In this document: positions 1-64,000 of the stretch, piece by piece
Layout: every line of letters starts with the position of its first letter
Numbering within the stretch: position 1 is the stretch's first letter
Source of the DNA: Halomonas sp. LR3S48
GTDB taxonomy: Bacteria > Pseudomonadota > Gammaproteobacteria > Pseudomonadales > Halomonadaceae
DNA: 64,000 nt
NCBI RefSeq assembly: GCF_025725665.1
Contig: NZ_CP107009.1
Span: 186,001-250,000, forward strand
Direction of reading: 5' to 3'
Translations under genes and position numbers: made by a program
The notes under the pieces: generated by a model
What the model was told of the DNA's origin: nothing
Databases searched by the model: none
Seen by the model: only the letters and a program-made list of their open reading frames with translations

Positions 1-770
1 CAGGCCATCAGCAGCGGTAGCAGCACGGCGGGGCGGAAGGCGCCGCCTGTGGCAATGGAAGTCAGGCCGGTATAGCTGCGCGCCGCCTCGAAGCCAGCCA
101 GGTTGATCAGGCGGAACAGCTCGGTGGGATTGAGCAGCAGCAGCCAGGGCAGCCAGTCGCCACCCTGCTTGACGCTGACGAGCAGGGCCAGCAGGGCCAG
201 GTCGAACACCAGCACGAACAGGAACCACACCACCAGCGCCAGGCCGGCGGCGCGAGCCTTCTCGCTCACCCACACGCTGATCAGGTAGGCGAAGGCGATG
301 AACACCCAGCCCAGCAGCACGCTGCTGGCGATCAGCAGGCCCATGCCGGCGGCGAGCTCGCCCAGCGCCACGCCCTCGGCGCCCAGTGCGATCACCACGC
401 CTGCAATGCCGAAGCCCAGCGCCGTGGCGCTGCCCAGTATCAAGCCGTGGCCGAGGAACTTGCCCAGCAGCAGCGAGCTGCGGCTGACGGGATAGGTGAG
501 CAGCAGCAGCAATGTGCCCGCCTCCTGCTCGCCGACCACGGCGTCGTAGGCCAGCAGCAGGGCGATCAGCGGGATCAGGAACACCGCCAGGGTGGCCAGG
601 CTCACCAGCGTGGTGGCCAGCGAGGTGAAGCCCAGTCCGCCGCTGGCGGCGGCGCCGAACCAGGCGATGCCCACGGCGAGCAGCGCCAGCACCAGGGTAA
701 TGGCCAGCACCCAGCGGTTGCGCATACCGTCGCGGAACTCCTTGCCGGCCAGGGTCAGGATGGCGTTCAT
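1..770 (-). CDS. nosY: NosY, ABC permease for NosZ copper-site maturation (partial)
   Basis: Reading leftwards from the ATG complement at 770, an open frame runs off the left edge after about 256 codons without a stop. It begins MNAILTLAGKEFRDGMRN and is rich in hydrophobic stretches, as expected of the six-helix NosY permease. The cytoplasmic EQEAGTLLLLLTYPVSR segment is typical of the ABC-2/NosY group. NosY pairs with the ATPase NosF and the periplasmic NosD to deliver sulfur for assembly of the CuZ site of nitrous oxide reductase. Its start overlaps the nosF stop by ATGA, so the two are translationally coupled. Only the C-terminal end, and any following nosL, is missing from view. Confidence 0.9.
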   Translation of the reverse strand, partial: MNAILTLAGKEFRDGMRNRWVLAITLVLALLAVGIAWFGAAASGGLGFTSLATTLVSLATLAVFLIPLIALLLAYDAVVGEQEAGTLLLLLTYPVSRSSLLLGKFLGHGLILGSATALGFGIAGVVIALGAEGVALGELAAGMGLLIASSVLLGWVFIAFAYLISVWVSEKARAAGLALVVWFLFVLVFDLALLALLVSVKQGGDWLPWLLLLNPTELFRLINLAGFEAARSYTGLTSIATGGAFRPAVLLPLLMA

Positions 771-1702
771 TGGGCGTCTCCTCGTTCACGGGGCGCGAGC
801 CCGGCGGAGAAATGGGTGTACAGGTGTTCCAGCGTGGGCGGCAGCAGTTCGACATCCTCGACACCGGGCTGGGCGGTGAGGTGGCGCAGCACGGCGAGCT
901 TGGCGTCGGCCGGTACCGAGAGCGACACCTCGTGGCCGTTGAGCGGACGCGCCTGGATGCGCGAGTCGTTCCAGGGCCGCTGCCAGTCGGCGCCTTCCAG
1001 CCGGCCGCGGGCGCGAATGGTCGTCGGCAGTGCGGCTTCGGCACGCAGGGTCTCGAGGCTGCCCAGTGCCAGGCGGCGGCCCCCGCCGAGGATCAGCGCG
1101 CGGTCGATGTAGGGCTCCACCCCCGGCAGCACGTGGGAGGAGAGCAGCACCGTGCAGCCGCGCTCGCGCAGGCTGCGCACCGTCTCGTAGAAATCTCGGG
1201 TGGCGGCGGGGTCGAGCCCGGTAGTGGGTTCGTCGAGCAGCAGCAGGCGCGGCTCGCCGAGCAGCGCCTGGGCCAGGCCGAGGCGCTGGCGCATGCCCTT
1301 GGAGTAGGTCTTCACGCGGCGTTTGGCCGCCGCGCCCAGGCCGACCTGCTCAAGCAGGTCGGCCACCTGGCGGCGGTCGACGCGCTTGAGCCGGGCAAAG
1401 AAATCCAGCACCTCGCGGCCGCTGAGCTGTTCGTAGAAGCTGACGTTCTCGGGCAGGTAGCCCAAGCGTCGGCGCAGCGTCTCGGCATGGGCACCGTCGG
1501 GGGCGCCGCCGAGTACGGAAATCGAACCCGCGCTGGGCGAGAGCAGCCCCAGGATCAGCTTCATGGTGGTGGTCTTGCCGGCGCCGTTATGGCCGAGCAG
1601 GGCGAGCACCTCGCCCTCGCTGACCGTGAGGTCGAGGGCGTCGAGGCGCACCACGTCGCCGTCGCGCCGGGTCACGCCGTGGAATTCGATCACCGCGGTC
1701 AT
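767..1702 (-). CDS. nosF: NosF, ABC ATPase of the nitrous oxide reductase maturation complex
   Basis: A 311-residue ABC ATPase starting MTAVIEFHGVTRRDG. It shows Walker A GHNGAGKTTT, the signature YSKGMRQRLGLAQAL, Walker B LLLLDEPTTGLD and the H-loop SSH. The 120-residue tail after the ATPase core is typical of NosF. It powers the NosDFY complex that supplies sulfur to the CuZ cluster of NosZ. The start at 1702 is chosen because its ATG overlaps the nosD stop by ATGA; a longer open frame exists upstream but would run back through nosD. The nosY start overlaps its stop in the same manner. Confidence 0.95.
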   Translation of the reverse strand: MTAVIEFHGVTRRDGDVVRLDALDLTVSEGEVLALLGHNGAGKTTTMKLILGLLSPSAGSISVLGGAPDGAHAETLRRRLGYLPENVSFYEQLSGREVLDFFARLKRVDRRQVADLLEQVGLGAAAKRRVKTYSKGMRQRLGLAQALLGEPRLLLLDEPTTGLDPAATRDFYETVRSLRERGCTVLLSSHVLPGVEPYIDRALILGGGRRLALGSLETLRAEAALPTTIRARGRLEGADWQRPWNDSRIQARPLNGHEVSLSVPADAKLAVLRHLTAQPGVEDVELLPPTLEHLYTHFSAGLAPRERGDAQ

Positions 1703-3009
1703 GTGTCGGTGTCTCCGAAGTCGGGTTCTGTCATCAGGGGGGCGCTGTCCTTCACGCCCTGGGGGCGGAAGACGGGGAACTGGCGCTGCACCCAGCGCAG
1801 GGTCAGCACCGCGGGGCTGTGCATCAGCAGCCGCGCGACGGGGTAGCGCCACAGCAGGCGGTCCATGGCGTCGTTGGGCTCGTAGGCCGTGTCGCCGGTA
1901 CCGTCACCGGACAGGTCCCAGCCCAGGTAGTCGCTCCAGTAGTTGCCGCGGCCCTCCTCCGACCACTCCTGGGTGCGCGTGGCGACGTACATCACCTGCT
2001 GGCGGTTGTCGACGAAGGCGTTGCCTACCACCGTGTTGTCCTCGGAACCGGCGGTGAGGTGAATGCCGATGTCGCTGCCGGCCAGGCGGTTGCCCTCGAA
2101 GCGGTTGAACTGGGCGTTGTAGACGAACAGCGCCTTGCCTTCGGCACCGCTGACCATACCCTCGCCACTGGCGTCCAGCGCCTGGCGTATGCCGCTGATG
2201 CGATTGCCGCGCAGCGTGGAGTAGGTGATGTTGTTCATCAGGATGCCGTAGTTGAGGTCGCCCTCGGAGCGGTTGTTCACTACCGTCAGGTGGCGTGACT
2301 GCATCAGCGCATAGCCGGTGCGGGTGTTGCGGGTCAGGTTCTCTTCCACGCGGTTGTCGTGGGCGTACATGTAGTGCACGCCATAGCGCAGGTCCTGCAT
2401 CCGGTTGCCGCGCAGCAGGCTCTGGCTGCTGCTGTCGATGTAGATGCCGTCGCGCACCTCGCGGATGTCGTTGCCCTCGATCCGCGCGTCGCGCACGTTG
2501 TACAGGTGGATGCCGTTGCCACGATCCTGCGAGCGCAGCGAGGTGTCGCCGCGAATGACGTTGTCGAGCACTTCCACCTCATTGGCAGCATCGAGCCGGA
2601 TGCCGAAGCCAGGACCCTCGAGGCGCGAACGGCGAATGACGCTGCCGGTAGCGGTGCGTTCCACCAGGATGCCGGTATCCATGGCGGTGAGATCGCGGCC
2701 CCAGTTCTCGACGGTGAGGCCGTCGATCACGCTAGCGGGGGCGACGACGATCACGCCATGGCCGCTGCCGCCGGCATCGATCACGGCGCCGGGCTCGGCC
2801 TCCACGCTCAGCGTGCGGTCGAGGGTGAGCGGGCCGGGATAGCGGCCCGCGGGCAGCAGCAGGCGATCGCCGTCACTGGCCCGTTCGACCAGCGGCTGCA
2901 GCGATTCGCCCGGGCTGGCCTGCCAATCGGCGGCCAGCGCCCCGCCCGGCATCATCAGCCAGGCGGTCAGAATCAGGATCAGGACGCCGAGGATCGGTCG
3001 TCGGGTCAT
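1699..3009 (-). CDS. nosD: NosD, periplasmic beta-helix maturation protein
   Basis: A 436-residue protein with a Sec signal peptide (MTRRPILGVLILILTAWLMM, cleavage probably after GGALA). The mature part consists of right-handed beta-helix (CASH-type) repeats rich in N, G and R, such as GNGIHLYN, DGIYIDSSS and YGILMNN. The NYWSDYLGWD block near the C-terminus is characteristic of NosD. NosD works in the periplasm with the NosFY transporter to build the CuZ site of nitrous oxide reductase. It lies 48 bp downstream of nosZ and overlaps nosF by 4 bp, forming one operon. Confidence 0.95.
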   Translation of the reverse strand: MTRRPILGVLILILTAWLMMPGGALAADWQASPGESLQPLVERASDGDRLLLPAGRYPGPLTLDRTLSVEAEPGAVIDAGGSGHGVIVVAPASVIDGLTVENWGRDLTAMDTGILVERTATGSVIRRSRLEGPGFGIRLDAANEVEVLDNVIRGDTSLRSQDRGNGIHLYNVRDARIEGNDIREVRDGIYIDSSSQSLLRGNRMQDLRYGVHYMYAHDNRVEENLTRNTRTGYALMQSRHLTVVNNRSEGDLNYGILMNNITYSTLRGNRISGIRQALDASGEGMVSGAEGKALFVYNAQFNRFEGNRLAGSDIGIHLTAGSEDNTVVGNAFVDNRQQVMYVATRTQEWSEEGRGNYWSDYLGWDLSGDGTGDTAYEPNDAMDRLLWRYPVARLLMHSPAVLTLRWVQRQFPVFRPQGVKDSAPLMTEPDFGDTDT

Positions 3010-3057
3010 ACGTTTCTCCGAAAACTCGGGGCCGGGCTTGCCCGGCCCCGAGGGCTA

Positions 3058-4932
3058 TCAGGCCTTCTCGACCAGCATGCGGCCGGTCATTTCCATGTGC
3101 ATGGCGTGACAGAACCAGTTGCAGTAGTACCAGAACACCCCGGGCTTATCGGCGACGAAGGTGACGCTGGCGGTCTGCTGCGGGCCGACTTCCATCTGCG
3201 CGCCGTGGTTGACCATGCAGAAACCGTGGGTCAGGTCCTCCACCCGGTCGAGGTTGGTGACCACCACGGTGACTTCGTCACCCTGCTTGACCTTGAACTC
3301 GGTCAGGCCGAACGTCGGCGCGACGGAGGTCATGTAGACGCGCACCTTGTTGCCATCGCGAATCACCTTGTTCTCGCGCTCGACATCGACGCCATCGGCC
3401 TGGGCCATGGCGATGGTATCGGCGAAGAAGGGGTCGTCACGCCGCCATACGCGCAGCGGGTCGATCTGGTCGGCGCGCACCAGGATGCAGTCGTGCGGCT
3501 CGGCGTAGGTCGGGCCGTCGTGCACCAGCTTCATCTCGTCGCCACTGATGTCGATCAACTGGTCGTTCTCGGGGCGCAGCGGGCCCACCGGCAGGAAGCG
3601 GTCCTTGGAGAACTTGCACAGCACCACCAGCCACTTGCCGTCGGCATCGCGCGACTCGGTGAGGCTGGCGTGGTTGTGGCCGGGCTGGTAGTGCACGTCC
3701 AGCTTCTGGCGGATGTAGTTCACCTCTTCGCCGTTGTAGTGGCGAATGGCGTCCTCGATGTTCCACTTGGCCACCTGGCTGTCGATGAACAGCGTGGTGT
3801 AGGCATACCCGCGGCCGTCGAAGGTGGTGTGAAGCGGCCCCAGGCCCAGCTCGGGCTCGCCGACCACGGTATCGCGCGGCTCGATGGCGTCGTCGAACAG
3901 CTGCGGCAGCCTGTCGATCGCGATGATGGTCACGGTCGGCGACAGCTTGCCGTTGGCCATGAAGTACTTGCCGTCCGGCGAGGTGTTCAGGCCGTGCGGG
4001 TTCTTGGGCACCGGGATGTAGCGGGTCAACTGGGAGCCCTTGCGGCCGTCGAGTACCGGCACCGGGGAGTCTCCCAGGGTCTCGTACTGGCCGGCGGCGA
4101 CGGCGGCTTCGATCGCGTCGACGTCGAACACCACGACCCAGTCACGCTCGGCGCGCATGGTGTCGGCGAGCGTCACGCCCTTCTCGGAGTTGTAGCAGGT
4201 CGCAGCGACGAAGCGGCCGGTGTAGTCGGCGTCGGTGTTGTCGAGGTTGCCATCGACGATCACCTGCCAGGCCACGTCCATGCTCTCCGCGTCCACCGCG
4301 TTGAACATGGTCCAGTAATTCTCGGGATTCTCCAGGTCGCGGCCGTCGTTGACCTGCGGAATCGGCATCTCGGCGTTGCAGAACACGTACTTGGTGTGCG
4401 GCACCTTCTGCAGGCGCAGGCCGTGGATCGCCTGGACGTTGGGGATGGTGGTGATCTTGTCCGTCTTCATGATGTCGAGACGGATGCGTGCCACGCGGGT
4501 ATTGGCCTTGTCATTGATGAACAGGTACTTGCCGTCGTAGTGGCCGTCGGTCATCGAGACGTGGGGGTGGTGGCTGTCGCCGTTGAGGAAGCGTGCGGAC
4601 TCGCCCAGGATGCGCTTGGACTCGTTGCTGATGCCCCAACCGGTGGCACTGTCCGCGTTGAACACCGGAATGCGCATCAGCTCGCGCATGGAGGGCACGC
4701 CCAGCACGCGCACCTCGCCTGAATGACCGCCGCTCCAGAAACCGTAGTATTCGTCGAGCTCGCCCGGCGCCACGCTGCCTTCGGCGGCGCCGGCGGCCTG
4801 GGCCTGGCGGCTAGCCATCAGCGCGCTGGCGCCGAAGCCGCTGGCCAGGCCGGCCCCGGCAACGCCGGTTACCGCGCTGTTGCGCAGGAAGTGCCGGCGA
4901 CCGAGATTCTCGATCTGCTTCTTGTCACTCAT
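3058..4932 (-). CDS. nosZ: NosZ, nitrous oxide reductase
   Basis: A 624-residue multicopper enzyme that reduces N2O to N2 in the periplasm, the last step of denitrification. The N-terminus carries a twin-arginine signal (GRRHFLRN, residues 11-18) followed by a hydrophobic stretch ending near SRQAQAAG, which makes it a clade I, Tat-exported NosZ. The N-terminal propeller contains the histidine-rich CuZ ligands (for example [26 protein letters not shown]). The C-terminal cupredoxin domain ends with the CuA motif [16 protein letters not shown]. An AGAGG Shine-Dalgarno lies about 7 nt before the ATG. Only 3 bp separate it from the nosR stop. Confidence 0.98.
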
Positions 4933-4935
4933 GGT

Positions 4936-7083
4936 TCAGTCCTCTTGGTGGGTCGGAATACGCTGCAGCCGGTCGACGGCATTGGCGGGTTCGTGAATCT
5001 CGACGCGGCCCTTGTCGCCCGATACGCGCGCCGCTTTCTCGTAGCGCTTGCGGCGCTTGATCATCGGAGGGCAGCGACGGTCGTCGTGGTAGGTGATCTG
5101 GCAGTCGAGGCAGTAGTGGCACTCGTTGGCGTTGATGCGGCCGTCAGGATGGATGGCGGCCACTTCGCATTCGTTGGCACAGATCTGGCAGGGCGTGCCG
5201 CAGCTGCCGCGATGACGCTTGAGCCAGTCGAACAGGCGCAGGCGGGCGGGGATGGCGAGTCCCGCGCCCAGCGGGCAGATGTAGCGGCAGTAGGCCTTGT
5301 GGGTGAAGGCCGAGATCGCGACCAGGCCCAGCGCGTAGAGCAGGAAGCCCCATTCGCGCTGGAAGCGCAGGGTGATGGCGGTCTTGAACGGCTCCACCTC
5401 GGCGTAGCGCTCGGCGGTGCCCAGCGAATGCAGCGAGACGGCGAACAGCGCCAGCAGGATGATGTACTTGATCGCCCACAGCCGTTCGTGCAGGCCGAAG
5501 GGCAATTCATACTGCCTGACGCCCAGCTTGCGTGCGGCCTTGTTGACCAGGTCCTGCAGTGCGCCGAAGGGGCACAGCCAGCCGCAGAACACACCGCGAC
5601 CCCATAGCAGCAGGCTCACCGCCACGAACGACCAGAGGATAAACATCATCGGGTCGATCAGAAACGACCCCCAACTGAAGCCGGTGATCAGCGAGTTGGT
5701 GAAGGTAAGCACGTTGACGACGGAGAGCTGCGCCAGCGAGTACCAGCCGATGAATACCAGCGTGTAGACCAGGAAACCCAGGCGCAGCGGACGCATGATC
5801 CGCGGGTAGCGCACCAGCACGTCCTGGAACAGCATGATGCCGGTGAGTACCACCAGGCCGGCACCAAGGATGGCGATCTGGAACGCCTTGTCGCGCCACA
5901 CCTGGACCCAGATCGGCTCCTCCTTGGGGGCCTCGGGCCGTTCGATGTAAGACTCGGGCACGCTGTAGTCGGCGCTGAAGCGGCTGAACTCGGTATCCAG
6001 CGGGCCGGAGGCGCGGCGCACCAGCAGCTCCAGCTGCCAAGGCCGGCCGGGGTCGAAGGCGGCACCCTCGCGAATGATGAAGATGTCGCGCTCGGCGAAG
6101 TCGGGCGCGCCTTCGATGCCGAGGCTGCCCAGGCGGATGTGATCGCTGTCGTGGAAGCTGACGGTGGCGTTGCCCTGGCTGAGTTCGAGGCGGTCGAAGA
6201 TGCCGCCGCGCACGTAACCCGAGCCCTTGAAGGAGTAGTCGCCGCGGCCCATCACGGCGATGGCGTGCTCGCCCTCGCCGAGCTCCGCCATCAGTCGCTC
6301 GTAGCCGGTGTCGCCCAGCAGGTTGCGGCCGGCGGTGGGCGGGTTGAGGTAGGTGTAGAACAGCTCGATGAAGGGGCGCTCAGCAGGCTGCGGCGTATGC
6401 AGGTAGTGTTCCGCGGGCGTGCCGACGAAAGCCTCGTCCACTTCGCCATGAGTCAGTTGAAAACGACGGATGGTGCCGTCGCCGGTGAGCGTCTCCCAAT
6501 CGGCGGGGGCATAGACGTCCGCGAGTACCCGAGCCGCCGGCATGGCGGAGGGATCGGCGATCAACCCCTGCTCGGCGGCGACCCTGCGCGCGGCGCGCAG
6601 GATGGTGTCGCTGACCACGATGACGGTAACGGTGGCGCCGGAGATGGCGTCCAGATTGTCGCCCACTTTCAGGCGGTCGTTGACGTGGGCGCCAACGTGC
6701 GCATCGGCGAACCCCTCCAGCTTCGTCTCGGGAATACCCACCAGCATGATGGGCTCCTCATGGGAGAGGATATCCGCCAGGACGATGCGGCCTTCCAGAT
6801 CGATGCCTACCAGCAGGTTGACCGGCTTGCCCGAATAGGCGGGGATGGGGGCGATATCGACGCTCTCGAAGACGTAGCCCAGCGGCGCATTGGCATCATC
6901 CAGCACCGTCATGGTGGGAAGGGTGCCCTCGGCTTCGCTCAACCTGGTCGCCTCGGGAAAGCCGGGGCGAACCTGCTCCAGCTCGATGGCCATGGCCGGC
7001 AGGGTGAACAGCAGCATCAGCAGACCGATCAGCCAGGTGTGGGCCAGGGGAGACGGGGCGCTGCGCCGGGTAGGCATGGGCAT
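4936..7083 (-). CDS. nosR: NosR, membrane flavoprotein/ferredoxin for N2O respiration
   Basis: A polytopic protein needed for nosZ expression and electron supply to NosZ. From the N-terminus it has a signal segment, a periplasmic FMN-binding domain with the flavinylation motif SGATVT near residue 150, several transmembrane helices, two CP motifs (CGWLCPFGAL, CRYICPLGAG) and a polyferredoxin region (CQICANECE and CHYCLDCQ). The start is placed at 7083 (MPMPTRRSAPS, 715 residues) because an AAGGA lies 8 nt upstream. A start at 7125 adds 14 residues (MSHLFEALQVRKQG) but has no ribosome-binding site. A FNR/DNR-like site lies at 7194-7207. Confidence 0.93.
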   Translation of the reverse strand: MPMPTRRSAPSPLAHTWLIGLLMLLFTLPAMAIELEQVRPGFPEATRLSEAEGTLPTMTVLDDANAPLGYVFESVDIAPIPAYSGKPVNLLVGIDLEGRIVLADILSHEEPIMLVGIPETKLEGFADAHVGAHVNDRLKVGDNLDAISGATVTVIVVSDTILRAARRVAAEQGLIADPSAMPAARVLADVYAPADWETLTGDGTIRRFQLTHGEVDEAFVGTPAEHYLHTPQPAERPFIELFYTYLNPPTAGRNLLGDTGYERLMAELGEGEHAIAVMGRGDYSFKGSGYVRGGIFDRLELSQGNATVSFHDSDHIRLGSLGIEGAPDFAERDIFIIREGAAFDPGRPWQLELLVRRASGPLDTEFSRFSADYSVPESYIERPEAPKEEPIWVQVWRDKAFQIAILGAGLVVLTGIMLFQDVLVRYPRIMRPLRLGFLVYTLVFIGWYSLAQLSVVNVLTFTNSLITGFSWGSFLIDPMMFILWSFVAVSLLLWGRGVFCGWLCPFGALQDLVNKAARKLGVRQYELPFGLHERLWAIKYIILLALFAVSLHSLGTAERYAEVEPFKTAITLRFQREWGFLLYALGLVAISAFTHKAYCRYICPLGAGLAIPARLRLFDWLKRHRGSCGTPCQICANECEVAAIHPDGRINANECHYCLDCQITYHDDRRCPPMIKRRKRYEKAARVSGDKGRVEIHEPANAVDRLQRIPTHQED

Positions 7084-7193
7084 TCCTTGTTTCCTTACCT
7101 GCAGGGCCTCGAAGAGGTGGCTCATTGAACAGGCATGTGAAATATGACTTTTGTTGCTGAGGCCTATCTTGCCAGCTGCTCCTGGCGCTGGAA

Positions 7194-7207
7194 TTGACGT
7201 GGGTCAT
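7194..7207 (-). promoter_or_regulatory. FNR/DNR-type site upstream of nosR
   Basis: TTGAC-GTGG-GTCAT matches the FNR/DNR family motif TTGAY-N4-RTCAA at all but the last base. If it acts as a class II site centred at -41.5, transcription of nosR would start near 7159, with CAAGAT as a poor -10. No separate promoter is obvious between it and nosR. Whether FNR or an NO-responsive DNR/NNR protein binds cannot be read from the sequence. Confidence 0.6.
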
Positions 7208-7331
7208 GGCCCGAGTGATGAAAGCCGAAGCTCTGTGGGTAGCCCTAAAGGGGTAGGCGGCGTGACGGAGCGAAAGGCACCGGAACCGGAAGAGCGGGGA
7301 GGAAGAGCGGAAGAGATGGCCGAAAAAAGAC

Positions 7332-7365
7332 GGGGCGCCATGCCGCGAATGCGGCATGGCGCCCC
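7332..7365. terminator. Bidirectional intrinsic terminator
   Basis: A perfect 15-bp stem (7332-7346 with 7351-7365) closes a GAAT loop. It is followed by TTTAT on the plus strand and by GTCTTTTTT on the minus strand. It lies just downstream of the cytochrome c5 gene read on the minus strand and should end that transcript. The 200 bp between it and nosR hold only the FNR/DNR-like site. Confidence 0.85.
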
Positions 7366-7407
7366 TTTATCAGGCTTGCAAGACGCCGAGCCTGAGTGCG
7401 AATTGGC

Positions 7408-7719
7408 TTACAGCACCGGTTCGACCATGTAGTCGACTGCGGCCTGGACTTCCTCGTCGCTCAGGCCCATCTGGCCACCCTTGGGTGGCATGGCGCCGAT
7501 GCCCTCGATGGCGTGGGTGTAGAGCGTGTCGATGCCCTGCTCCATGCGCGGTGCCCAGGCATCCGCGTCGCCGCGGATCGGGGCGCCGGCGGCGCCGGTC
7601 ATGTGGCAGGCCATGCAAGCCTGGTTGTACACCGCCTCGCCGTCGGCTTCTGCCTGGGCGGTGGCGGCAAATACCAGGCTGGCGGCACCGGCGAGCAGGG
7701 CGGCAGTCAACTTCTTCAT
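7408..7719 (-). CDS. Cytochrome c5-like periplasmic monoheme protein
   Basis: A 103-residue c-type cytochrome with a Sec signal peptide (MKKLTAALLAGAASLVFAATAQA). The single heme site is CMACH at residues 35-39, and MPPKGG near residue 77 supplies the distal methionine. Size and motif spacing fit the cytochrome c5/c555 family of small electron carriers. Next to nosR it is a plausible electron donor to the denitrification reductases, but that is context only. AGGAG precedes the ATG and a strong terminator follows the gene, so it looks monocistronic. Confidence 0.88.
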   Translation of the reverse strand: MKKLTAALLAGAASLVFAATAQAEADGEAVYNQACMACHMTGAAGAPIRGDADAWAPRMEQGIDTLYTHAIEGIGAMPPKGGQMGLSDEEVQAAVDYMVEPVL

Positions 7720-7824
7720 GGTTTTCTCCTGATGCTTTCTAGTTCACGGTTAAGCCAGTACAGAGCGAAAGGAGTCCGCTTGGCGTCTGGTCTCGATTTA
7801 GAGCCAAAGCTAATCTTGGCACAA

Positions 7825-8271
7825 TCAGGCGGGGCTGGTGGCGATCTGCATCAAGCGGGCGAGCTGTGGCTGTCGCCTGCCGAGCATGTCGGCCAACGTA
7901 TATTGATCGAGGACGCCCATGAAGGCATCCATGGCCTCATTGAGAATTGGCTTGAGTCGGCAGGCCGGGGTAATGACGCAGTCATTGCTGTCGCGGAAGC
8001 ATTCCACCAGGCCGAGCTCGTGCTCGGTGTCCCTTACCAGTCCGCCGAGGGTGATCTCCTCCGGTCGGCGATTGAGCAGCAGCCCACCGTTCTTGCCGCG
8101 GATGGTGGTGATGTAGCCGCGGTGGCTGAGGTCCTGCACCACCTTCATCAGATGGTTGCGCGAGACACCGAAGCTCTCTGCGATTTCATGGATCGTGGAG
8201 CGTTCCTCGCCCTTGACGGCCAGGAAGATCAGCACGCGCAACGCATAGTCGGTATAGCGGGTCAGGTGCAT
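7825..8271 (-). CDS. nsrR: NsrR, Rrf2-family nitric oxide-sensing repressor
   Basis: A 148-residue Rrf2-family regulator starting MHLTRYTDYALRVLIFLA. A winged helix (IHEIAESFGVSRNHLMKVVQDL) is followed by three cysteines at residues 91, 98 and 104 in the context ECFRDSNDCVITPACRLK, which closely resembles the iron-sulfur ligand region of NsrR. NsrR normally represses NO-detoxification genes until its cluster is nitrosylated. A perfect FNR box at 8290-8303 ends about 19 bp before the start codon, and an AGCAT-N10-ATGCT inverted repeat (8296-8315) may be its own operator. Confidence 0.92.
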   Translation of the reverse strand: MHLTRYTDYALRVLIFLAVKGEERSTIHEIAESFGVSRNHLMKVVQDLSHRGYITTIRGKNGGLLLNRRPEEITLGGLVRDTEHELGLVECFRDSNDCVITPACRLKPILNEAMDAFMGVLDQYTLADMLGRRQPQLARLMQIATSPA

Positions 8272-8289
8272 GGCAAGTCCGTTATTGGC

Positions 8290-8303
8290 TTGATAAGCAT
8301 CAA
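8290..8303 (-). promoter_or_regulatory. Consensus FNR box overlapping the nsrR promoter
   Basis: TTGAT-AAGC-ATCAA is a perfect FNR-type palindrome. It ends only about 19 bp before the nsrR start codon, so a class II activator position would put the transcription start inside the gene. Its location therefore suits repression, or an overlap with the nsrR start site, better than activation. An overlapping AGCAT-N10-ATGCT inverted repeat could be an NsrR autoregulatory site; that part is speculative. Confidence 0.65.
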
Positions 8304-8313
8304 TTTAAGTATG

Positions 8314-8754
8314 CTAAAACCTTCTTATCATAACAGTGCTGCTCGCCTCGTGGCGTCCGGCGCCCAGGGGTGTGGCATCGGGTCGCGTCCAGACGAAAGC
8401 GGCTACACAGCAGAAGATCGCTGCCGTCGCGCCCAGTACGTAGCCGGATGCGCCGCTCACCCATAGTATCAGCCAGCTCAGGGCCAGCAGTATCGCCGCC
8501 ATGCGCTTGGCATGCCTGGGAACGGCACGCTGGAGCTGCCAGGCCTGCAGTATCGGCCCCAACCGCGGATGCTGCCACAGCCAGCGCGCCAGGCGCGGCG
8601 AGCCCTTGGGGGCCGCCCAAGCAGCGAGCAGCAGGAACGGCGTGGTCGGCAGCAGCGGGAGCACGGCCCCGACGGCTCCCAGGCCGATACAGCCGTAGGC
8701 CAGGGTGAGCCAGGCCAGGCGTGAAGCATTGTTCCTCATGGCTCCGTTTCTCAT
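8314..8754 (-). CDS. YbaN/DUF454 family inner membrane protein
   Basis: A 146-residue protein with the DUF454 (YbaN) signature: LGAVGAVLPLLPTTPFLLLAAWAAPKGSPRLARWL near residues 26-60, followed by two more hydrophobic helices. The biochemical role of the family is not established. ATG codons at 8754 and 8739 both have purine-rich sequence upstream; the first is used here. It lies directly upstream of nsrR on the same strand with a 42-bp gap holding the FNR box, and diverges from the nnrS-like gene at 8806. Confidence 0.8.
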   Translation of the reverse strand: MRNGAMRNNASRLAWLTLAYGCIGLGAVGAVLPLLPTTPFLLLAAWAAPKGSPRLARWLWQHPRLGPILQAWQLQRAVPRHAKRMAAILLALSWLILWVSGASGYVLGATAAIFCCVAAFVWTRPDATPLGAGRHEASSTVMIRRF

Positions 8755-8805
8755 GGCTCCCTCGCGCCGGTTCCCAGCGACGGTACTAAGTAGTATTTTA
8801 TATAC

Positions 8806-10011
8806 ATGTTTAAAGACATTGCCAAGCCCGGTGTCGATGCGACCGGCGCCAACTCTCTCCGGTTACCGGCCTGGCGCTGGCTATTTCCGCTGTCGGCGCT
8901 GCATGCCGCCCTGATGGTGCCGCTCTCCCTGCTGGCGCTGTATCACGGCTGGGCGCCGGTGCAGCTGGCGTCGCCGGCCGCCCACGCCCGCGAGATGCTG
9001 TTCGGTTTCGCCCTGGCGGTGATCGCGGGCTATTTGCTGGGCCCCGTTCCGCGGCGGCAACTCATCATGCTGGTGGTGCTGTGGCTGGTGGGCCGGCTGG
9101 GCGTGCTGGACTGGCCAGGGGCGGTAGTGGCCTCGTTGGCCGACGGGGTCTTCGCTCTGTGGGTGGCCGCACACCTGGTGCCGCGCTTCATCGCCGCCAA
9201 GAAGTGGCGCAACCGGCTGCTCTCGCCGCTGCTGGGCATGATCTGCCTGCTGGCCGTGGTGACCCTGACCTGGCGCTACTTCGACGACATGCCCACCACG
9301 GCGCCATTGATGCATCAGAGCGTGCTGTGGCTGGTGCTGCTGATGACCTTCATGGGCGGGCGCGTTATCGCGCCGGCGGTCAACGGCTACCTGATGCAGA
9401 CCTCCCGACAGACTGGCGCCGGCGTGCAGCCGCGGACCGAGGCGGCCTTGATCGTACTGCTGGGGCTGGTGGCCTTCCTGGCGCCGTGGGAGCCGCTGCA
9501 TCCCCTGGCTGCGGTGACGACGCTGGCGGCGGGACTCCTGTTGCTGTGGCGTATCCTGCGCTGGGAACCGGCGCGGTGCGTGGCGAGGCTCGACTTGCAG
9601 GTGTTGATGCTGGGCTACGCCTGGATTGCCATCGGGTTGCTGCTGCTGGCGCGCCGCTGGTGGGCGCCGGAGCACGCCAGCACGGCGCTGCACGCCTTTA
9701 CCGTGGGGGCGTTGGGCACGCTTGCCAGCTGTATCATGCTGCGTCACGTCATCTCGCGGGCGAAACAGCGCCCCGAACGCGAGTGGGCACTGCTTCCCTT
9801 GGCCGGGCTGTTCGCCACCTCTGCCGCACTGCGGCTATGGGCGATCGAGGCGGGCAGCGCCTGGCTGACATTGCTGTGGTGCTCGGCAGCAGCCTGGAGC
9901 CTGGGCTGGCTGCTGGTGGCCTGGCGCCTGACCGTTTGGTTGAGCCGGATTCCCGAGCGATTGCCTGCCGGCAGACATGGCGCGGCGCATACACTTGGCC
10001 CGAGGCGCTAG
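8806..10011 (+). CDS. NnrS family heme-copper membrane protein (copy 1)
   Basis: A 401-residue, highly hydrophobic protein of about twelve membrane segments. It keeps NnrS features: an FGFALAVIAGYLL block after the first helices, FMGGRVIAPAVNGY in the middle and ALHAFTVGALG with a conserved histidine towards the end. NnrS proteins contribute to nitric oxide resistance in denitrifiers. The first ATG at 8806 has no recognisable Shine-Dalgarno and follows an AT-rich stretch that could be a promoter -10, so the true start may differ. A second NnrS-type gene lies at 47146. Downstream is hemN. Confidence 0.85.
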   Translation: MFKDIAKPGVDATGANSLRLPAWRWLFPLSALHAALMVPLSLLALYHGWAPVQLASPAAHAREMLFGFALAVIAGYLLGPVPRRQLIMLVVLWLVGRLGVLDWPGAVVASLADGVFALWVAAHLVPRFIAAKKWRNRLLSPLLGMICLLAVVTLTWRYFDDMPTTAPLMHQSVLWLVLLMTFMGGRVIAPAVNGYLMQTSRQTGAGVQPRTEAALIVLLGLVAFLAPWEPLHPLAAVTTLAAGLLLLWRILRWEPARCVARLDLQVLMLGYAWIAIGLLLLARRWWAPEHASTALHAFTVGALGTLASCIMLRHVISRAKQRPEREWALLPLAGLFATSAALRLWAIEAGSAWLTLLWCSAAAWSLGWLLVAWRLTVWLSRIPERLPAGRHGAAHTLGPRR

Positions 10012-10013
10012 AC

Positions 10014-10027
10014 TTGACCCCGGACAA
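10014..10027 (+). promoter_or_regulatory. FNR/DNR-like site upstream of hemN
   Basis: TTGAC-CCCG-GACAA carries a strong left half-site and an imperfect right half, about 100 bp before the hemN start. TACTGT at 10071-10076 would serve as -10 if the site acts near -61.5. Control of hemN by FNR/Anr-type regulators is known in other gammaproteobacteria, which supports the call. Confidence 0.45.
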
Positions 10028-10128
10028 TAGAAAGGTGAGCTGTCGAGACGTTGCCTCTCGCCGAATGTCATACTGTCGGGCATGAGGCATGGCTTGCCAC
10101 GCCGACGTTTCAAGAGGCTGTTCCGATC

Positions 10129-11514
10129 ATGCAAGACGACCTGCTGTTCAATCGCCCGCTGGTAGAGAAGTACGACCGTCCGGGCCCTCGCTATACGTCC
10201 TACCCGACGGCGCCCCAGTTCCATGCGGCCTTCGCCGAGGACGACTACCGTGCTGCCGCCGAGCGAAGCAACCGCGTCGCCACGCCCAAGCCGCTGTCGG
10301 TCTACGTACACATCCCGTTCTGCAAGAGCCTGTGCTACTACTGTGCCTGCAACAAGATCATCACCCACAACACCGAGCGGGCGGCCGAGTACCTCGAGTG
10401 GCTGAAGCAGGAAATCCGCGTGCAGGGCGCGCTGTTCGACGAGAGCCGGCGCATGACCCAGCTGCACCTGGGCGGCGGCACGCCCACCTACCTCAGCAAT
10501 GCCCAACTCGGCGAGCTGATGATGGCCCTCGACGAGGCCTTTCACTTTGCCGAGGCCTCAGAGCGTGAGTTCTCGCTGGAGGTCGACCCGCGCACGGTCA
10601 CGCCGCCCCAGATCCACGAGCTGCACGACCTCGGCTTCAACCGGCTGAGCTTCGGCGTTCAGGATTTCGACCCCGACGTGCAGAAGGCGGTCAATCGGGT
10701 GCAGAGCGAAGAGCAGGTGGTCGAGCTGGTGGCGGCGGCGCGTGAGGCCGGCTTCCAGTCGGTCAGCGTCGACTTGATCTACGGCCTGCCGCTGCAGACG
10801 GTGGCGAGCTTCGATACGACGCTCGACAAGATCATCGCCCTGCGCCCCGACCGCATCGCTGCCTACAGCTATGCCCACCTGCCGGAGCTGTTCAAGGCCC
10901 AGCGCCTGATCCGCCCTGAAGACATGCCGCCACCGGAGCGCAAGCTGGAGCTGCTCGAGCTGACCATTCGCCGCCTGACCGCGGCCGGCTACGTCTATAT
11001 CGGCATGGACCACTTCGCCCTGCCCGAAGACGAGCTGACCCTGGCCATGGAGAACGGCACCCTGCAGCGCAACTTTCAGGGCTACTCCACCCACGCCGAC
11101 TGCGACATGATCGGCCTGGGCATCACCTCCATCGGCAAGGTCGGCGACAGCTACAGCCAGAGCGTCAAGGAGACAGCCCAGTACCAGGCGCGCCTTGAGA
11201 GCGGGCGGCTGCCGGTGATGCGTGGCTACCGCCTCAACGACGACGACCGCCTGCGTCGCGACGTGATCAACGCCCTGATGTGCCACGGCCGCATCGACTT
11301 CGGCGCCATCGAAGCGCGCCACGATATCGCCTTCCGCGACTATTTCGCCGACGCCCTCGGCGAACTCGAGGAGATGCAGGCGGACGGCCTGCTGACGATC
11401 CGCGACGACGCCATCGAGGTTAAGCCCGCCGGGCGCCTGATGATGCGCAACATGGCGATGGCCTTCGATGCCTACCTCAAGCCCAACGAAGGCCGCTTCT
11501 CGCGCACGGTGTGA
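10129..11514 (+). CDS. hemN: HemN, oxygen-independent coproporphyrinogen III dehydrogenase
   Basis: A 461-residue radical SAM enzyme that makes protoporphyrinogen IX from coproporphyrinogen III without oxygen. The [4Fe-4S]/SAM site is C65-x3-C69-x2-C72 with C74 following (CKSLCYYCAC). The glycine-rich LHLGGGTPTYL lies near residue 115, and PRYTSYPTAPQF near the N-terminus is diagnostic of HemN rather than HemW. The start is set at MQDDLLFN (10129), where AAGAGG lies upstream and homology begins; an in-frame codon at 10051 adds residues unlike the family. It supplies heme for the cytochromes encoded around it. A bidirectional terminator follows. Confidence 0.95.
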   Translation: MQDDLLFNRPLVEKYDRPGPRYTSYPTAPQFHAAFAEDDYRAAAERSNRVATPKPLSVYVHIPFCKSLCYYCACNKIITHNTERAAEYLEWLKQEIRVQGALFDESRRMTQLHLGGGTPTYLSNAQLGELMMALDEAFHFAEASEREFSLEVDPRTVTPPQIHELHDLGFNRLSFGVQDFDPDVQKAVNRVQSEEQVVELVAAAREAGFQSVSVDLIYGLPLQTVASFDTTLDKIIALRPDRIAAYSYAHLPELFKAQRLIRPEDMPPPERKLELLELTIRRLTAAGYVYIGMDHFALPEDELTLAMENGTLQRNFQGYSTHADCDMIGLGITSIGKVGDSYSQSVKETAQYQARLESGRLPVMRGYRLNDDDRLRRDVINALMCHGRIDFGAIEARHDIAFRDYFADALGELEEMQADGLLTIRDDAIEVKPAGRLMMRNMAMAFDAYLKPNEGRFSRTV

Positions 11515-11543
11515 TCCCCCGTTTTAATCCGTTCCGTAACGGG

Positions 11544-11569
11544 AAACGGCGCCCCGAGGGGCGCCGTTT
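11544..11569. terminator. Bidirectional terminator between hemN and dnrN
   Basis: AAACGGCGCCCC (11544-11555) pairs with GGGGCGCCGTTT (11558-11569), followed by a short T run on the plus strand and preceded by GGGAAA for the minus strand. It sits in the gap between the convergent hemN and dnrN genes. Confidence 0.8.
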
Positions 11570-11585
11570 TCGTCCGACGCGGGAC

Positions 11586-12242
11586 TTAGACGACCCGCTC
11601 GAACAGCAGGTTGTTCTCCAGGTGGATGTGCTCCATCAGGTCCTCGCGGAACTCGCGCAGGCCGGTATAGAGAGCGCGCCAGGTGGTGCAGGCGCCTTTG
11701 GGCGGGGTGATGTCATTGGTGAGCCGCATCACTTGCTCGAGGTTCTCGCCGTGGTCGTCGTGCTCATGGCGCATCACCGCGATCGGCCCCTGGGCCTGGG
11801 CGCCCAGACCGCGGCGCAGCATGGGGAACAGGATCTGCTCCTCCTTCTGCATGTGGCTCTCCATCTCCTGGTAGATCACCAGCAGCAGGTCAGCCAGACC
11901 GCGAGGACAGCTGTCTCGCTCGCCATGAACCTGCTCGACCCGGCGCGCCATGCGGATCAGCTCGGGAAGTTGCTCGCGGTGCACGTCGTGATAACGGGTG
12001 AGGAGATGGTCGATCAACTCGTCGTTACTGGCCTCGCGCCAGTCGCGCTGTTCACTGCTGACGGCCGGTAGTGCCTCGAGTTCGGCGACCAGCTTGTCGG
12101 CAGGCAGGCCGGCTCGTTCGGCGGCCTGGCTCAGGCTGATGCGCCCGCCACAGCAGAAGTCGATATTGTGGACATGGAAAATTCGGGTAGCGCCGGGCAG
12201 CGACAGGGCGATGCGGCCGACGGTCTGTTCCAGCAGGCTCAT
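11586..12242 (-). CDS. dnrN: DnrN/YtfE, di-iron iron-sulfur cluster repair protein
   Basis: A 218-residue RIC (YtfE/ScdA/DnrN) protein. The N-terminal ScdA domain holds HNIDFCCGGRISL near residue 27, and the C-terminal hemerythrin-like domain supplies di-iron ligands in HDVHREQLPEL, EMESHMQKEEQILFP, MRHEHDDHG and HIHLENNLLF. It repairs iron-sulfur clusters damaged by nitric oxide. The start is MSLLEQTVGR at 12242 with GAGGAA 6 nt upstream; the open frame extends further but that part contains the promoter. A consensus sigma-54 promoter at 12280-12295 faces it, with three NorR-type sites behind, so it should be switched on by NO through NorR. Confidence 0.93.
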   Translation of the reverse strand: MSLLEQTVGRIALSLPGATRIFHVHNIDFCCGGRISLSQAAERAGLPADKLVAELEALPAVSSEQRDWREASNDELIDHLLTRYHDVHREQLPELIRMARRVEQVHGERDSCPRGLADLLLVIYQEMESHMQKEEQILFPMLRRGLGAQAQGPIAVMRHEHDDHGENLEQVMRLTNDITPPKGACTTWRALYTGLREFREDLMEHIHLENNLLFERVV

Positions 12243-12279
12243 GCGGTGTTCCTCATACGATGGGATGCCTTTCTGTCTG

Positions 12280-12295
12280 AGCAATCGTCGTGCCA
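12280..12295 (-). promoter_or_regulatory. Sigma-54 (-24/-12) promoter of dnrN
   Basis: Read on the minus strand the sequence is TGGCACGACGATTGCT, a full match to the TGGCAC-N5-TTGCW consensus. Transcription would start near 12268, giving a short leader before the dnrN ATG at 12242. The three GGT-N7-ACC sites at 12328-12386 lie upstream at enhancer distance. Confidence 0.88.
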
Positions 12296-12327
12296 ACTCT
12301 ATTATTTCAATTGGTTAAATCAGTCAT

Positions 12328-12386
12328 GGTGAAAAGCACCCCGGTCAAGTAAGGTTGTTTTTACCTTTTAAGAGGTGATTTTCACC
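12328..12386. promoter_or_regulatory. Three NorR enhancer sites
   Basis: Three 13-bp elements of the form GGT-N7-ACC occur at 12328-12340, 12353-12365 and 12374-12386. Each contains the GT-(N7)-AC core established for NorR. Their centres are 25 and 21 bp apart. The last ends directly at the norR ATG, so NorR could also repress its own synthesis from it. E. coli norVW likewise needs three such sites. Confidence 0.82.
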
Positions 12387-13910
12387 ATGCTGGACCACTC
12401 GCTGCTTGCCGACCTGACCACCGAACTGCCCAGCGCCGTGCGCCTGCAGCGCCTGGTGCGCACCCTGCGCGAGGGTTTTCGCTGTGGTGCAGTGTGCCTT
12501 CTTCGCCTGCAGGACGAAGTCCTGGCCCCGGTGGCGGTGGACGGCCTGGTCCGCGAAGCGTTGGGCCGCCGTTTCGAGGTGGCCCGCCATCCACGCCTGG
12601 CCACTATCCTCACCAGCCGGCGCTCGACCCTGTTCCCACCCGATTCGTCCCTGCCCGATCCCTACGATGGCCTGATCGAGCAGCATCCCGGCGAGCCGCT
12701 CCACGTCCATGACTGCATGGGCATCAGCCTGCACGTGGAAGGCGAGCCCTGGGGCGTGCTGACGCTGGATGCGTTGCTGGCGGGGACCTTCGACGACGAG
12801 GACCGTCTCGCGCTGGAGCGCTATGCGTTACTCGCCGAGGCGGCGGTACGCATGACACGTCTGGAGCAGGAAGTGCGCGCGCTGCGCGTGGCGCGCCATG
12901 ACGCCGTGGTCCAGGTGGAATCCGGCGATGGGGGCGAGATTCTCGGCCATAGCGCGGTGCTCCAGCGGCTGCTGCGGGAGCTCGACGTGGTGGCCGAGTC
13001 CGACCTGCCGGTGCTGCTCAGCGGCGAGACCGGCGTAGGCAAGGAGCTGTTTGCCCGTCGCCTGCACCAGCGCTCGCCGCGCCGTGAGCAGCCGCTGGTT
13101 CAGGTCAACTGCGCGGCGCTGCCGGAGACGCTGGCAGAGAGCGAACTGTTCGGTCACGTCAAGGGAGCCTTCTCGGGAGCCACGGCCGACCGGGCGGGGC
13201 GCTTCGAAGCCGCCGACGGTGGCACCCTGTTCCTCGATGAGGTGGGCGAATTGCCGTTGATCGTCCAGGCCAAACTGCTGCGCGCACTGCAGAACGGCGA
13301 GATCCAGCGCCTGGGCGAGGACACCCCGCGTCAGGTCGACGTGCGTATCATCGCCGCCACCAACCGGCACCTGGCCGACGGTGTGCGTGACGGTCACTTC
13401 CGCGCTGACCTCTACCACCGGTTGTCGGTCTATCCGGTGGCGATTCCACCGCTGCGCGAGCGCGACAGCGACGTGCTGGTACTCGCCGGCCACTTTCTCG
13501 AGATCAACCGAACGCGGCTGGGCGTGCGCAGCCTGCGCCTCGCGCCTGAGGCCGAGGCGGCACTGCTCGGCTACACCTGGCCGGGAAACGTCCGCGAGCT
13601 GGAGCACGTCATCAGCCGCGCAGCGATCAAGGCGCTGGGCCACGGCGCGCAGCGCGACGACATCGTCACCCTCGAGCCGGAGTGGCTCGATCTGCCCATC
13701 GGCCGGCAACCGGTTTTCGTGTCGGCGCCCGACGGGCCGCAGGAGACCGAGGCGGGGCCGGCGTTAAAAACGCAGGTGGCCGAGGCGCAGCGTCATGCCA
13801 TTCGCCGGGCCCTGGCGGCCTGCGACGGCAACTGGGCGAAGGCCGCCCGGCAGCTCGACGTCGATCCCAGCAACCTGCACAAGCTGGCACGTCGGTTGGG
13901 AATAAAGTAG
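12387..13910 (+). CDS. norR: NorR, NO-responsive sigma-54 activator
   Basis: A 507-residue enhancer-binding protein. Residues 1-180 form a GAF-type sensor in which NorR binds NO at a non-heme iron. The AAA+ domain has Walker A GETGVGKE near residue 212, the sigma-54 loop at 260-265 and Walker [14 protein letters not shown]. The C-terminus ends in a Fis-type helix-turn-helix ([28 protein letters not shown], shown here only as a region). The sigma-54 loop reads GAFSGA instead of the usual GAFTGA. The ATG at 12387 has AGAGGT upstream; an in-frame GTG at 12375 lies inside a NorR site. The only sigma-54 promoter seen nearby belongs to the divergent dnrN. Confidence 0.93.
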
Positions 13911-13998
13911 CCTTCGGCTTTTCAAGCTCGGAGAAATGGTTATATACTGAACTATCAAGTATTCCATTTTTGTATATATAGTTGTTCCGGACGCTCAT

Positions 13999-14775
13999 AT
14001 GCAGCTTCAGTTCGAACGGGTCACCAAGTCCTTCGGTGACTTGCGGGTGATCGACACCTTCGACACAACCATTCGCGACGGCGAGATCGTTGCCCTGGTC
14101 GGCCCGTCCGGCTGCGGCAAGTCGACCCTGTTGCATATGGTCGCGGGTCTGCAACATGCCACCGAGGGCCAGGTGAAGGCCGGCGGCCGTTCGGTCGAGC
14201 GTCCGGCGCCCGAGCGCACCCTGGTGTTCCAGGAGCATGCGCTCTACCCGTGGATGACGCTCAGGCAGAACGTCGCTCTGGCGCTGGAATTCCAGGGGCG
14301 GCCAGCGGGTGAGGCTCGCAAGCAGGCCGTGCAGTGGCTGGCTCGGGTCAAGCTCGATGGCTTCGAGGACTACTACCCGCATCAGGTCTCCGGCGGCATG
14401 CGTCAACGCTGCGCCCTGGCCAGGGCCTTTATCGCCCGGCCCAAGGTGCTGTTGCTCGACGAGCCCTTCGGCGCCCTCGACGCGCTGACCCGCCTGACGC
14501 TGCAGAGCGTGCTCAAGGATCTGATCGAGGAGGAGCGGCCCACCGTGGTGCTGGTCACCCACGACGTCGACGAGGCGCTCTATCTCGCCGACCGCGTACT
14601 GGTGTTCAGCCAGCGTCCGGCGCGGGTGCTCGAGGAGTTCACGCTCGGTCATATCCCCAAGACCCATGACCTGTCCGCTTTCGCCGATGTTCGTCGGGAA
14701 GTGCTCTCGCTGCTCGGCATCGATACGCAGGTCCAGGAAACCGAACGTCAAACCGAGAAAGGAGACGTGCAATGA
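13999..14775 (+). CDS. NitT/TauT-type ABC transporter, ATPase
   Basis: A 258-residue ABC ATPase with Walker A GPSGCGKST (about residues 34-42), Q-loop FQEHALYPWM, signature VSGGMRQRCALARAF and Walker B VLLLDEPFGALD. It belongs to the nitrate/sulfonate/taurine (NitT/TauT) group. It is the first gene of a three-gene operon with 4-bp ATGA overlaps to the next gene. Upstream, 13940-13985 is AT-rich and holds an AACTAT...ATAGTT inverted repeat that could be a promoter or operator. No FNR/DNR site was found. The transported substrate cannot be told from sequence. Confidence 0.88.
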   Translation: MQLQFERVTKSFGDLRVIDTFDTTIRDGEIVALVGPSGCGKSTLLHMVAGLQHATEGQVKAGGRSVERPAPERTLVFQEHALYPWMTLRQNVALALEFQGRPAGEARKQAVQWLARVKLDGFEDYYPHQVSGGMRQRCALARAFIARPKVLLLDEPFGALDALTRLTLQSVLKDLIEEERPTVVLVTHDVDEALYLADRVLVFSQRPARVLEEFTLGHIPKTHDLSAFADVRREVLSLLGIDTQVQETERQTEKGDVQ

Positions 14776-15755
14776 CACGTTGGCTCATCGCTCCCCTGCT
14801 GTCACTGCTGCTTGCCGCCCCGCTGTTCGCCAACGAACCGTTCCGGGTCGGCTATGTGCGCGTAATGGACGACGCCCAGGTGATGCTCGCCCAGGAGGCC
14901 GGGCTCTACGAGAAGTACGGCCTCGATGCCGAGCTGATCGAGTTCAGCTCGGGCACCGACCTGATCAAGGGCATCGTCGGTGGCCAGCTCGACATCGGCG
15001 TGCTGGGCTTCTCCAACGCCTTCACCTGGGCCGACCGCGGTGCCGACCTGCGCATCGTCGGCGGCGCCCAGCGTGGCTACCATGCGCTGCTGGCTCGCGA
15101 GGACGCCGGCATCGACGAGGTGGCCGACCTGGCCGGCAAGAACCTGGCGTCGCAGAAGCAGGGCAGTACCGCGGACATCGTGCTCAAGGGCGTGACCCTG
15201 GCCGATGCCGGGCTGTCCCCTGACGACCTCAACATCATGGGCGTGGCACCCTCGGTGGCGATCCAGTCGCTGGCCGGTGGCCGCGTGGATGCCGCCTTCC
15301 TGTTCGAGCCCTACGCTCGTCTCGCCCAGCTGCAAGCGCCGGTCAAGGAGATCTACGAAATCGGTGAGGTGTGGCCGTTCCCGTGCATGGTGGTGATCAC
15401 TTCCGCCGAAACCCTGGAGAACCGCCGCGACGTGCTGTGGGCGGCGCTGGACGCCCAGCGCGAGGCGATCGACATGCTCGAGAACTCGCCGGAAGAGGCC
15501 GCTCCCTACATCACCCGTTATTTCGTCAACGACGATGTGATCGAGGCGCGTGACGGCAGCACCGTTCCCAGCGAAGAGGTCATCGCCCAGGCCATTGCCA
15601 CCAATGACTTCAGCGCCGAACTCACCGAGGACGACATCGCACGCATGAAGGAGCTGGCCGAGATCATGCAGGCCCAGGGCATCCTCGATGGTGGGGCGGC
15701 CTTCGACGTGGATGCGCTGCTGGATCTCTCCTGGCAGGAAGAGCGCGAAATTTGA
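14772..15755 (+). CDS. NitT/TauT-type ABC transporter, periplasmic substrate-binding protein
   Basis: A 327-residue binding protein with a Sec signal (MTRWLIAPLLSLLLAAPLFA). The mature N-terminus FRVGYVRVMDDAQVMLAQEAGLYEKYGLDAEL and the GGQLDIGVLGFSNAF block place it in the SsuA/TauA/NMT1-like fold. A predicted ligand loop, KQGSTADIVLKG, lies near residue 125. Members of this fold bind nitrate, sulfonates, thiamine precursors and others, so the ligand is open. It overlaps both neighbours by 4 bp. Confidence 0.85.
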   Translation: MTRWLIAPLLSLLLAAPLFANEPFRVGYVRVMDDAQVMLAQEAGLYEKYGLDAELIEFSSGTDLIKGIVGGQLDIGVLGFSNAFTWADRGADLRIVGGAQRGYHALLAREDAGIDEVADLAGKNLASQKQGSTADIVLKGVTLADAGLSPDDLNIMGVAPSVAIQSLAGGRVDAAFLFEPYARLAQLQAPVKEIYEIGEVWPFPCMVVITSAETLENRRDVLWAALDAQREAIDMLENSPEEAAPYITRYFVNDDVIEARDGSTVPSEEVIAQAIATNDFSAELTEDDIARMKELAEIMQAQGILDGGAAFDVDALLDLSWQEEREI

Positions 15756-16525
15756 GCATGGGCAATACCACTACCGGCGTGGCCAGCAAGCGAGCCTATG
15801 TGCTGGCCATCGTCCTGATCCTGTTCTTCTGGCAGGTGGCCGCCTGGTTCCTGCCGAGCTTTCTGATGCCCGATGTCCACGTGGCGTTGATGCGCCTGTG
15901 GCGAGAGCTGGGCAGCGCCGAGTTCTACCATGGTCTCGGCAACAGCATGGGGCGGCTGGGGGCGGGCTACGGCGCGGCCCTGTTGGCCGGCATCGTGCTG
16001 GGGCTGGTAGGCGGTACGTTGAATGCGGTGCGCAGCACCCTCAAGGCGGCCATCATCATCCTGCAGTCGATCCCCTCGATCGCCTGGGTGCCGCTGTTCC
16101 TGATTCTGATGGGCTTCGGCAACCTGCCGATCATCGTGGTGGTGGCGGTGGGCGCCTTCTTCCCCACCGCGCTGAGCGTGATGAATGCCACCGAGAGCGT
16201 CGAGCGGGTGCATATCGACGCCGCGCGGGTGATGGGGGCGTCGCGCATGCAGATGCTCAAGCGCGTCTACTTTCCCGCGGTCACCCCGGAGCTGATCACC
16301 GGCGCACAGCTCGCCTTCGGCAACGCCTGGCGGGCACTGATCTCGGCAGAAATGATCGTCGGCTTCAGCGCCGGGCTCGGCAAGTCGCTGGCCTACTCGG
16401 GCGAGATCGCCGACATGACCGGCGTGATGACCAATATTCTGGTCATCGCCGTGCTCGCGGCGGTGATCGACCAGGTCATCCTCGAGCGCATCAAGTACCG
16501 CCTTCTTCGCTATCAGTACCTTTGA
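15752..16525 (+). CDS. NitT/TauT-type ABC transporter, permease
   Basis: A 257-residue membrane protein with about six helices and the BPD-type EAA loop MNATESVERVHIDAARVMGASRMQMLKRVYFPAVTPEL region near residues 145-180, as in SsuC/TauC permeases. It completes the transporter encoded with the two preceding genes, whose last 4 bp overlap its start. A stem-loop with a six-T tract follows at 16560-16596. The operon sits between norR and the ubiT-nrdJ operon, suggesting but not proving a role under denitrifying conditions. Confidence 0.87.
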   Translation: MSMGNTTTGVASKRAYVLAIVLILFFWQVAAWFLPSFLMPDVHVALMRLWRELGSAEFYHGLGNSMGRLGAGYGAALLAGIVLGLVGGTLNAVRSTLKAAIIILQSIPSIAWVPLFLILMGFGNLPIIVVVAVGAFFPTALSVMNATESVERVHIDAARVMGASRMQMLKRVYFPAVTPELITGAQLAFGNAWRALISAEMIVGFSAGLGKSLAYSGEIADMTGVMTNILVIAVLAAVIDQVILERIKYRLLRYQYL

Positions 16526-16559
16526 TCAGTTACTGAGATAGAGTCTCTTGCTGGCACGT

Positions 16560-16596
16560 GCCGGAGCGTCGCATCGCAGCGCCCCGGCTGTTTTTT
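16560..16596 (+). terminator. Intrinsic terminator of the ABC operon
   Basis: GCCGGAGCG (16560-16568) pairs with CGCCCCGGC (16580-16588) with one mismatch, followed by TG and six T residues. Between here and 16740 no gene or motif was recognised. Confidence 0.7.
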
Positions 16597-16744
16597 GTCG
16601 TCCCGGCATTTCTCGCGACCCTGCCTTCCGGCCACCTTCGTCAACGTTTCGCTGCCATCCTTGCCCATCGCCGTGCCAGCTTCCCGATACTGGCGCTTGG
16701 GGATCAGGCAGTTACCGAAATGCAAGCGCTACCGTTTAAAATAA

Positions 16745-16791
16745 AGTCTAGATGTGGTGCTTGATCCGTCAGGCTTGGCTATATATGGTAG
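16745..16791 (+). promoter_or_regulatory. Tandem NrdR boxes around a promoter for ubiT-nrdJ
   Basis: Two 16-bp elements at 16745-16760 and 16776-16791 each match about 10 of 16 positions of the NrdR consensus acaCwAtATaTwGtgt, including the C-w-A and A-T cores. Their centres are 31 bp apart, about three helical turns, the arrangement NrdR needs. Between and over them lie TTGATC (16761-16766) and TATGGT (16784-16789) with a 17-bp spacer, a credible sigma-70 promoter. NrdR represses RNR genes when dATP is ample. Confidence 0.65.
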
Positions 16792-16822
16792 CCAAGGCCC
16801 CGGTCGGGGCGCTGGCACTAGC

Positions 16823-16836
16823 TTGACGCATATCAG
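16823..16836 (+). promoter_or_regulatory. FNR/DNR-type site and second promoter for ubiT-nrdJ
   Basis: TTGAC-GCAT-ATCAG fits the FNR/DNR motif. A -10-like TAGGAT lies at 16859-16864, exactly where a class II (-41.5) activator would need it, predicting transcription from about 16871, some 54 nt before ubiT. Confidence 0.72.
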
Positions 16837-16924
16837 TGCAGACGGGCGGCGTCGGGCTTAGGATGAACGGTTCGCGGCCTGTGGTCGCGCCGAATCCACT
16901 GGTTCGCTCCATCGGAGAGTCGCT

Positions 16925-17407
16925 ATGTTTCCGCTGCCCCTGTCGCGTTTGCCACGTCCGCCCGCCCCGATCCGCCTGATTCGCGCCATCGACCCGCGCG
17001 TGCCGCTCACGCTGAAGCGCCATTTGATCGAGCCGCTGCTCAACCGCACTTTCGCCGAGCCCTTGGCCGAGGGCGAGTTCGATGCCCTCGAGGGGCGCCG
17101 GATCTCGCTGCATGTGGAGGATCTGGGCATGATCCTGACGCTGACCCTCGAAGGCGAGCATTTCAGGCTCAGCCCGGAGGCGGGCGAAGCCACCATTCGC
17201 GGCGGCTGGCGCGAGTTCCTGTGCCTGGCGACTCGGCGCGAGGATCCCGATGCGCTGTTCTTCCAGCGCCGGTTGGTGATCGAGGGCGACACCGAGCTCG
17301 GACTGATGGTCAAGAACCTGCTGGACGGCCGCGAGGAGGGCCTGGCCCAGGGGCGGCTTGGTGAATGGCTGGTGCGTTTCGAGCGTCTTGCGCGCCAGGA
17401 ACGTTGA
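16925..17407 (+). CDS. ubiT: UbiT, SCP2-domain factor for oxygen-independent ubiquinone synthesis
   Basis: A 160-residue protein made almost wholly of an SCP2 lipid-binding fold (residues 38-140, including LISLHVEDLG-like and ATIRGGWREFLCLATRREDPDALFFQRRLVIEGDTELGL segments, given here as a region). This matches UbiT (YhbT), which with UbiU and UbiV lets proteobacteria hydroxylate the ubiquinone ring without oxygen. GGAGA lies upstream of the ATG. UbiU and UbiV are encoded at 31725-33640 in this window, which supports the name. Here ubiT shares a transcript with nrdJa, 38 bp downstream, rather than with ubiUV. Confidence 0.85.
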   Translation: MFPLPLSRLPRPPAPIRLIRAIDPRVPLTLKRHLIEPLLNRTFAEPLAEGEFDALEGRRISLHVEDLGMILTLTLEGEHFRLSPEAGEATIRGGWREFLCLATRREDPDALFFQRRLVIEGDTELGLMVKNLLDGREEGLAQGRLGEWLVRFERLARQER

Positions 17408-17445
17408 ACGATTTGAACTTTTGACCCTTACTGGAGATCCCCTGC

Positions 17446-19557
17446 ATGAGTACTTCCACCAAGGCCGTCAAGACATCCCTCGAGGTGCCTATGCAAGTGC
17501 CCTCACGCGATATCTGGGACTCCAAGTATCGTCTCAAGGATCGTCACGGACGCCCCGTCGACAAGGACGTGGCAGCGACCTGGGAGCGCGTCGCGCGTGC
17601 CCTGGCCGCGGTGGAGGGCGAGCGTGCCGAGGAGTGGCTGCCCAAGTTCCGCTGGGCGCTGGAGCACGGCGCCATTCCCGCCGGGCGCATCATGTCCAAC
17701 GCCGGTGCCGAGGACTACAAGCCGGCGGTCAGCCTGATCAACTGCACCGTCTCGCGCACCATCCGCGACTCCATGCACGACATCCTCTCCTCGGTGGTGG
17801 ATGCCGGCATGACGCTCAAGGCGGGCTGTGGCATCGGCTACGAGTTCTCGACCTTGCGCCACAAGGGCGCCTTCGTGTTCGGCGCCGGTGCCGGCACCAA
17901 CGGCCCGCTGGCGTTCATGGATATCTACGACAAGATGTGCTTCACGGTGGCCTCGGCGGGCGGTCGCCGCGGTGCGCAGATGGGCACCTTCGACGTCGGC
18001 CACCCCGACGTGCGCAGCTTCATCGAGGCCAAGCGTGAAGCCGGCCGGCTGCGGCAGTTCAACCTCTCGCTGCTGATCACCGACGAGTTCATGGAAGCGG
18101 TGAAGAACGACGCCGACTGGCCGCTGGCCTTCCCGCTGCACGCCGGCGAGAAGGATGACGTCAAGCCCGAGGACCTGATCTACCGCGACTGGCCGGTGGT
18201 CGAGGAGGGCTATAGCGTCGACGCCGAGGGACGCGTGGCCTGTCGCATCGTCGAGGTGATCAAGGCGCGCGAGCTGTGGGACACCATCATGAGCTCGACG
18301 TACGACTTCGCCGAGCCGGGGTTCATCCTGATCGATCAGGTCAACCGCATGAACAACAACTGGTTCTGCGAAGAGATCCGTGCCACCAACCCCTGCGGCG
18401 AGCAGCCCCTGCCGCCGGAAGGCGCCTGCCTGCTCGGCTCGGTCAATCTGACCCGCTTCGTCATCGACCCCTTCGGCAAGAAGCCGCGTTTCGACTGGGA
18501 GCGCTACCGCCAGGTGGTGGCGATCTTTACCCGCATGCTCGACAACGTGGTCGAGATCAGCAGCCTGCCGCTCGAGGGCCAGCGCCGCGAGATCGAGGCC
18601 AAGCGTCGTCACGGCATGGGCTTCCTCGGCCTCGGTTCGACCTTGACCATGCTCAAGATCCCCTACGGTTCGCCCGAGTCACTCGCCTTCACCGAGGAGG
18701 TGAGCCGCAACCTGGCAATCGAGGGCTGGAAGCAGGCACTGGAACTTTCCCGCGAGAAGGGCATGGCGCCGGTTCTGGCAGAGGATTTCGAGATCACGCC
18801 GAAGATGATGCGCGAGCGTCCCGAGCTGGCGAAGGACGGTTACGAGATCGGTGACAAGGTGCCCGGGCGCATCCTGCACGCGCGCTACAGCCGCTACATG
18901 CAGAAAGTCGCCGAGGTGGAGCCGGAGCTGGTCGCGGCACTGGCAGAGCACGGTGCGCGTTTCACCCACCACAGCTCCATCGCGCCGACCGGTACCATCT
19001 CGCTGTCGCTGGGTAACAACGCCTCCAACGGCATCGAGCCGTCGTTCTCGCACCGCTACTTTCGCAACGTGATCCAGTCGGGCAAGAAGACCAAGGAGCA
19101 GGTGGAGGTGGTCTCCTTCGAGCTCGCCGCCTACCGCCACTTCATCGCCAGCGACGCGGTGGAGAGCGACCTGCCCGACTACTTCATCACCGCCGATTCG
19201 GTGACCCCGACGCAGCATGTGGCGGTGCAGGCGGCGGCCCAGGCCTGGGTCGACTCGGCGATCTCCAAGACGGTCAACGTGCCCACCGAGTTCCCCTTCG
19301 AGCAGTTCAAGGACCTCTACCTGGATGCCTACCAGAGCAAGCTCAAGGGCTGCACCACCTTCCGCTTCAACCCGGAAGCGTTCCAGGGCGTGCTGGTGCG
19401 CGAGGACGACCTCAAGAACACCACCTATGTGTTCGAGCTGGAGAACGGCGAGACGCTGGAGCTTGCCGGCGACGAGAAGGTGGTCTACGACGGCGAAGAG
19501 CACAACGCGGCGAACCTGTATGACGCGCTGAAGGAAGGCACCTATGGGAAGTGGTAA
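17446..19557 (+). CDS. nrdJ: NrdJa, catalytic subunit of split adenosylcobalamin-dependent (class II) RNR
   Basis: A 703-residue ribonucleotide reductase large subunit with the class I/II ten-stranded barrel. Key motifs are NPCGEQPLPPEGACLLGSVNL (a region near residue 325 holding the N-x-C-x-E catalytic triad), the first active-site cysteine in SLINCTVSRT near residue 100, and APTGTISLSLGNNASNGIEPSFSHRY near residue 520. It reduces ribonucleotides with an adenosylcobalamin radical and works with or without oxygen. The C-terminal cysteine-rich reductant-interaction part is not in this polypeptide but in nrdJb downstream, as in Pseudomonas aeruginosa NrdJab. A 189-bp gap with a structured repeat separates the two halves. 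Confidence 0.93.
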   Translation: MSTSTKAVKTSLEVPMQVPSRDIWDSKYRLKDRHGRPVDKDVAATWERVARALAAVEGERAEEWLPKFRWALEHGAIPAGRIMSNAGAEDYKPAVSLINCTVSRTIRDSMHDILSSVVDAGMTLKAGCGIGYEFSTLRHKGAFVFGAGAGTNGPLAFMDIYDKMCFTVASAGGRRGAQMGTFDVGHPDVRSFIEAKREAGRLRQFNLSLLITDEFMEAVKNDADWPLAFPLHAGEKDDVKPEDLIYRDWPVVEEGYSVDAEGRVACRIVEVIKARELWDTIMSSTYDFAEPGFILIDQVNRMNNNWFCEEIRATNPCGEQPLPPEGACLLGSVNLTRFVIDPFGKKPRFDWERYRQVVAIFTRMLDNVVEISSLPLEGQRREIEAKRRHGMGFLGLGSTLTMLKIPYGSPESLAFTEEVSRNLAIEGWKQALELSREKGMAPVLAEDFEITPKMMRERPELAKDGYEIGDKVPGRILHARYSRYMQKVAEVEPELVAALAEHGARFTHHSSIAPTGTISLSLGNNASNGIEPSFSHRYFRNVIQSGKKTKEQVEVVSFELAAYRHFIASDAVESDLPDYFITADSVTPTQHVAVQAAAQAWVDSAISKTVNVPTEFPFEQFKDLYLDAYQSKLKGCTTFRFNPEAFQGVLVREDDLKNTTYVFELENGETLELAGDEKVVYDGEEHNAANLYDALKEGTYGKW

Positions 19558-19579
19558 GCCAGAGCACTTCCAACTGCCG

Positions 19580-19700
19580 GCAGCGAGGAGCGCCGGGAAC
19601 ACGTCGAAGAGGAGGTCCTACGCCATGGATGGCGTAGGTAGCGTACAGGGAAGTATTCACAGCGCCTCCTCGCAGATGTGTTGCCGGATTAGCCCCGAGC
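19580..19700. repeat. Structured REP-like element between nrdJa and nrdJb
   Basis: The gap between the two RNR genes holds a nested hairpin: CCTACGCCAT (19617-19626) pairs with ATGGCGTAGG (19629-19638), and outside it GAGGAGG (19609-19615) can pair with CCTCCTC (19665-19671). There is no plausible coding content. Only one copy is seen here, so calling it a dispersed repeat is inference from its structure and my recollection of similar noncoding elements in related genomes. Boundaries are approximate. Confidence 0.5.
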
Positions 19701-19746
19701 GAGTGGAGCTGCGCGCCTTTGAATCCTTTTCCGCAGGAGCCTGCTG

Positions 19747-20505
19747 ATGGCCGTCGAAATCAAGTCCAAGATCGTTTCCTACAGCGTCAAGAAGGCGGTG
19801 CAAGAGGTGCCGCTGGCCGACGAGAACCCGCTCACGGTACGCATCCCCTCGCGCCCGGAAGGGACGCTGGAGGCCGTCTCCGAGAAGATCTCCTACGTCG
19901 GCGCCGAGGGCCGCAAGAAGGTCTACCTGCTGGTCTCCTTCATGCCGGTAGAGGGCGTACTCGACGGCAAGCGCGTGGTGATCGAGCGCCCGGTGGAGTT
20001 CTTCTTCCCCTCCGGCCAGCTCTCCAGCGAGCACCAGTGGATCACCGCCACCATGCGCAGCCTGTCGCTGGCCGCCCGCGGCGGCTACGTCACCCAGGCG
20101 GTGGCCGACCTGCGCAAGGTAGCCTGGGACAAGGGCCTGGTGCGCTGCGGCATGAACCGCTGGGGCAAGCCGATGTTCCACGATTCCGAGGTCGCCGCCA
20201 TCGCCTGGTCGATCCAGCAGATCCTCTACCGCCGCGGTTTCCTCGACCAGGACGGCAACCAGGTGCCGGTGGAGGACCTGGTCAGCCGCTACGCCCATCG
20301 CCTGGCGCACGGCCACCCCTGGCAGCCACCCACCCTCGAGGAGGAGGCCCAGGCCGAGCAGCAGGCCCAGGCCCAAGCGTCGGAGGCGGACAAGGGCGAC
20401 GGCCCCACGGTGGTCGGGCACTGCCCCGAGTGCCGCGGCGAGCTGATCATGATGGACGGCTGCCCCACCTGTTATGCAGGTTGTGGCTGGTCCAAGTGCG
20501 GCTAG
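19747..20505 (+). CDS. NrdJb, small subunit of split class II RNR
   Basis: A 252-residue protein starting MAVEIKSKIVSYSVKK and matching the NrdJb (PA5496-like) partner of split class II RNRs. Residues 60-190 form an alpha/beta region with RSLSLAARGGYVTQAVADLRKV. After a charged EEEAQAEQQAQAQ linker it ends in a cysteine cluster (CPECRGEL, CPTCYAGCGWSKCG) that supplies the thiols re-reducing the active site or a metal site. AGGAG lies 8 nt before the ATG, so it is translated independently. Its TAG stop codon coincides with the first three bases (TAG) of a MITE-like repeat at 20503-20646. Confidence 0.87.
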   Translation: MAVEIKSKIVSYSVKKAVQEVPLADENPLTVRIPSRPEGTLEAVSEKISYVGAEGRKKVYLLVSFMPVEGVLDGKRVVIERPVEFFFPSGQLSSEHQWITATMRSLSLAARGGYVTQAVADLRKVAWDKGLVRCGMNRWGKPMFHDSEVAAIAWSIQQILYRRGFLDQDGNQVPVEDLVSRYAHRLAHGHPWQPPTLEEEAQAEQQAQAQASEADKGDGPTVVGHCPECRGELIMMDGCPTCYAGCGWSKCG

Positions 20506-20646
20506 GCTTGGATGAAAACTGGCTGCGCTCGGCCATACTGCGTTAAAAATCGGCTCAAGGTACTCATTTACAACACGTAAACTCCGTCCTTTCGCCGATT
20601 TTTGCCTTGTCTGACCTTCGCTCGCCGACTTTTCGTTTAAAGCCTA
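20503..20646 (+). repeat. MITE-like dispersed repeat, copy A
   Basis: A 144-bp noncoding element with terminal inverted repeats TAGGCTT (20503-20509) and AAGCCTA (20640-20646). Inside are the arms AAAAATCGGC (20545-20554) and GCCGATTTTT (20594-20603) and a central TTTAC/GTAAA hairpin. A second copy in opposite orientation lies at 55902-56046 and differs by only about a dozen bases over the core when aligned by eye. A partial third piece (ACTGGCTGCGCTCGG) follows at 20647-20661. The element's first bases form the nrdJb stop codon. Confidence 0.85.
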
Positions 20647-20673
20647 ACTGGCTGCGCTCGGTCATATCTCCAC

Positions 20674-20698
20674 CGAAGCCGGACCTGTTCCGGCTTCG
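20674..20698. terminator. Hairpin between nrdJb and deoR
   Basis: CGAAGCCGGA (20674-20683) pairs with TCCGGCTTCG (20689-20698), followed by TTGCGT. The T tract is weak. It sits between the convergent ends of nrdJb and deoR and resembles the stronger hairpin at 22776-22809, including the following TTG-GTCTGG. Confidence 0.55.
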
Positions 20699-20711
20699 TT
20701 GCGTCTGGGCG

Positions 20712-21467
20712 TCAGGCGGCGACGATTCTGGGGCCGCCGTTGGCCTGCGGCAGTGCCATGTCGCCGTCGGTGATCACCACGTCGAAGTCGTCGAGCCGGG
20801 CGAAGTAAGCGGGGCGCACCTGGCCGACCTTGCTCTCGTCGACCACCAGCAGGCGCTGCTCGGCACAGGCAATGGCGGCCTGCTTGGGGGCGACTTCGTG
20901 GAAGTGGAAGCAGCTCACGCCGCGTTCGGCGTGCACGCCGGCAGCCGAAATGAAGGCGCGATTGATGCCCAGGCGCTTGATCGCCGCGCTCATGTCGTCG
21001 CCGCCGAAGGACCGAGAGCTGGCATGATAAAGTCCACCGAGAAGTACCAGGCGCACCTCAGGCAACAGGCTGACAGCATTGGCTACATTGAGGGCATAGG
21101 TCACCACGGTGAGCCGCTCAAAGGCAGCGAGCCTGCCTACCAGGGGCAGCAGGGTGGTGCCGCAGTCCATGAACAGGGTGTCGCCGTTCTCGATGAAACC
21201 GGCGGCCCGCTCGCACAGCCGGCGCTTGGCCAGGGCGTGGCTATCCTTTTGCCGGTCTAGGTCGTAGGCAGACGAATAGTGAGGGTTGTTGGCCATCACC
21301 AGGCGTCCACCGAGCAGGGTCATGGCACCGTCGCTTGCGGCCACGTCGCGGCGTATGGTCATCTCCGATACACCGCAGAGGCGGGCGGCCTCGCGAAGAT
21401 GGATGGTACCGGCGGCGGCGAGCGCCTGCTGCAGGCGGGCCAGGCGCATGGCGCTGCGGTCATTCAT
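20712..21467 (-). CDS. deoR: DeoR-family repressor of the deo operon
   Basis: A 251-residue DeoR-type regulator. The N-terminal helix-turn-helix is IHLREAARLCGVSEMTIRRDVAA (residues 22-44). The sensor domain has the DeoR family GDTLFMDCGTT and DDFDVVITDG motifs, and the family binds phosphorylated sugars such as deoxyribose 5-phosphate. Its gene lies next to a full deoxynucleoside catabolic operon, and a TGTTA-N6-TAACA operator closely like the E. coli DeoR site precedes nupC at 22848-22863. It is transcribed away from the operon. Its product most likely represses nupC-cdd until deoxynucleosides appear. Confidence 0.85.
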   Translation of the reverse strand: MNDRSAMRLARLQQALAAAGTIHLREAARLCGVSEMTIRRDVAASDGAMTLLGGRLVMANNPHYSSAYDLDRQKDSHALAKRRLCERAAGFIENGDTLFMDCGTTLLPLVGRLAAFERLTVVTYALNVANAVSLLPEVRLVLLGGLYHASSRSFGGDDMSAAIKRLGINRAFISAAGVHAERGVSCFHFHEVAPKQAAIACAEQRLLVVDESKVGQVRPAYFARLDDFDVVITDGDMALPQANGGPRIVAA

Positions 21468-21817
21468 TTACTGCTCCCCACCTTGTCATGGTTTCCAAGA
21501 ACCTGGCTCGAAGATCACTTTGGCTGGCTCTATGCTGAGCCAGCCGATGCCGTTTTTCCACTCCGACCGAAAAGCGTTCGTCGCCCGGGCGTAGCGCCGT
21601 GTGACTTGCAGCGGGTCGGGCGGTGCCCGAATGGCGGTCAATGACTGAGGTCGCTCATTCTCGCCGGAGGCAGAGTCAGTTTTTTTCTTCAGCGCTTCTT
21701 GCTAGTCGATTTTCAGCACAACGCTGACGGCAAAATCAGGCAGCACGTCAACCCACCCAATGTAACCTGAACGTCCTTTGCCGAATTGACGTCTGCTGGA
21801 GCAGGGAATGATTTGGT
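21468..21817. other. Noncoding gap between deoR and the glycosyltransferase
   Basis: No gene is supported in these 350 bp. A hairpin GGCTGGCTC (21522-21530) with GAGCCAGCC (21537-21545), followed 6 bp later by TTTTT, could be a terminator. The right half is less GC-rich than the surroundings and must contain the promoter of the glycosyltransferase gene and, on the other strand, that of deoR. Confidence 0.5.
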
Positions 21818-22726
21818 ATGCCTTTGATATCGGTAGTGATACCCGTCTATAACGAAGCGCAAAACCTGAAAACGTCCCTCCCGTCCCTGTTCCGCCAGGT
21901 GTTCAAGGGTTACGAGGTGATCGTGGTCGACGAGGGGTCCACGGATGGCTCCCTGGAACTCCTTCACCATCATGAGCGCGCGGGTCGGTTGCAGTTGTTG
22001 CACTCCCGTTATGACGAAGGTCCTCTCGTGGCGTGTAATGGCGGAGCGCAGGTCGCCATGGGTGGTTGGCTGATGTTTTTTAACGCCCGGGATCTGCTGC
22101 TCTTCGATCATTTGTCACGCATGGCCGAGGCAATAGCCCGTCATCCCGAGATAGAACTGTTCATCAATGCCTATCAGTGCATGAGTGAACAACGAGGCTT
22201 GATCAAGGTGGCCCCGCTCCCACAAGGCGTCCTGGGCCGACTGGATGCGCTAGCAGCCTATGCCCATGGAGATTTCATCCATCCCCATGCTGCGTGTCTG
22301 CGCCGGCAGCGTTTCCTTGCCATGGGCGGATTTCCCGAGCGGTACCCCTACGGGGGGGAAGACTATTTTTGGCTCAAGGTGCTCTGCGAAGTCGAAGCGA
22401 TCCATTACGACGACACCGTAACCAGCTTGTGGCAGGAGCCCGAGGGAGACCCGGCCAGTGGCGATGTCATGCCGCCACATCCGGCTCAGGATCTTCTCGA
22501 CCCGTATCGGCAGCGACTTTCCCGCCGTGAGAGGCGTCAGCTTCTCGCGGCGGTGAATCGTAAGCTGCTCGAGTGGGGAATGGAGAACAAACGGCGAGGG
22601 CATCCCACGCGCCCCACGCTCGCGGCGCTGCGCCTCACGGGCATGACATCGGAACTCTTGCCATTACTGTTGCGCCTGGCCTTGCCGCAAGCCTGGTCCC
22701 GGCGGTTGCTGGACCGCTCGAAGTAA
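21818..22726 (+). CDS. Family 2 glycosyltransferase, orphan
   Basis: A 302-residue GT-A fold glycosyltransferase: ISVVIPVYNEAQNLKTSLPSL at the N-terminus, the nucleotide-sugar motif VVDEGSTDGS, then a variant second motif FFNARDLLLFDHL where the usual DxD is NAR-D. The segment MGGFPERYPYGGEDYFWLKVL near residue 170 provides the acceptor-side ED. It probably adds a sugar to a cell-surface glycan, but substrate is unknown. It has no polysaccharide genes around it, is flanked by terminators and is somewhat lower in GC than its neighbours, consistent with a separate origin. Confidence 0.8.
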   Translation: MPLISVVIPVYNEAQNLKTSLPSLFRQVFKGYEVIVVDEGSTDGSLELLHHHERAGRLQLLHSRYDEGPLVACNGGAQVAMGGWLMFFNARDLLLFDHLSRMAEAIARHPEIELFINAYQCMSEQRGLIKVAPLPQGVLGRLDALAAYAHGDFIHPHAACLRRQRFLAMGGFPERYPYGGEDYFWLKVLCEVEAIHYDDTVTSLWQEPEGDPASGDVMPPHPAQDLLDPYRQRLSRRERRQLLAAVNRKLLEWGMENKRRGHPTRPTLAALRLTGMTSELLPLLLRLALPQAWSRRLLDRSK

Positions 22727-22775
22727 ACTTCCGGCTGGAGAAGCCCAGTAGTTCTGGCACGTCTTCTGCGCATCG

Positions 22776-22809
22776 ACGAAGCCGCCACGCCAACGCGTGG
22801 CGGCTTCGT
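22776..22809. terminator. Intrinsic terminator after the glycosyltransferase
   Basis: A perfect 15-bp stem (22776-22790 with 22795-22809) closes a CAAC loop and is followed by TGTGTCTGG. It insulates the glycosyltransferase gene from the deo operon promoter. Confidence 0.75.
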
Positions 22810-22834
22810 TGTGTCTGGCGCCTGGATGTTGGAA

Positions 22835-22864
22835 TTGTCACAGTAAATGTTATAGATTTAACAT
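22835..22864 (+). promoter_or_regulatory. Promoter and DeoR operator of the nupC-deo operon
   Basis: TTGTCA (22835-22840) and TAACAT (22859-22864) with an 18-bp spacer form a plausible sigma-70 promoter. Within it TGTTA-TAGATT-TAACA (22848-22863) is an inverted repeat with the same arms and spacing as the E. coli DeoR operator TGTTAGAATTCTAACA. The arms extend to AAATGTTA/TAACATTT (22845-22866). Binding would block the -10 region. Confidence 0.75.
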
Positions 22865-22945
22865 TTCGCGTCACTTCAGTGCATTTCCTACTATAACCAG
22901 GTGCGCCCCAGTCGCGGCCACCCAGCACGAACGGAAGGACCCTCC

Positions 22946-24217
22946 ATGACTGCCATCATGAGCCTGGTCGGCATGGCGACGCTGATCGCCATCGCCCTCG
23001 TCTTTTCTACCAACCGGCGCGACATCCGCCTACGAACCGTGGGTGGGGCCTTCGCCATCCAGGCCGGTATCGGCGCCTTCGTGCTTTACGTGCCGTTCGG
23101 CCAGGCGGTGCTGCAGACAATCTCCGCCGGCGTCAGCCAGGTGGTGCTCTACGCCAACGACGGCATCGACTTTCTCTTCGGTGGCCTGGCCGATACCGGC
23201 AATGTCGGCTTCGTCTTCGCCATCAAGGTGCTGCCGGTCATCATCTTCTTCTCCTCGCTGATCGCCGTGCTCTACTACATCGGCATCATGCAGTGGGTGA
23301 TCCGCATCCTCGGCGGCGCGCTGCAGAAGGCGCTGGGCACCTCGCGCACCGAATCGCTCTCGGCCACCGCCAACATCTTCGTCGGCCAGACCGAGGCGCC
23401 GCTGGTGGTGCGCCCCTTCATCGCCCGCATGACCCCCTCGCAGCTGTTCGCGGTGATGTGCGGCGGGCTGGCCTCGGTGGCCGGCTCGGTGCTGGCCGGC
23501 TACGCGGCACTGGGCATTCCCATGGAGTACCTCGTCGCGGCCTCGTTCATGGCCGCCCCCGGCGGGCTGCTGTTCGCCAAGCTGATCATGCCCGAGACCC
23601 AGGAGCCGGTGGACGACACCGAGGAGGCCAACCAGGTCATCGAGGAGGAGGACAAGCCGGTCAACATCCTTGATGCGGCGGCGACCGGGGCCACCTCGGG
23701 GCTGCGCCTGGCGGCCAACGTGGGCGCCATGCTGCTCGCCTTCATCGGCCTGATCGCGCTGATCAACGGCATGCTCGGCGGCGTGGGCGGCTGGGTCGGC
23801 GTCGAGGAGCTGAGCCTGGAGCTGATCCTGGGCTGGCTGTTCGCGCCGCTCGCCTTCGTGCTCGGCGTGCCCTGGGCGGAAGCGACGCTGGCCGGCTCCT
23901 TCATCGGCCAGAAGCTGGTGGTCAACGAGTTCGTCGCCTACATCAACCTGGCGCCCTACATTGACGGCGATTCGCTGGTGGCGAATACAGGTCAGGTCAT
24001 GAGCGGGCATACCGTGGCGATTCTCTCCTTCGCCCTGTGCGGCTTCGCCAACCTCTCGTCGATCGCCATCCTGCTCGGCGGCCTGGGCAGCATCGCTCCC
24101 AGCCGGCGCCACGACATCGCCCGCTTCGGAGTGAAGGCCGTGCTGGCGGGCACGCTCTCCAACCTGATGTCGGCGGCCATCGCCGGGTTCTTCCTCGCCT
24201 TGGGGGGAGTGATCTGA
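22946..24217 (+). CDS. nupC: NupC-type concentrative nucleoside transporter
   Basis: A 423-residue membrane protein of the concentrative nucleoside transporter family. Diagnostic motifs are [29 protein letters not shown], the conserved region around [12 protein letters not shown] (nucleoside and sodium site) and NEFVAYINL near the C-terminus. It imports nucleosides coupled to an ion gradient. The start at 22946 has AAGGA 7 nt upstream. It heads the operon nupC-deoC-deoA-deoB-deoD-cdd, whose remaining genes overlap or abut. Confidence 0.92.
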
Positions 24218-24257
24218 TGGCTGCTGCCAACGACTTCCTGATTCGACAGGTAATACC

Positions 24258-25030
24258 ATGACCGAACTGCAGCAGGCCGCACGCCAGGCCCTGGCGCTGA
24301 TGGACCTCACCAGCCTCAACGACGACGACAGTGACGCCGTCATTCGTGAACTGTGTGCCCGTGCCAATACGCCTGCGGGTCATCCAGCGGCGGTGTGCAT
24401 CTACCCCGCCTTCATCGCCACTGCGCGTGAGGCGCTGGACGGGCAGGGCCTGGCCGGCCAGGTCAAGATCGCCACGGTGACCAACTTCCCCCACGGCGAG
24501 GCCAACGTCGAGCGTGCCGCAGCCGAGACCCGCGCGGCCATCGCCGCGGGGGCCGACGAGGTCGACGTGGTGTTTCCCTATCGGGCGCTGATGGCGGGCG
24601 ACGCCGAGGTCGGCCAAGAGCTGGTTGCCGCCTGCAAGCGCGAGTGCGGCGATGCCGTGCTCAAGGTGATCCTCGAGACAGGTGAGCTCAAGGACGCCGG
24701 GCTGATTGACCGTGCCGGCATGCTGGCCATCGACGGCGGCGCCGACTTCCTCAAGACCTCCACCGGCAAGGTGGCGGTCAACGCCACCCTGGACGCCGCC
24801 AAGATCCTGCTCACCGCGATCAAGGCGAGCGGGCGCGACGTGGGTTTCAAGGCCGCCGGCGGTGTGCGCACCGCCGAGGACGCCGCCGCCTACCTGCAGC
24901 TTGCCGAGCAGGTGATGGGAGCGGATTGGATCACGCCGGCGCACTTCCGCTTCGGTGCCTCGGGCCTGCTCGGCAGCCTGCTGGAAACCTTGGGTGTCGG
25001 GGAAGACAAGGGCTCGACGGAGGGCTACTG

Positions 25031-25031
<1 letters not shown>
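24258..25031 (+). CDS. deoC: Deoxyribose-phosphate aldolase
   Basis: A 257-residue class I aldolase splitting 2-deoxyribose 5-phosphate into glyceraldehyde 3-phosphate and acetaldehyde. The Schiff-base lysine lies in DFLKTSTGK (near residue 167), and the second catalytic lysine is in [10 protein letters not shown] (near residue 200). Length and motifs match E. coli DeoC. It ends one base into the deoA start (TGATG), so translation is coupled. The operon order places it after the transporter. Confidence 0.95.
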
Positions 25032-26376
<1,345 letters not shown>

Positions 26377-26380
<4 letters not shown>

Positions 26381-27627
26381 CTCGCGCCATCGTGCTGGTA
26401 CTCGACTCCTTCGGCATCGGCGGCGCGCCGGATGCGGTGGACTTCGGCGACGCCGGGGCCGATACCCTGGGCCATATCGCCGCCGCCTGCGCTCGCGGAG
26501 AGTGTGACGGTGCCGGTCGCCAGGGCTCGCTTGCCCTGCCCCACCTGGGCCGGCTGGGGCTGTTCCACGCCCACCGCGAAAGCACCGGCAGCTGGGCCAA
26601 GGGCGTTGACGTGCCAGCCGAGGTGATCGGCGCCTACGGCCATGCCCGCGAGATCTCCTCGGGCAAGGATACCCCCTCGGGCCACTGGGAGATCGCCGGC
26701 GTGCCGGTGCGCTTCGACTGGGGCTACTTCTTCGACCTGGAGGACAGCTTCCCGCCCGAGCTGCTCCAGGCGCTCGAGCGCGAGGCCGGGCTGCCCGGCG
26801 TGCTGGGTAACTGCCACGCCTCGGGCACCGAGATCATCGCCCGGCTCGGCGAGGAGCACGTGGCGAGCGGCAAACCCATCGTCTATACCTCGGGCGACTC
26901 GGTGTTCCAGATCGCCGCCCACGAGGAGGCCTTCGGCCTCGAGCGGCTCTACGCGCTGTGCGAGACTGCCCGGCGACTGCTCGAGCCCTACAACATCGGC
27001 CGGGTCATCGCCCGGCCCTTCGTCGGGCAGAGCGCGGCGGACTTCGCCCGCACAGCCAACCGCCGCGACTACAGCGTCGAGCCGCCCGCACCCACGGTGC
27101 TGCAAAAGCTCGAGAGCGACGGCGGCGAGGTGATCGCCATCGGCAAGATCGCCGACATCTACGCCCACTGCGGTATAACACGCACGATCAAGGCCAGCGG
27201 CCACGACGCGCTGATGGATGCCACCCTGGCCGCGCTGGATGAGACCGGCGAGCGTTCGCTGGTGATGACCAACTTCGTCGACTTCGACACCCTCTACGGC
27301 CACCGCCGCGACGTGGCCGGCTACGCCGCAGCTCTCGAAGCCTTCGATGCGCGGCTACCCGAGCTGCTGGCCAAGTTGCGCGATGACGACCTGCTGATCC
27401 TTACCGCCGACCACGGCTGCGACCCCACCTGGCACGGCAGCGACCACACCCGCGAGCGGGTGCCGGTACTGGCGCTGGGCGTGGGACTCGAGCCCGGCTC
27501 GCTCGGCGCGCGCGACACCTTCGCCGATATCGGCCAGAGCCTGGCGGTGCATCTGGGGCTTGCGCCCATGGCCGATGGCACGAGTTTTCTGCCCGAGCCA
27601 CTACCCACCGACCCTCTCGCTGCATAG
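26377..27627 (+). CDS. deoB: Phosphopentomutase
   Basis: A 416-residue alkaline-phosphatase-fold enzyme that interconverts deoxyribose 1- and 5-phosphate. Metal ligands are visible in [13 protein letters not shown] at the N-terminus and in [22 protein letters not shown] near the C-terminus. The phosphorylation loop [10 protein letters not shown] lies near residue 95. It links the nucleoside phosphorylases DeoA and DeoD to the aldolase DeoC. Confidence 0.95.
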
Positions 27628-27637
27628 GAGCCTCGAC

Positions 27638-28366
27638 ATGGCGACTCCCCATATCCAGGGCGAACGCGGCATCTTCGCCGACACCGTGCTGATGCCCGGC
27701 GACCCGCTGCGCGCCAAGTACATCGCCGAGACCTTCCTCGAAGAGGCGCGCGAGGTGAACAGCGTGCGCAACATGCTCGGCTTCACCGGCCGCTATCGCG
27801 GTCGCGAGATCTCGGTGATGGGACACGGCATGGGCATTCCCTCGGTCTCCATCTACGCCAAGGAACTGATCACCGACTATGGCGTGAAGCGTTTGATCCG
27901 GGTTGGTTCCTGCGGCGCGGTGCGCGACGACGTGGCGGTGCGCGACGTGGTGATCGGCCTCGGCGCGAGCACCGATTCGGCGGTCAACCGCACCCGCTTC
28001 ATGGGCCACGACTTCGCCGCCATCGCCGACTTCGAGCTGACTCGCCACGCGGCGGACGCCGCCACGGCCCAGGGCGTGGCGGTCAAGGTCGGCAACCTGT
28101 TCTCGGCGGATCTGTTCTACAACCCCCAGGCCGAGCTGTTCACGCTGATGAAGCGCTACGGCATCGTCGGCGTGGAGATGGAGGCGGCGGGGCTCTACGG
28201 CGTGGCGGCGGAGTTCGGCGGCCGGGCGATGACCATCTGCACGGTGTCGGACCATATTCTCAAGGGCGAGTCGCTGCCCAGCGAAGCCCGCGAGCGCAGC
28301 TTCAACGAGATGGTCGAGGTGGCCCTCGAAGCGGTGCTGCGCGACGACGCGGCGGGGGCGGCATGA
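27638..28366 (+). CDS. deoD: Purine nucleoside phosphorylase
   Basis: A 242-residue hexameric-type purine nucleoside phosphorylase ([20 protein letters not shown] start). Motifs include [16 protein letters not shown] (phosphate site), [15 protein letters not shown] and the nucleoside-binding [10 protein letters not shown] near residue 180. It cleaves purine (deoxy)nucleosides with phosphate. The start at 27638 follows TAGGAG. It overlaps cdd by ATGA. Confidence 0.95.
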
Positions 28367-28767
28367 GTGACATCGATCCGGCCATCGTCGCTGCGCTGAT
28401 CGCGGCGCGTGGCAACGCCTACGCGCCCTATTCGCAGCATCCGGTAGGTGCCATGGTGGAAAGCGCGAGCGGGGCGCGCTACTTCGGCGCCAACGTCGAG
28501 GTGGCCCACTACAAGGGCTTGTGCGCCGAGGCCTCAGCCATCGCCGCCATGGTCAGCGCCGGCGAGCGGCACCTGCGCCACGTCTACGTCATCGGCCCCG
28601 GCGAGCACCTGTGCTCGCCCTGCGGCGACTGTCGCCAGCGCATCCGCGAATTCGCCGACGCCGAGACCCGCATTCACGTGGTGAACGCCGAGGGCAAGCT
28701 GCTCAAGCGCTACACCATGGAACAGCTCCTGCCCGATGCGTTCGGGCCGGAGAATCTCAGCCACTGA
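28363..28767 (+). CDS. cdd: Cytidine deaminase
   Basis: A 134-residue short, tetrameric-type cytidine deaminase that converts (deoxy)cytidine to (deoxy)uridine. The zinc site is C-A-E near residue 50 ([12 protein letters not shown]) plus [11 protein letters not shown] near residue 86. It is the last gene of the deo operon; its stop lies one base from the convergent end of nrdG, with no room for a terminator between them. Confidence 0.93.
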
Positions 28768-28768
28768 C

Positions 28769-29518
28769 TCAATCGCGTAGCTCGATGCGTTCGAAATGAG
28801 GGGAAAGGCGCCTGACCAGCCCGGCGAGCATCGCCCGCGGCGGCGCGTTCTCCACCGGCTGACAGTAGGCCGGGTCGAGGCACTGGCGGGTGCGCGCCAC
28901 CTGAATGGCGTAGCGGCGCACGCCGCAGTCGGCCAGGGTCAGCGCCAGGCGCTCCACGTCGGCCAGGTCGAAGTCGCGCCAGTGCACGGTAGTGCGGCAT
29001 TCGAAAGCCACGCCGCTGTCGAGCAGCGCCATCAGGCTCTGGCTGTTGCGCTGCCAGATGCCCGGGCGCCCGCAGATGCGGTCGAAGTCGCGCCCGCGAC
29101 CCTTCACGTCGAGCCCCACCCAGTCGAGGTTCGGCAGCAGGCGAGAGAGCCGCGCCGGGTAGGGACCGGCGGTGTGCAATCCGACCTTGAAACCCATCGC
29201 CTTCGCCTCGGCGACGGCGGACGGCAAGGCATTGTGCAGGGTCGGCTCGCCACCGCTGAACACCACCGCTTCGAGCAGCCCCCGGCGTTCCTCGAGAAAC
29301 TCCCGTACCGCCTGCCACTCCCGCTCGTCGCCGCGGCGCGGCGGCATCATGTGGCCATTGTGGCAGTAGCCGCAGCGCAACGGGCAGCCCTGCAGGAACA
29401 CCACGCAGGCCAGATGATCGGGGTAGTCCAGGGTGGTCATCTGGGTCATGCCGGCGATGGGTAGCCGGATACCGTCCAAGGGCGCGAAGGCGGGCGGGTC
29501 GAGGTCGGTGGCGATCAT
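28769..29518 (-). CDS. nrdG: NrdG, radical SAM activase of the class III RNR
   Basis: A 249-residue radical SAM protein with C45-x3-C49-x2-C52 (CPLRCGYCHNG), the GGEPTL SAM-binding motif near residue 90 and NLDWVGLDVKG near residue 130. It belongs to the longer NrdG subtype found with short NrdD proteins. It would install the glycyl radical on the RNR. Here the target glycine is not in NrdD but in the 54-residue protein encoded 58 bp upstream, so NrdG should act on that small protein. GGAG precedes the ATG. A GC hairpin separates the two genes. Confidence 0.9.
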   Translation of the reverse strand: MIATDLDPPAFAPLDGIRLPIAGMTQMTTLDYPDHLACVVFLQGCPLRCGYCHNGHMMPPRRGDEREWQAVREFLEERRGLLEAVVFSGGEPTLHNALPSAVAEAKAMGFKVGLHTAGPYPARLSRLLPNLDWVGLDVKGRGRDFDRICGRPGIWQRNSQSLMALLDSGVAFECRTTVHWRDFDLADVERLALTLADCGVRRYAIQVARTRQCLDPAYCQPVENAPPRAMLAGLVRRLSPHFERIELRD

Positions 29519-29531
29519 CTGAAGGCTCCAG

Positions 29532-29553
29532 TGCCGGGCGCAGAGGCCCGGCA
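29532..29553 (-). other. Intercistronic hairpin between the small nrdD gene and nrdG
   Basis: TGCCGGGC (29532-29539) pairs with GCCCGGCA (29546-29553) across a 6-nt loop. No T tract follows, so it is not a good terminator. It could stabilise the upstream mRNA end and lower nrdG expression relative to the RNR subunits. Confidence 0.5.
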
Positions 29554-29576
29554 GCTCAGTCAGGCAGTGGCGTGTT

Positions 29577-29741
29577 TCAGGACGTCAGGGCGGCGGCCCG
29601 CTCGGTGAAATGACGTCGCTCGCGGTGCTCGGAACGCTTGCCGACGTTGAACTGGCTGACCGGGCGGTGGTAGCCCATCACGCGGGTCCACACCTCGCAG
29701 CGCTGGCGTTGTTCGGTGGGCAGGGTGTCGATGTTCGTCAT
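29577..29741 (-). CDS. Stand-alone glycyl-radical domain of class III RNR (split NrdD)
   Basis: A 54-residue gene. It starts MTNIDTLPTEQRQRCEVW and continues TRVMGYHRPVSQFNVGKRSEH, ending HFTERAAALTS. R-V-x-G-Y followed by RPV and FN-x-GK is the C-terminal glycyl-radical loop of NrdD, with G23 as the expected radical site. AAGGAG lies 8 nt before the ATG. The upstream nrdD gene ends right after its zinc-ribbon cysteines without any RVxGY motif, so the two polypeptides together make one class III RNR. A 64-nt AT-richer spacer with stop codons separates them, which speaks against a sequencing frameshift. The small protein resembles the spare radical domain GrcA in concept only. Confidence 0.88.
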   Translation of the reverse strand: MTNIDTLPTEQRQRCEVWTRVMGYHRPVSQFNVGKRSEHRERRHFTERAAALTS

Positions 29742-29805
29742 CTTCTTGGCTCCTTCCAGTGGTGGGTAAAACAGCGGATTGAAAAGCAGTAAGTTGCAAA
29801 AACGC

Positions 29806-31536
29806 TCAGGCCGGTACCGCTGCGGCGCGTCTTGTCAGCAGTGCCTCGTCGCACTTCGGGCAGAACTCGTGTTCGCCGGCCAGGTAGCCGTGCACCGGGC
29901 AGATCGAGAAGGTCGGCGTCACGGTGATGTAGGGCAGGCGGAAGCGCGACAATGCGGTGTGCACCAGCTTGCGGCAGGCGGTGGCGCTGGAGAGCCGCTC
30001 GCGCATGTAGAGGTGCAGCACGGTGCCGCCGGTATAGCGGGTCTGCAGCGGGTCCTGGTGGATCAGCGCCTCGAAAGGATCGTCGGTATGCCCCACCGGC
30101 AGCTGGCTCGAGTTGGTGTAGTAGGGCGCCTCCGACGTACCGGCCTGCAGAATGCCGGGGAAGCGCTCGGCGTCGGCGCGGGCGAAGCGATAGGTGGTGC
30201 CCTCCGCCGGGGTCGCCTCCAGGTTGTAGAGGTGGCCGGTCTCGGCCTGGAACGCTTGCATCCGGCTGCGAACGTGGTCGAGCACCTCCAGGGCGAGCTG
30301 GCGTCCCTCGGGGGCGGTGATGTCGTAGCGGTCGTCGCAGAAGTTGCGCACCATCTCGTTGAGCCCGTTCACGCCCAGCGTGGAGAAGTGGTTGCGCAGG
30401 GTGCCGAGGTAGCGCTGGGTGTAGGGGTAGAGCCCATCGTCCATCCACTGCTGGATACGCTCGCGCTTGAGCTCCAGGCTGTCGCGGCCCAGCGCCAGCA
30501 GGCGGTCGAGCTCGGTGAACAGGCCCGCCCGGTCGCCGGCGAAGCGATGGCCCAGCCGCGCGCAGTTGAGCGTCACCACGCCCAGCGAGCCGGTCTGCTC
30601 GGCGCTGCCGAACAGGCCGTTGCCGCGCTTGAGCAGCTCGGTGAGGTCGAGCTGCAGGCGGCAGCACATGGAACGCACCATGTGCGGCTCCAGGTCGGAG
30701 TTGAGGAAGTTCTGGAAGTAGGGCAGTCCGTACTTGGCGGTCAGGGCGAACAGCCGCTCGGCGTTGTCACTCTCCCAGTCGAAATCCGCGGTGATGTTGT
30801 AGGTGGGAATCGGGAAGGTGAATACCCGCCCCTGGCGGTCGCCGGCCTCCATCACCTCCAGGTAGGCGCGGTTGATCAGGTCCATCTCCGCCTGCAGCTC
30901 GCCGTAGGTGAAGGACTGCTCCTCGCCGCCGACGATCGGCACCTGGTCGCGCAGGTCCGCCGGACATACCCAATCGAAGGTGAGGTTGGTGAAGGGCGTC
31001 TGGCTGCCCCAGCGCGACGGCACGTTGAGGTTGTAGATGAACTCCTGGATCGCCTGCTTCACGGCTGTAAAGTCGAGGGCGTCGCGGCGCACGTAGGGCG
31101 CGAGATAGGTATCGAAGGAACTGAAGGCCTGGGCGCCGGCCCACTCGTTCTGCAGCGTGCCGAGGAAGTTGACCATCTGCCCCAGCGCGCTGGAGAGGTG
31201 GCGCGGCGGGTCGCTCTCGGCGCGCCCGGGCACGCCGTTGAAGCCTTCGATCAGCAGCTGGCGCAGCGACCAGCCGGCGCAGTAGCCGCACAGCATGTCG
31301 AGGTCGTGGATGTGCAGGTCGCCCTCGCGGTGGGCGGCGCCGACCTCAGCCGGGTAGACCTCGTCGAGCCAGTAGTTGGCGATCAGCTTGCCCGAGACGT
31401 TGAGGATCAGCCCACCCAGGGAGTAGCCCTGGTTGGCGTTGGCGTGCACGCGCCAGTCGGCGCGTTCGAGGTATTCGTTGACGGTCGAGGCGACGTCGAT
31501 GCGGCGCGGGCTGGCCTGGCGGGTGGGGGCGTTCAC
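29806..31536 (-). CDS. nrdD: Class III ribonucleoside-triphosphate reductase, main chain lacking the glycyl-radical loop
   Basis: A 576-residue NrdD. It lacks the N-terminal ATP-cone and begins NAPTRQASPRRIDVASTVNEYL. NrdD motifs are GDLHIHDLDML (about 85), SLGVVTLNCARLG (about 310), VRSMCCRLQLDL holding the candidate thiyl cysteine, and YTGGTVLHLYMRE (about 510). The chain ends with the zinc-ribbon-like CPVHGYLAG...CPKCDEALLTRR and then stops at AAAVPA, so the glycyl-radical loop is absent and is supplied by the next gene. The start is a GTG at 31536 with AGGGAG 6 nt upstream; an in-frame upstream ATG would place both NrdR boxes inside the gene. Confidence 0.9.
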   Translation of the reverse strand: MNAPTRQASPRRIDVASTVNEYLERADWRVHANANQGYSLGGLILNVSGKLIANYWLDEVYPAEVGAAHREGDLHIHDLDMLCGYCAGWSLRQLLIEGFNGVPGRAESDPPRHLSSALGQMVNFLGTLQNEWAGAQAFSSFDTYLAPYVRRDALDFTAVKQAIQEFIYNLNVPSRWGSQTPFTNLTFDWVCPADLRDQVPIVGGEEQSFTYGELQAEMDLINRAYLEVMEAGDRQGRVFTFPIPTYNITADFDWESDNAERLFALTAKYGLPYFQNFLNSDLEPHMVRSMCCRLQLDLTELLKRGNGLFGSAEQTGSLGVVTLNCARLGHRFAGDRAGLFTELDRLLALGRDSLELKRERIQQWMDDGLYPYTQRYLGTLRNHFSTLGVNGLNEMVRNFCDDRYDITAPEGRQLALEVLDHVRSRMQAFQAETGHLYNLEATPAEGTTYRFARADAERFPGILQAGTSEAPYYTNSSQLPVGHTDDPFEALIHQDPLQTRYTGGTVLHLYMRERLSSATACRKLVHTALSRFRLPYITVTPTFSICPVHGYLAGEHEFCPKCDEALLTRRAAAVPA

Positions 31537-31543
31537 CGTTATC

Positions 31544-31591
31544 TCCCTATATGTGCTGCCAATTGGTGTTTCCATACACAACATATGGTGT
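31544..31591 (-). promoter_or_regulatory. Tandem NrdR boxes in the nrdD leader
   Basis: ACACAACATATGGTGT (31576-31591) is a strong NrdR box. A second, weaker one (31544-31559, core CTATATGTGCTG on the plus strand) matches about 10 of 16 positions, with centres 32 bp apart. They lie between the predicted transcription start (about 31589) and the GTG start, where a repressor would block transcription. The same pairing precedes ubiT-nrdJ. Confidence 0.78.
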
Positions 31592-31623
31592 GTGAAGGCT
31601 AGTGCCTTCGGCAGCGGGGGGAA

Positions 31624-31637
31624 ATGACCCAGGTCAG
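31624..31637 (-). promoter_or_regulatory. Weak FNR/DNR-like site for nrdD
   Basis: Read on the minus strand CTGAC-CTGG-GTCAT has both core half-sites but differs at the outer bases. At -41.5 it predicts a start near 31589, and TAGCCT sits in the -10 position (31596-31601). Confidence 0.4.
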
Positions 31638-31671
31638 AAAACGGCCATTTGGAACGCCGGGGAACGACGAA

Positions 31672-31689
31672 CCCCGCCGGTCGGCGGGG
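31672..31689 (-). terminator. Hairpin downstream of ubiV
   Basis: CCCCGCCG (31672-31679) pairs with CGGCGGGG (31682-31689). It lies 36 bp after the ubiV stop on the minus strand, followed by TTCGTCGTTCC, a poor T tract. It may be a weak terminator ahead of the separately controlled nrdD promoter. Confidence 0.45.
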
Positions 31690-31724
31690 CTCGAATACAG
31701 AAGCTAAAGCGCTCATAGCGGGGG

Positions 31725-32636
31725 TCAGACGGGCAGCCGGGTGTTGTCCATGCCCGGGCGGCCGTGCCAGTAGCCGTCGCACACCTCGGCCTCGACCAGC
31801 GCCAGCGGGTCGGGGGCAGGCAGCTCGCCGCGGCGCGCGGCATCGAAGGCGGCGACCACCTCGGCCATGTCCTCGGCCCGCGGGCTCAGCCGCGCTACCG
31901 CCACGCCCATCGCGGCCATGTCACCCACTTCGTAGCGCAGATCCTGGCAGGCCCCCGAGAGGGTCTGGATGCCGTTGAGGGTGAACACCTCCTTCGACTC
32001 CTGCGAGCGCAGCGCCAGGCCCTCGGGGTACTTCTGGCAGACGAACTGGCAGCGGTCCTTGGGCTTCTGGTGACGCCGTGCGGTGAAGCAGCGCGACGAC
32101 CAGGCCAGCGGCAGGTGGCCGTAGGCGAATACCTCGCAGGGCCGGTCGAGACCCTCGGCGGCGCAGTCGGCGAGCAGCCGGGCGAGATCGTCGCGCGACA
32201 TCTCCACCGGCGCCTGCCAGCGGCGCATGCCGGCGCGGGCCATCACGCCGATGGCCGCCGGGTTATAGAGGTTGAGCGCGGCCCCGGCAACGAAGGGCAG
32301 GCCGGCGGCGGCCAGGCGCTGCAGTGCACTCTGGTCGTTGGCCTCGACGGTGAACTCGCCGTTGTCGCACAGCTTGCGCAGGTCGCGCAGGTCCGCCTCG
32401 GATTCGATCAGGGTCTGGCTCGCCAGCACCACCTGCTTGCCGCTCTGGGCCAGCTCGCGGCCGATGCCGAGCCAGTCGTCGAGCTTCATGTCGCGCCGTC
32501 GCGAGCAGACGGACTCGCCCAGATAGACGCTCTCCACTGGCCAGTCGGCGGCCTCGCGATAGAAGTCGGCGTAGCGCTCGCGGGTCCAGTAGAACAGCAC
32601 CGGGCCCAGGGCGAGCTGCAGGGAATCGGATGACAT
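31725..32636 (-). CDS. ubiV: UbiV, iron-sulfur U32 protein for oxygen-independent ubiquinone synthesis
   Basis: A 303-residue peptidase U32-family protein. Cysteines at 44, 183, 196 and 200 (GESVCSRR and SRCFTARRHQKPKDRCQFVC) match the four [4Fe-4S] ligands of UbiV in spacing. The barrel has GAALNLYNPAAIG and FAYGHLPLAWSSRC. UbiV and UbiU form a heterodimer that, with UbiT, hydroxylates ubiquinone precursors anaerobically, probably using prephenate as oxygen donor. The start is 8 bp after the ubiU stop; the two genes form one operon. Confidence 0.93.
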   Translation of the reverse strand: MSSDSLQLALGPVLFYWTRERYADFYREAADWPVESVYLGESVCSRRRDMKLDDWLGIGRELAQSGKQVVLASQTLIESEADLRDLRKLCDNGEFTVEANDQSALQRLAAAGLPFVAGAALNLYNPAAIGVMARAGMRRWQAPVEMSRDDLARLLADCAAEGLDRPCEVFAYGHLPLAWSSRCFTARRHQKPKDRCQFVCQKYPEGLALRSQESKEVFTLNGIQTLSGACQDLRYEVGDMAAMGVAVARLSPRAEDMAEVVAAFDAARRGELPAPDPLALVEAEVCDGYWHGRPGMDNTRLPV

Positions 32637-32644
32637 ACGGACTC

Positions 32645-33640
32645 CTATTTCCAGCGGCGCTCATAGGCGCCCAGGGTGGTAGTGGCGCCCTCGGAGACCT
32701 CGCCCAGGCCGGCCATCCAGGCGGGGTCGGGGTGGAAGCGCTCGGGCGCTCGCTCCAGGCGATCCAGCGCCTGGCGCCAGATGCCGGCCACCTTCGACAC
32801 GTAGGCCGGGCTGCGCTGGCGGCCCTCGATCTTCACCGCACTGATGCCCAGCTCGCGCAGCTCCGGCAGCAGCTCCAGCGTATTGAGGCTGGTGGGCTCC
32901 TCGATGGCGTGGTAGGTCTCGCCGCCGACTTCGAAGCGCCCCTTGCACAGGGTGGGGTAGCCGGCGCGCTCGCCGTCGCCGTAGCGATCGATCAGCACGC
33001 CGTTCAAGCGCGACTCCAACCCCTGCGGCGTCTCTTCCCAGCGTACGTGGGCCGCCGGCGAGCAGACCCCGCGGGTGTTGGGCGACTCCCCGGTCAGGTA
33101 CGACGAGAGGTAGCAGCGCCCCTCGGCCATGATGCACAGGCTGCCGAAGGCGAACACTTCGAGTTCCACCGGGCTCTGCTTGGCCAGATCGCGAACCTGG
33201 GTGATGGAGAGTACGCGTGGGAGTACGGCGCGCTTGATGCCGAACTGGTCGTGGTAGAAGCGCAGGGCCTCGTGGCTGGTGGCCGAGCCCTGCACCGAGA
33301 GGTGGCGGGCGAGGTCCGGGTAGCGCCGGGCGGCGTAGTCGAGCAGGCCCATGTCGGCCATGATCAGGGCGTCGACGCCGAGCTCGGCGGCCTGGTCCAC
33401 GGCGCGGGTCCACTGGGCCCAGCCGTCGGGCTGCGGGTAGGTGTTGATGGCGCAGAACACCCGCTTGCCGCGGGCATGGGCGTAGTCGATGCCTTCACGG
33501 GCGCGGCTGTCGGTGAAGTTGAGGCCGGCGAACTGCCGGGCGTTGGTGGCGTTCTGGAAGCCGAAGTAGACGGCATCGGCGCCTTCATCCACCGCCCGCT
33601 TCAGGGCCGGCAGGTTGCCGGCCGGGCAGACGAGCTCCAT
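32645..33640 (-). CDS. ubiU: UbiU, iron-sulfur U32 protein for oxygen-independent ubiquinone synthesis
   Basis: A 331-residue U32 protein starting MELVCPAGNLPALKRAVDEGADAVYFG. Cysteines fall at residues 169, 176, 193 and 232 (SLCIMAEGRCYLSSYLTGESPNTRGVC and PTLCKGRF), the same positions as the E. coli UbiU cluster ligands. It pairs with UbiV. A FNR/DNR-like site at 33702-33715 with a well-placed -10 drives ubiUV. Ubiquinone supplied this way would feed the electron chain to the nitrogen oxide reductases when oxygen is absent. Confidence 0.94.
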   Translation of the reverse strand: MELVCPAGNLPALKRAVDEGADAVYFGFQNATNARQFAGLNFTDSRAREGIDYAHARGKRVFCAINTYPQPDGWAQWTRAVDQAAELGVDALIMADMGLLDYAARRYPDLARHLSVQGSATSHEALRFYHDQFGIKRAVLPRVLSITQVRDLAKQSPVELEVFAFGSLCIMAEGRCYLSSYLTGESPNTRGVCSPAAHVRWEETPQGLESRLNGVLIDRYGDGERAGYPTLCKGRFEVGGETYHAIEEPTSLNTLELLPELRELGISAVKIEGRQRSPAYVSKVAGIWRQALDRLERAPERFHPDPAWMAGLGEVSEGATTTLGAYERRWK

Positions 33641-33701
33641 GTCGCTCTCCTCGCAGTCTGGGTAAACCCGACCATGCTAGTCGACTAAGGAGAGGCGTCT
33701 T

Positions 33702-33715
33702 TTGATGAGGGTCAT
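33702..33715 (-). promoter_or_regulatory. FNR/DNR-type site of the ubiUV operon
   Basis: On the plus strand TTGAT-GAGG-GTCAT; on the minus strand ATGAC-CCTC-ATCAA. Centred 41.5 bp before a start near 33667, it has TAGCAT (33674-33679, minus strand) exactly in the -10 position. Confidence 0.7.
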
Positions 33716-33755
33716 GGCGAGGTGGGTTAGTGCTGGCGGTACGAGCGAGTGCGGC

Positions 33756-33783
33756 ATAAGATAGTAATCGATTACTATCTTAT
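33756..33783. promoter_or_regulatory. Perfect 28-bp palindrome, probable TetR operator
   Basis: The 28 bases from 33756 to 33783 read identically on both strands; each arm is ATAAGATAGTAATC. The palindrome ends 10 bp before the chosen TetR start and would overlap its promoter, the normal place for an autoregulatory TetR site. It could also affect the FNR-controlled ubiUV promoter 40 bp away. Confidence 0.8.
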
Positions 33784-33793
33784 GGAGTCGCAG

Positions 33794-34411
33794 ATGTCGA
33801 CCAAGCGCAATCTCACCGCCGAAGCGCGGCGTGAACTCACCGTCAAGGCGGTCATCGAGCTGAGCGCGGGCGACGATCCGGCAACGATCACGACGGGCGA
33901 TATCGCCAAGCACATGGGGGTCACCCAGGGTGCGCTGTTTCGCCATTTTCCCAGCAAGGACGCTGTCTGGGAGGCGGTTATCGGCTGGGTGGGCGAGCGG
34001 GTGATGCAGCGACTGGACGCTGCGGCCGCCGAGGCCGACGGCCCCCTCGCCGCGCTGGAGGCGATGTTTCATGCCCATATCGCCTTCATCGTCGATCACC
34101 CCGGCGTGCCTCGGTTGATGATGGGGCAGTTGCAGCATGCCCGGCCGACCCCGGCCCGGCGCCTGGTCCGCTCACTCCTGTTCCGTTACCGCGAACGGGT
34201 CGAGCTGCTGCTGAGCCAGGCCCAGGCCGCCGGTGAACTGCGCCAGGGTCTGAACATCGAGGCGGCAGCCACGCAGTTCATCGGCACCATCCAGGGGCTG
34301 GTCATGCAGTCGTTGATGATCGGCAACATGAACCATGTCGCCCAGCAGGCCCCGGGGGCATTCGAGCTTTACTGTCATGGCATCCACGCCGCTGGCGAGG
34401 TGCACCAATGA
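33794..34411 (+). CDS. TetR-family regulator of the adjacent RND pump
   Basis: A 205-residue TetR/AcrR protein. The helix-turn-helix is TITTGDIAKHMGVTQGALFRHFPSKDAVWEAV (about residues 32-63, a region). The C-terminal ligand domain is of ordinary length. The start at 33794 (MSTKRNLTAEAR) has GGAG 6 nt upstream; an earlier in-frame ATG at 33782 lies in the palindrome. It overlaps the membrane-fusion gene by ATGA and so is co-transcribed with the pump it presumably represses. Confidence 0.87.
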   Translation: MSTKRNLTAEARRELTVKAVIELSAGDDPATITTGDIAKHMGVTQGALFRHFPSKDAVWEAVIGWVGERVMQRLDAAAAEADGPLAALEAMFHAHIAFIVDHPGVPRLMMGQLQHARPTPARRLVRSLLFRYRERVELLLSQAQAAGELRQGLNIEAAATQFIGTIQGLVMQSLMIGNMNHVAQQAPGAFELYCHGIHAAGEVHQ

Positions 34412-35775
34412 CTCGCCCAACCCGGCGCCTGGGGCGCGCGCTAGTGGTGTTCGCCGGCGTGGCCGTGGGCGCGGCCCTGCTGGTGCTCTTCGTGGCCAAC
34501 CGCCAGGCCCCCGAGCGTAGCGAGGCGTCAGTCACACCGACGAGCGTGGCCTTCATCGAAGCGCGCCCGCTGGCGTTTCGCCTCGAAGCGCGTGGACACG
34601 GCGTGGCGCGACCTGCCGAGACCTGGCAGGCGATAGCCAACGTGAGCGGGCGGATCGTGGAGCGCCATCCCGGGCTGGAGAACGGCTCTCTTCTGGCCGA
34701 GGGGTCCCTGCTGGTGGCACTCGACCCGAGCCGCTACGAGCTGGCTATCGCCGAGGCCGAGGCGGAACTGGCCAGCCTGAGGGCCGAACTCGCCCAACTG
34801 GAGACCGAAGCGGACAACGCCCGCCGCCTGCTGGAGCTGGAGCGCGAGCGGCTGAGCCTTGCCGAGCGTGAGCTGGCGCGCATCGAGCGGCTGGCCGAGA
34901 GCGGTTCGGTCTCCACCTCGCAGCGCGACGAGCAGCGTCGCAGCACGCTGGCCCAGCGTCAGGCGGTGGCGTCGCTGGAGAATACCCTGGCATTGATGCC
35001 CTCGCGGAGCGACGTTCTCGCCGCCCAGCGCGAGCGAGCCGCTGCGCGCCTGGGTCAGGCCCGGCGCGATCTGGAGGACACTCGCTTTCTGGCGCCCTAC
35101 GACCTGCGCCTGGGCGAGGTGGCCGTGGAGCAGCACCAGTTCGTGGCGACGGGGCAACGGCTCTTCGAAGCCGACAGCCTGGCGGCGGCCGAGGTGGAGG
35201 CGCACATTCCCCTCGCCATGATGCGGCGCCTATTGGCTGGCGTAGTGCCCGACGAGCCGCCCCGCAGCGCGCTGGAGCTGAGCGAGCGCCTGGAACTGGC
35301 GAATATAGAGGCCGAGGTCGCGCTGGTCGGCGCCGAGGGCGTGGGCTGGACGGGGCGGCTGGTGCGTGTCGCCAGCGGCCTGGACCCGGCCACGCGCACC
35401 GTGCGAGCGGTGGTCCGCGTCGCGGATCCTTATCAAGACGTTCTGCCGCCCGACCGGCCGCCGCTGCAGCGCGACATGTATACCCGCGTGCGCCTCTCCA
35501 CGCCGAGCCGCGAGCCGTTGCTGGTGGTGCCGGCGAGCGCGGTGCATCAGGGCGAGCTGTACCTGGTGGACGACGAGGACCGCCTGGTACGCCGCGACGT
35601 TGACGTGAGCTTCGAGCAGGGCGGCATGGCGGTAATTGCCGCGGGCCTCGTGCCGGGCGAACGGGTGGTGGTAACCGGCCTCGCCAGCGCGATACAGGGC
35701 ATGGCGCTGGCTCCCCGGCGTGACGCGGCGCTCGAGCGCCAGCTTGCCGAGCAGGCGGCGGGAGAGCGGCCATGA
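34408..35775 (+). CDS. RND efflux periplasmic adaptor (membrane fusion protein)
   Basis: A 455-residue HlyD/AcrA-like adaptor. An N-terminal membrane anchor (ALVVFAGVAVGAALLVLFVA) is followed by a lipoyl half-motif (ANVSGRIVERHPGLENGSLL), a long coiled coil of about 100 residues rich in E, R, L and A (ELASLRAELAQLETEADNA and following), the second lipoyl half (APYDLRLGEVAVEQHQFV) and a beta-barrel domain. It bridges the RND pump to an outer membrane channel, which is not encoded here. It overlaps both the TetR gene and the pump gene by 4 bp. Confidence 0.9.
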   Translation: MTRPTRRLGRALVVFAGVAVGAALLVLFVANRQAPERSEASVTPTSVAFIEARPLAFRLEARGHGVARPAETWQAIANVSGRIVERHPGLENGSLLAEGSLLVALDPSRYELAIAEAEAELASLRAELAQLETEADNARRLLELERERLSLAERELARIERLAESGSVSTSQRDEQRRSTLAQRQAVASLENTLALMPSRSDVLAAQRERAAARLGQARRDLEDTRFLAPYDLRLGEVAVEQHQFVATGQRLFEADSLAAAEVEAHIPLAMMRRLLAGVVPDEPPRSALELSERLELANIEAEVALVGAEGVGWTGRLVRVASGLDPATRTVRAVVRVADPYQDVLPPDRPPLQRDMYTRVRLSTPSREPLLVVPASAVHQGELYLVDDEDRLVRRDVDVSFEQGGMAVIAAGLVPGERVVVTGLASAIQGMALAPRRDAALERQLAEQAAGERP

Positions 35776-38700
35776 TCCGCTGGTTCTCCGGCCACCCCAC
35801 GGCGGCCAACCTGCTGCTGGTGCTGCTGATCGCCGCCGGCCTGTTCGCCTTGCCCCAGCTCAAGCGCGAGACGCTGCCTGACTATCGCGCGGTCGAGGCG
35901 AGCATCGAGGTGACCGACCGCGGGGCCAGTGCCGCCGACGTCGAGGACGCCGTCTGCCGACGCCTGCACGACGCGATCAAGGGCGTCGAGTATCTCGATG
36001 AGTTCGAGTGTATCGCCCAGGACAACCTGGCCAGTGCCACCGCCACCATGGCGGCGGGTGGTGACGCCATTCGTTTTCTCAACGAGCTCGAAACCGAGGT
36101 GGACGCGATCAGCGATCTGCCGTCGCGCGCCGAGCGGCCGGTGGTGCGCGAACGCCATCGCAGCGACCTGGTGGCCGCGGTGGCGGTCTCGGCCGACATG
36201 CCGGGGCGCCAGCTCGAAGGCTATGCCCTGCGCCTGGAGGAGCGCCTGATGGCCCTGCCGGGCGTGGCGGACGTGACGATCCACGGCATGTCCCAGCGCC
36301 AGTGGCAGGTGGAAGTATCGCGCGAGATGCTGGGGCAGCACGGCTTCTCGGTACGCCAGCTTGCCGCCCGTATCGCCAGCCAGAGCCTCGACCTGCCGCT
36401 CGGCACCCTGGAGACTCGCGAGCGCGACATCCTGCTGCGCTTCACCGATCAGCGCCGCTCGCTGGAGGAGCTCGCCTCGCTGGTGGTGCTTTCCGATCCC
36501 AAGGGCGGCGAACTGACCCTGGGTGAGATCGCCACCCTGCGCGAAGTGGGTGAGCGCCCCGAGGAGAAGATCCGCTTCGAAGGCGAGCCGGCGCTGGTCC
36601 TGGAGGTGAGCAAGTCGCTGCGTGCCGATGCGCTGTCGGTGAAGGATTCACTGGAACGCCTGCTGCAAGCGGAGCGACAGCGCTTCGACGGCCGGCTCTC
36701 GCTCACCCTGACCCAGGACATGACCGGCATCGTGCGTGATCGCCTGCGGATGCTGGTCGTCAACGGCATCATGGGCTTGGCACTGGTAGTACTGGTGATG
36801 AGCCTGTTCTTCCGACCCCGGCTGGCGCTGTGGGCGGTATTGGGGCTACCGGTGGCCTTCATGGGTGCTTTCGCGGTGATGGCGCTCCTCGGGCTGTCGC
36901 TCAACATGATCACCCTGGTGGCGCTGCTGATGGCCATCGGCATCGTCATGGACGACGCAATCGTCATCACCGACAACGTCGCCGCCCACGCCATGCAGGC
37001 GGCCACGCCGCTGGAAGCGGTGGTGACCGGCACGCGGCAGGTGCTGCCGGGGGTGTTCTCCTCCTTTCTCACCACTGTCGCGGTATTCGCGCCGCTGTCG
37101 TTCCTGGCCGGCGAACTGGGTGCTGTGCTGGAGGTCCTGCCGGTGGTGCTGATTGCGGCGCTGACGGCCAGCCTGGTGGAGGCGTTCTGGATCCTGCCGC
37201 ATCATCTCAAGGGCAGTCTCAAGGGCGGCGCGTCGCGGTTTCACGAGCGGAACGACTCCCGTTTCCGGGCGGCCTTCGAGCGCGGCTTCGACACCTTTCG
37301 CGAGCGGGTCGGGAGGCTAGCCGACGGGGCGATCCGCCGGCGTCATGCGGTGCTGGGGGCAGTATTGACCGTGATGCTGGGTTCGCTCGGCTTCATGGCC
37401 GGTGGCCATATCGGCAGCGAGGCGATGCCCGATATCGACGGCGACGTGCTGGAGGCGCGCATCCTCATGCCCCAGGGCACGCCGCTGGCCCGCACCGAGG
37501 CCGTGGCCGAGCACGTCGAGGCGGCCATGCGTGAGCTGGACGCGCGCTATTCACCCGAGCAGCCTGACGGCGCCTCGCTGGTGGAGGCGATCCAGGTGCG
37601 CTTCAACCACAACGCCAGCGCCCGGGAAAGCGGCCCGCACGTGGCCACGGTAATGGTCGACCTGCTCACCGCCGAGCGACGCCGTGTCACCCTCGATACG
37701 CTGACCGAGGCGTGGCGCGAGGCGATCGGCCCGATCGAAGGCATCGAGCGGCTGATCATCCAGGAGCCGGGGCTCGGCCCCGCCGGCATGCCGATCGAGG
37801 TGAGGCTTGTCGGCGAAGAGCTGGATGCGCTGAAGGCGGCCGCCACGGAACTGGCCACCCAACTGGAGAGTTACGACGCCGTCTACAACGTCATCGACGA
37901 CCTGCGCCTGGGCAAGCCGCAGCGTGCCTACACCCTGGCCGAGGGCGCCCACGGCCTCGGCCTGAACGCCGAGGAGGTGGCCGTCCAATTGCGTGCCGCC
38001 CTGCTTGGCGAAGTGGCCGATACCCAGCGCATCGGCGAGCTGGAGGTGGAAATCCTGGTGCGCCAGGCGCAAGCCGATCGCGACGATCTGAATGACCTGG
38101 CCGATCTGACGATCACCCTGCCCGACGGCAGACGGGTACCGCTGGAAGTGGTGGCGAACATGCACGAGCGGCGTGACTGGGCGCGCATCACGCGTATCGA
38201 CGGGCGCCGTACGGTGAGGGTGGAGGCCAATGTCGACGCGCGCCGCGCCAGCGCCCAGGCCATCGTCGACGACCTGCGCGGCGGCTGGCTGGACGACTTC
38301 GAGGCGCGCCATCCCGGCGTGACGGTCGCCTTCGAAGGGCAGGTGGCCAGCTCCGCGGAAACCGGTGCCTCCATCGGCCGGGCGCTGCTCATCGGCCTGC
38401 TGGGCATCTTCTTGATCCTGTCGTTCCAGTTTCGCAGCTACATGGAGCCGCTGATCGTCTTGCTGACGATACCGCTGGCGTTCATCGGCGCGATCTGGGG
38501 TCATGTACTCATGGGCTACTACCTCTCCATGCCCTCGCTGATCGGGGCGGCCTCGCTGGCCGGCATCGTGATCAACAACGCCATCCTCCTGATCCAGTTC
38601 ATCAAGGCCCATCGCGAGCGAGGCATGAATGCCGCGGCGGCGGCGGGTCAGGCCAGCCGCGACCGGCTGCGTGCCATCCTGATCTCCTCGACGACGACCA

Positions 38701-38915
38701 TCGCTGGGCTGCTGCCGCTGCTGGCAGAAACCAGCACCCAGGCGGCCACCATCAAGCCTCTGGTGATCTCGGTGGTATTCGGCCTGCTCAGCGCCACCGT
38801 GCTGGTGCTGGTGGTGATTCCGGCGCTCTACGTGCTGTTCGACGACTGGGGCTGGCTGCGTGGGAAGGGATCTACAGCGCCCACACCAACGCCAGCAGAA
38901 CCCCCCAGGCCATGA
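35772..38915 (+). CDS. RND efflux transporter
   Basis: A 1047-residue proton-driven RND permease with the duplicated plan of a hydrophobic helix, a large periplasmic loop and a bundle of helices. The fourth helix carries the proton-relay acids in MAIGIVMDDAIVITDNV, and the second half repeats the pattern (GIVINNAILLIQFIKAHR). The pore and docking segments are divergent from AcrB, so the substrate is unknown. Its last 44 bp overlap the end of the convergent Yip1-like gene. Confidence 0.92.
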   Translation: MIRWFSGHPTAANLLLVLLIAAGLFALPQLKRETLPDYRAVEASIEVTDRGASAADVEDAVCRRLHDAIKGVEYLDEFECIAQDNLASATATMAAGGDAIRFLNELETEVDAISDLPSRAERPVVRERHRSDLVAAVAVSADMPGRQLEGYALRLEERLMALPGVADVTIHGMSQRQWQVEVSREMLGQHGFSVRQLAARIASQSLDLPLGTLETRERDILLRFTDQRRSLEELASLVVLSDPKGGELTLGEIATLREVGERPEEKIRFEGEPALVLEVSKSLRADALSVKDSLERLLQAERQRFDGRLSLTLTQDMTGIVRDRLRMLVVNGIMGLALVVLVMSLFFRPRLALWAVLGLPVAFMGAFAVMALLGLSLNMITLVALLMAIGIVMDDAIVITDNVAAHAMQAATPLEAVVTGTRQVLPGVFSSFLTTVAVFAPLSFLAGELGAVLEVLPVVLIAALTASLVEAFWILPHHLKGSLKGGASRFHERNDSRFRAAFERGFDTFRERVGRLADGAIRRRHAVLGAVLTVMLGSLGFMAGGHIGSEAMPDIDGDVLEARILMPQGTPLARTEAVAEHVEAAMRELDARYSPEQPDGASLVEAIQVRFNHNASARESGPHVATVMVDLLTAERRRVTLDTLTEAWREAIGPIEGIERLIIQEPGLGPAGMPIEVRLVGEELDALKAAATELATQLESYDAVYNVIDDLRLGKPQRAYTLAEGAHGLGLNAEEVAVQLRAALLGEVADTQRIGELEVEILVRQAQADRDDLNDLADLTITLPDGRRVPLEVVANMHERRDWARITRIDGRRTVRVEANVDARRASAQAIVDDLRGGWLDDFEARHPGVTVAFEGQVASSAETGASIGRALLIGLLGIFLILSFQFRSYMEPLIVLLTIPLAFIGAIWGHVLMGYYLSMPSLIGAASLAGIVINNAILLIQFIKAHRERGMNAAAAAGQASRDRLRAILISSTTTIAGLLPLLAETSTQAATIKPLVISVVFGLLSATVLVLVVIPALYVLFDDWGWLRGKGSTAPTPTPAEPPRP

Positions 38916-39435
38916 GGCCGAAGGCGATGATCGTGTAGGTGGCGGACATGACCATGATGTCGTCTTCTTCGCGCTCGGCGAGCGCCTGCAGGCCGTGGTA
39001 GACCAGACCGCATGACAGCATCAGCGCCAACAGCACGCCGCAGACGATGAAAACCATGTCGGGAACGAACAAGGTCAGCGAGGAGAACCACAGCGGCAGC
39101 GGCACCATGGCGGCCAGGAAGTAGGCATCGCGATGGCCGAGGCGCAGGCGGTGGGCGTCCGCCACGCCGTGGATCAGCCAGCCCATCACCAGGAAGGTGA
39201 GTAGCTCGGCGGTGAACAGCGCCGGAGCGATGATGGCCCAGGGTCGTTCGGCCAGGCCCGGCAGCAGGGCATCGCCGTGGTGATGGATGGCGTAGTACAG
39301 CATCACCGGCGGCAGCAGCGACAGCGGCAGCACCACGCGCAGGATCAGCGCATTGAGGGAAGGCCGGCTCTGGCGTAGCTGCTGCCAACCGCCTTCATGT
39401 GTGAAGGGCAGTTGCAGGATATGATTGATATCCAT
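38872..39435 (-). CDS. Yip1/DUF1282-like membrane protein
   Basis: A 187-residue protein starting MDINHILQLPFTHEGGWQQL with five hydrophobic helices, resembling the Yip1 (DUF1282) family of bacterial membrane proteins of unknown role. The start ATG at 39435 is embedded in a perfect FNR palindrome. Its 3' end overlaps the 3' end of the RND gene by 44 bp in antisense, so mRNA interference is possible. Upstream, 39441-39500 contains inverted repeats (GGCTCTCGC with GCGAGAGCC, GGAAAA with TTTTCC) that could terminate the nirCF transcript. Confidence 0.72.
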   Translation of the reverse strand: MDINHILQLPFTHEGGWQQLRQSRPSLNALILRVVLPLSLLPPVMLYYAIHHHGDALLPGLAERPWAIIAPALFTAELLTFLVMGWLIHGVADAHRLRLGHRDAYFLAAMVPLPLWFSSLTLFVPDMVFIVCGVLLALMLSCGLVYHGLQALAEREEDDIMVMSATYTIIAFGLMAWGVLLALVWAL

Positions 39436-39438
39436 CAA
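39425..39438. promoter_or_regulatory. Perfect FNR-type palindrome on the Yip1-like start codon
   Basis: TTGAT-ATCC-ATCAA is a full FNR consensus, but it includes the start codon of the gene at 39435. It cannot activate this start and would instead repress or be fortuitous. Confidence 0.45.
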
Positions 39439-39515
39439 GTGGCTCTCGCGTCAGGGAAAAAATTATTGTTTTCCTTGATTTAGCCGCGAGGCGAGAGCCT
39501 GTCAAGAGTCCCTTT

Positions 39516-40733
39516 CTACAACCCGATGCGATGCGCTCTGTTCGTGAAGAAAATCCCGCTGGGCGACTGCGCCGGCAGCCGCGCCAGCTCCTCGAAGGTG
39601 CGGGTGTCGTAGACCACCACCTGGTTGCTGTCCCGCGCCGAGATCCAGATGTGCTCGCCGCGGGGCGTGAACTCCTTGTGCAGGATCGACTCCCCCGGTG
39701 CCAGGGTCTCGATCACTTCGAGACTCTGGGTGTCGATCACCTGCACCCGGCCGTTGTCGGGGTGGGCGAAGGTGACCCACACTTGGCGCTCGTCGGGGCG
39801 GCTCATGACGAAGATCGGCTGGCCCTGCACCGGGATGCGCCCGACCAGCGACCAGTCGTCGCTGTCGGCGACCAGTACCTCGTGGCGCCCTACCGCGGGG
39901 AAGAAGGCCAGGTCGCCGGCCATCGCCCAGCCTTCCAGGTGCGGCATCTTGTAGACCGGCAGGCGCTCCTCGCCCTGGCCATAATCGGGCAGGATGCGCT
40001 GCACGCCGTGCTCGGGATACCACAGGTCGAGCAGCGCCATGCCATCCTCGCCGAACAGCCCAGCGATGTAGTAGCGCCCGTTGGCGGTAACCAAGGCGTC
40101 GTACGGCTCGCGTCCCACATCGCGATGCTTGTCGAGTACCGGCTCGTCGCCGCTCATGTCCAGGGTCCAGATCTCGCCGGCCTCGAACAGGCTGAAGACG
40201 AAGCGATTGCCGGGAGCATCGACCACGCCCACCACCTTGGCCTGGGCGATGGTGCCGTCGGCTTTCTCGTAGTCCGCGGGCACGTCGACCACCAGCTCCA
40301 TGGTCTCGGTATCGAACACCTTCACCCCGCCCGGCTCGTAGTTGCCAACCGCCACGAAGCGGCCGTCCTGAGAGATGGCGCCGCCGATGCTGTTGCCCGA
40401 TTGGACGACACGCCCGTCGATCTCGCCGGTGAGCAGGTCGAGCTTGGTCAGTCCGCCGTCGCGGCCGAAGACGAAGGCATGGCGCGCATCGCGGGTGAAC
40501 TTCACCGAGGCGTGGGAGAGATCGCCGAAGCCTTCGACATGGCGCAGCACCGTCCTTGCCGTGGTATCGACCAGCGCCACGCTGCCGGTAGCACGCTCGA
40601 TGACTACGCCGAGGTCCCCGGTGCCGCGCAGTTCTCCATTCTGACCCGTCGTCTCGGCCAGGGCTTGCCCGGTGGAAAGTAGGGCCAGGGCGCCGGCGGC
40701 AAGCAGTGTCTTAAGCGGGTGAGCAATGGGCAT
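39516..40733 (-). CDS. nirF: NirF, heme d1 biosynthesis dehydrogenase-like protein
   Basis: A 405-residue periplasmic protein with a Sec signal (MPIAHPLKTLLAAGALALLSTGQALA) and a cytochrome d1-like eight-bladed propeller, including GRDGGLTKLDLLTGE and YKMPHLEGWAMAGD. There is no heme c motif. NirF acts late in heme d1 synthesis, removing propionate side chains' precursors in the proposed pathway; its exact reaction is debated. It follows nirC by 15 bp on the same strand, away from the rest of the nir genes. Confidence 0.9.
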   Translation of the reverse strand: MPIAHPLKTLLAAGALALLSTGQALAETTGQNGELRGTGDLGVVIERATGSVALVDTTARTVLRHVEGFGDLSHASVKFTRDARHAFVFGRDGGLTKLDLLTGEIDGRVVQSGNSIGGAISQDGRFVAVGNYEPGGVKVFDTETMELVVDVPADYEKADGTIAQAKVVGVVDAPGNRFVFSLFEAGEIWTLDMSGDEPVLDKHRDVGREPYDALVTANGRYYIAGLFGEDGMALLDLWYPEHGVQRILPDYGQGEERLPVYKMPHLEGWAMAGDLAFFPAVGRHEVLVADSDDWSLVGRIPVQGQPIFVMSRPDERQVWVTFAHPDNGRVQVIDTQSLEVIETLAPGESILHKEFTPRGEHIWISARDSNQVVVYDTRTFEELARLPAQSPSGIFFTNRAHRIGL

Positions 40734-40748
40734 GGCGGGTCTCCGGGG

Positions 40749-41093
40749 TCAGTCCTGCTGCAGCGATTCCAGGCGGTTGTCGGTACGCAGATGCTCGGCC
40801 AGCCAGCGCGCGTCCGCTTCGCTGAGCAGCGCCTTCCAGCCCGGCATGGCGCTGCCGGGAATGCCGTGCTGGATGATGTGGGCGAGCGCCTCGGTGCTGA
40901 AGCCTTCCATGCGGTCGCGGGGCAATGCCGGGCCGAGTCCGCCGCGCAGGGTCATGCCGTGGCAGGAACCGCAATCCTGGTAGAGCAGGGTTTCCAGCTC
41001 GGCCTTACGCTCGGGGTCGAGCGCGTCGCCGGTCGCCAGGGCCGGCAAGACCAGGGCAGCGCAGAACAGCGACCTCAGAACCGACGGTTTCAT
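40749..41093 (-). CDS. nirC: NirC, cytochrome c55X
   Basis: A 114-residue c-type cytochrome with a signal peptide (MKPSVLRSLFCAALVLPALATG) and one CGSCHG site near residue 42; the distal methionine is in SAMPGWKALLSE. This matches NirC, which donates electrons to or helps mature cytochrome cd1 nitrite reductase. The open frame extends far upstream, but 41093 is the start with a signal peptide. It diverges from nirD across a 225-bp region carrying two FNR/DNR sites. Confidence 0.9.
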   Translation of the reverse strand: MKPSVLRSLFCAALVLPALATGDALDPERKAELETLLYQDCGSCHGMTLRGGLGPALPRDRMEGFSTEALAHIIQHGIPGSAMPGWKALLSEADARWLAEHLRTDNRLESLQQD

Positions 41094-41177
41094 GGGAACC
41101 TCGTGCACAGCGTAACGGTGTGGCCCCACGGGGAGCGGGCCGTCACCGCAGTGTCCTGCCCCGGGCAGGGCGTCGCC

Positions 41178-41230
41178 TTGACCGTCATCAAGCTCTTGGC
41201 AAGTCGCCTGGGTCTTTTGACTTGCGTCAA
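41178..41230. promoter_or_regulatory. Two FNR/DNR sites between nirC and nirD
   Basis: TTGAC-CGTC-ATCAA lies at 41178-41191 and the perfect inverted repeat TTGAC-TTGC-GTCAA at 41217-41230. The first is suited to the leftward nirCF promoter (start near 41143). The second lies about 60 bp before a start predicted by TAAGAT at 41271-41276 for rightward nirD, a class I distance. The pair gives each divergent operon its own site. Confidence 0.75.
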
Positions 41231-41318
41231 CGGCACGGCCGATGGCGGCTTGCAGGACTGATGTGGCATGTAAGATACCGCTTAAGATCATGCCTCCATC
41301 GACCTCCGGTGACTGCCC

Positions 41319-41792
41319 ATGGCCGCACTCGACGAACTCGACCGCCGCCTCATCGACGCCTACCAGCGCGGCCTGCCGCTTTGCGAGCGCCCCTTTGCCG
41401 CCATGGCCGAGCGTCTTGGCGCGAACGAGTCGCAGGTGATCGAGCGTCTCCAGGCCTTGCAGCAGTGTGAGGTGCTCAGCCGGGTCGGGCCGGTGTTCGA
41501 CCACGCTCGCGCCGGTGCCAGCCTGCTGGCGGCGCTGGCGGTGCCCGAGGCCGAACGTGACGCGGTGGCGGCGGCGATCAATCGCTCGCCAGGCGTCAAT
41601 CACAACTACGCAAGAGAACACGACTACAACATCTGGTTCGTGATGACGGCCGCCGACGAGGTGCAGCTCGAGGCGCGCCTGGAGGCACTGGAAGAGGAAC
41701 TGGGCCGGCAGCTGCTGCGCCTGCCGATGGTCGAGGGCTACCACATCGACCTCGGCTTCCCCATTCCCTGGGCCGAGCTGGAGGCGTCATGA
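41319..41792 (+). CDS. nirD: NirD, siroheme decarboxylase subunit
   Basis: A 157-residue Lrp/AsnC-like protein. The N-terminal winged helix (LDRRLIDAYQRGLPLCERPFAAMAERLG) is followed by a RAM-like fold with HNYAREHDYNIWFVMTA. NirD, L, G and H decarboxylate siroheme to didecarboxysiroheme in heme d1 synthesis. HNYxREH groups it with the third gene (nirG). It overlaps nirL by 4 bp. Assignment among D, L, G and H follows the Pseudomonas gene order D-L-G-H. Confidence 0.88.
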   Translation: MAALDELDRRLIDAYQRGLPLCERPFAAMAERLGANESQVIERLQALQQCEVLSRVGPVFDHARAGASLLAALAVPEAERDAVAAAINRSPGVNHNYAREHDYNIWFVMTAADEVQLEARLEALEEELGRQLLRLPMVEGYHIDLGFPIPWAELEAS

Positions 41793-42307
41793 GCCTGACG
41801 CTTCCCCTTCCCGCGACCCATGGCGACGCTGCCGCGAAACGGCTGCGGGCCCTGCTCGAACGCGGCCTGCCGCTGACCGAACGGCCCTGGCAAGCGTTGG
41901 CCGTGCAGTGCGGCATGAGCGAGGCCGAAGTGCTGGCCTGGGTCGAGCGCTGGCAGCGCGAGGGGCTGATCAAGCGCATGGGCTTGGTCGTTCGCCATCA
42001 CGCCCTGGGCATCCGCGCCAATGCCATGGTGGTGTGGGACCTGCCCGACACTGCCGTGGCCGAGGTCGGCAGGCGCCTGGCCGCGGAGCCCGCCGTGACG
42101 CTCTGCTACCGCCGTCGGCGTCAGCAGCCCGAGTGGCCCTACAACCTGTTCTGCATGATCCACGGTGCCCGGCGCGAGCGCGTGCTGGCCGCGCTCGACG
42201 ACATTGTCGAGCGTCAGGCGCTGCAGGATATACCTCGCCGCGTGCTGTTCAGTCTCAAGGCCTACAAGCAGTGCGGTGGCCGCTATACCCGCGAGGATTC
42301 GCCATGA
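41789..42307 (+). CDS. nirL: NirL, siroheme decarboxylase subunit
   Basis: A 172-residue Lrp-like protein with RPWQALAVQCGMSEAEVLAWV and CYRRRRQQPEWPYNLFCMIHG, the block shared with the fourth gene (nirH) but not with nirD or nirG. It works with NirD as one half of the siroheme decarboxylase in heme d1 synthesis. It overlaps both neighbours by ATGA. Confidence 0.87.
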   Translation: MSLTLPLPATHGDAAAKRLRALLERGLPLTERPWQALAVQCGMSEAEVLAWVERWQREGLIKRMGLVVRHHALGIRANAMVVWDLPDTAVAEVGRRLAAEPAVTLCYRRRRQQPEWPYNLFCMIHGARRERVLAALDDIVERQALQDIPRRVLFSLKAYKQCGGRYTREDSP

Positions 42308-42786
42308 ACGTTGCCCATGCCCACCGGCCCGAGCCGGCCGAACTGGACGCTGCCGACCGCCACATCGTCAACCGCCTGCAGGAAGGGCTGCCGCTGGTGC
42401 CGTCGCCCTATGCCGTCGTGGCCGCCGAGCTCTCGCTCTCCGAAGGGGAGCTGCTCTATCGCCTCGAGCGGCTGCTGGAGGCCGGCGTGCTCAGCCGCTT
42501 CGGGCCCATGTACCACGCCGAGCGCCTGGGCGGCGGCCTGACCCTGGCGGCCCTCGAGGTGCCGGAAGCCGACTTCGACCGAGTGGCCGAGACGGTCAAC
42601 GCCTTCCCCGAGGTGGCCCACAACTACCGCCGCGAGCATCGCCTCAACATGTGGTTCGTGCTGGCCACCGAAACGCCGCAGCGCATCGCCGAAGTGATCG
42701 AGGCGATCGAGGCCGCCACCGGCCTCGCCGTATTCAACATGCCCAAGCAGGAGGAATTCCATGTCCGCCTCTACCTGCCCGCCTGA
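42304..42786 (+). CDS. nirG: NirG, siroheme decarboxylase subunit
   Basis: A 160-residue Lrp-like protein starting MNVAHAHRPEPAELDAADRH; it carries HNYRREHRLNMWFVLAT as NirD does. The start at 42304 overlaps the nirL stop by ATGA. Its last 26 bp overlap the start of nirH, a longer overlap than the others, which suggests tight coupling of G and H synthesis. Confidence 0.87.
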   Translation: MNVAHAHRPEPAELDAADRHIVNRLQEGLPLVPSPYAVVAAELSLSEGELLYRLERLLEAGVLSRFGPMYHAERLGGGLTLAALEVPEADFDRVAETVNAFPEVAHNYRREHRLNMWFVLATETPQRIAEVIEAIEAATGLAVFNMPKQEEFHVRLYLPA

Positions 42787-43309
42787 GCCGGCGCCCGCTA
42801 CAGGCCTCGTGGATGGCCTGGATGCGCTCGACCGCGACATCGTCCTGGCCACCCAGGCCGGCCTGCCGCTGGTGCCGGACCCCTGGAGCGCGGTGGGCAA
42901 ACCGCTTGGCCTTGCCGGAAACGAGGTGCGCGCCCGCATGCAGCGCATGATCGACAGCGGCGTGATTCGTCGTATCGCCGCGGTACCCAACCACTACCGC
43001 CTGGGCTTCGTGGCCAACGGCATGACCGTATGGGACGTCGACGACGCCCAAGTCGAGCATCTGGGCCGCGAATTGGCCGGGATCCCTGGCGTGAGCCACT
43101 GCTACCGGCGCCCGCGACACCTGCCCGAATGGCCCTACAACCTGTTCGTCATGCTCCACGGGCGCAGCCAGGGCGAAGTGGAGCAGCAGGCCGAGGCGCT
43201 GCGCGAGCGGCTCGGCGATGCCTGCCGCGACCATCGCATCCTGTACAGCTCACGCATTCTCAAGAAGACCGGCCTGCGGCTTGCCCGCTCGTCCGGCCGG
43301 CCGCGCTGA
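42761..43309 (+). CDS. nirH: NirH, siroheme decarboxylase subunit
   Basis: A 182-residue Lrp-like protein with a proline-rich N-terminus (STCPPEPAPATG), LDRDIVLATQAGLPLVPDPW and CYRRPRHLPEWPYNLFVMLHG near residue 112. It is the partner of NirG in siroheme decarboxylation. nirJ begins 29 bp downstream. Confidence 0.87.
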   Translation: MSASTCPPEPAPATGLVDGLDALDRDIVLATQAGLPLVPDPWSAVGKPLGLAGNEVRARMQRMIDSGVIRRIAAVPNHYRLGFVANGMTVWDVDDAQVEHLGRELAGIPGVSHCYRRPRHLPEWPYNLFVMLHGRSQGEVEQQAEALRERLGDACRDHRILYSSRILKKTGLRLARSSGRPR

Positions 43310-43338
43310 GGCTGGCGCCGCGCCCAGAGGAGGTTTCC

Positions 43339-44550
43339 ATGTTCCGTGTCACCCGCTACGTCAAGTCGCTGCTCGACCCCGCACCTTCCGGTCATGAAAC
43401 GCTGGGGCCGGCCCGCAAGCCCCCCGGCCCGGTGGTGATCTGGAACCTGATCCGGCGCTGCAACCTGACCTGCAAGCACTGCTACACGGTGTCGGCGGAC
43501 ATCGACTTCAAGGGCGAGCTTTCCACCGAGGAGGTCTTTACCGTCCTCGACGACCTCAAGCGGTTTCGGGTGCCGGCGCTGATCCTCTCCGGCGGCGAGC
43601 CGTTGATGCGACCCGATATCTTCGAGATATCCCGGCGTGCCAAGCAGCTCGGCATCTACACCGGTCTCTCCACCAACGGCACCCTGATCGACGAGAGCAA
43701 CATCGCGCGCATCGCCGAGTGCGGCTACGACTACGTGGGCATCAGCATCGATGGCCTGGAAGCGACGCATGACGAGTTCCGCCGCCGCCAGGGGGCATTT
43801 CGCGAATCGATGCACGCCGTCAAGCTGTGCAAGCAGCACGGCATCAAGGTGGGGCTGCGCTTCACCCTGACCCAGCAGAACTACGAGCAGCTCGACGCCA
43901 TCCTGGCGCTGATCGATGAGCACGACGTCGACAAGTTCTACCTCTCGCACCTCAACTACGGCGGGCGCGGCCACCGCCACCGCAAGCAGGACGCCTGGTA
44001 CCAGATGACCCGTGACGCCATGACCCGGCTGTTCGACCACTGCCGGGCCGAGCTGGAACGCGGCGTCGAGCGCGAGTACGTCACCGGCAACAACGACGCC
44101 GACGGCCCCTTCCTGCTGATGTGGGCCCGCGAGCACTTCCCCGACCGCGCCGATGCGCTGGAACGGCGCCTGATCGACTGGGGCGGCAACGCCTCGGGGG
44201 AGTACATCGCCAATATCGACAACCTGGGCACGGTGCACCCGGACACCTTCTGGTGGGATCACGACCTCGGCAGCGTGCGCAACCGTCCGTTCTCGGAGAT
44301 ATGGCGCGACAGCCAGGACGAGCTGATGCAGGGCTTCCGCCAGCGCCCCAGGCCGCTCAAGGGCCGTTGTGCGGAGTGCCGCTTTCTCTCCATCTGCAAC
44401 GGCAACACCCGCGTGCGGGCATGGAAGGTCACCGGCGACCCGTGGGAGGAGGACCCCGGCTGCTACCTCAGCAACGAAGAGATCGGCGTCGAAGCAGGCC
44501 GGCAGCGTCGCGTGGCCGCACCCTGCGCCATCCAGGCCATTGAGCTCTGA
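43339..44550 (+). CDS. nirJ: NirJ, radical SAM heme d1 synthase step
   Basis: A 403-residue radical SAM protein with C41-x3-C45-x2-C48 (CNLTCKHCYT), ILSGGEPLMRPD and a C-terminal SPASM-like cysteine cluster (GRCAECRFLSICNGN and CYLS). NirJ removes two propionates from didecarboxysiroheme. The start at 43339 has AGAGGAGG directly upstream; the longer frame before it lies inside nirH. Confidence 0.93.
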   Translation: MFRVTRYVKSLLDPAPSGHETLGPARKPPGPVVIWNLIRRCNLTCKHCYTVSADIDFKGELSTEEVFTVLDDLKRFRVPALILSGGEPLMRPDIFEISRRAKQLGIYTGLSTNGTLIDESNIARIAECGYDYVGISIDGLEATHDEFRRRQGAFRESMHAVKLCKQHGIKVGLRFTLTQQNYEQLDAILALIDEHDVDKFYLSHLNYGGRGHRHRKQDAWYQMTRDAMTRLFDHCRAELERGVEREYVTGNNDADGPFLLMWAREHFPDRADALERRLIDWGGNASGEYIANIDNLGTVHPDTFWWDHDLGSVRNRPFSEIWRDSQDELMQGFRQRPRPLKGRCAECRFLSICNGNTRVRAWKVTGDPWEEDPGCYLSNEEIGVEAGRQRRVAAPCAIQAIEL

Positions 44551-44630
44551 TGCCGCAAAGCTCCGACAAGAAAGCTTAGCCACAGAAAAAGATTGCAAGA
44601 GCGCGTTGACGCTTCGGGGAGAGGCCGACC

Positions 44631-45482
44631 ATGACCATACATAGCCATTCGCGACACCTTAGCTTCGCCCTCGACGAGGCGCCGCTGGCGCCCGGCGAGG
44701 TCGCCATCGTCGGCGCCGGCCCCGGCGACCCGGGCCTGCTGACCCTGCGCGCCCTGTCGCTGCTGCAGCAGGCCGACTGCCTGGTCTTCGACCGGCTGGT
44801 GTCACAGCAAGTGCTGGCCATGGCGCGTCCGGAGGCGAAGCGCTACTACGTGGGCAAGGCCTCGAGCCATCACTCGCTGCCCCAGGAGGAGACCAACGCC
44901 CTGCTGGCCAAGCTGGCCCGGGAAGGCCGGCGCGTACTGCGGCTCAAGGGCGGCGATCCCTACATCTTCGGGCGCGGCGGTGAGGAGGCCGAGCACCTGA
45001 TCGAGTGCGGCATCGGCTTTCGCGTGGTGCCGGGCATCACCTCGGCGTCGGGCTGCTCGAGCTATGCGGGCTTCCCATTGACCCATCGCGACCACGCCCA
45101 GAGCGTGACCTTCGTCACCGGCCACGCCAAGGCCGACGGCGAGCTGGCGCTGAACTGGTCCGCGCTGGCGGTACCGCACCACACCGCGGTGTTCTACATG
45201 GGCCTGGCCAATGCCGCGCTGATCAGCCGCGAACTGCAGCGCCACGGACTGCCGGCGGAGCATCCGGTGGCGCTGGTGGAACGCGGTACCACCCCCGAGC
45301 AGCGTCATGTGCTGACCACACTGGGCGACCTGGAGGAGGCGATCGAGCGCGAAGCGCTCAAGCCGCCGACGCTGATCGTGGTAGGCGAAGTGGTGCTCCT
45401 GGCCGATACCCTGGCACCGGGCATGACGCGGCTCACTCGCCACGATGCCGAAAGCCTCGACGCGAGGAGGCTGGCGCTGTGA
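44631..45482 (+). CDS. nirE: NirE, uroporphyrinogen III methyltransferase of heme d1 synthesis
   Basis: A 283-residue SUMT enzyme with VAIVGAGPGDPGLLTLRAL at the N-terminus, LRLKGGDPYIFGRGGEE, and VVPGITSASGCSSYAGFPLTHR near residue 130. It makes precorrin-2 from uroporphyrinogen III, the entry to the siroheme/heme d1 branch. In this cluster it is NirE rather than CobA/CysG. GGGGAG lies upstream, and the stop overlaps nirN by one base. Confidence 0.92.
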   Translation: MTIHSHSRHLSFALDEAPLAPGEVAIVGAGPGDPGLLTLRALSLLQQADCLVFDRLVSQQVLAMARPEAKRYYVGKASSHHSLPQEETNALLAKLAREGRRVLRLKGGDPYIFGRGGEEAEHLIECGIGFRVVPGITSASGCSSYAGFPLTHRDHAQSVTFVTGHAKADGELALNWSALAVPHHTAVFYMGLANAALISRELQRHGLPAEHPVALVERGTTPEQRHVLTTLGDLEEAIEREALKPPTLIVVGEVVLLADTLAPGMTRLTRHDAESLDARRLAL

Positions 45483-47032
45483 TGCGATCCGCTCTGTTGC
45501 TCGGTACTTTATTCGGTTCTCTGCGCCGTGTTCTACTCGCTACCCTGCTGGGTCTTGCTCCTCCGGCCTGGGCCGACGCTACCGACCCCGCCATGCTCTA
45601 CAACCAGCACTGCTCGGCGTGCCATGGCGTCGGCCGGCTGGGTGGCATCGGCCCCGCGCTGCTGCCCGACAACCTCTCGCGCCTGAAGCAGGCCGAGGCC
45701 GTCGAGGTGATCCGCGACGGCCGCCCGGCCACCCAGATGCCGGCCTACGGCGAACTGCTCGGCGAGGCCGAGGTCGAGGCTCTGGCGGAGTGGATCTATG
45801 AACGCCCCGAAGTCGAGCCGAGCTGGACCGACGCGGACATCCTGGCCAGCCACATCGTTAATCACTATTACGGCGCGCTGCCCGACGAACCGGTGTTCGA
45901 GGTCGAGGACCTCAAGAACCTGTTCCTGGTGGTGGAGATCGGCGATCACCACGTCAGCCTGCTCGACGGCGACAAGTTCGAGCGCATCGCCCGCTTCCCC
46001 AGCCGCTACGCGCTGCACGGCGGGCCCAAGTACTCGCCGGATGGCCGCTACGTTTACTTCGGCTCCCGCGACGGCTGGGTGACCAAGTACGACATCTACA
46101 ACCTCGAGGTCACCGCCGAGGTGCGCGCCGGTATCAACATGCGCAACATCGCCGTCTCCGCCGACGGGCGCTACGTGCTGGCCGGCAACTACCTGCCACA
46201 CTCCGTCGTGCTGCTCGATGCACGCAACCTCGAATTGATCGCATCCATTCCGGTAGAGGGGCTCGACGGCGAGACCTCGCGGGTCAGCGCCGTGTATACC
46301 GCGCCCCCGCGCAACAGCTTCGTCGTCGCGCTCAAGGACATCCCCGAAGTGTGGGAGATCCGCTGGCCCGAGGCGCTGGCCGAGGGCGACGAGCCGCTGG
46401 TCGGCGACTTCGCCCTGCATCGCATGGCGGCGCCCGACTACCTCGACGACTTCTTCTTCGACCCCGAATACCGCTACCTGGTGGGCGCGGCCCGTGGCGG
46501 CCAGGGCGGGCAGGTGTTCGACCTGGACAGCGAAGCCAAGGTCGCCGACCTGCCGCTGGAGGGCATGCCGCACCTTGGGGCCGGCATCACCTGGGAGCTC
46601 GACGGACGCCGGGTGATGGCGATGCCGCATATCGACCGCGGCCTGGTATCGGTGTTCGACATGAGCGACTGGTCGCCGATCGCCCAGATCGAGACCGATG
46701 GCCCGGGCTTCTTCATGCGCAGCCATGCCAACTCGCCCTATGCCTGGGTGGATGTCTTCTTCGGCCCCAACCACGACCGCGTTCACGTGATCGACAAGCG
46801 GACCCTGGAGATCGTCGAGACGCTGATCCCCGAGCCCGGCAAGACCGCCGCCCACGTCGAGTTCGACCGCCGCGGCGAGACGCTGCTGCTGAGTATCTGG
46901 GACGACGACGGCTACCTGCTGTGGCTCGATGCCGATACGTTGGAGGAGCTGGGGCGGATGCCGATGAACAAGCCCTCGGGCAAGTACAATGTTTGGAACA
47001 AGACCCAGTACGAGGAAGGCACCAGCCACTAG
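45482..47032 (+). CDS. nirN: NirN, dihydro-heme d1 dehydrogenase
   Basis: A 516-residue periplasmic cytochrome. It has a signal peptide ending near PAWADA, a heme c site CSACHG near residue 42, and a d1-type eight-bladed propeller ending SGKYNVWNKTQYEEGTSH. The length and tail match NirN, which inserts the last double bond of heme d1 and hands the cofactor to NirS. It is not NirS: the N-terminal extension and d1-pocket sequences of cd1 nitrite reductase are missing. It ends the nirD-N operon. Confidence 0.88.
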   Translation: MRSALLLGTLFGSLRRVLLATLLGLAPPAWADATDPAMLYNQHCSACHGVGRLGGIGPALLPDNLSRLKQAEAVEVIRDGRPATQMPAYGELLGEAEVEALAEWIYERPEVEPSWTDADILASHIVNHYYGALPDEPVFEVEDLKNLFLVVEIGDHHVSLLDGDKFERIARFPSRYALHGGPKYSPDGRYVYFGSRDGWVTKYDIYNLEVTAEVRAGINMRNIAVSADGRYVLAGNYLPHSVVLLDARNLELIASIPVEGLDGETSRVSAVYTAPPRNSFVVALKDIPEVWEIRWPEALAEGDEPLVGDFALHRMAAPDYLDDFFFDPEYRYLVGAARGGQGGQVFDLDSEAKVADLPLEGMPHLGAGITWELDGRRVMAMPHIDRGLVSVFDMSDWSPIAQIETDGPGFFMRSHANSPYAWVDVFFGPNHDRVHVIDKRTLEIVETLIPEPGKTAAHVEFDRRGETLLLSIWDDDGYLLWLDADTLEELGRMPMNKPSGKYNVWNKTQYEEGTSH

Positions 47033-47069
47033 TAATCATTGGCTTCGTGGCCATTAAAAAGAAGCATTC

Positions 47070-47083
47070 TTGATACGCGTCAT
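47070..47083 (+). promoter_or_regulatory. FNR/DNR-type promoter of nnrS
   Basis: TTGAT-ACGC-GTCAT with CATAAT at 47106-47111 exactly in the -10 position of a class II promoter. The predicted start near 47118 lies after an ATG at 47110, so translation must begin at 47146. Confidence 0.75.
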
Positions 47084-47145
47084 GAAGCCGCCTGGCGTGA
47101 GCCCGCATAATGGCTTTGTCCAAGCATTCAAGTCGGGTATACGCC

Positions 47146-48348
47146 ATGAACACTTCTCCTCCCGTCGACCGCCAGCCGCGACTGCCCATCGCCCGGCTGG
47201 CCTTTCGCCCGTTCTTCCTGCTGGCCTCGCTGTTCAGCGTGCTGGCGATGGTGGTGTGGTTCGCGTTCTGGCACGGCGATATCCTGCTGCGGCCCCACGG
47301 CGGGCTGATGTGGTGGCACCAGCACGAGATGATCTTCGGCTTCGGCGCCGCCGTGGTGGTCGGCTTCCTGCTGACCGCGGTGCAGAACTGGACCGGCCGC
47401 AAGAGTGTGAGTGGTGCACCGCTGCTCGGCCTGGTGGCGCTGTGGCTGGCGGCGCGGCTGCTGCTGGCGTATCCCTCAGGCCTGCCGGCTTGGCTATTGG
47501 CGACCGTTGACCTGGCGTTCCTGCCGCTGGCCGCGCTGATCATGGCGCGCCTGGTGGTAGCCGCGAAGCTGTGGCGCAACCTGATGTTCGTGCCGGTACT
47601 GCTGCTGCTGGCCACGGCCAACCTGGCGATGCATGTCGGCGTTGCGCAGGGCAAGGTCGAGCTGATCCGCGAGGGGGCCTACCTGGCCGTGCTGCTGATC
47701 GCCGTGCTGATGGTGCTGCTGGGCGGTCGGGTGATCCCTTTCTTCACTTCGCGCAAGTTGGGGCGGCCGCAGCCAGCACCCATCCCGAAGCTGGAGAAAC
47801 TGACCCTGGCTTCGGTACTGGCGGTGGTGCTCTTGCAACTGCTGACGCTTGCCGGCGTGGCGGTGCCCGCCGCGCTGCTTGCGGCGGTGATGCTGGTGGC
47901 GGCGGTGGCCGGCTTCGTGCGGCTGGCGCGCTGGGAAGGGCATCGTACGCTGCACGAGCCGCTGCTGTGGGGGCTGCACCTCAGCTACGCCTTCGTCCCG
48001 GTCGGGTTGGCGATGTGGTCGATGGCGCTGCTGGGTGCCTTCCGCATCGAACTTGCCGTGCATGCGCTGGCCATCGGTGGCATCGGTTCCATGATGCTGG
48101 CGATGATGGCGCGAGTGTCGCTCGGCCATACGGGGCGCGTGATTCGTACTCTGCCGGGAATCGGCGTGGGCCTTGGCTTGATGTTCGCCGCCGCCCTGCT
48201 GCGCTCGCCGATACTTGCCCTCTTCCCGCAGATCACCCACTGGATCTACAACCTGAGCATCATCTTCTGGTGTATCGCCTATCTCATCTTCCTGTTTCAC
48301 TATACGCTGCCGCTATTGAGTGCCCGCCCAGATGGCCAGGAGGGATAG
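47146..48348 (+). CDS. nnrS: NnrS, NO-resistance heme-copper membrane protein (copy 2)
   Basis: A 400-residue NnrS protein. It begins with the conserved LARLAFRPFFLLASLFS and has MMWWHQHEMIFGFGAAVVVGFLLTAVQNWTG early (a region), FLLGGRVIPFFTSR in the middle and HALAIGGIGSMMLAMMARVSLGHTGR late. NnrS is heme- and copper-containing and protects against nitric oxide stress. The start is chosen from the promoter position. It follows the heme d1 genes and precedes the nor operon. Confidence 0.92.
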   Translation: MNTSPPVDRQPRLPIARLAFRPFFLLASLFSVLAMVVWFAFWHGDILLRPHGGLMWWHQHEMIFGFGAAVVVGFLLTAVQNWTGRKSVSGAPLLGLVALWLAARLLLAYPSGLPAWLLATVDLAFLPLAALIMARLVVAAKLWRNLMFVPVLLLLATANLAMHVGVAQGKVELIREGAYLAVLLIAVLMVLLGGRVIPFFTSRKLGRPQPAPIPKLEKLTLASVLAVVLLQLLTLAGVAVPAALLAAVMLVAAVAGFVRLARWEGHRTLHEPLLWGLHLSYAFVPVGLAMWSMALLGAFRIELAVHALAIGGIGSMMLAMMARVSLGHTGRVIRTLPGIGVGLGLMFAAALLRSPILALFPQITHWIYNLSIIFWCIAYLIFLFHYTLPLLSARPDGQEG

Positions 48349-48378
48349 GCGGGCGAAAGGGATAACCGGAGCCAGTCG

Positions 48379-48771
48379 ATGATCGAACACTATGCACTGA
48401 TCAAGCACCTGCACATGACCACCGCGGTGCTGAGCATCGCCTTCTTCATCGTGCGGGCCTGGTGGTCGGTGCGCGAGGTCACGTTGCTGCAGCGGCGCTG
48501 GGTCAGGATATTGCCCCACGTGAACGACACCCTGCTGCTGGTGCTCGGCCTCACGCTGATGATCATGCTCTCGATGTGGCCGCATCAGCACCCCTGGCTA
48601 GCCGCCAAGTTGCTGGGCCTGTTCGGCTATATCCTGCTGGGCACGGTGGCGATCAAGCGCGGGCGTACGCCTGTCACCCGCGCCCTGGCGGCCCTGGCCG
48701 CTGTAGTCGTGTTCTGCTACATGCTGGGTACGGCGCTGACAAAAGATCCTCTTTTCCTTTTGCCGACTTAG
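48379..48771 (+). CDS. SirB-family membrane protein
   Basis: A 130-residue protein with four hydrophobic helices and the SirB2 pattern (IKHLHMTTAVLSIAFFIVRAWW at the start and LPHVNDTLLLVLGLTLMIML in the middle). SirB-like proteins occur next to denitrification and heme genes in several proteobacteria, but their role is unknown. It is 30 bp downstream of nnrS and probably co-transcribed with it. Confidence 0.8.
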   Translation: MIEHYALIKHLHMTTAVLSIAFFIVRAWWSVREVTLLQRRWVRILPHVNDTLLLVLGLTLMIMLSMWPHQHPWLAAKLLGLFGYILLGTVAIKRGRTPVTRALAALAAVVVFCYMLGTALTKDPLFLLPT

Positions 48772-48869
48772 CGCATCCCATACCACGAATGCCCCTTTCC
48801 CTGCCGCACTGAACTTCTATACTGAGGCGCACGTGTAGAAATTCAGCGATAAGAACGAGGAATGGCAGC

Positions 48870-49193
48870 ATGGCCAATCAAGATCTCCCCTCCGGCGCCG
48901 GCAAGGTGGCCGATGACTATCCCGAGGTATGGCGGGCATACGCCTCGCTTGGCAAGGCGTGCGCCGAGTCCGGCCCGCTTGACGACCGCACGCGGCGCCT
49001 GGTCAAGCTGGCGCTGGCCGTGGGCGGCGGCTCCGAGGGGGCCGTGCATTCGCACATGCGTCGCGCGATGGAGGAGGGCATCGAGCCCGAGGCCTTGAAG
49101 CAGGTGGCCATGCTGGCGATCCCGACCTTGGGGTTGCCGGCCGGGGTGGCGGCACTGACCTGGATCGAGGATATCACCGACGCCAAGCGCTGA
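48870..49193 (+). CDS. Carboxymuconolactone decarboxylase-fold protein lacking the redox cysteines
   Basis: A 107-residue AhpD-like helical protein (YASLGKACAESGPLDDRTRRLVKLALAVGGGSEGAVHSHMRRAMEEG). The CxxC that makes AhpD family members peroxidase partners is replaced by GAVHSH, so thiol chemistry is unlikely and the role is unknown. GAGGA lies upstream of the ATG at 48870. It stands between sirB and norC on the same strand. Confidence 0.8.
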   Translation: MANQDLPSGAGKVADDYPEVWRAYASLGKACAESGPLDDRTRRLVKLALAVGGGSEGAVHSHMRRAMEEGIEPEALKQVAMLAIPTLGLPAGVAALTWIEDITDAKR

Positions 49194-49301
49194 TACCAAC
49201 CCCGACTCACCCGGCGGGCGCCTCGGCCCGCCGTGCGACATTCCGACACAGGCTCGCCGAGCCCGCCATCTCTGCCGTTTTCCCCTCTCTTTACCCGCGT
49301 A

Positions 49302-49367
49302 TTGACCGACATCAATGTTTGCAACGGCCCGCTGCTGCTAATCTAAACATGTATTGGAGATGCATCT
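49302..49367 (+). promoter_or_regulatory. FNR/DNR-type site and possible NsrR site before norCB
   Basis: TTGAC-CGAC-ATCAA (49302-49315) is a strong FNR/DNR site; TAATCT (49339-49344) is in the -10 position for a start near 49350. Just downstream, AGATGCATCT (49358-49367) is a perfect 10-bp palindrome resembling an NsrR half-site and would lie at the start of the mRNA, where NsrR could repress. The NsrR part is tentative. Confidence 0.68.
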
Positions 49368-49433
49368 TTATAAGGGGTGGGACGCCGACCTCGGTCGCAG
49401 GTCCCGTAGGCAAGCCAAAACTAGCAAGGGGGG

Positions 49434-49892
49434 ATGGCCATGACCGAAGGCCTCACCAAGGCGGCGGCCCGTAATATCTTCTATGGCGGTTCGCTGTTCT
49501 TCTTCCTGTTGTTCACCGCACTGACGGCACATAGCCACTGGTACATGGTGACCAAGTCCACCGACAAAGGGGGGCTCACCGAGTCCGTCGAGCTCGGCAA
49601 GCACGTGTGGGAAGAGAACATGTGCATCAACTGCCACAGCATCATGGGCGAAGGCGCCTATTTCGCTCCCGAACTGGCCAACGTCTGGGAGCGCTATGGC
49701 GGCCATACCAACCCGGATGGCGCACGCATGGCAATAACTGCCTGGATGCGCGCCCAGCCGACCGGAGCACCAGGGCGTCGCCAGATGCCGTACTTCGATC
49801 TTACCGATGAGGAGATGACCGCGCTGATCGATTTCCTCGAGTGGACCGATTCCATCGACGACCAGAACTGGCCCCCGCACCCCGCCGGTTGA
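49434..49892 (+). CDS. norC: NorC, cytochrome c subunit of nitric oxide reductase
   Basis: A 152-residue membrane-anchored cytochrome: one N-terminal helix (SLFFFLLFTALTAHSHW), heme site C64-I-N-C67-H68 and the distal methionine in RRQMPYFDLTDEEM. It passes electrons to NorB for 2 NO to N2O. Two in-frame ATGs (49434, 49440) share one purine-rich AAGGGGGG upstream. It is the first gene of norCBQD, 38 bp before norB. Confidence 0.95.
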   Translation: MAMTEGLTKAAARNIFYGGSLFFFLLFTALTAHSHWYMVTKSTDKGGLTESVELGKHVWEENMCINCHSIMGEGAYFAPELANVWERYGGHTNPDGARMAITAWMRAQPTGAPGRRQMPYFDLTDEEMTALIDFLEWTDSIDDQNWPPHPAG

Positions 49893-49930
49893 TGCGGTGA
49901 ATCCGGGATGAGGCAAGGAGAACGATACCG

Positions 49931-51277
49931 ATGAAATACGAAACCCAGAAGGTGGCCCTGCCATTCTTCGCCGTGGCCATGGCGCTGTTCGCACTGCAGA
50001 TCGTCTTCGGCCTGCTGGCGGCGACGGTCTATGTGTCCCCCCACTTCTTGGCCGAGCTGATGCCGTTCAACATCATGCGCGTCAGCCATACCAACCTGCT
50101 GATCGTGTGGCTGTTGATCGGCTTCATGGGCTGCACCTACTACCTGATGCCGGAAGAGGCCGAGCAGGAGATCCACAGCCCCGGCCTGGCCTACCTGCAG
50201 CTGGCCATCTTCGCCTTCGCCGGTGCGGCGGCCCTGGTGGGCTACCAGTTCGGCATCCACGAGGGCCGCGAGTTCCTCGAGCAGCCGTTCTGGGTCAAGG
50301 TGCTGATCACCATTTCGTACCTGATCTTCCTGTTCAACACCAGCATGACCCTGCTCAAGGGGCGCAAGACGGCCATCAACCTGGTGCTGATGCTGGGCCT
50401 GTGGCTGGCGGCGGTGTTCTGGCTGTTTGCCTTCTACAACCCCTCCAACCTGGCGGTGGACAAGCTCTACTGGTGGTGGGTCGTGCACCTGTGGGTCGAG
50501 GGCGTGTGGGAGCTGATCATGGCCTCCCTGCTCGGCTACCTGTTGATCAAGATGTCCGGCGTCGACCGCGAAGTCATCGAGAAATGGCTCTACATCATCG
50601 TCGGCCTGTCGCTGTTCTCCGGCCTGCTGGGCACCGGCCACCACTACTACTGGATCGGCGCGCCGAGCTACTGGCAGCCCATCGGCAGCATCTTCTCGAC
50701 GCTCGAAGTGATCCCGTTCTTCGCCATGGTGGTGTTCGCCTTCTACATGTTCTGGAAGGGCAGCCGTAACCATCCCAACAAGGCGGCCATGCTGTGGGCA
50801 CTGGGCTGCCCGACCATCGCCTTCTTCGGTGCCGGCGTGTGGGGCTTCATGCACACCCTGTCGTTCATCAACTACTACACCCACGGTACCCAGCTCACCG
50901 CCGCGCACGGCCACCTGGCCTTCTACGGCGCCTACGTGATGCTGATCCTCGGTGTGATCACCTACGCCATGCCGCAGATCCGCCGCAGCCAGCCCTACAA
51001 CCAGGTGCTGAACATGTGGGGCTTCTGGATCATGACCTCGGCCATGTGCTTCATGACCTTCACCCTGACCTTCGCCGGCGTGGTACAGACGCACCTGCAG
51101 CGGGTGCTGGGCATGAACTACATGCAGGTGCAGAGCCAGCTCGACCTGTTCTACATCATGCGCCTGGGTACCGGCGTGGCCGTGACCGTTGCCGCGGTGA
51201 TGCTGATCTACTCGTTCTTCGGTCCCGTACGCGAGCAAGTGCCCGCTTCCAGCCGGCCCCTGGCCGCCACTGAGTGA
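49931..51277 (+). CDS. norB: NorB, catalytic subunit of nitric oxide reductase
   Basis: A 448-residue heme-copper oxidase-type protein with about twelve helices. Heme b and non-heme iron histidines are visible in VSHTNLLIVWLLIGFMG, WWWVVHLWVEGVWEL, GTGHHYYWIG and THGTQLTAAHGHLAFYGAYVM. A conserved glutamate-rich HLWVEGVWELIM element marks it as cytochrome c-dependent NorB without the fused N-terminal extension of qNor. It forms the NO reductase with NorC in the cytoplasmic membrane. Confidence 0.97.
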   Translation: MKYETQKVALPFFAVAMALFALQIVFGLLAATVYVSPHFLAELMPFNIMRVSHTNLLIVWLLIGFMGCTYYLMPEEAEQEIHSPGLAYLQLAIFAFAGAAALVGYQFGIHEGREFLEQPFWVKVLITISYLIFLFNTSMTLLKGRKTAINLVLMLGLWLAAVFWLFAFYNPSNLAVDKLYWWWVVHLWVEGVWELIMASLLGYLLIKMSGVDREVIEKWLYIIVGLSLFSGLLGTGHHYYWIGAPSYWQPIGSIFSTLEVIPFFAMVVFAFYMFWKGSRNHPNKAAMLWALGCPTIAFFGAGVWGFMHTLSFINYYTHGTQLTAAHGHLAFYGAYVMLILGVITYAMPQIRRSQPYNQVLNMWGFWIMTSAMCFMTFTLTFAGVVQTHLQRVLGMNYMQVQSQLDLFYIMRLGTGVAVTVAAVMLIYSFFGPVREQVPASSRPLAATE

Positions 51278-51283
51278 CCGTTA

Positions 51284-51313
51284 CTCGATGGGGCGTGCAA
51301 GCGCCCCATCGAG
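51284..51313 (+). other. Intercistronic hairpin between norB and norQ
   Basis: CTCGATGGGGCG (51284-51295) pairs perfectly with CGCCCCATCGAG (51302-51313) around a 6-nt loop. No T tract follows. It may stabilise the norCB part of the mRNA or partly attenuate norQD. Confidence 0.6.
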
Positions 51314-51333
51314 CCTTCCCCGGAGTGACGCCC

Positions 51334-52149
51334 ATGTCCCATATCGCTACCGCTTCCGCCCAGCAATTCGAGCAGGAGCTGCCCTACTACGAGCCGGTCG
51401 GCAACGAGTGCGCCCTGTTCGAGCAGGCCTACCGGCAGCGCCTGCCGCTGCTGCTCAAGGGACCGACCGGCTGCGGCAAGACGCGCTTCGTCAGCCACAT
51501 GGCGGCGAAGCTCGGCCGGCCGCTGTTCACCGTGTCATGCCACGACGACCTGACCGCCGCCGACCTCACCGGGCGCTACCTGCTGCAGGGCGGCGAGACC
51601 CGCTGGGTCGACGGCCCGCTGACCCGCGCCGTGCGCGAGGGCGGTATCTGCTATCTCGACGAAGTGGTCGAGGCGCGCAAAGACGTGACCGTGGTGCTGC
51701 ATCCGCTGACCGACGACCGCCGGCTGCTGCCGCTGGAGCGTACCGGCGAGCTGCTCGAGGCACCCGACGATTTCATGCTGGTGGTCTCCTACAACCCCGG
51801 CTATCAGCACATTCTCAAGTCGCTCAAGCCGAGTACCCGCCAACGTTTCGTGGCGATGTCGTTCGATTTCCCGCCGCCCAAGGTGGAGTGCGAGATCGTC
51901 GCCCGCGAAAGCGGCCTGGCCTACGAGCGCTGCGCCGCGCTGGTCAACCTGGCCGCCAGCCTGCGCGCCATGAAGGGGCAGGACCTGGAGGAGGGCGTCT
52001 CCACGCGCCTGCTGGTCTACTGCGCCACGCTGATCAACGCCGGCATGCCGATTCTCGACGCCGCCTGCGCCACCCTGGTCGAGCCGCTGTCCGACGACCA
52101 GGACGTGCAGCAGGGGCTGATGGAAGCGATCAAGGCCACGTTTGGGTAA
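51334..52149 (+). CDS. norQ: NorQ, AAA+ ATPase for NO reductase assembly
   Basis: A 271-residue MoxR/CbbQ-type ATPase with Walker A GPTGCGKT (near residue 44), Walker B ICYLDEVVEARKD and sensor SYNPGYQHILKSLKPSTRQRF. NorQ works with NorD to insert the non-heme iron into NorB. The start at 51334 follows GGAG; the upstream in-frame residues come from the intergenic hairpin. Confidence 0.94.
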   Translation: MSHIATASAQQFEQELPYYEPVGNECALFEQAYRQRLPLLLKGPTGCGKTRFVSHMAAKLGRPLFTVSCHDDLTAADLTGRYLLQGGETRWVDGPLTRAVREGGICYLDEVVEARKDVTVVLHPLTDDRRLLPLERTGELLEAPDDFMLVVSYNPGYQHILKSLKPSTRQRFVAMSFDFPPPKVECEIVARESGLAYERCAALVNLAASLRAMKGQDLEEGVSTRLLVYCATLINAGMPILDAACATLVEPLSDDQDVQQGLMEAIKATFG

Positions 52150-52196
52150 GAGGCCTACCGTCGGATCAACCCGCCTATTTGCCCAGGAGACGATGC

Positions 52197-54140
52197 ATGC
52201 TGGACTTTCTTGAGGTCGAGGAGTTCGTCGGTCGCCGCTGGCATCGCTGGGCCTCCAGTGCAGTCAGCTACCCGGACCACCCTGAGGCAGCGGTACGCCT
52301 CGACGACCTGCGTGCCCTGCTTGGCGTGTTCTTCCGCTGCGGTGGCGGCGAGGCCGGCGTCGAGGTGGCAGCCATCGCCCGGCGCAACTCCAGCCACCGG
52401 CTGTCGCTGCGCCAGCGGTTGGGCCTGGACGAGGAGCCGCTGGACCAAGCCCGCCGCGACGAGGAGCACCTGCTGCTGCCGCCGCGCATCGCCCTGTTTC
52501 CCAGCGCCGAACTCAACCGCGACCTCTACCTGTGGCTGACCGCCTACCTCGCCCTGGGCGAGCTTCCGGCCCGGCTCGACGACCCGCTGCAGCGCGACCT
52601 GCAGGCGCTGCGCGTGTCCCGCCGCACCACCCAGGCGGTGCTCGAGCGCTTTCCGGGCCTGAGCGAACGCTATGCTCGCCTGTGCCGGGCGCTGCTTGCG
52701 GTTCGCCCGCAGCGCAAGCGCCTGCCGCCCATGGAGGCCGCCCTCGAATCGGCCCTGCTCGCTCAGCTGGGCGCCGCGGCTCCCCAGGCCGGCTGGGCAC
52801 TCGCCATGCACGACGCCATCCTCGACCCGGCGCTGCCGCTGGAGAACTTCCACGCCCCGCGCGGCTATCGCCCGCCGCTGCCGGTGCCGCTGTGGGGCGA
52901 TGTGGTGGCGCTGGGCACCCGCGACGGTGAGCGCGAGGCCATCGACGACGATTCCGACGTCGCCGTGCGGCGCGACCAGCAGGCCGACGACGGCGGCAAG
53001 CGCAAGGCCGAACGCCGCGAACAGGACCAGGCCGACCGCGACGACCCGCTGATGCTCAACGCCTCGGAGAAGATGCTCTCCTGGGCCGAGATGGTGAACC
53101 TCAACCGTCACGTCGAGGACGAGGAGGAGGAGACGGCCAAGGAGGCCGCCGACCAGATGGAAGAGATCGTGCTCAGCCCCAACCGCAAGCAGGCCGCCTC
53201 GCGGCTCAAGCTCGACCTCGACCTGGCGCCCGACGAGGCCTGCGGCGGGCGCCTGAGCGGCCGCCATACCTACCCCGAGTGGCACCATCGCAAGCAGATC
53301 TACCTGCCCGACCACTGCGTGGTCCTGAGCGACGTGCAGAGCGAAGAGGGCGAGCAGTGGGAGCCCGACGAGGCCACGCGGCGTCGCATCCGCAAGGTGC
53401 GCCGCGAATTCGAGGCGCTGCGCCCTCGGCGCGAGATCCTGCGCGGCCAGCTCGACGGCACCGAGCTCGACATGGACGCAGTGATCCGCTCGCGCTGCGA
53501 CCTGGCGGCCACCGGCGAATCCAGCGACCGGCTCTACATGGCGGCGCGCCAGCAGGCCCGCGACCTGGCGGTATCGATCCTGATCGACGTCTCGCTCTCC
53601 ACCGAGGCCTGGCTCGAGGACCGGCGTGTCCTCGATGTCGAGAAAGAGGCGCTGCTGGTGCTGGGGCATGGCCTGGCCGGCTGCGGCGACGACTATGCCA
53701 TTCACTGCTTTACCTCGCATCGCCGCCACAAGGTGTGGGTCAATACGCTGAAGAGTTTCGACGAGCCCATGGGCGACCGGGTGGGGCGGCGCATCGCCGC
53801 GCTCAAACCGGGCCACTACACGCGCATGGGGCCGGCGATCCGCCACGTGACCCAGGAACTCGCCAAGCGCCCCAACCGCCATCGGCTGCTGCTGGTGCTG
53901 ACCGACGGCAAGCCCAACGACACCGACTACTACGAGGGGCGCTACGGCATCGAGGACACCCGCCGGGCCGTGCTCGAGGCGCGTCAGCAGGAGGTCCGAG
54001 TGTTCGGCGTCACCGTCGACAGCGAGGGGCACCGCTACGTGCCGCACCTGTTCGGCCGCGGCAGCTATGCCATCGTCAACCGGCCCGAGCACCTGTCGCT
54101 GGCGCTGCCGGGCATCTATCGTCAGATCATCGGTTCCTGA
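52197..54140 (+). CDS. norD: NorD, VWA-domain partner of NorQ
   Basis: A 647-residue protein with a helical N-terminal domain, a highly charged middle (VEDEEEETAKEAADQMEE) and a C-terminal von Willebrand A domain whose MIDAS begins ILIDVSLSTEAW (near residue 460) and continues LLLVLTDGKPND. NorD and NorQ activate NorB after its synthesis. The ATG at 52197 lies after CCAGGAGACG. Confidence 0.94.
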   Translation: MLDFLEVEEFVGRRWHRWASSAVSYPDHPEAAVRLDDLRALLGVFFRCGGGEAGVEVAAIARRNSSHRLSLRQRLGLDEEPLDQARRDEEHLLLPPRIALFPSAELNRDLYLWLTAYLALGELPARLDDPLQRDLQALRVSRRTTQAVLERFPGLSERYARLCRALLAVRPQRKRLPPMEAALESALLAQLGAAAPQAGWALAMHDAILDPALPLENFHAPRGYRPPLPVPLWGDVVALGTRDGEREAIDDDSDVAVRRDQQADDGGKRKAERREQDQADRDDPLMLNASEKMLSWAEMVNLNRHVEDEEEETAKEAADQMEEIVLSPNRKQAASRLKLDLDLAPDEACGGRLSGRHTYPEWHHRKQIYLPDHCVVLSDVQSEEGEQWEPDEATRRRIRKVRREFEALRPRREILRGQLDGTELDMDAVIRSRCDLAATGESSDRLYMAARQQARDLAVSILIDVSLSTEAWLEDRRVLDVEKEALLVLGHGLAGCGDDYAIHCFTSHRRHKVWVNTLKSFDEPMGDRVGRRIAALKPGHYTRMGPAIRHVTQELAKRPNRHRLLLVLTDGKPNDTDYYEGRYGIEDTRRAVLEARQQEVRVFGVTVDSEGHRYVPHLFGRGSYAIVNRPEHLSLALPGIYRQIIGS

Positions 54141-54152
54141 GGAGACTTGGCC

Positions 54153-54383
54153 ATGACCAACCCGCGCCTCACCATCGCCGTCGCCGTTGGGCTCGCCATC
54201 GGGCTGGCGGTGGTGCTGCCGATCGCCTGGCTGATCAATAACCGCGACTGGGGGGTAGGGCTGATGCTGCTCGTCCCCTTCATCGTCTACGGGATGATGC
54301 GCCTGGCCCGGGTGCTCGAAGCCTGGGCGCGCAACCCGCCGCCGCTGCCGCACTCGTCGACTCGCGACCGGCCTCCCCGCTAG
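54153..54383 (+). CDS. Small two-helix membrane protein at the end of the nor operon
   Basis: A 76-residue protein, MTNPRLTIAVAVGLAIGLAVV at the N-terminus, with two hydrophobic helices (about 7-28 and 36-52) and a proline- and arginine-rich tail (RNPPPLPHSSTRDRPPR). GAGGAG precedes it. I do not recognise a family. It follows norD by 12 bp and ends before a strong terminator, so it is in the norCBQD transcript and may help the NO reductase or be unrelated. Confidence 0.72.
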   Translation: MTNPRLTIAVAVGLAIGLAVVLPIAWLINNRDWGVGLMLLVPFIVYGMMRLARVLEAWARNPPPLPHSSTRDRPPR

Positions 54384-54406
54384 CTGCAAGCGAAAGCCAG
54401 TAACGC

Positions 54407-54432
54407 ATCGCCCGGCCGAATGGCCGGGCGAT
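54407..54432. terminator. Bidirectional terminator of the nor region
   Basis: ATCGCCCGGCC (54407-54417) pairs perfectly with GGCCGGGCGAT (54422-54432) around GAAT, followed by TTCGTT. It lies between the convergent nor operons. Confidence 0.78.
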
Positions 54433-54453
54433 TTCGTTCAGCTCCATTGCGGC

Positions 54454-54744
54454 TCAGATCAGTCGCGGCGCTGCATAACCGGCGCCGATCAGTGCCAGCG
54501 TCAGCAGCACCAGCCCCACGAAGGTGCCCTTCCAGGCCGGCGTCGCCGCGCGCAGGTTGAGATAGACCATCAGCAACCGCTGGGCCTTGAACCCGGTGGC
54601 GACGAGCACCAGCAGCGCCGAGGCCAGCGGCAGCGGCTCCCAACTGGCCTGGTCCAGGCGCGCGGAGAACATCGCCACCAGCGTCAGCGCCATCAGCGAC
54701 AGCCAGGTGACGATCAAACGGTGGGTGCCGGGGAGTGCGGTCAT
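54454..54744 (-). CDS. norF: NorF-like small membrane protein (COX4-type)
   Basis: A 96-residue protein with three hydrophobic helices (RLIVTWLSLMALTLVAMFSA; LASALLVLVATGFKAQRLLMVYL; GTFVGLVLLTLALIGAGYAA), matching the prokaryotic cytochrome oxidase subunit IV / NorF group. NorE and NorF are auxiliary to NO reductase activity in some denitrifiers. It lies 21 bp after norE on the minus strand. Confidence 0.82.
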   Translation of the reverse strand: MTALPGTHRLIVTWLSLMALTLVAMFSARLDQASWEPLPLASALLVLVATGFKAQRLLMVYLNLRAATPAWKGTFVGLVLLTLALIGAGYAAPRLI

Positions 54745-54765
54745 GGTTACCTCAGGAGAGAGCCT

Positions 54766-55347
54766 TCAGCGTAAGAGATAGATCAAGGGATAGAGCAAGA
54801 TCCAGATCAGGTCGACCATGTGCCAGAAAGCGGCCGCCGTCTCGACGTTCTCGGTCGAGGTGCGCCAGGTGACCAGCGCCAGCAGCCCCAGCCCGAACAG
54901 CACGTGGGCGAAGTGAAAGGCGGTCAGGCCGTAGTAGTAGCCGAAGAAGAGATGGGTCTCCGGCGTGATGCCCACGGCGAACTTGCCGCCATATTCGACG
55001 ACCTTGATCACGCAGAACAGCATCCCGAGCCCCATGCTCGCCGCCAGCCACTGGCGCGCCCGGCGGCGACGGGAAGCACTGATCGCCTCCACGGCGAGGG
55101 CCACGCACAGCCCGCTGGTGAGCAACACCAGGGTGTTGAGCCCGCCCATCAGCGGGTCGAGCTCACGCTGGGCGGCGTTGAAGCCCGCGACGTCGCCAGC
55201 CCGATGCCAGGCATAGAGCGCGAAGAAGGCGGTGAAGACCACCACCTCGCTCAGGATCAGCACCCACATCAGCGGGTTGCCGGGCAGTGCGGAGAGCGGC
55301 CCCCAGCCCGGGTTGGGCAGGGGGCGGGAGGGGCTGGCTTCAGTCAT
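54766..55347 (-). CDS. norE: NorE, cytochrome oxidase subunit III-like protein
   Basis: A 193-residue membrane protein with the subunit III fold: MWVLILSEVVVFTAFFALYAWHR early, GLTAFHFAHVLFGLGLLALVTWR and TAAAFWHMVDLIWILLYPLIYLL at the end. This matches NorE, an accessory to nitric oxide reductase that is not part of the catalytic core. It overlaps the upstream membrane gene by 8 bp. Confidence 0.88.
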   Translation of the reverse strand: MTEASPSRPLPNPGWGPLSALPGNPLMWVLILSEVVVFTAFFALYAWHRAGDVAGFNAAQRELDPLMGGLNTLVLLTSGLCVALAVEAISASRRRRARQWLAASMGLGMLFCVIKVVEYGGKFAVGITPETHLFFGYYYGLTAFHFAHVLFGLGLLALVTWRTSTENVETAAAFWHMVDLIWILLYPLIYLLR

Positions 55348-55777
55348 GCAGGCTCACGCTGGCGCCGCCTAGCCATAGGCTGCGCGGGGCGTCGATGGGG
55401 CGACCCGCCATCAGCCGATGAATGCCCACGCCGCAGCGGCCCACCATCCAGATCAGGCAGGCGGTGAAGAAGGCGTAGCCGAGTGCCCACGGCGCCCAGG
55501 CGGACACACCGACCAGGCCCAGCACATGCCAGGCCGCCACAAAAAGCGCCGCACCGACGATACCGAGCCAGAAGGTGCGAATCTGGAACTGCAGATGGGT
55601 GGCGACCCAGTCGGCCACGCTGCGACGGCGCAGATGCGCCAGCAGCACGCCCACCGGCGCCGTGACCACGGCCAGCACACTGCCGAGGAAGAGAACGTAG
55701 ATCACCGCGGCGAGCTTGGTGCCACGCTCGTCGCTCTGTGCAGCGCTTGGGGGGAAGGTCGCGGAATTCGAGGTCAT
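55340..55777 (-). CDS. DUF4870-like membrane protein in the norEF operon
   Basis: A 145-residue protein starting MTSNSATFPPSAAQSDERG with three hydrophobic helices. VADWVATHLQFQIRTFWLG and the GRCGVGIHRLMAGRPIDAPRS tail resemble the Tic20/DUF4870 family. AGGAGG lies upstream of the ATG at 55777. Its function is not known; because it shares the operon with norE and norF it may have a membrane-assembly role in NO reduction. Confidence 0.72.
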   Translation of the reverse strand: MTSNSATFPPSAAQSDERGTKLAAVIYVLFLGSVLAVVTAPVGVLLAHLRRRSVADWVATHLQFQIRTFWLGIVGAALFVAAWHVLGLVGVSAWAPWALGYAFFTACLIWMVGRCGVGIHRLMAGRPIDAPRSLWLGGASVSLHD

Positions 55778-55864
55778 GGCCACCTCCTGGTGTGATTGGA
55801 TGGCCGGCGTATCGCTTCGCCCGCCTGGTCTGTCCCACTGTGCCGCACCCCCCTGGAAATGTCC

Positions 55865-55878
55865 TTGTCGTAGATCAA
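55865..55878 (-). promoter_or_regulatory. FNR/DNR-like site upstream of the norE group
   Basis: On the minus strand TTGAT-CTAC-GACAA, close to the FNR/DNR motif. A start near 55830 is predicted about 50 nt before the first gene at 55777. No good -10 is visible. Confidence 0.5.
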
Positions 55879-55901
55879 TGCCCGACCGTTTTGCTTGGGA
55901 A

Positions 55902-56046
55902 TAGGCTTTGCCTGAAAAGGCGGCGAGCGAAGGCCAGACAAGGCAAAAATCAGCGAAAAGGCGGAGTTTACGGGGTGTAAATGAGTACTTTGAGTCGATT
56001 TTTAACGCCGTATGGCCGAGCGTAGCCAGTTTTCGGTCAGAGCCTA
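55902..56046 (-). repeat. MITE-like dispersed repeat, copy B (inverted)
   Basis: A 145-bp element with ends TAGGCT and AGCCTA, the inverted-orientation twin of 20503-20646. The shared core includes GCGTTAAAAATCG, GTACTCATTTACA, the GATTTTTGCCTTGTCTG block and CTTCGCTCGCCG. It sits in the 420-bp gap between the nor genes and the two-partner secretion genes. No coding sequence is present. The remaining gap (56047-56203) holds no recognisable gene; it must contain the promoter of the secretion operon. Confidence 0.85.
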
Positions 56047-56203
56047 GGCGGTGGGGTGTCGCAGGGAGCTTAACCCTAAAGCTGGCGCCAAGGCTGCCGA
56101 TAATCCCTTCAATCCGGTACTCGTCAGTCTCGCCACCTTAGAGCGGACAGCGAACAGTGCCGGGTGCAGGACATAAAACTCAAACGATATAGACAGTGGT
56201 GCA

Positions 56204-57967
56204 ATGGACGCCGTACGACAGGGAATCGCCGGCTGCCCTACGCAGGCAAACGGCAGCAAGACCGTCGGCAGGGAACGCAGGATTACCCGCCTTTTCTTCA
56301 TACCCGCCTTGCTGGCGCTGAGCTGGCCCACCGTGCTGTGGGCGCAGGAGGCCACGCCGGACGAGACCCTGCGCCGCCAGCAGGAGCGCGAGCGTGCCCA
56401 GCAGGAGCGCCTGATCCCCGACCCCGACGTGCGCCTGTCGGTACCGGTCGAGGCACCGGGGCGCCTACCCGAAGGCGAAGCCCCATGTTTCGTGATCGAA
56501 CGGCTCGAACTTCAGGGGGAGGGCGCGGAGCGCTTCTCCTGGGCTATCTCGGCGACTGACGGAGGGGAGCTCGACGACTCTCCCATCGGCCGATGTCTCG
56601 GTACCCAAGGCATCAACCTGGTGCTCTCGCGTGCCCAGAACGCGCTGGTCGAGCGCGGCTTCATCACCAGCCGGGTGCTGGTCGAGCCCCAGGATCTCAG
56701 CGATGGCACGCTGGCGCTCAGCCTGGTCCCCGGGCGTATCGAGCGTATTCGCGCCGCCGACCCGCAGCGTCGCCATGCCAGCCTGAGGAACGCCCTGCCG
56801 TCCGGCCCGGGGGATATCCTCAACCTGCGCGACATCGAGCAGGCGCTGGAGAATTTCCAGCGCCTGCCGTCGACGGATGTCGACATTCAGATCGAGCCGG
56901 GGGAAATGCCCAACGGCAGCGACCTGGTCATCGATTACCAGCAAGGGCGGCCGCTGCGCCCTTCCTGGTCGGCCGACGACAGCGGCAGTGACGCCACGGG
57001 GCGCTACCAGAGCGGTGTGACGCTGGCCTACGACAACCTGCTGGGCATCAACGACCTGTTCTACGCCAGCCTGGGCAAGGACCTGGGCGGCGGCGACGAC
57101 GGCCCCCGCGGCAACCGCAGCCGTACCTTCCACTACTCCGTACCGTGGGGCTACTGGAATCTGGGGGCGACATACAGCGACTACGACTACCACCAGACCA
57201 TCGCCGGCGCCTTCGAGGACATCGTCTACGAGGGCTCGAGCCGCAACATCAAGGCCACCCTGTCGCGCGTGATCCTGCGGGACGCCACGCGCCGGACTAC
57301 CGCATCGCTGGGCGGCTTCCAGAACCGCTCGAACACGCTCATCGACGGCGAGGAACTGCCCGTGCAGCGCCGCCAGGTGGGCGGCTGGGAGGCCGGCCTG
57401 GAGCACCGCGAGTTCCTCGGCCGTGCCACCCTCGATGCCTCGCTCTTCTACCAGCGCGGCACCGGCGCGTTCGGCTCGCTGCCCGCGCCGGGCGAGGAGT
57501 TCGACGAAGGAACCTCGCGCTTCAAGATCGTCTCCGCCAACGCCGAACTCGACCTGCCGTTCACGCTGGGGCAGCTGCCCTTGCGCTATCTCGGCGAATG
57601 GCGGCTGCAGCGCAACCTCACCCCGCTGGCGCCGTTGGAGCGTTTCTCCATCGGCGGCCGTTATACCGTGCGCGGTTTCGAGTCGGGCCTTTCCGCCGAC
57701 CGCGGCTGGCTGATCCGCAACGAACTCGAGATGCCGCTGGGCAGCAGTGGCCAGGCGCTCTATGCCGGGCTCGACTACGGCCGGGTCGGCGGCCCCAGCA
57801 GTGAATGGCTGCTCGGCAATTCGCTGGGCGGCGCGGCGCTAGGGCTGCGTGGCAGCCTGCTGCGCTTCGTCAGCTACGACGTCTTCGTCGCCACGCCGAT
57901 ACACGAGCCGAAAGACTTCCGCTCCGACAGTCACGAGGTCGGGGTCAGCCTCTATCTGGCTTTTTGA
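56204..57967 (+). CDS. TpsB/CdiB outer membrane transporter (ShlB/FhaC family)
   Basis: A 587-residue two-partner secretion transporter. A signal-like segment (ITRLFFIPALLALSWPTVLWAQ, about 27-48) is followed by a plug/linker rich in R and E, POTRA domains (CFVIERLELQGEG and following) and a 16-strand barrel that ends in phenylalanine (VGVSLYLAF). It exports the large exoprotein encoded 33 bp downstream. The n-region before the signal is long, so translation may start later than 56204, but no better ATG is present. Confidence 0.9.
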   Translation: MDAVRQGIAGCPTQANGSKTVGRERRITRLFFIPALLALSWPTVLWAQEATPDETLRRQQERERAQQERLIPDPDVRLSVPVEAPGRLPEGEAPCFVIERLELQGEGAERFSWAISATDGGELDDSPIGRCLGTQGINLVLSRAQNALVERGFITSRVLVEPQDLSDGTLALSLVPGRIERIRAADPQRRHASLRNALPSGPGDILNLRDIEQALENFQRLPSTDVDIQIEPGEMPNGSDLVIDYQQGRPLRPSWSADDSGSDATGRYQSGVTLAYDNLLGINDLFYASLGKDLGGGDDGPRGNRSRTFHYSVPWGYWNLGATYSDYDYHQTIAGAFEDIVYEGSSRNIKATLSRVILRDATRRTTASLGGFQNRSNTLIDGEELPVQRRQVGGWEAGLEHREFLGRATLDASLFYQRGTGAFGSLPAPGEEFDEGTSRFKIVSANAELDLPFTLGQLPLRYLGEWRLQRNLTPLAPLERFSIGGRYTVRGFESGLSADRGWLIRNELEMPLGSSGQALYAGLDYGRVGGPSSEWLLGNSLGGAALGLRGSLLRFVSYDVFVATPIHEPKDFRSDSHEVGVSLYLAF

Positions 57968-58000
57968 GGGAACAAGAACCGTACGCAGGGAATTGTCGCC

Positions 58001-61000
58001 ATGAACAAGCATTGTTACCGCCTCGTTTTCAACAAGAGCAAGGGCCGACGGGTCGTCGTTTCGGAAGCCGCCACCACGGATTGTCACGACGGCAGCGCGA
58101 CACCTCGTCGCCGAGCGGGCGATCCAGCCTCTCCACGGCGCTTCGAACTCGGCATCCTCAAGCCGCTGACCTGGAGCACCCTGCTGGCCCTGGGCCTGGT
58201 AACGCTGCCGGTTCATGCCCAGATCGCCCCCGATCGCAGCGCGCCGAGCAGCCAGCGCCCCCATGTGCTGGAAAGTGCCAACGGTACGCCGCAGGTCAAC
58301 ATCACCGCGCCGAATACCCAGGGGGTGTCGCGCAACGCCTATCGCCAGTTCGACGTGAACGGCAAGGGGGCGATCCTCAACAACTCGCGTACCGCGACAT
58401 CGACCCAGATCGGCGGTTGGGTGCAGGGCAACCCCAACCTGACGACGGGCGAGGCGCGCGTCATCGTCAACGAGGTCAACTCCTCGAACCCCAGCCGGCT
58501 GCACGGCGCGGTGGAAATTGCCGGCCGCCGCGCCGAGGTCGTGATCGCCAACCCCGCCGGCATCGATGTCGACGGGGCGGGCTTCATCAACGCTCAAGGT
58601 GTCACCCTGACCACGGGCCAGCCGCAGTTCCGTAACGGCGCGCTGGACGGCTACCGCGTCGAGGGCGGTACGGTGCGCATCCACGGCGACGGCCTCGATG
58701 CGGGTGACGCCGACTATGCCGCCATTCTCGCCCGCGCCGCCGAGGTCCAGGCGGGGGTGTGGGCCGAGGAGTTGCAGGTCGTCGCCGGGGCCAACCGCAT
58801 CAGCGCCGATCGCCGGACGATAGAGGCCATCGACGGCAGCGGCGACTCTCCCGACGTGGCCATCGACGTCGCCCGCCTGGGCGGCATGTATGCCGGCAAG
58901 ATCACGCTGGTGGCGAACGAGCGCGGCGTGGGCGTCAACAACGCCGGCCGGGTGGCCGCCTCGCAGCAATTGACCATTACCACCGACGGGCGTCTGGAGA
59001 ATCGCGGCGAACTGTCGAGCGGGGGAAATCTCCGTATCGCCGGGCGCAGCGGGATCGACAACCGGGGCGATGTCCATGCCGGTGGCAACGCCGCTATTTC
59101 CGGCAGCGTCGTGAACAATCAAGGCGCCATCCGCGCCGGCGCCGACCTCGCCGTGACCGGGCGTGAAGGAATCGTCAATCGCGATGGCGGCACCCTCAGC
59201 GCCGGGGGCAATGTCCGCCTCGCCGCCACGGGAAGCAACGGCACCATTCGCAACGAGCAAAATGCCACCTTGGCGGCAGGACTGCGCGACGACGGCAGCC
59301 TGGGAGCGAAGGGCGATCTCGATCTTGCCGCCACGCGACATATCGAGGCCAATGGCCAGAACCTGGCTGCGGGCGGCTTCTATGCCGAGGCCGACACCGT
59401 CTCGCTCGAGGGCAGCCGCACCCAGGCACGTGAGATTGCACTCACCGCCCGTAGCGGCGATATCGATGCCAGCCATGCCGAAGTGGTCGCCCAGGAGCGC
59501 TTGACGGCCAACACCACCGCGACGCTGCGCACCGACGATGCTCTCGTGCAGGCCGGGCAACTGGACATCGCCGCCCGCGATCTCTCCAATCGCGGTGGCG
59601 AGTTGACCCAAAGCGGAAACGACGCACTATCCCTTGAGCTGGATACCCTCGATAACCGCGACGGCCGGCTGGCCAGCAATGGCGACATCGCGCTGCATGC
59701 CGACACGCTGGACAACGGCGTCGGTGAAATCGTTGCCGGTGGTGCGCTGAGCGTCTCTGCTATTGATGACATCGACAACGCCCAAGGCTTAATGGGCGCA
59801 GTGCAGAGTTCGCTCGATGTCACCGCCGCATCGCTCGACAACGCCCAAGGACGGATGGAAGCAGCGGATGGGCTGCGTCTCGCCATCTCCGGAAGCTTGT
59901 CCAATGCGGCCGGAGAAATCGTCCAGCTCGGCGGCGAGACGCCCCTGACCCTCGACATCGCCCAGGCGCTGGACAACACCGATGGCCTGATCGTCAGCCA
60001 TGCCGACCTGGTGCTCCAGGCCGGCGAGCTGATCAATGAGGGAGGCACTCTGCAAGCGGCGGGTGATGCCAGCGTGGAATCGGCGAAGCTGAGCAATAAC
60101 CGCGGAGAGCTACTGGCCGGAGGCTCGCTGGCGCTCGATATCGACGGCGATATCGACAACGCCCAAGGTCAACTGCTGGCCCAGCGCTCCCTAACCCTTC
60201 AGGCGGCCTCACTGAACAATGCCGGCGGCGTAGTGGGCGCAGTGGAAGAGAGCCTGACCGTCGCCACCACCGGCGCCATCGACAACCGCGGGGGCTCCCT
60301 CGAAGCCGGCAGCCAGCTCGGCGTGAGCGGCCAGGGCCTGGATAACCAGGCGGGTACCCTGCTCGGTGAAACGATCACGCTGGATACCGGCGGGCAGCGC
60401 CTGAACAACACGGCGGGCCTGATCGCGGCCAGCCAGAACCTCGCTTCGACCAGTGGCGAGCTGGACAACACCGGCGGCACGCTCCAGGCCGGTGGCGACG
60501 CGACGATCGATACGCTTGGCCAGGCCGTGATCAACGTCGACAGCGGAACGGACGGCGGCATTCTCGCCAGCGGCGCGCTGACACTGGCCGCCGGCGACAT
60601 CGATAACGGCAACGGCCTCATCGGCGGCGGCCGGCTCGACGTCACTGCCGTGGATATCGCCAATCGACTCGGTGGCACGCTGCTCAGCGAGAGCGACCTG
60701 ACGCTCGCCGCCAACAGCCTCGACAACCGCGGCGGCGAGCTTCAGGCACTCGGTGACATGCGCCTCGCCCTGAACGAGGCGCTGCACAACCAGGGCGGCC
60801 TGGTGCGCTCCGGCGCTGCGCTGGCGATCGACGCCAACCGCGTGGTCAACAGCAACACCCAGGGCGCCGACCAGGGCGTGGAAGGCCAGCGCGTCGCCAT
60901 CACCGCTGACGAGGTCGTCAACCGACAGGGCGCGATGCGGGCCAACCAGAGGCTCGAGATCGACGCGACCAGCCGCGTGGACAATCGCGACGGCCTGCTC

Positions 61001-64000
61001 TCGTCGCTCGCCACCCTAGTTCTGGGAACCGACGACCTGCTCAACCGGGACGGCACGCTGATCGCCAATCGCCAGCTCGACCTCGCCGCGACACGCCTGA
61101 TCGGAGACGGCCGGCTGCTATCGCTGGGCGACCTGGCGCTGCAACTGGCCAGCGACTTCACCCTGAACCAGGGCGCCGAACTCAAGGCGGCGGGCGATCT
61201 CCGTTTCGCGACCACCGGCACCCTGACCAATCGCGGCACACTCCAGGCTGGTGACACGCTCGACCTCGATGCCAGCGAGATCGACAACAGGGCCGGCAGC
61301 GAACTCTCTGGCAATACCACCCGGCTCAGCGCCGGCCAGCTCACCAACCGCGGCTTGATCGACGGCATCACCACGCGCATCGATGCCACCACCCTCGATA
61401 ACCTCGGCACCGGGCGCATCTACGGCGACCGGCTCGGCATCCAGGCGACCACCCTGACCAATAACGTCGAGAGCGGCCGAGCGGCGGTCATTGCTGCCCG
61501 TGAACGCCTCGATATCGGCGCCCGCCGCCTGACCAACCGCGAGGAGGCGCTGCTCTTCAGCGCCGGCGACATGGCCATTGGCGGCCGCCTCGATGCAAAC
61601 GACCGGGCCACCGTCCGGGCAACGCGAGTCGACAATAACAGCGCCACGATTGAGGCGTTGGGGGATTTGTCGATTTCCGCGGCGAGCTTGCGTAATACTA
61701 ATGAGCACTTCGAGACGGCACTTAAGTATAGCGGATCTGAAACGGGGTTGTTTTATCAGCCGGTGGGGTGGGATGAAAAGCGTCCGGCAGAAGAGTTTCA
61801 AAAAAAGTACTCTAATTATCTTTATCATGAGCCAACTGATACTCTAATAGCTCAAGTTCCCTATTCGCGTCATTATTGCTGTCTGGGTAATATTTATACA
61901 AGCTGGAGGGAGATTGCTATAGAGCGCGAGGTTTATTCTAGTGCAGTAACGCGTTCGGCTCCGAGTTTAATACAGGGCGGTGGTAATGTTTACCTTTATG
62001 GAGAGGATGTCGTCAACGATAAGAGTAAGATCGTTGCCGGGGCAATGCTTCGAGGTGACTTGGAGAATGTGGTAAATCTAAATGCAAAGGGCCAGCGCTT
62101 TGTTATTGAGAGCGGACTTGCCAGGTCTTTAGGGTACCAACACTTCGACTCTGAGAATGGTGGAGAGGCGATCCCCTACACTTCGAATTGGGAGTCTTAT
62201 ACTAACCAGGAGCCGTTGAGCGACATCATTCTTCCCGTGACGGAATTCGGTGGCAACCGAAACGTCTCGGGTAGTGGTACGCAAGTCGGCACCCTGCAGC
62301 CCACAACTGTCTCGGGCTCTGCCTCCGGTGCCGGCAATGCCACAGCCGGTGTCGGTAATTTTGAAACCGGCAGAGGCATCACCGAAGTGCCCGGTATCGG
62401 CTCGGGCGGGGCCTCCTCCGGGGAACCCGGCGAGGTCATCCGCACGCTGATGCCCAACGTCAGGCTGCCGAGCAACAGCCTGTTCCGCGTGCGCCCCAAT
62501 CCCACCGCGACCTACCTGGTCGAGACCGACCCGCGCTTTACCGATCGGCGCCAGTGGATGAGTTCGGATTCTTTGCTCGACCGCCTCTCGCCCGACCCCG
62601 CTGTGACCCATAAGCGCCTGGGCGATGGCTTCTACGAGCAGCGCCTGATTCGTGAGCAGGTCACCGAGCTGACCGGGCAGCGCTTCCTCGAAGGTTACGC
62701 CGACGACCAGGCGCAATACGCCGCGTTGATGAACAACGCCGTGACCTTCGCCAAGGAGCACGGCCTGCGTCCCGGCGTCGCCCTCAGCGCTGAGCAGATG
62801 GCCCAATTGACCAGCGACATCGTGTGGCTGGTCGAACAAACGGTAGCGCTCGAAGATGGCAGCACGGTCAAGGTATTGGTGCCCCAGGTATATACCCGGC
62901 TGCGCGAGGGCGACCTGAAAGGGGATGGCACCCTGATCGCCGGTGATTCGCTGCAGTTGGATGTCGCCGGGGATCTGTTCAACTCGGGCACCCTGGTCGG
63001 GCGTGAGCTGGTGGACATGACGGCCGGCAACCTCACCAACCTGGAGGGCAGGATCAGCGGCAACCGGGTCGATCTCAAGACCCGGCGCGATCTCACCAAC
63101 CTCGGCGGCGACATCACTGCGAACGAATCGCTGAGCCTGCAGGCAGGGCGCGACCTGAACCTGGCCAGCACCGCGGAGCGTCAAGCTCGACTCTACGTGA
63201 CCGATCCTGATGGTCAACTACTGGCCGGCGCCGGACGCGACCTGACGATCCGGGGAGCGGAAGTCGACTCGGGCGGCAGCCTGAGCCTGAGCGCCGGGCG
63301 GGATCTGGACATCGCCAGTACCCTCGATGCCCAGTCCACCCGCTATGGCAGAGCGACTCTCAGCCATGCCGACATCGAACACCAGGCCACGCTGACCGCA
63401 GGGCAGGACCTGACCCTCAATGCCGGGCGTGACCTCGGCCTCACCGCGGTCGACGTCACCGCCGGAGGCAGCGGCTTGATCACGGCCGGTCGCGACCTGG
63501 CCCTGGAAACCCTGACCACGGGCAACGCCCTCAGCGGGAACAGAAGCCTCCAATACCGCCGCCAGCAGGAGGTCGGCACCAACCTCGACTTCGGCGACGA
63601 CCTCACCCTGCTGGCGGGCCAGGACCTCTACGCCCGCGCCGCCGATGTCAGCGCCGCGGGCGACCTGAGCGTTATCGCCGGGCGCGATATCGAAATCGAA
63701 GCGGGGCACTCCAGCCGTTATGAGGAAAGGCGCAACTACCGCAAGCACACCATTGACAGCCAAAGCCGCGTGCAGGGCAGTGACTTCTCAGCCGGTGGTG
63801 ACCTCACCCTCTCGGCGGGCGACGACCTGCGCCTGACCGCCAGCCGTTTGCAGGCGGGTGATAGTGCCATGCTGCTGGCCGGTGGCGATATCGAATTCCT
63901 CACCGCTCAGGAGCAGGACTACTCGCTCTACAAGGAGAAGAGCAGCGGTGGGATGCTCGGCGGCAGCCGCACCCAGCGTGACGAAGTCAGCAAGACCCGC
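58001..64000 (+). CDS. CdiA/FhaB-like filamentous exoprotein (partial, no stop in window)
   Basis: An open frame of 2000 codons running off the right edge. It begins with an ESPR-type extended signal (MNKHCYRLVFNKSKGRRVVVSE), then a hydrophobic core (LKPLTWSTLLALGLVTLPVHA). The TPS secretion domain (about residues 75-330) has NPSRLHGAVEIAGRRAEVVI and NPAGIDVDGAGFINAQGV. FHA-1 repeats follow to about residue 1225 (LDNxxGxLxAxGDLxL pattern). Residues about 1228-1413 are encoded by DNA of clearly lower GC, then a Gly/Ser-rich linker, a conserved block (RVRPNPTATYLVETDPRFTD) and FHA-2 repeats. The toxin end and any immunity gene lie beyond the window. Contact-dependent inhibition or adhesion is inferred. 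Confidence 0.9.
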   Translation, partial: MNKHCYRLVFNKSKGRRVVVSEAATTDCHDGSATPRRRAGDPASPRRFELGILKPLTWSTLLALGLVTLPVHAQIAPDRSAPSSQRPHVLESANGTPQVNITAPNTQGVSRNAYRQFDVNGKGAILNNSRTATSTQIGGWVQGNPNLTTGEARVIVNEVNSSNPSRLHGAVEIAGRRAEVVIANPAGIDVDGAGFINAQGVTLTTGQPQFRNGALDGYRVEGGTVRIHGDGLDAGDADYAAILARAAEVQAGVWAEELQVVAGANRISADRRTIEAIDGSGDSPDVAIDVARLGGMYAGKITLVANERGVGVNNAGRVAASQQLTITTDGRLENRGELSSGGNLRIAGRSGIDNRGDVHAGGNAAISGSVVNNQGAIRAGADLAVTGREGIVNRDGGTLSAGGNVRLAATGSNGTIRNEQNATLAAGLRDDGSLGAKGDLDLAATRHIEANGQNLAAGGFYAEADTVSLEGSRTQAREIALTARSGDIDASHAEVVAQERLTANTTATLRTDDALVQAGQLDIAARDLSNRGGELTQSGNDALSLELDTLDNRDGRLASNGDIALHADTLDNGVGEIVAGGALSVSAIDDIDNAQGLMGAVQSSLDVTAASLDNAQGRMEAADGLRLAISGSLSNAAGEIVQLGGETPLTLDIAQALDNTDGLIVSHADLVLQAGELINEGGTLQAAGDASVESAKLSNNRGELLAGGSLALDIDGDIDNAQGQLLAQRSLTLQAASLNNAGGVVGAVEESLTVATTGAIDNRGGSLEAGSQLGVSGQGLDNQAGTLLGETITLDTGGQRLNNTAGLIAASQNLASTSGELDNTGGTLQAGGDATIDTLGQAVINVDSGTDGGILASGALTLAAGDIDNGNGLIGGGRLDVTAVDIANRLGGTLLSESDLTLAANSLDNRGGELQALGDMRLALNEALHNQGGLVRSGAALAIDANRVVNSNTQGADQGVEGQRVAITADEVVNRQGAMRANQRLEIDATSRVDNRDGLLSSLATLVLGTDDLLNRDGTLIANRQLDLAATRLIGDGRLLSLGDLALQLASDFTLNQGAELKAAGDLRFATTGTLTNRGTLQAGDTLDLDASEIDNRAGSELSGNTTRLSAGQLTNRGLIDGITTRIDATTLDNLGTGRIYGDRLGIQATTLTNNVESGRAAVIAARERLDIGARRLTNREEALLFSAGDMAIGGRLDANDRATVRATRVDNNSATIEALGDLSISAASLRNTNEHFETALKYSGSETGLFYQPVGWDEKRPAEEFQKKYSNYLYHEPTDTLIAQVPYSRHYCCLGNIYTSWREIAIEREVYSSAVTRSAPSLIQGGGNVYLYGEDVVNDKSKIVAGAMLRGDLENVVNLNAKGQRFVIESGLARSLGYQHFDSENGGEAIPYTSNWESYTNQEPLSDIILPVTEFGGNRNVSGSGTQVGTLQPTTVSGSASGAGNATAGVGNFETGRGITEVPGIGSGGASSGEPGEVIRTLMPNVRLPSNSLFRVRPNPTATYLVETDPRFTDRRQWMSSDSLLDRLSPDPAVTHKRLGDGFYEQRLIREQVTELTGQRFLEGYADDQAQYAALMNNAVTFAKEHGLRPGVALSAEQMAQLTSDIVWLVEQTVALEDGSTVKVLVPQVYTRLREGDLKGDGTLIAGDSLQLDVAGDLFNSGTLVGRELVDMTAGNLTNLEGRISGNRVDLKTRRDLTNLGGDITANESLSLQAGRDLNLASTAERQARLYVTDPDGQLLAGAGRDLTIRGAEVDSGGSLSLSAGRDLDIASTLDAQSTRYGRATLSHADIEHQATLTAGQDLTLNAGRDLGLTAVDVTAGGSGLITAGRDLALETLTTGNALSGNRSLQYRRQQEVGTNLDFGDDLTLLAGQDLYARAADVSAAGDLSVIAGRDIEIEAGHSSRYEERRNYRKHTIDSQSRVQGSDFSAGGDLTLSAGDDLRLTASRLQAGDSAMLLAGGDIEFLTAQEQDYSLYKEKSSGGMLGGSRTQRDEVSKTR
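61682..62240 (+). other. Low-GC in-frame block of the CdiA-like gene (candidate receptor-binding region)
   Basis: This 560-bp stretch is visibly AT-rich with codons such as TTA, ATA, AAT and TAT, whereas both flanks are typical GC-rich repeat DNA. The reading frame is uninterrupted. The encoded segment is rich in Tyr, Asn and Lys (for example KYSNYLYHEPTDTL and SRHYCCLGNIYTSW) and has no FHA repeat pattern. It lies between FHA-1 and FHA-2, where CdiA proteins carry their receptor-binding domain. Confidence 0.75.

Follow-up and report, generated by a model that had tools for sequence, protein, structure and literature searches.

Class III ribonucleotide reductase (RNR) of Halomonas sp. LR3S48 is encoded in two pieces, a large NrdD chain that ends after its zinc ribbon and a separate 54-residue protein possessing the glycyl-radical loop. 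We propose, at a probability of roughly 0.86, that the two polypeptides constitute a functional enzyme whose radical subunit would be replaceable, and that loose copies of the small gene, in bacteria and in phages, probably act as spares in the manner of GrcA. The separate, conserved genes are widespread and of old standing among bacteria, and copies of the small gene without a barrel gene are carried in viral DNA.

The 64,000-nucleotide stretch of DNA analysed here (the window) belongs to a closed genome of one contig (4.69 Mb, 99.84% complete). On the minus strand the gene order is ubiU, ubiV, large nrdD, small nrdD, nrdG, with the following features:

32645-33640, minus strand: ubiU (NCBIfam UbiU, 567.9 bits, above cut-off)
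31725-32636, minus strand: ubiV (NCBIfam UbiV, 376.6 bits, above cut-off)
29806-31536, minus strand: large nrdD, NrdD catalytic barrel and zinc ribbon, 576 aa, GTG start
30661..30666, minus strand: finger-loop cysteines C291-C292 (MCCR, residues 290-293), predicted thiyl-radical site, invariant in 21 large chains
29851..29901, minus strand: putative zinc-ribbon ligands C546, H549, C559 and C562 (CPVHGY...CPKC) on the large chain, all four invariant in 21 aligned large chains
29750..29755, minus strand: the small gene's ribosome-binding site (AAGGAG), 8 nt ahead of the ATG
29577-29741, minus strand: small nrdD, 54-aa stand-alone glycyl-radical loop protein, ATG start
29673..29675, minus strand: codon of Gly23, predicted radical site (RVM-G-Y), Gly in every distinct core compared (97 of 97 bacterial, 59 of 59 viral)
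28769-29518, minus strand: nrdG, radical-SAM activase (NCBIfam NrdG2, 194 bits, cut-off 131)

The hallmarks of a class III RNR, namely the NRDD barrel, the finger-loop cysteine motif, the radical loop (in its separate gene) and the NrdG activase, are all present at this locus. A sequence-only reading of this DNA had proposed that the NrdD chain stops after its CPKC zinc ribbon, and that the radical loop lies on a 54-aa gene with its own AAGGAG, 64 nt downstream and before nrdG. Both proposals hold. The C-terminus of the large chain (...ICPVHGYLAGEHEFCPKCDEALLTRRAAAVPA) has 14 residues beyond CPKC, and its match to Pfam NRDD (profile 2-531 of 562, E 1.9e-170) stops at 531, the glycyl-radical domain being absent from the chain's own C-terminus. 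The small protein (MTNIDTLPTEQRQRCEVWTRVMGYHRPVSQFNVGKRSEHRERRHFTERAAALTS) matches the same profile at 531-562 (E 3.7e-8, above the curated cut-off), and the two chains together tile Pfam NRDD (2-531 + 531-562). The frames of the two genes differ (relative frame 1), and the gene that follows is the one matched by NrdG2. A Pfam profile search of the whole 4.69-Mb genome found no NRDD match beyond these two genes, which removes a full-length NrdD elsewhere as an explanation for the split.

Structure models, of which two rest on shallow alignments of 21 and 23 rows (mean pLDDT 67 and 71), confirm the large-chain fold. In the model of a one-chain relative the radical loop is of low confidence (block-mean pLDDT 29-58, residues 591-630); we therefore make no claim of docking from models. 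Excerpts of PMC9669993 give MCCR as one of two class III finger-loop motifs. A domain search found no ATP-cone match on the large chain, and NCBIfam NF006126 matches it only from position 92; the Cupriavidus necator H16 relative has a Pfam ATP-cone at 15-103. Side observations concern inserts in other large chains. Two genomes have an intein-like insert within the barrel, about 310 aa long in the first (L258 in G174) and somewhat less in the second (L259 in G420), and a phage record with a split NrdD (L265 in G827) has a small intein-like insert between both finger-loop cysteines, at the active site.

The only Pfam match of the small protein at E<=0.001 is NRDD, with no homology to the C-terminus of pyruvate formate-lyase (PFL), and a PDB search with it gave no match at E<=1. 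Twenty-one columns are invariant across 13 small proteins from gamma-, beta- and alphaproteobacteria and Campylobacterota, and the bacterial cores have a median dN/dS of 0.19, indicating purifying selection. Relatives of about 30-95 aa number 1578 at E<=0.01, of which 120 were listed, contig-end fragments possibly among them.

The genes ubiU and ubiV, upstream of large nrdD on the same strand, serve oxygen-independent ubiquinone synthesis. NosD, NosZ, NorR and NirJ genes lie at 1699-4932, 12375-13910 and 43030-44550, and the window looks like a denitrification island. Matches to the FNR/ANR-type box TTGATN4ATCAA number 29 against 5.8 expected at up to two mismatches and include 8290-8303, 39425-39438 and 33702-33715; one match lies between ubiU and a divergent regulator. 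A class II NrdJ of 703 aa is encoded at 17446-19557, about 10 kb from nrdDG.

The sequence-only reading had asked how often the two parts are adjacent but separate. Whole-genome surveys with PF13597 were counted by hand from the match listings, most genomes being judged by match coordinates:

58 relatives: 20 with a match (17 split, 2 full-length, 1 truncated where its contig ends)
370 genomes of the class: 39 with a match (30 split, 7 full-length, 2 partial or weak)
397 genomes of the phylum: 66 with a match (19 split, 46 full-length, 1 weak)
26 genomes of another order: 11 with a match (11 split)
337 genomes of another class: 35 with a match (26 split, 8 full-length, G1143 with the small gene only)
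342 genomes of the own order: 53 with a match (30 split, 23 full-length)
12 genomes of one family: 11 split; in G1456, matches to small genes alone

The union comes to about 117 genomes with a split NrdD out of 1407 examined (G000-G792, G843-G1456; genomes recur between surveys), and the non-viral loci contain 114 distinct split pairs. One genome, G1130, has a small gene (MSEVITQRTPCEVFSRSMGFIRP...) that the profile missed. In other sequence collections, carriers include Pseudomonas fluorescens, P. frederiksbergensis, Stutzerimonas stutzeri, Halomonas, Billgrantia, Microbulbifer, Herbaspirillum, Thiobacillus and a Brevundimonas MAG, among others. With a Billgrantia-led query, the best 80 of 580 confirmed loci comprised 75 split, 4 one-chain and 1 with the small gene alone. 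The order large-small-nrdG is also found on plasmids of C. necator H16, Azospira, Bradyrhizobium and Sulfuricurvum, and the small gene is annotated nrdD in the three RefSeq records among them.

The small gene is not always tied to the large one. In G660 it adjoins nrdG at a distance of 9 kb from the large gene, in G1063 it lies with nrdG on another contig, and in G938 and G1085 the sole small gene found is away from the large gene. No large chain was found in the genome survey of G1143, nor within 7 kb of the small gene at L163. Extra small copies accompany a complete pair in G293, G911, G1072 and G927, and G998 has an extra copy of the other, one-chain lineage (EVYSRVTGYFRPVANWNKGK). Within the family of 12 genomes (1.8-2.2 Mb), one or more extra copies accompany the pair in 8; G1455 holds three small genes in all and one large gene, and G1456 four small genes, with no large gene found in the genome survey. 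Some loose copies occupy prophage-like settings, near peptidase M15 (L267, L287, L291), a phage portal (L268) or a YqaJ recombinase (L256); others, inspected by eye, lie between housekeeping genes, for example near argG/argH-like genes in L285. The orphan gene of L256 (from G293) is also near a second PF02867 barrel gene of 952 aa, besides the viral YqaJ recombinase. G1305 combines a one-chain NrdD of another lineage with a prophage-like copy whose N-terminal part is in a different frame. Some of the extra copies may be recent duplicates (G927) or decayed (G1305).

Copies of the small gene are also present in phages. An IMG/VR scan with the small-protein alignment confirmed 146 places. Among the best 80, which were retained, 79 lack the NrdD barrel within the flanks examined, which extend up to 4 kb and are in some cases very short. 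In the whole records behind the 50 longest viral contigs, 49 of 50 contain the loop only, including records of 108 and 212 kb, and the NrdG2 model had no match in 49 of the 50. All of these virus records are classed as linear and may be fragments, so that an absent barrel is no proof for any single virus. Neighbours in eight scanned loci include terminase, portal, tape measure, endolysin or amidase, and replication initiator genes, which identifies the loci as phages. The small gene sits in differing genomic places, and clustering of the neighbours revealed no gene that constantly accompanies it. A tblastn search of 50,697 GenBank phage records with the small protein gave a single match, an archaeal virus gene annotated NrdD; the phage copies thus come from IMG/VR contigs.

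In 59 distinct viral cores the glycine is present in 59 of 59, as are R15, P16, N21, K24, E27 and R31 of the 36-aa core. Because the pattern scans force TRVMGYH or RQ[RP]CEVW, conservation there says little, and we rely on residues outside the patterns. The median dN/dS of the viral cores is 0.29, compared with 0.19 for the bacterial ones. None of the viral cores is identical to the bacterial cores compared, the median best identity being 0.81 (51 full-length cores). In many viral forms the N-terminus is extended by a cysteine-rich stretch (PCAHL...C...C..C..Y), and such a form used as query has 3639 relatives at E<=1e-8, of which 120 were listed. Six proteins, five viral and that of the window, match PHROG 4132, a family of unknown function, at about positions 110-158 of 179.

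A second viral family evidently derives from ordinary one-chain NrdD. An IMG/VR scan with the G998 orphan gave 26 loci, 22 without a barrel and 4 with a full-length NrdD. Of the 22 (L295-L314, L319, L320), most encode 41-66 aa from the first start, and the glycine is kept in 22 of 22. L320 is cut by the record end; in L295, as a side observation, the loop continues in frame into a longer, lipoprotein-like sequence. Many proteins of this family start near the last zinc-ligand cysteine of the full chain (compare L315). Among 22 whole records, 21 have the loop only (one with two copies; longest record 100 kb) and 1 is full-length. These records, too, are all classed as linear. A RusA resolvase, helicases and a portal protein are among the neighbours in the few loci that were scanned.

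How the two chains would work together can be outlined from these features. The large chain, with its 10-stranded barrel, active-site cysteines and zinc ribbon, would fold with the ribbon as a platform, and the small chain would bind there and thread its loop into the barrel. Both the chemistry and the re-fused relatives described below, which have the two parts in one chain, imply docking of the small chain onto its large partner. NrdG would place the radical on Gly23, most likely with the small protein bound to, or near, the large chain; the loop would then hand the radical to the finger-loop cysteine and regain it after each turnover. Oxygen is expected to cut the small chain at Gly23. With the loop on a separate chain, a cleaved copy could be exchanged for a fresh one without remaking the 576-residue body, and the loose bacterial extras and phage-borne lone copies would be spare or donor radical parts.

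Alternatively, the enzyme could be a plain, permanent two-subunit complex whose small chain is never exchanged, the extra and viral copies being passengers or, for example, inhibitors that bind NrdG or NrdD. We regard this as possible but lean against it. Most bacterial genomes have only one small gene beside one large gene, as a fixed subunit would predict, and the role of the viral copies is read from sequence alone. However, the loose extra copies retain the radical-loop motif, the viral copies are constrained (median dN/dS 0.29), and the three small genes of G1455 face one large gene. An inhibitor, moreover, would not need the radical glycine, yet all 59 viral cores keep it. The idea of a replaceable subunit gains support from the loose extra bacterial copies and the stand-alone phage copies. 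Whether phages exploit such an exchangeable part is, in our estimate, evenly poised: phages of both the split and the one-chain lineages that carry only the loop (mostly 40-90 aa) might re-arm an oxygen-damaged or limiting host enzyme during infection, and some bacteria might keep several loose copies for the same use.

A different possibility is that the two frames are joined at translation, by programmed frameshift, bypass or stop read-through, into an ordinary NrdD chain. Loci were classified by stop-to-stop translation and by profiles built from both parts (loci L001-L255 and the window). The pieces adjoin in most genomes, and 24 of the 114 distinct pairs share a frame, a single stop separating the parts in some of them (G846, G1272, G1290, G1447, G1347, G997). 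The remaining pairs are nevertheless in relative frames 1 (53) and 2 (37), and the distance from large stop to small start ranges from -38 to 258 nt (median 32 over the 114 pairs), with a single outlier at -503 that reflects start choice. The small gene starts with ATG in 112 of 114 pairs, and 103 of 114 have a Shine-Dalgarno match of at least 5 bases, where random places in the same loci, tested identically, average 17 (maximum 28). Even in the in-frame cases that were read, five with profile matches crossing one stop (G1272, G1290, G1447, G1347, G997) together with G846, a stop closes the large frame and the small frame has an ATG of its own. Joining by any of these routes would not produce all three relative frames, varying gaps, and a conserved start and ribosome site; the small gene is, in addition, sometimes unlinked from the large gene, and we give this explanation very little credence. 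The same features of the 114 pairs rule out a sequencing error or a frameshift as the source of the split, and the joinable frame that the sequence-only reading had named as a possible undoing of its claim does not exist here, the split recurring in many species. A broken pseudogene or sequencing error, with dNTPs supplied by the cell's other RNRs, could appeal to the two further PF02867 barrel genes of this genome (C1:4026545 and the class II NrdJ at 17446-19557) but is scarcely tenable against splits in about 117 genomes, two parts that are near-invariant or under purifying selection, and the identical arrangement in C. necator H16.

The history of the split was examined in a tree of 123 distinct large chains (113 split, 10 one-chain), built by a quick method with SH-aLRT and rooted at the midpoint, which falls among the one-chain forms. 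The split and one-chain states require 4 changes on this tree, at least 3 of them forced by starred branches, and 0 of 500 shuffles gave a number as low. Given the midpoint root, this pattern fits one old split followed by about three later re-fusions, the long branches leaving the details unsure. The re-fused one-chain relatives are L261, Acidiphilium, and Maricaulis with two actinobacteria (the re-fused relatives include Actinomyces); that both parts have re-fused suggests that they function together. A second, separate split was seen at the same domain border in a different NrdD lineage, in two genomes of one genus (G643 and G711; L266, L326). There, the large frame ends after a CPRC element and is followed by one stop, a 60-aa frame with the loop (MGKCNMVKP...RTRRITGYLVGTLDRFNNAKRAEEKDRVKHGCS) and an nrdG-like frame. 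The stretch between the frames is unlike a normal linker, which makes a simple stop inside a joined chain less likely. One metagenomic locus (L156) has a one-chain NrdD with two near-identical tandem radical loops, possibly an assembly artefact.

A natural two-chain form would allow NrdG substrate recognition, the meeting of loop and barrel, and the swapping of cleaved parts to be addressed without protein engineering. The phage copies suggest a role for PHROG 4132 and make testable the idea of spare parts beyond pyruvate formate-lyase. Studies of nrdD in Cupriavidus, or in any Pseudomonas with the split, may have used half an enzyme and left this unstated. For C. necator nrdDG, Siedow et al. 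in 1999 reportedly described a 76.2-kDa NrdD and possibly a Gly650; the large chain of C. necator H16 has a computed mass of 76.19 kDa and carries at position 650 the glycine of the zinc-ribbon HGY.

The gene pieces are already in databases, the small gene named nrdD by NCBI, and we found no literature description of the two-chain enzyme: a search covering mostly open papers returned no account of an NrdD whose radical loop is a separate chain, nor of viral loops that stand alone. In the text searched, the word "split" is absent from the RNRdb paper (PMC2795772) and occurs in PMC3019208 only within the name SplitsTree. The P. aeruginosa class III genes are called nrdDG in the searched parts of PMC4860495 and PMC5645315, the former mentioning a split class II enzyme and the latter no split. 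Excerpts of the Bradyrhizobium plasmid paper (PMC10127595) report class III RNR genes, the split passing unremarked.

The closest known counterparts each share part of this arrangement. The one-chain NrdD of E. coli, T4, Thermotoga maritima and Prevotella copri resembles it in barrel, MCCR, zinc ribbon, radical-loop sequence and NrdG, but there the loop forms the C-terminal end of the one chain and is treated as inseparable from it (PMC9669993, PMC11226230, in excerpt), whereas here the cut falls between zinc ribbon and loop. NrdJa/NrdJb, the split class II enzyme of P. aeruginosa, is likewise an RNR in two chains but belongs to another class with another cofactor and is cut at a different position (PMC4860495, PMC9669993, both in part). 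Phage nrdD genes in pieces, with introns, homing endonucleases or the fragments of phiAS4, are interrupted genes of single phages, and the sections of PMC3653736 seen mention no stand-alone radical loop. A further likeness is to E. coli GrcA/YfiD and phage T4 Y06I, small stand-alone glycyl-radical proteins that complete a large enzyme, as the 54-aa protein would do here. Y06I is a phage-encoded PFL spare part, YfiD activation required the partner enzyme, and PFL is the sole enzyme with validated spare parts, which other enzymes may also have (PMC8683613, in part). GrcA/YfiD and Y06I are part of the PFL system, where they repair an enzyme with a glycine of its own, whereas the small chain of the split NrdD is a piece of NrdD and would be the normal and only radical site of a large chain without the loop. 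The comparison with GrcA is apt as a working likeness, not as homology. Finally, T4 carries whole nrdDG genes, whereas the diverse phages described here carry the radical loop only.
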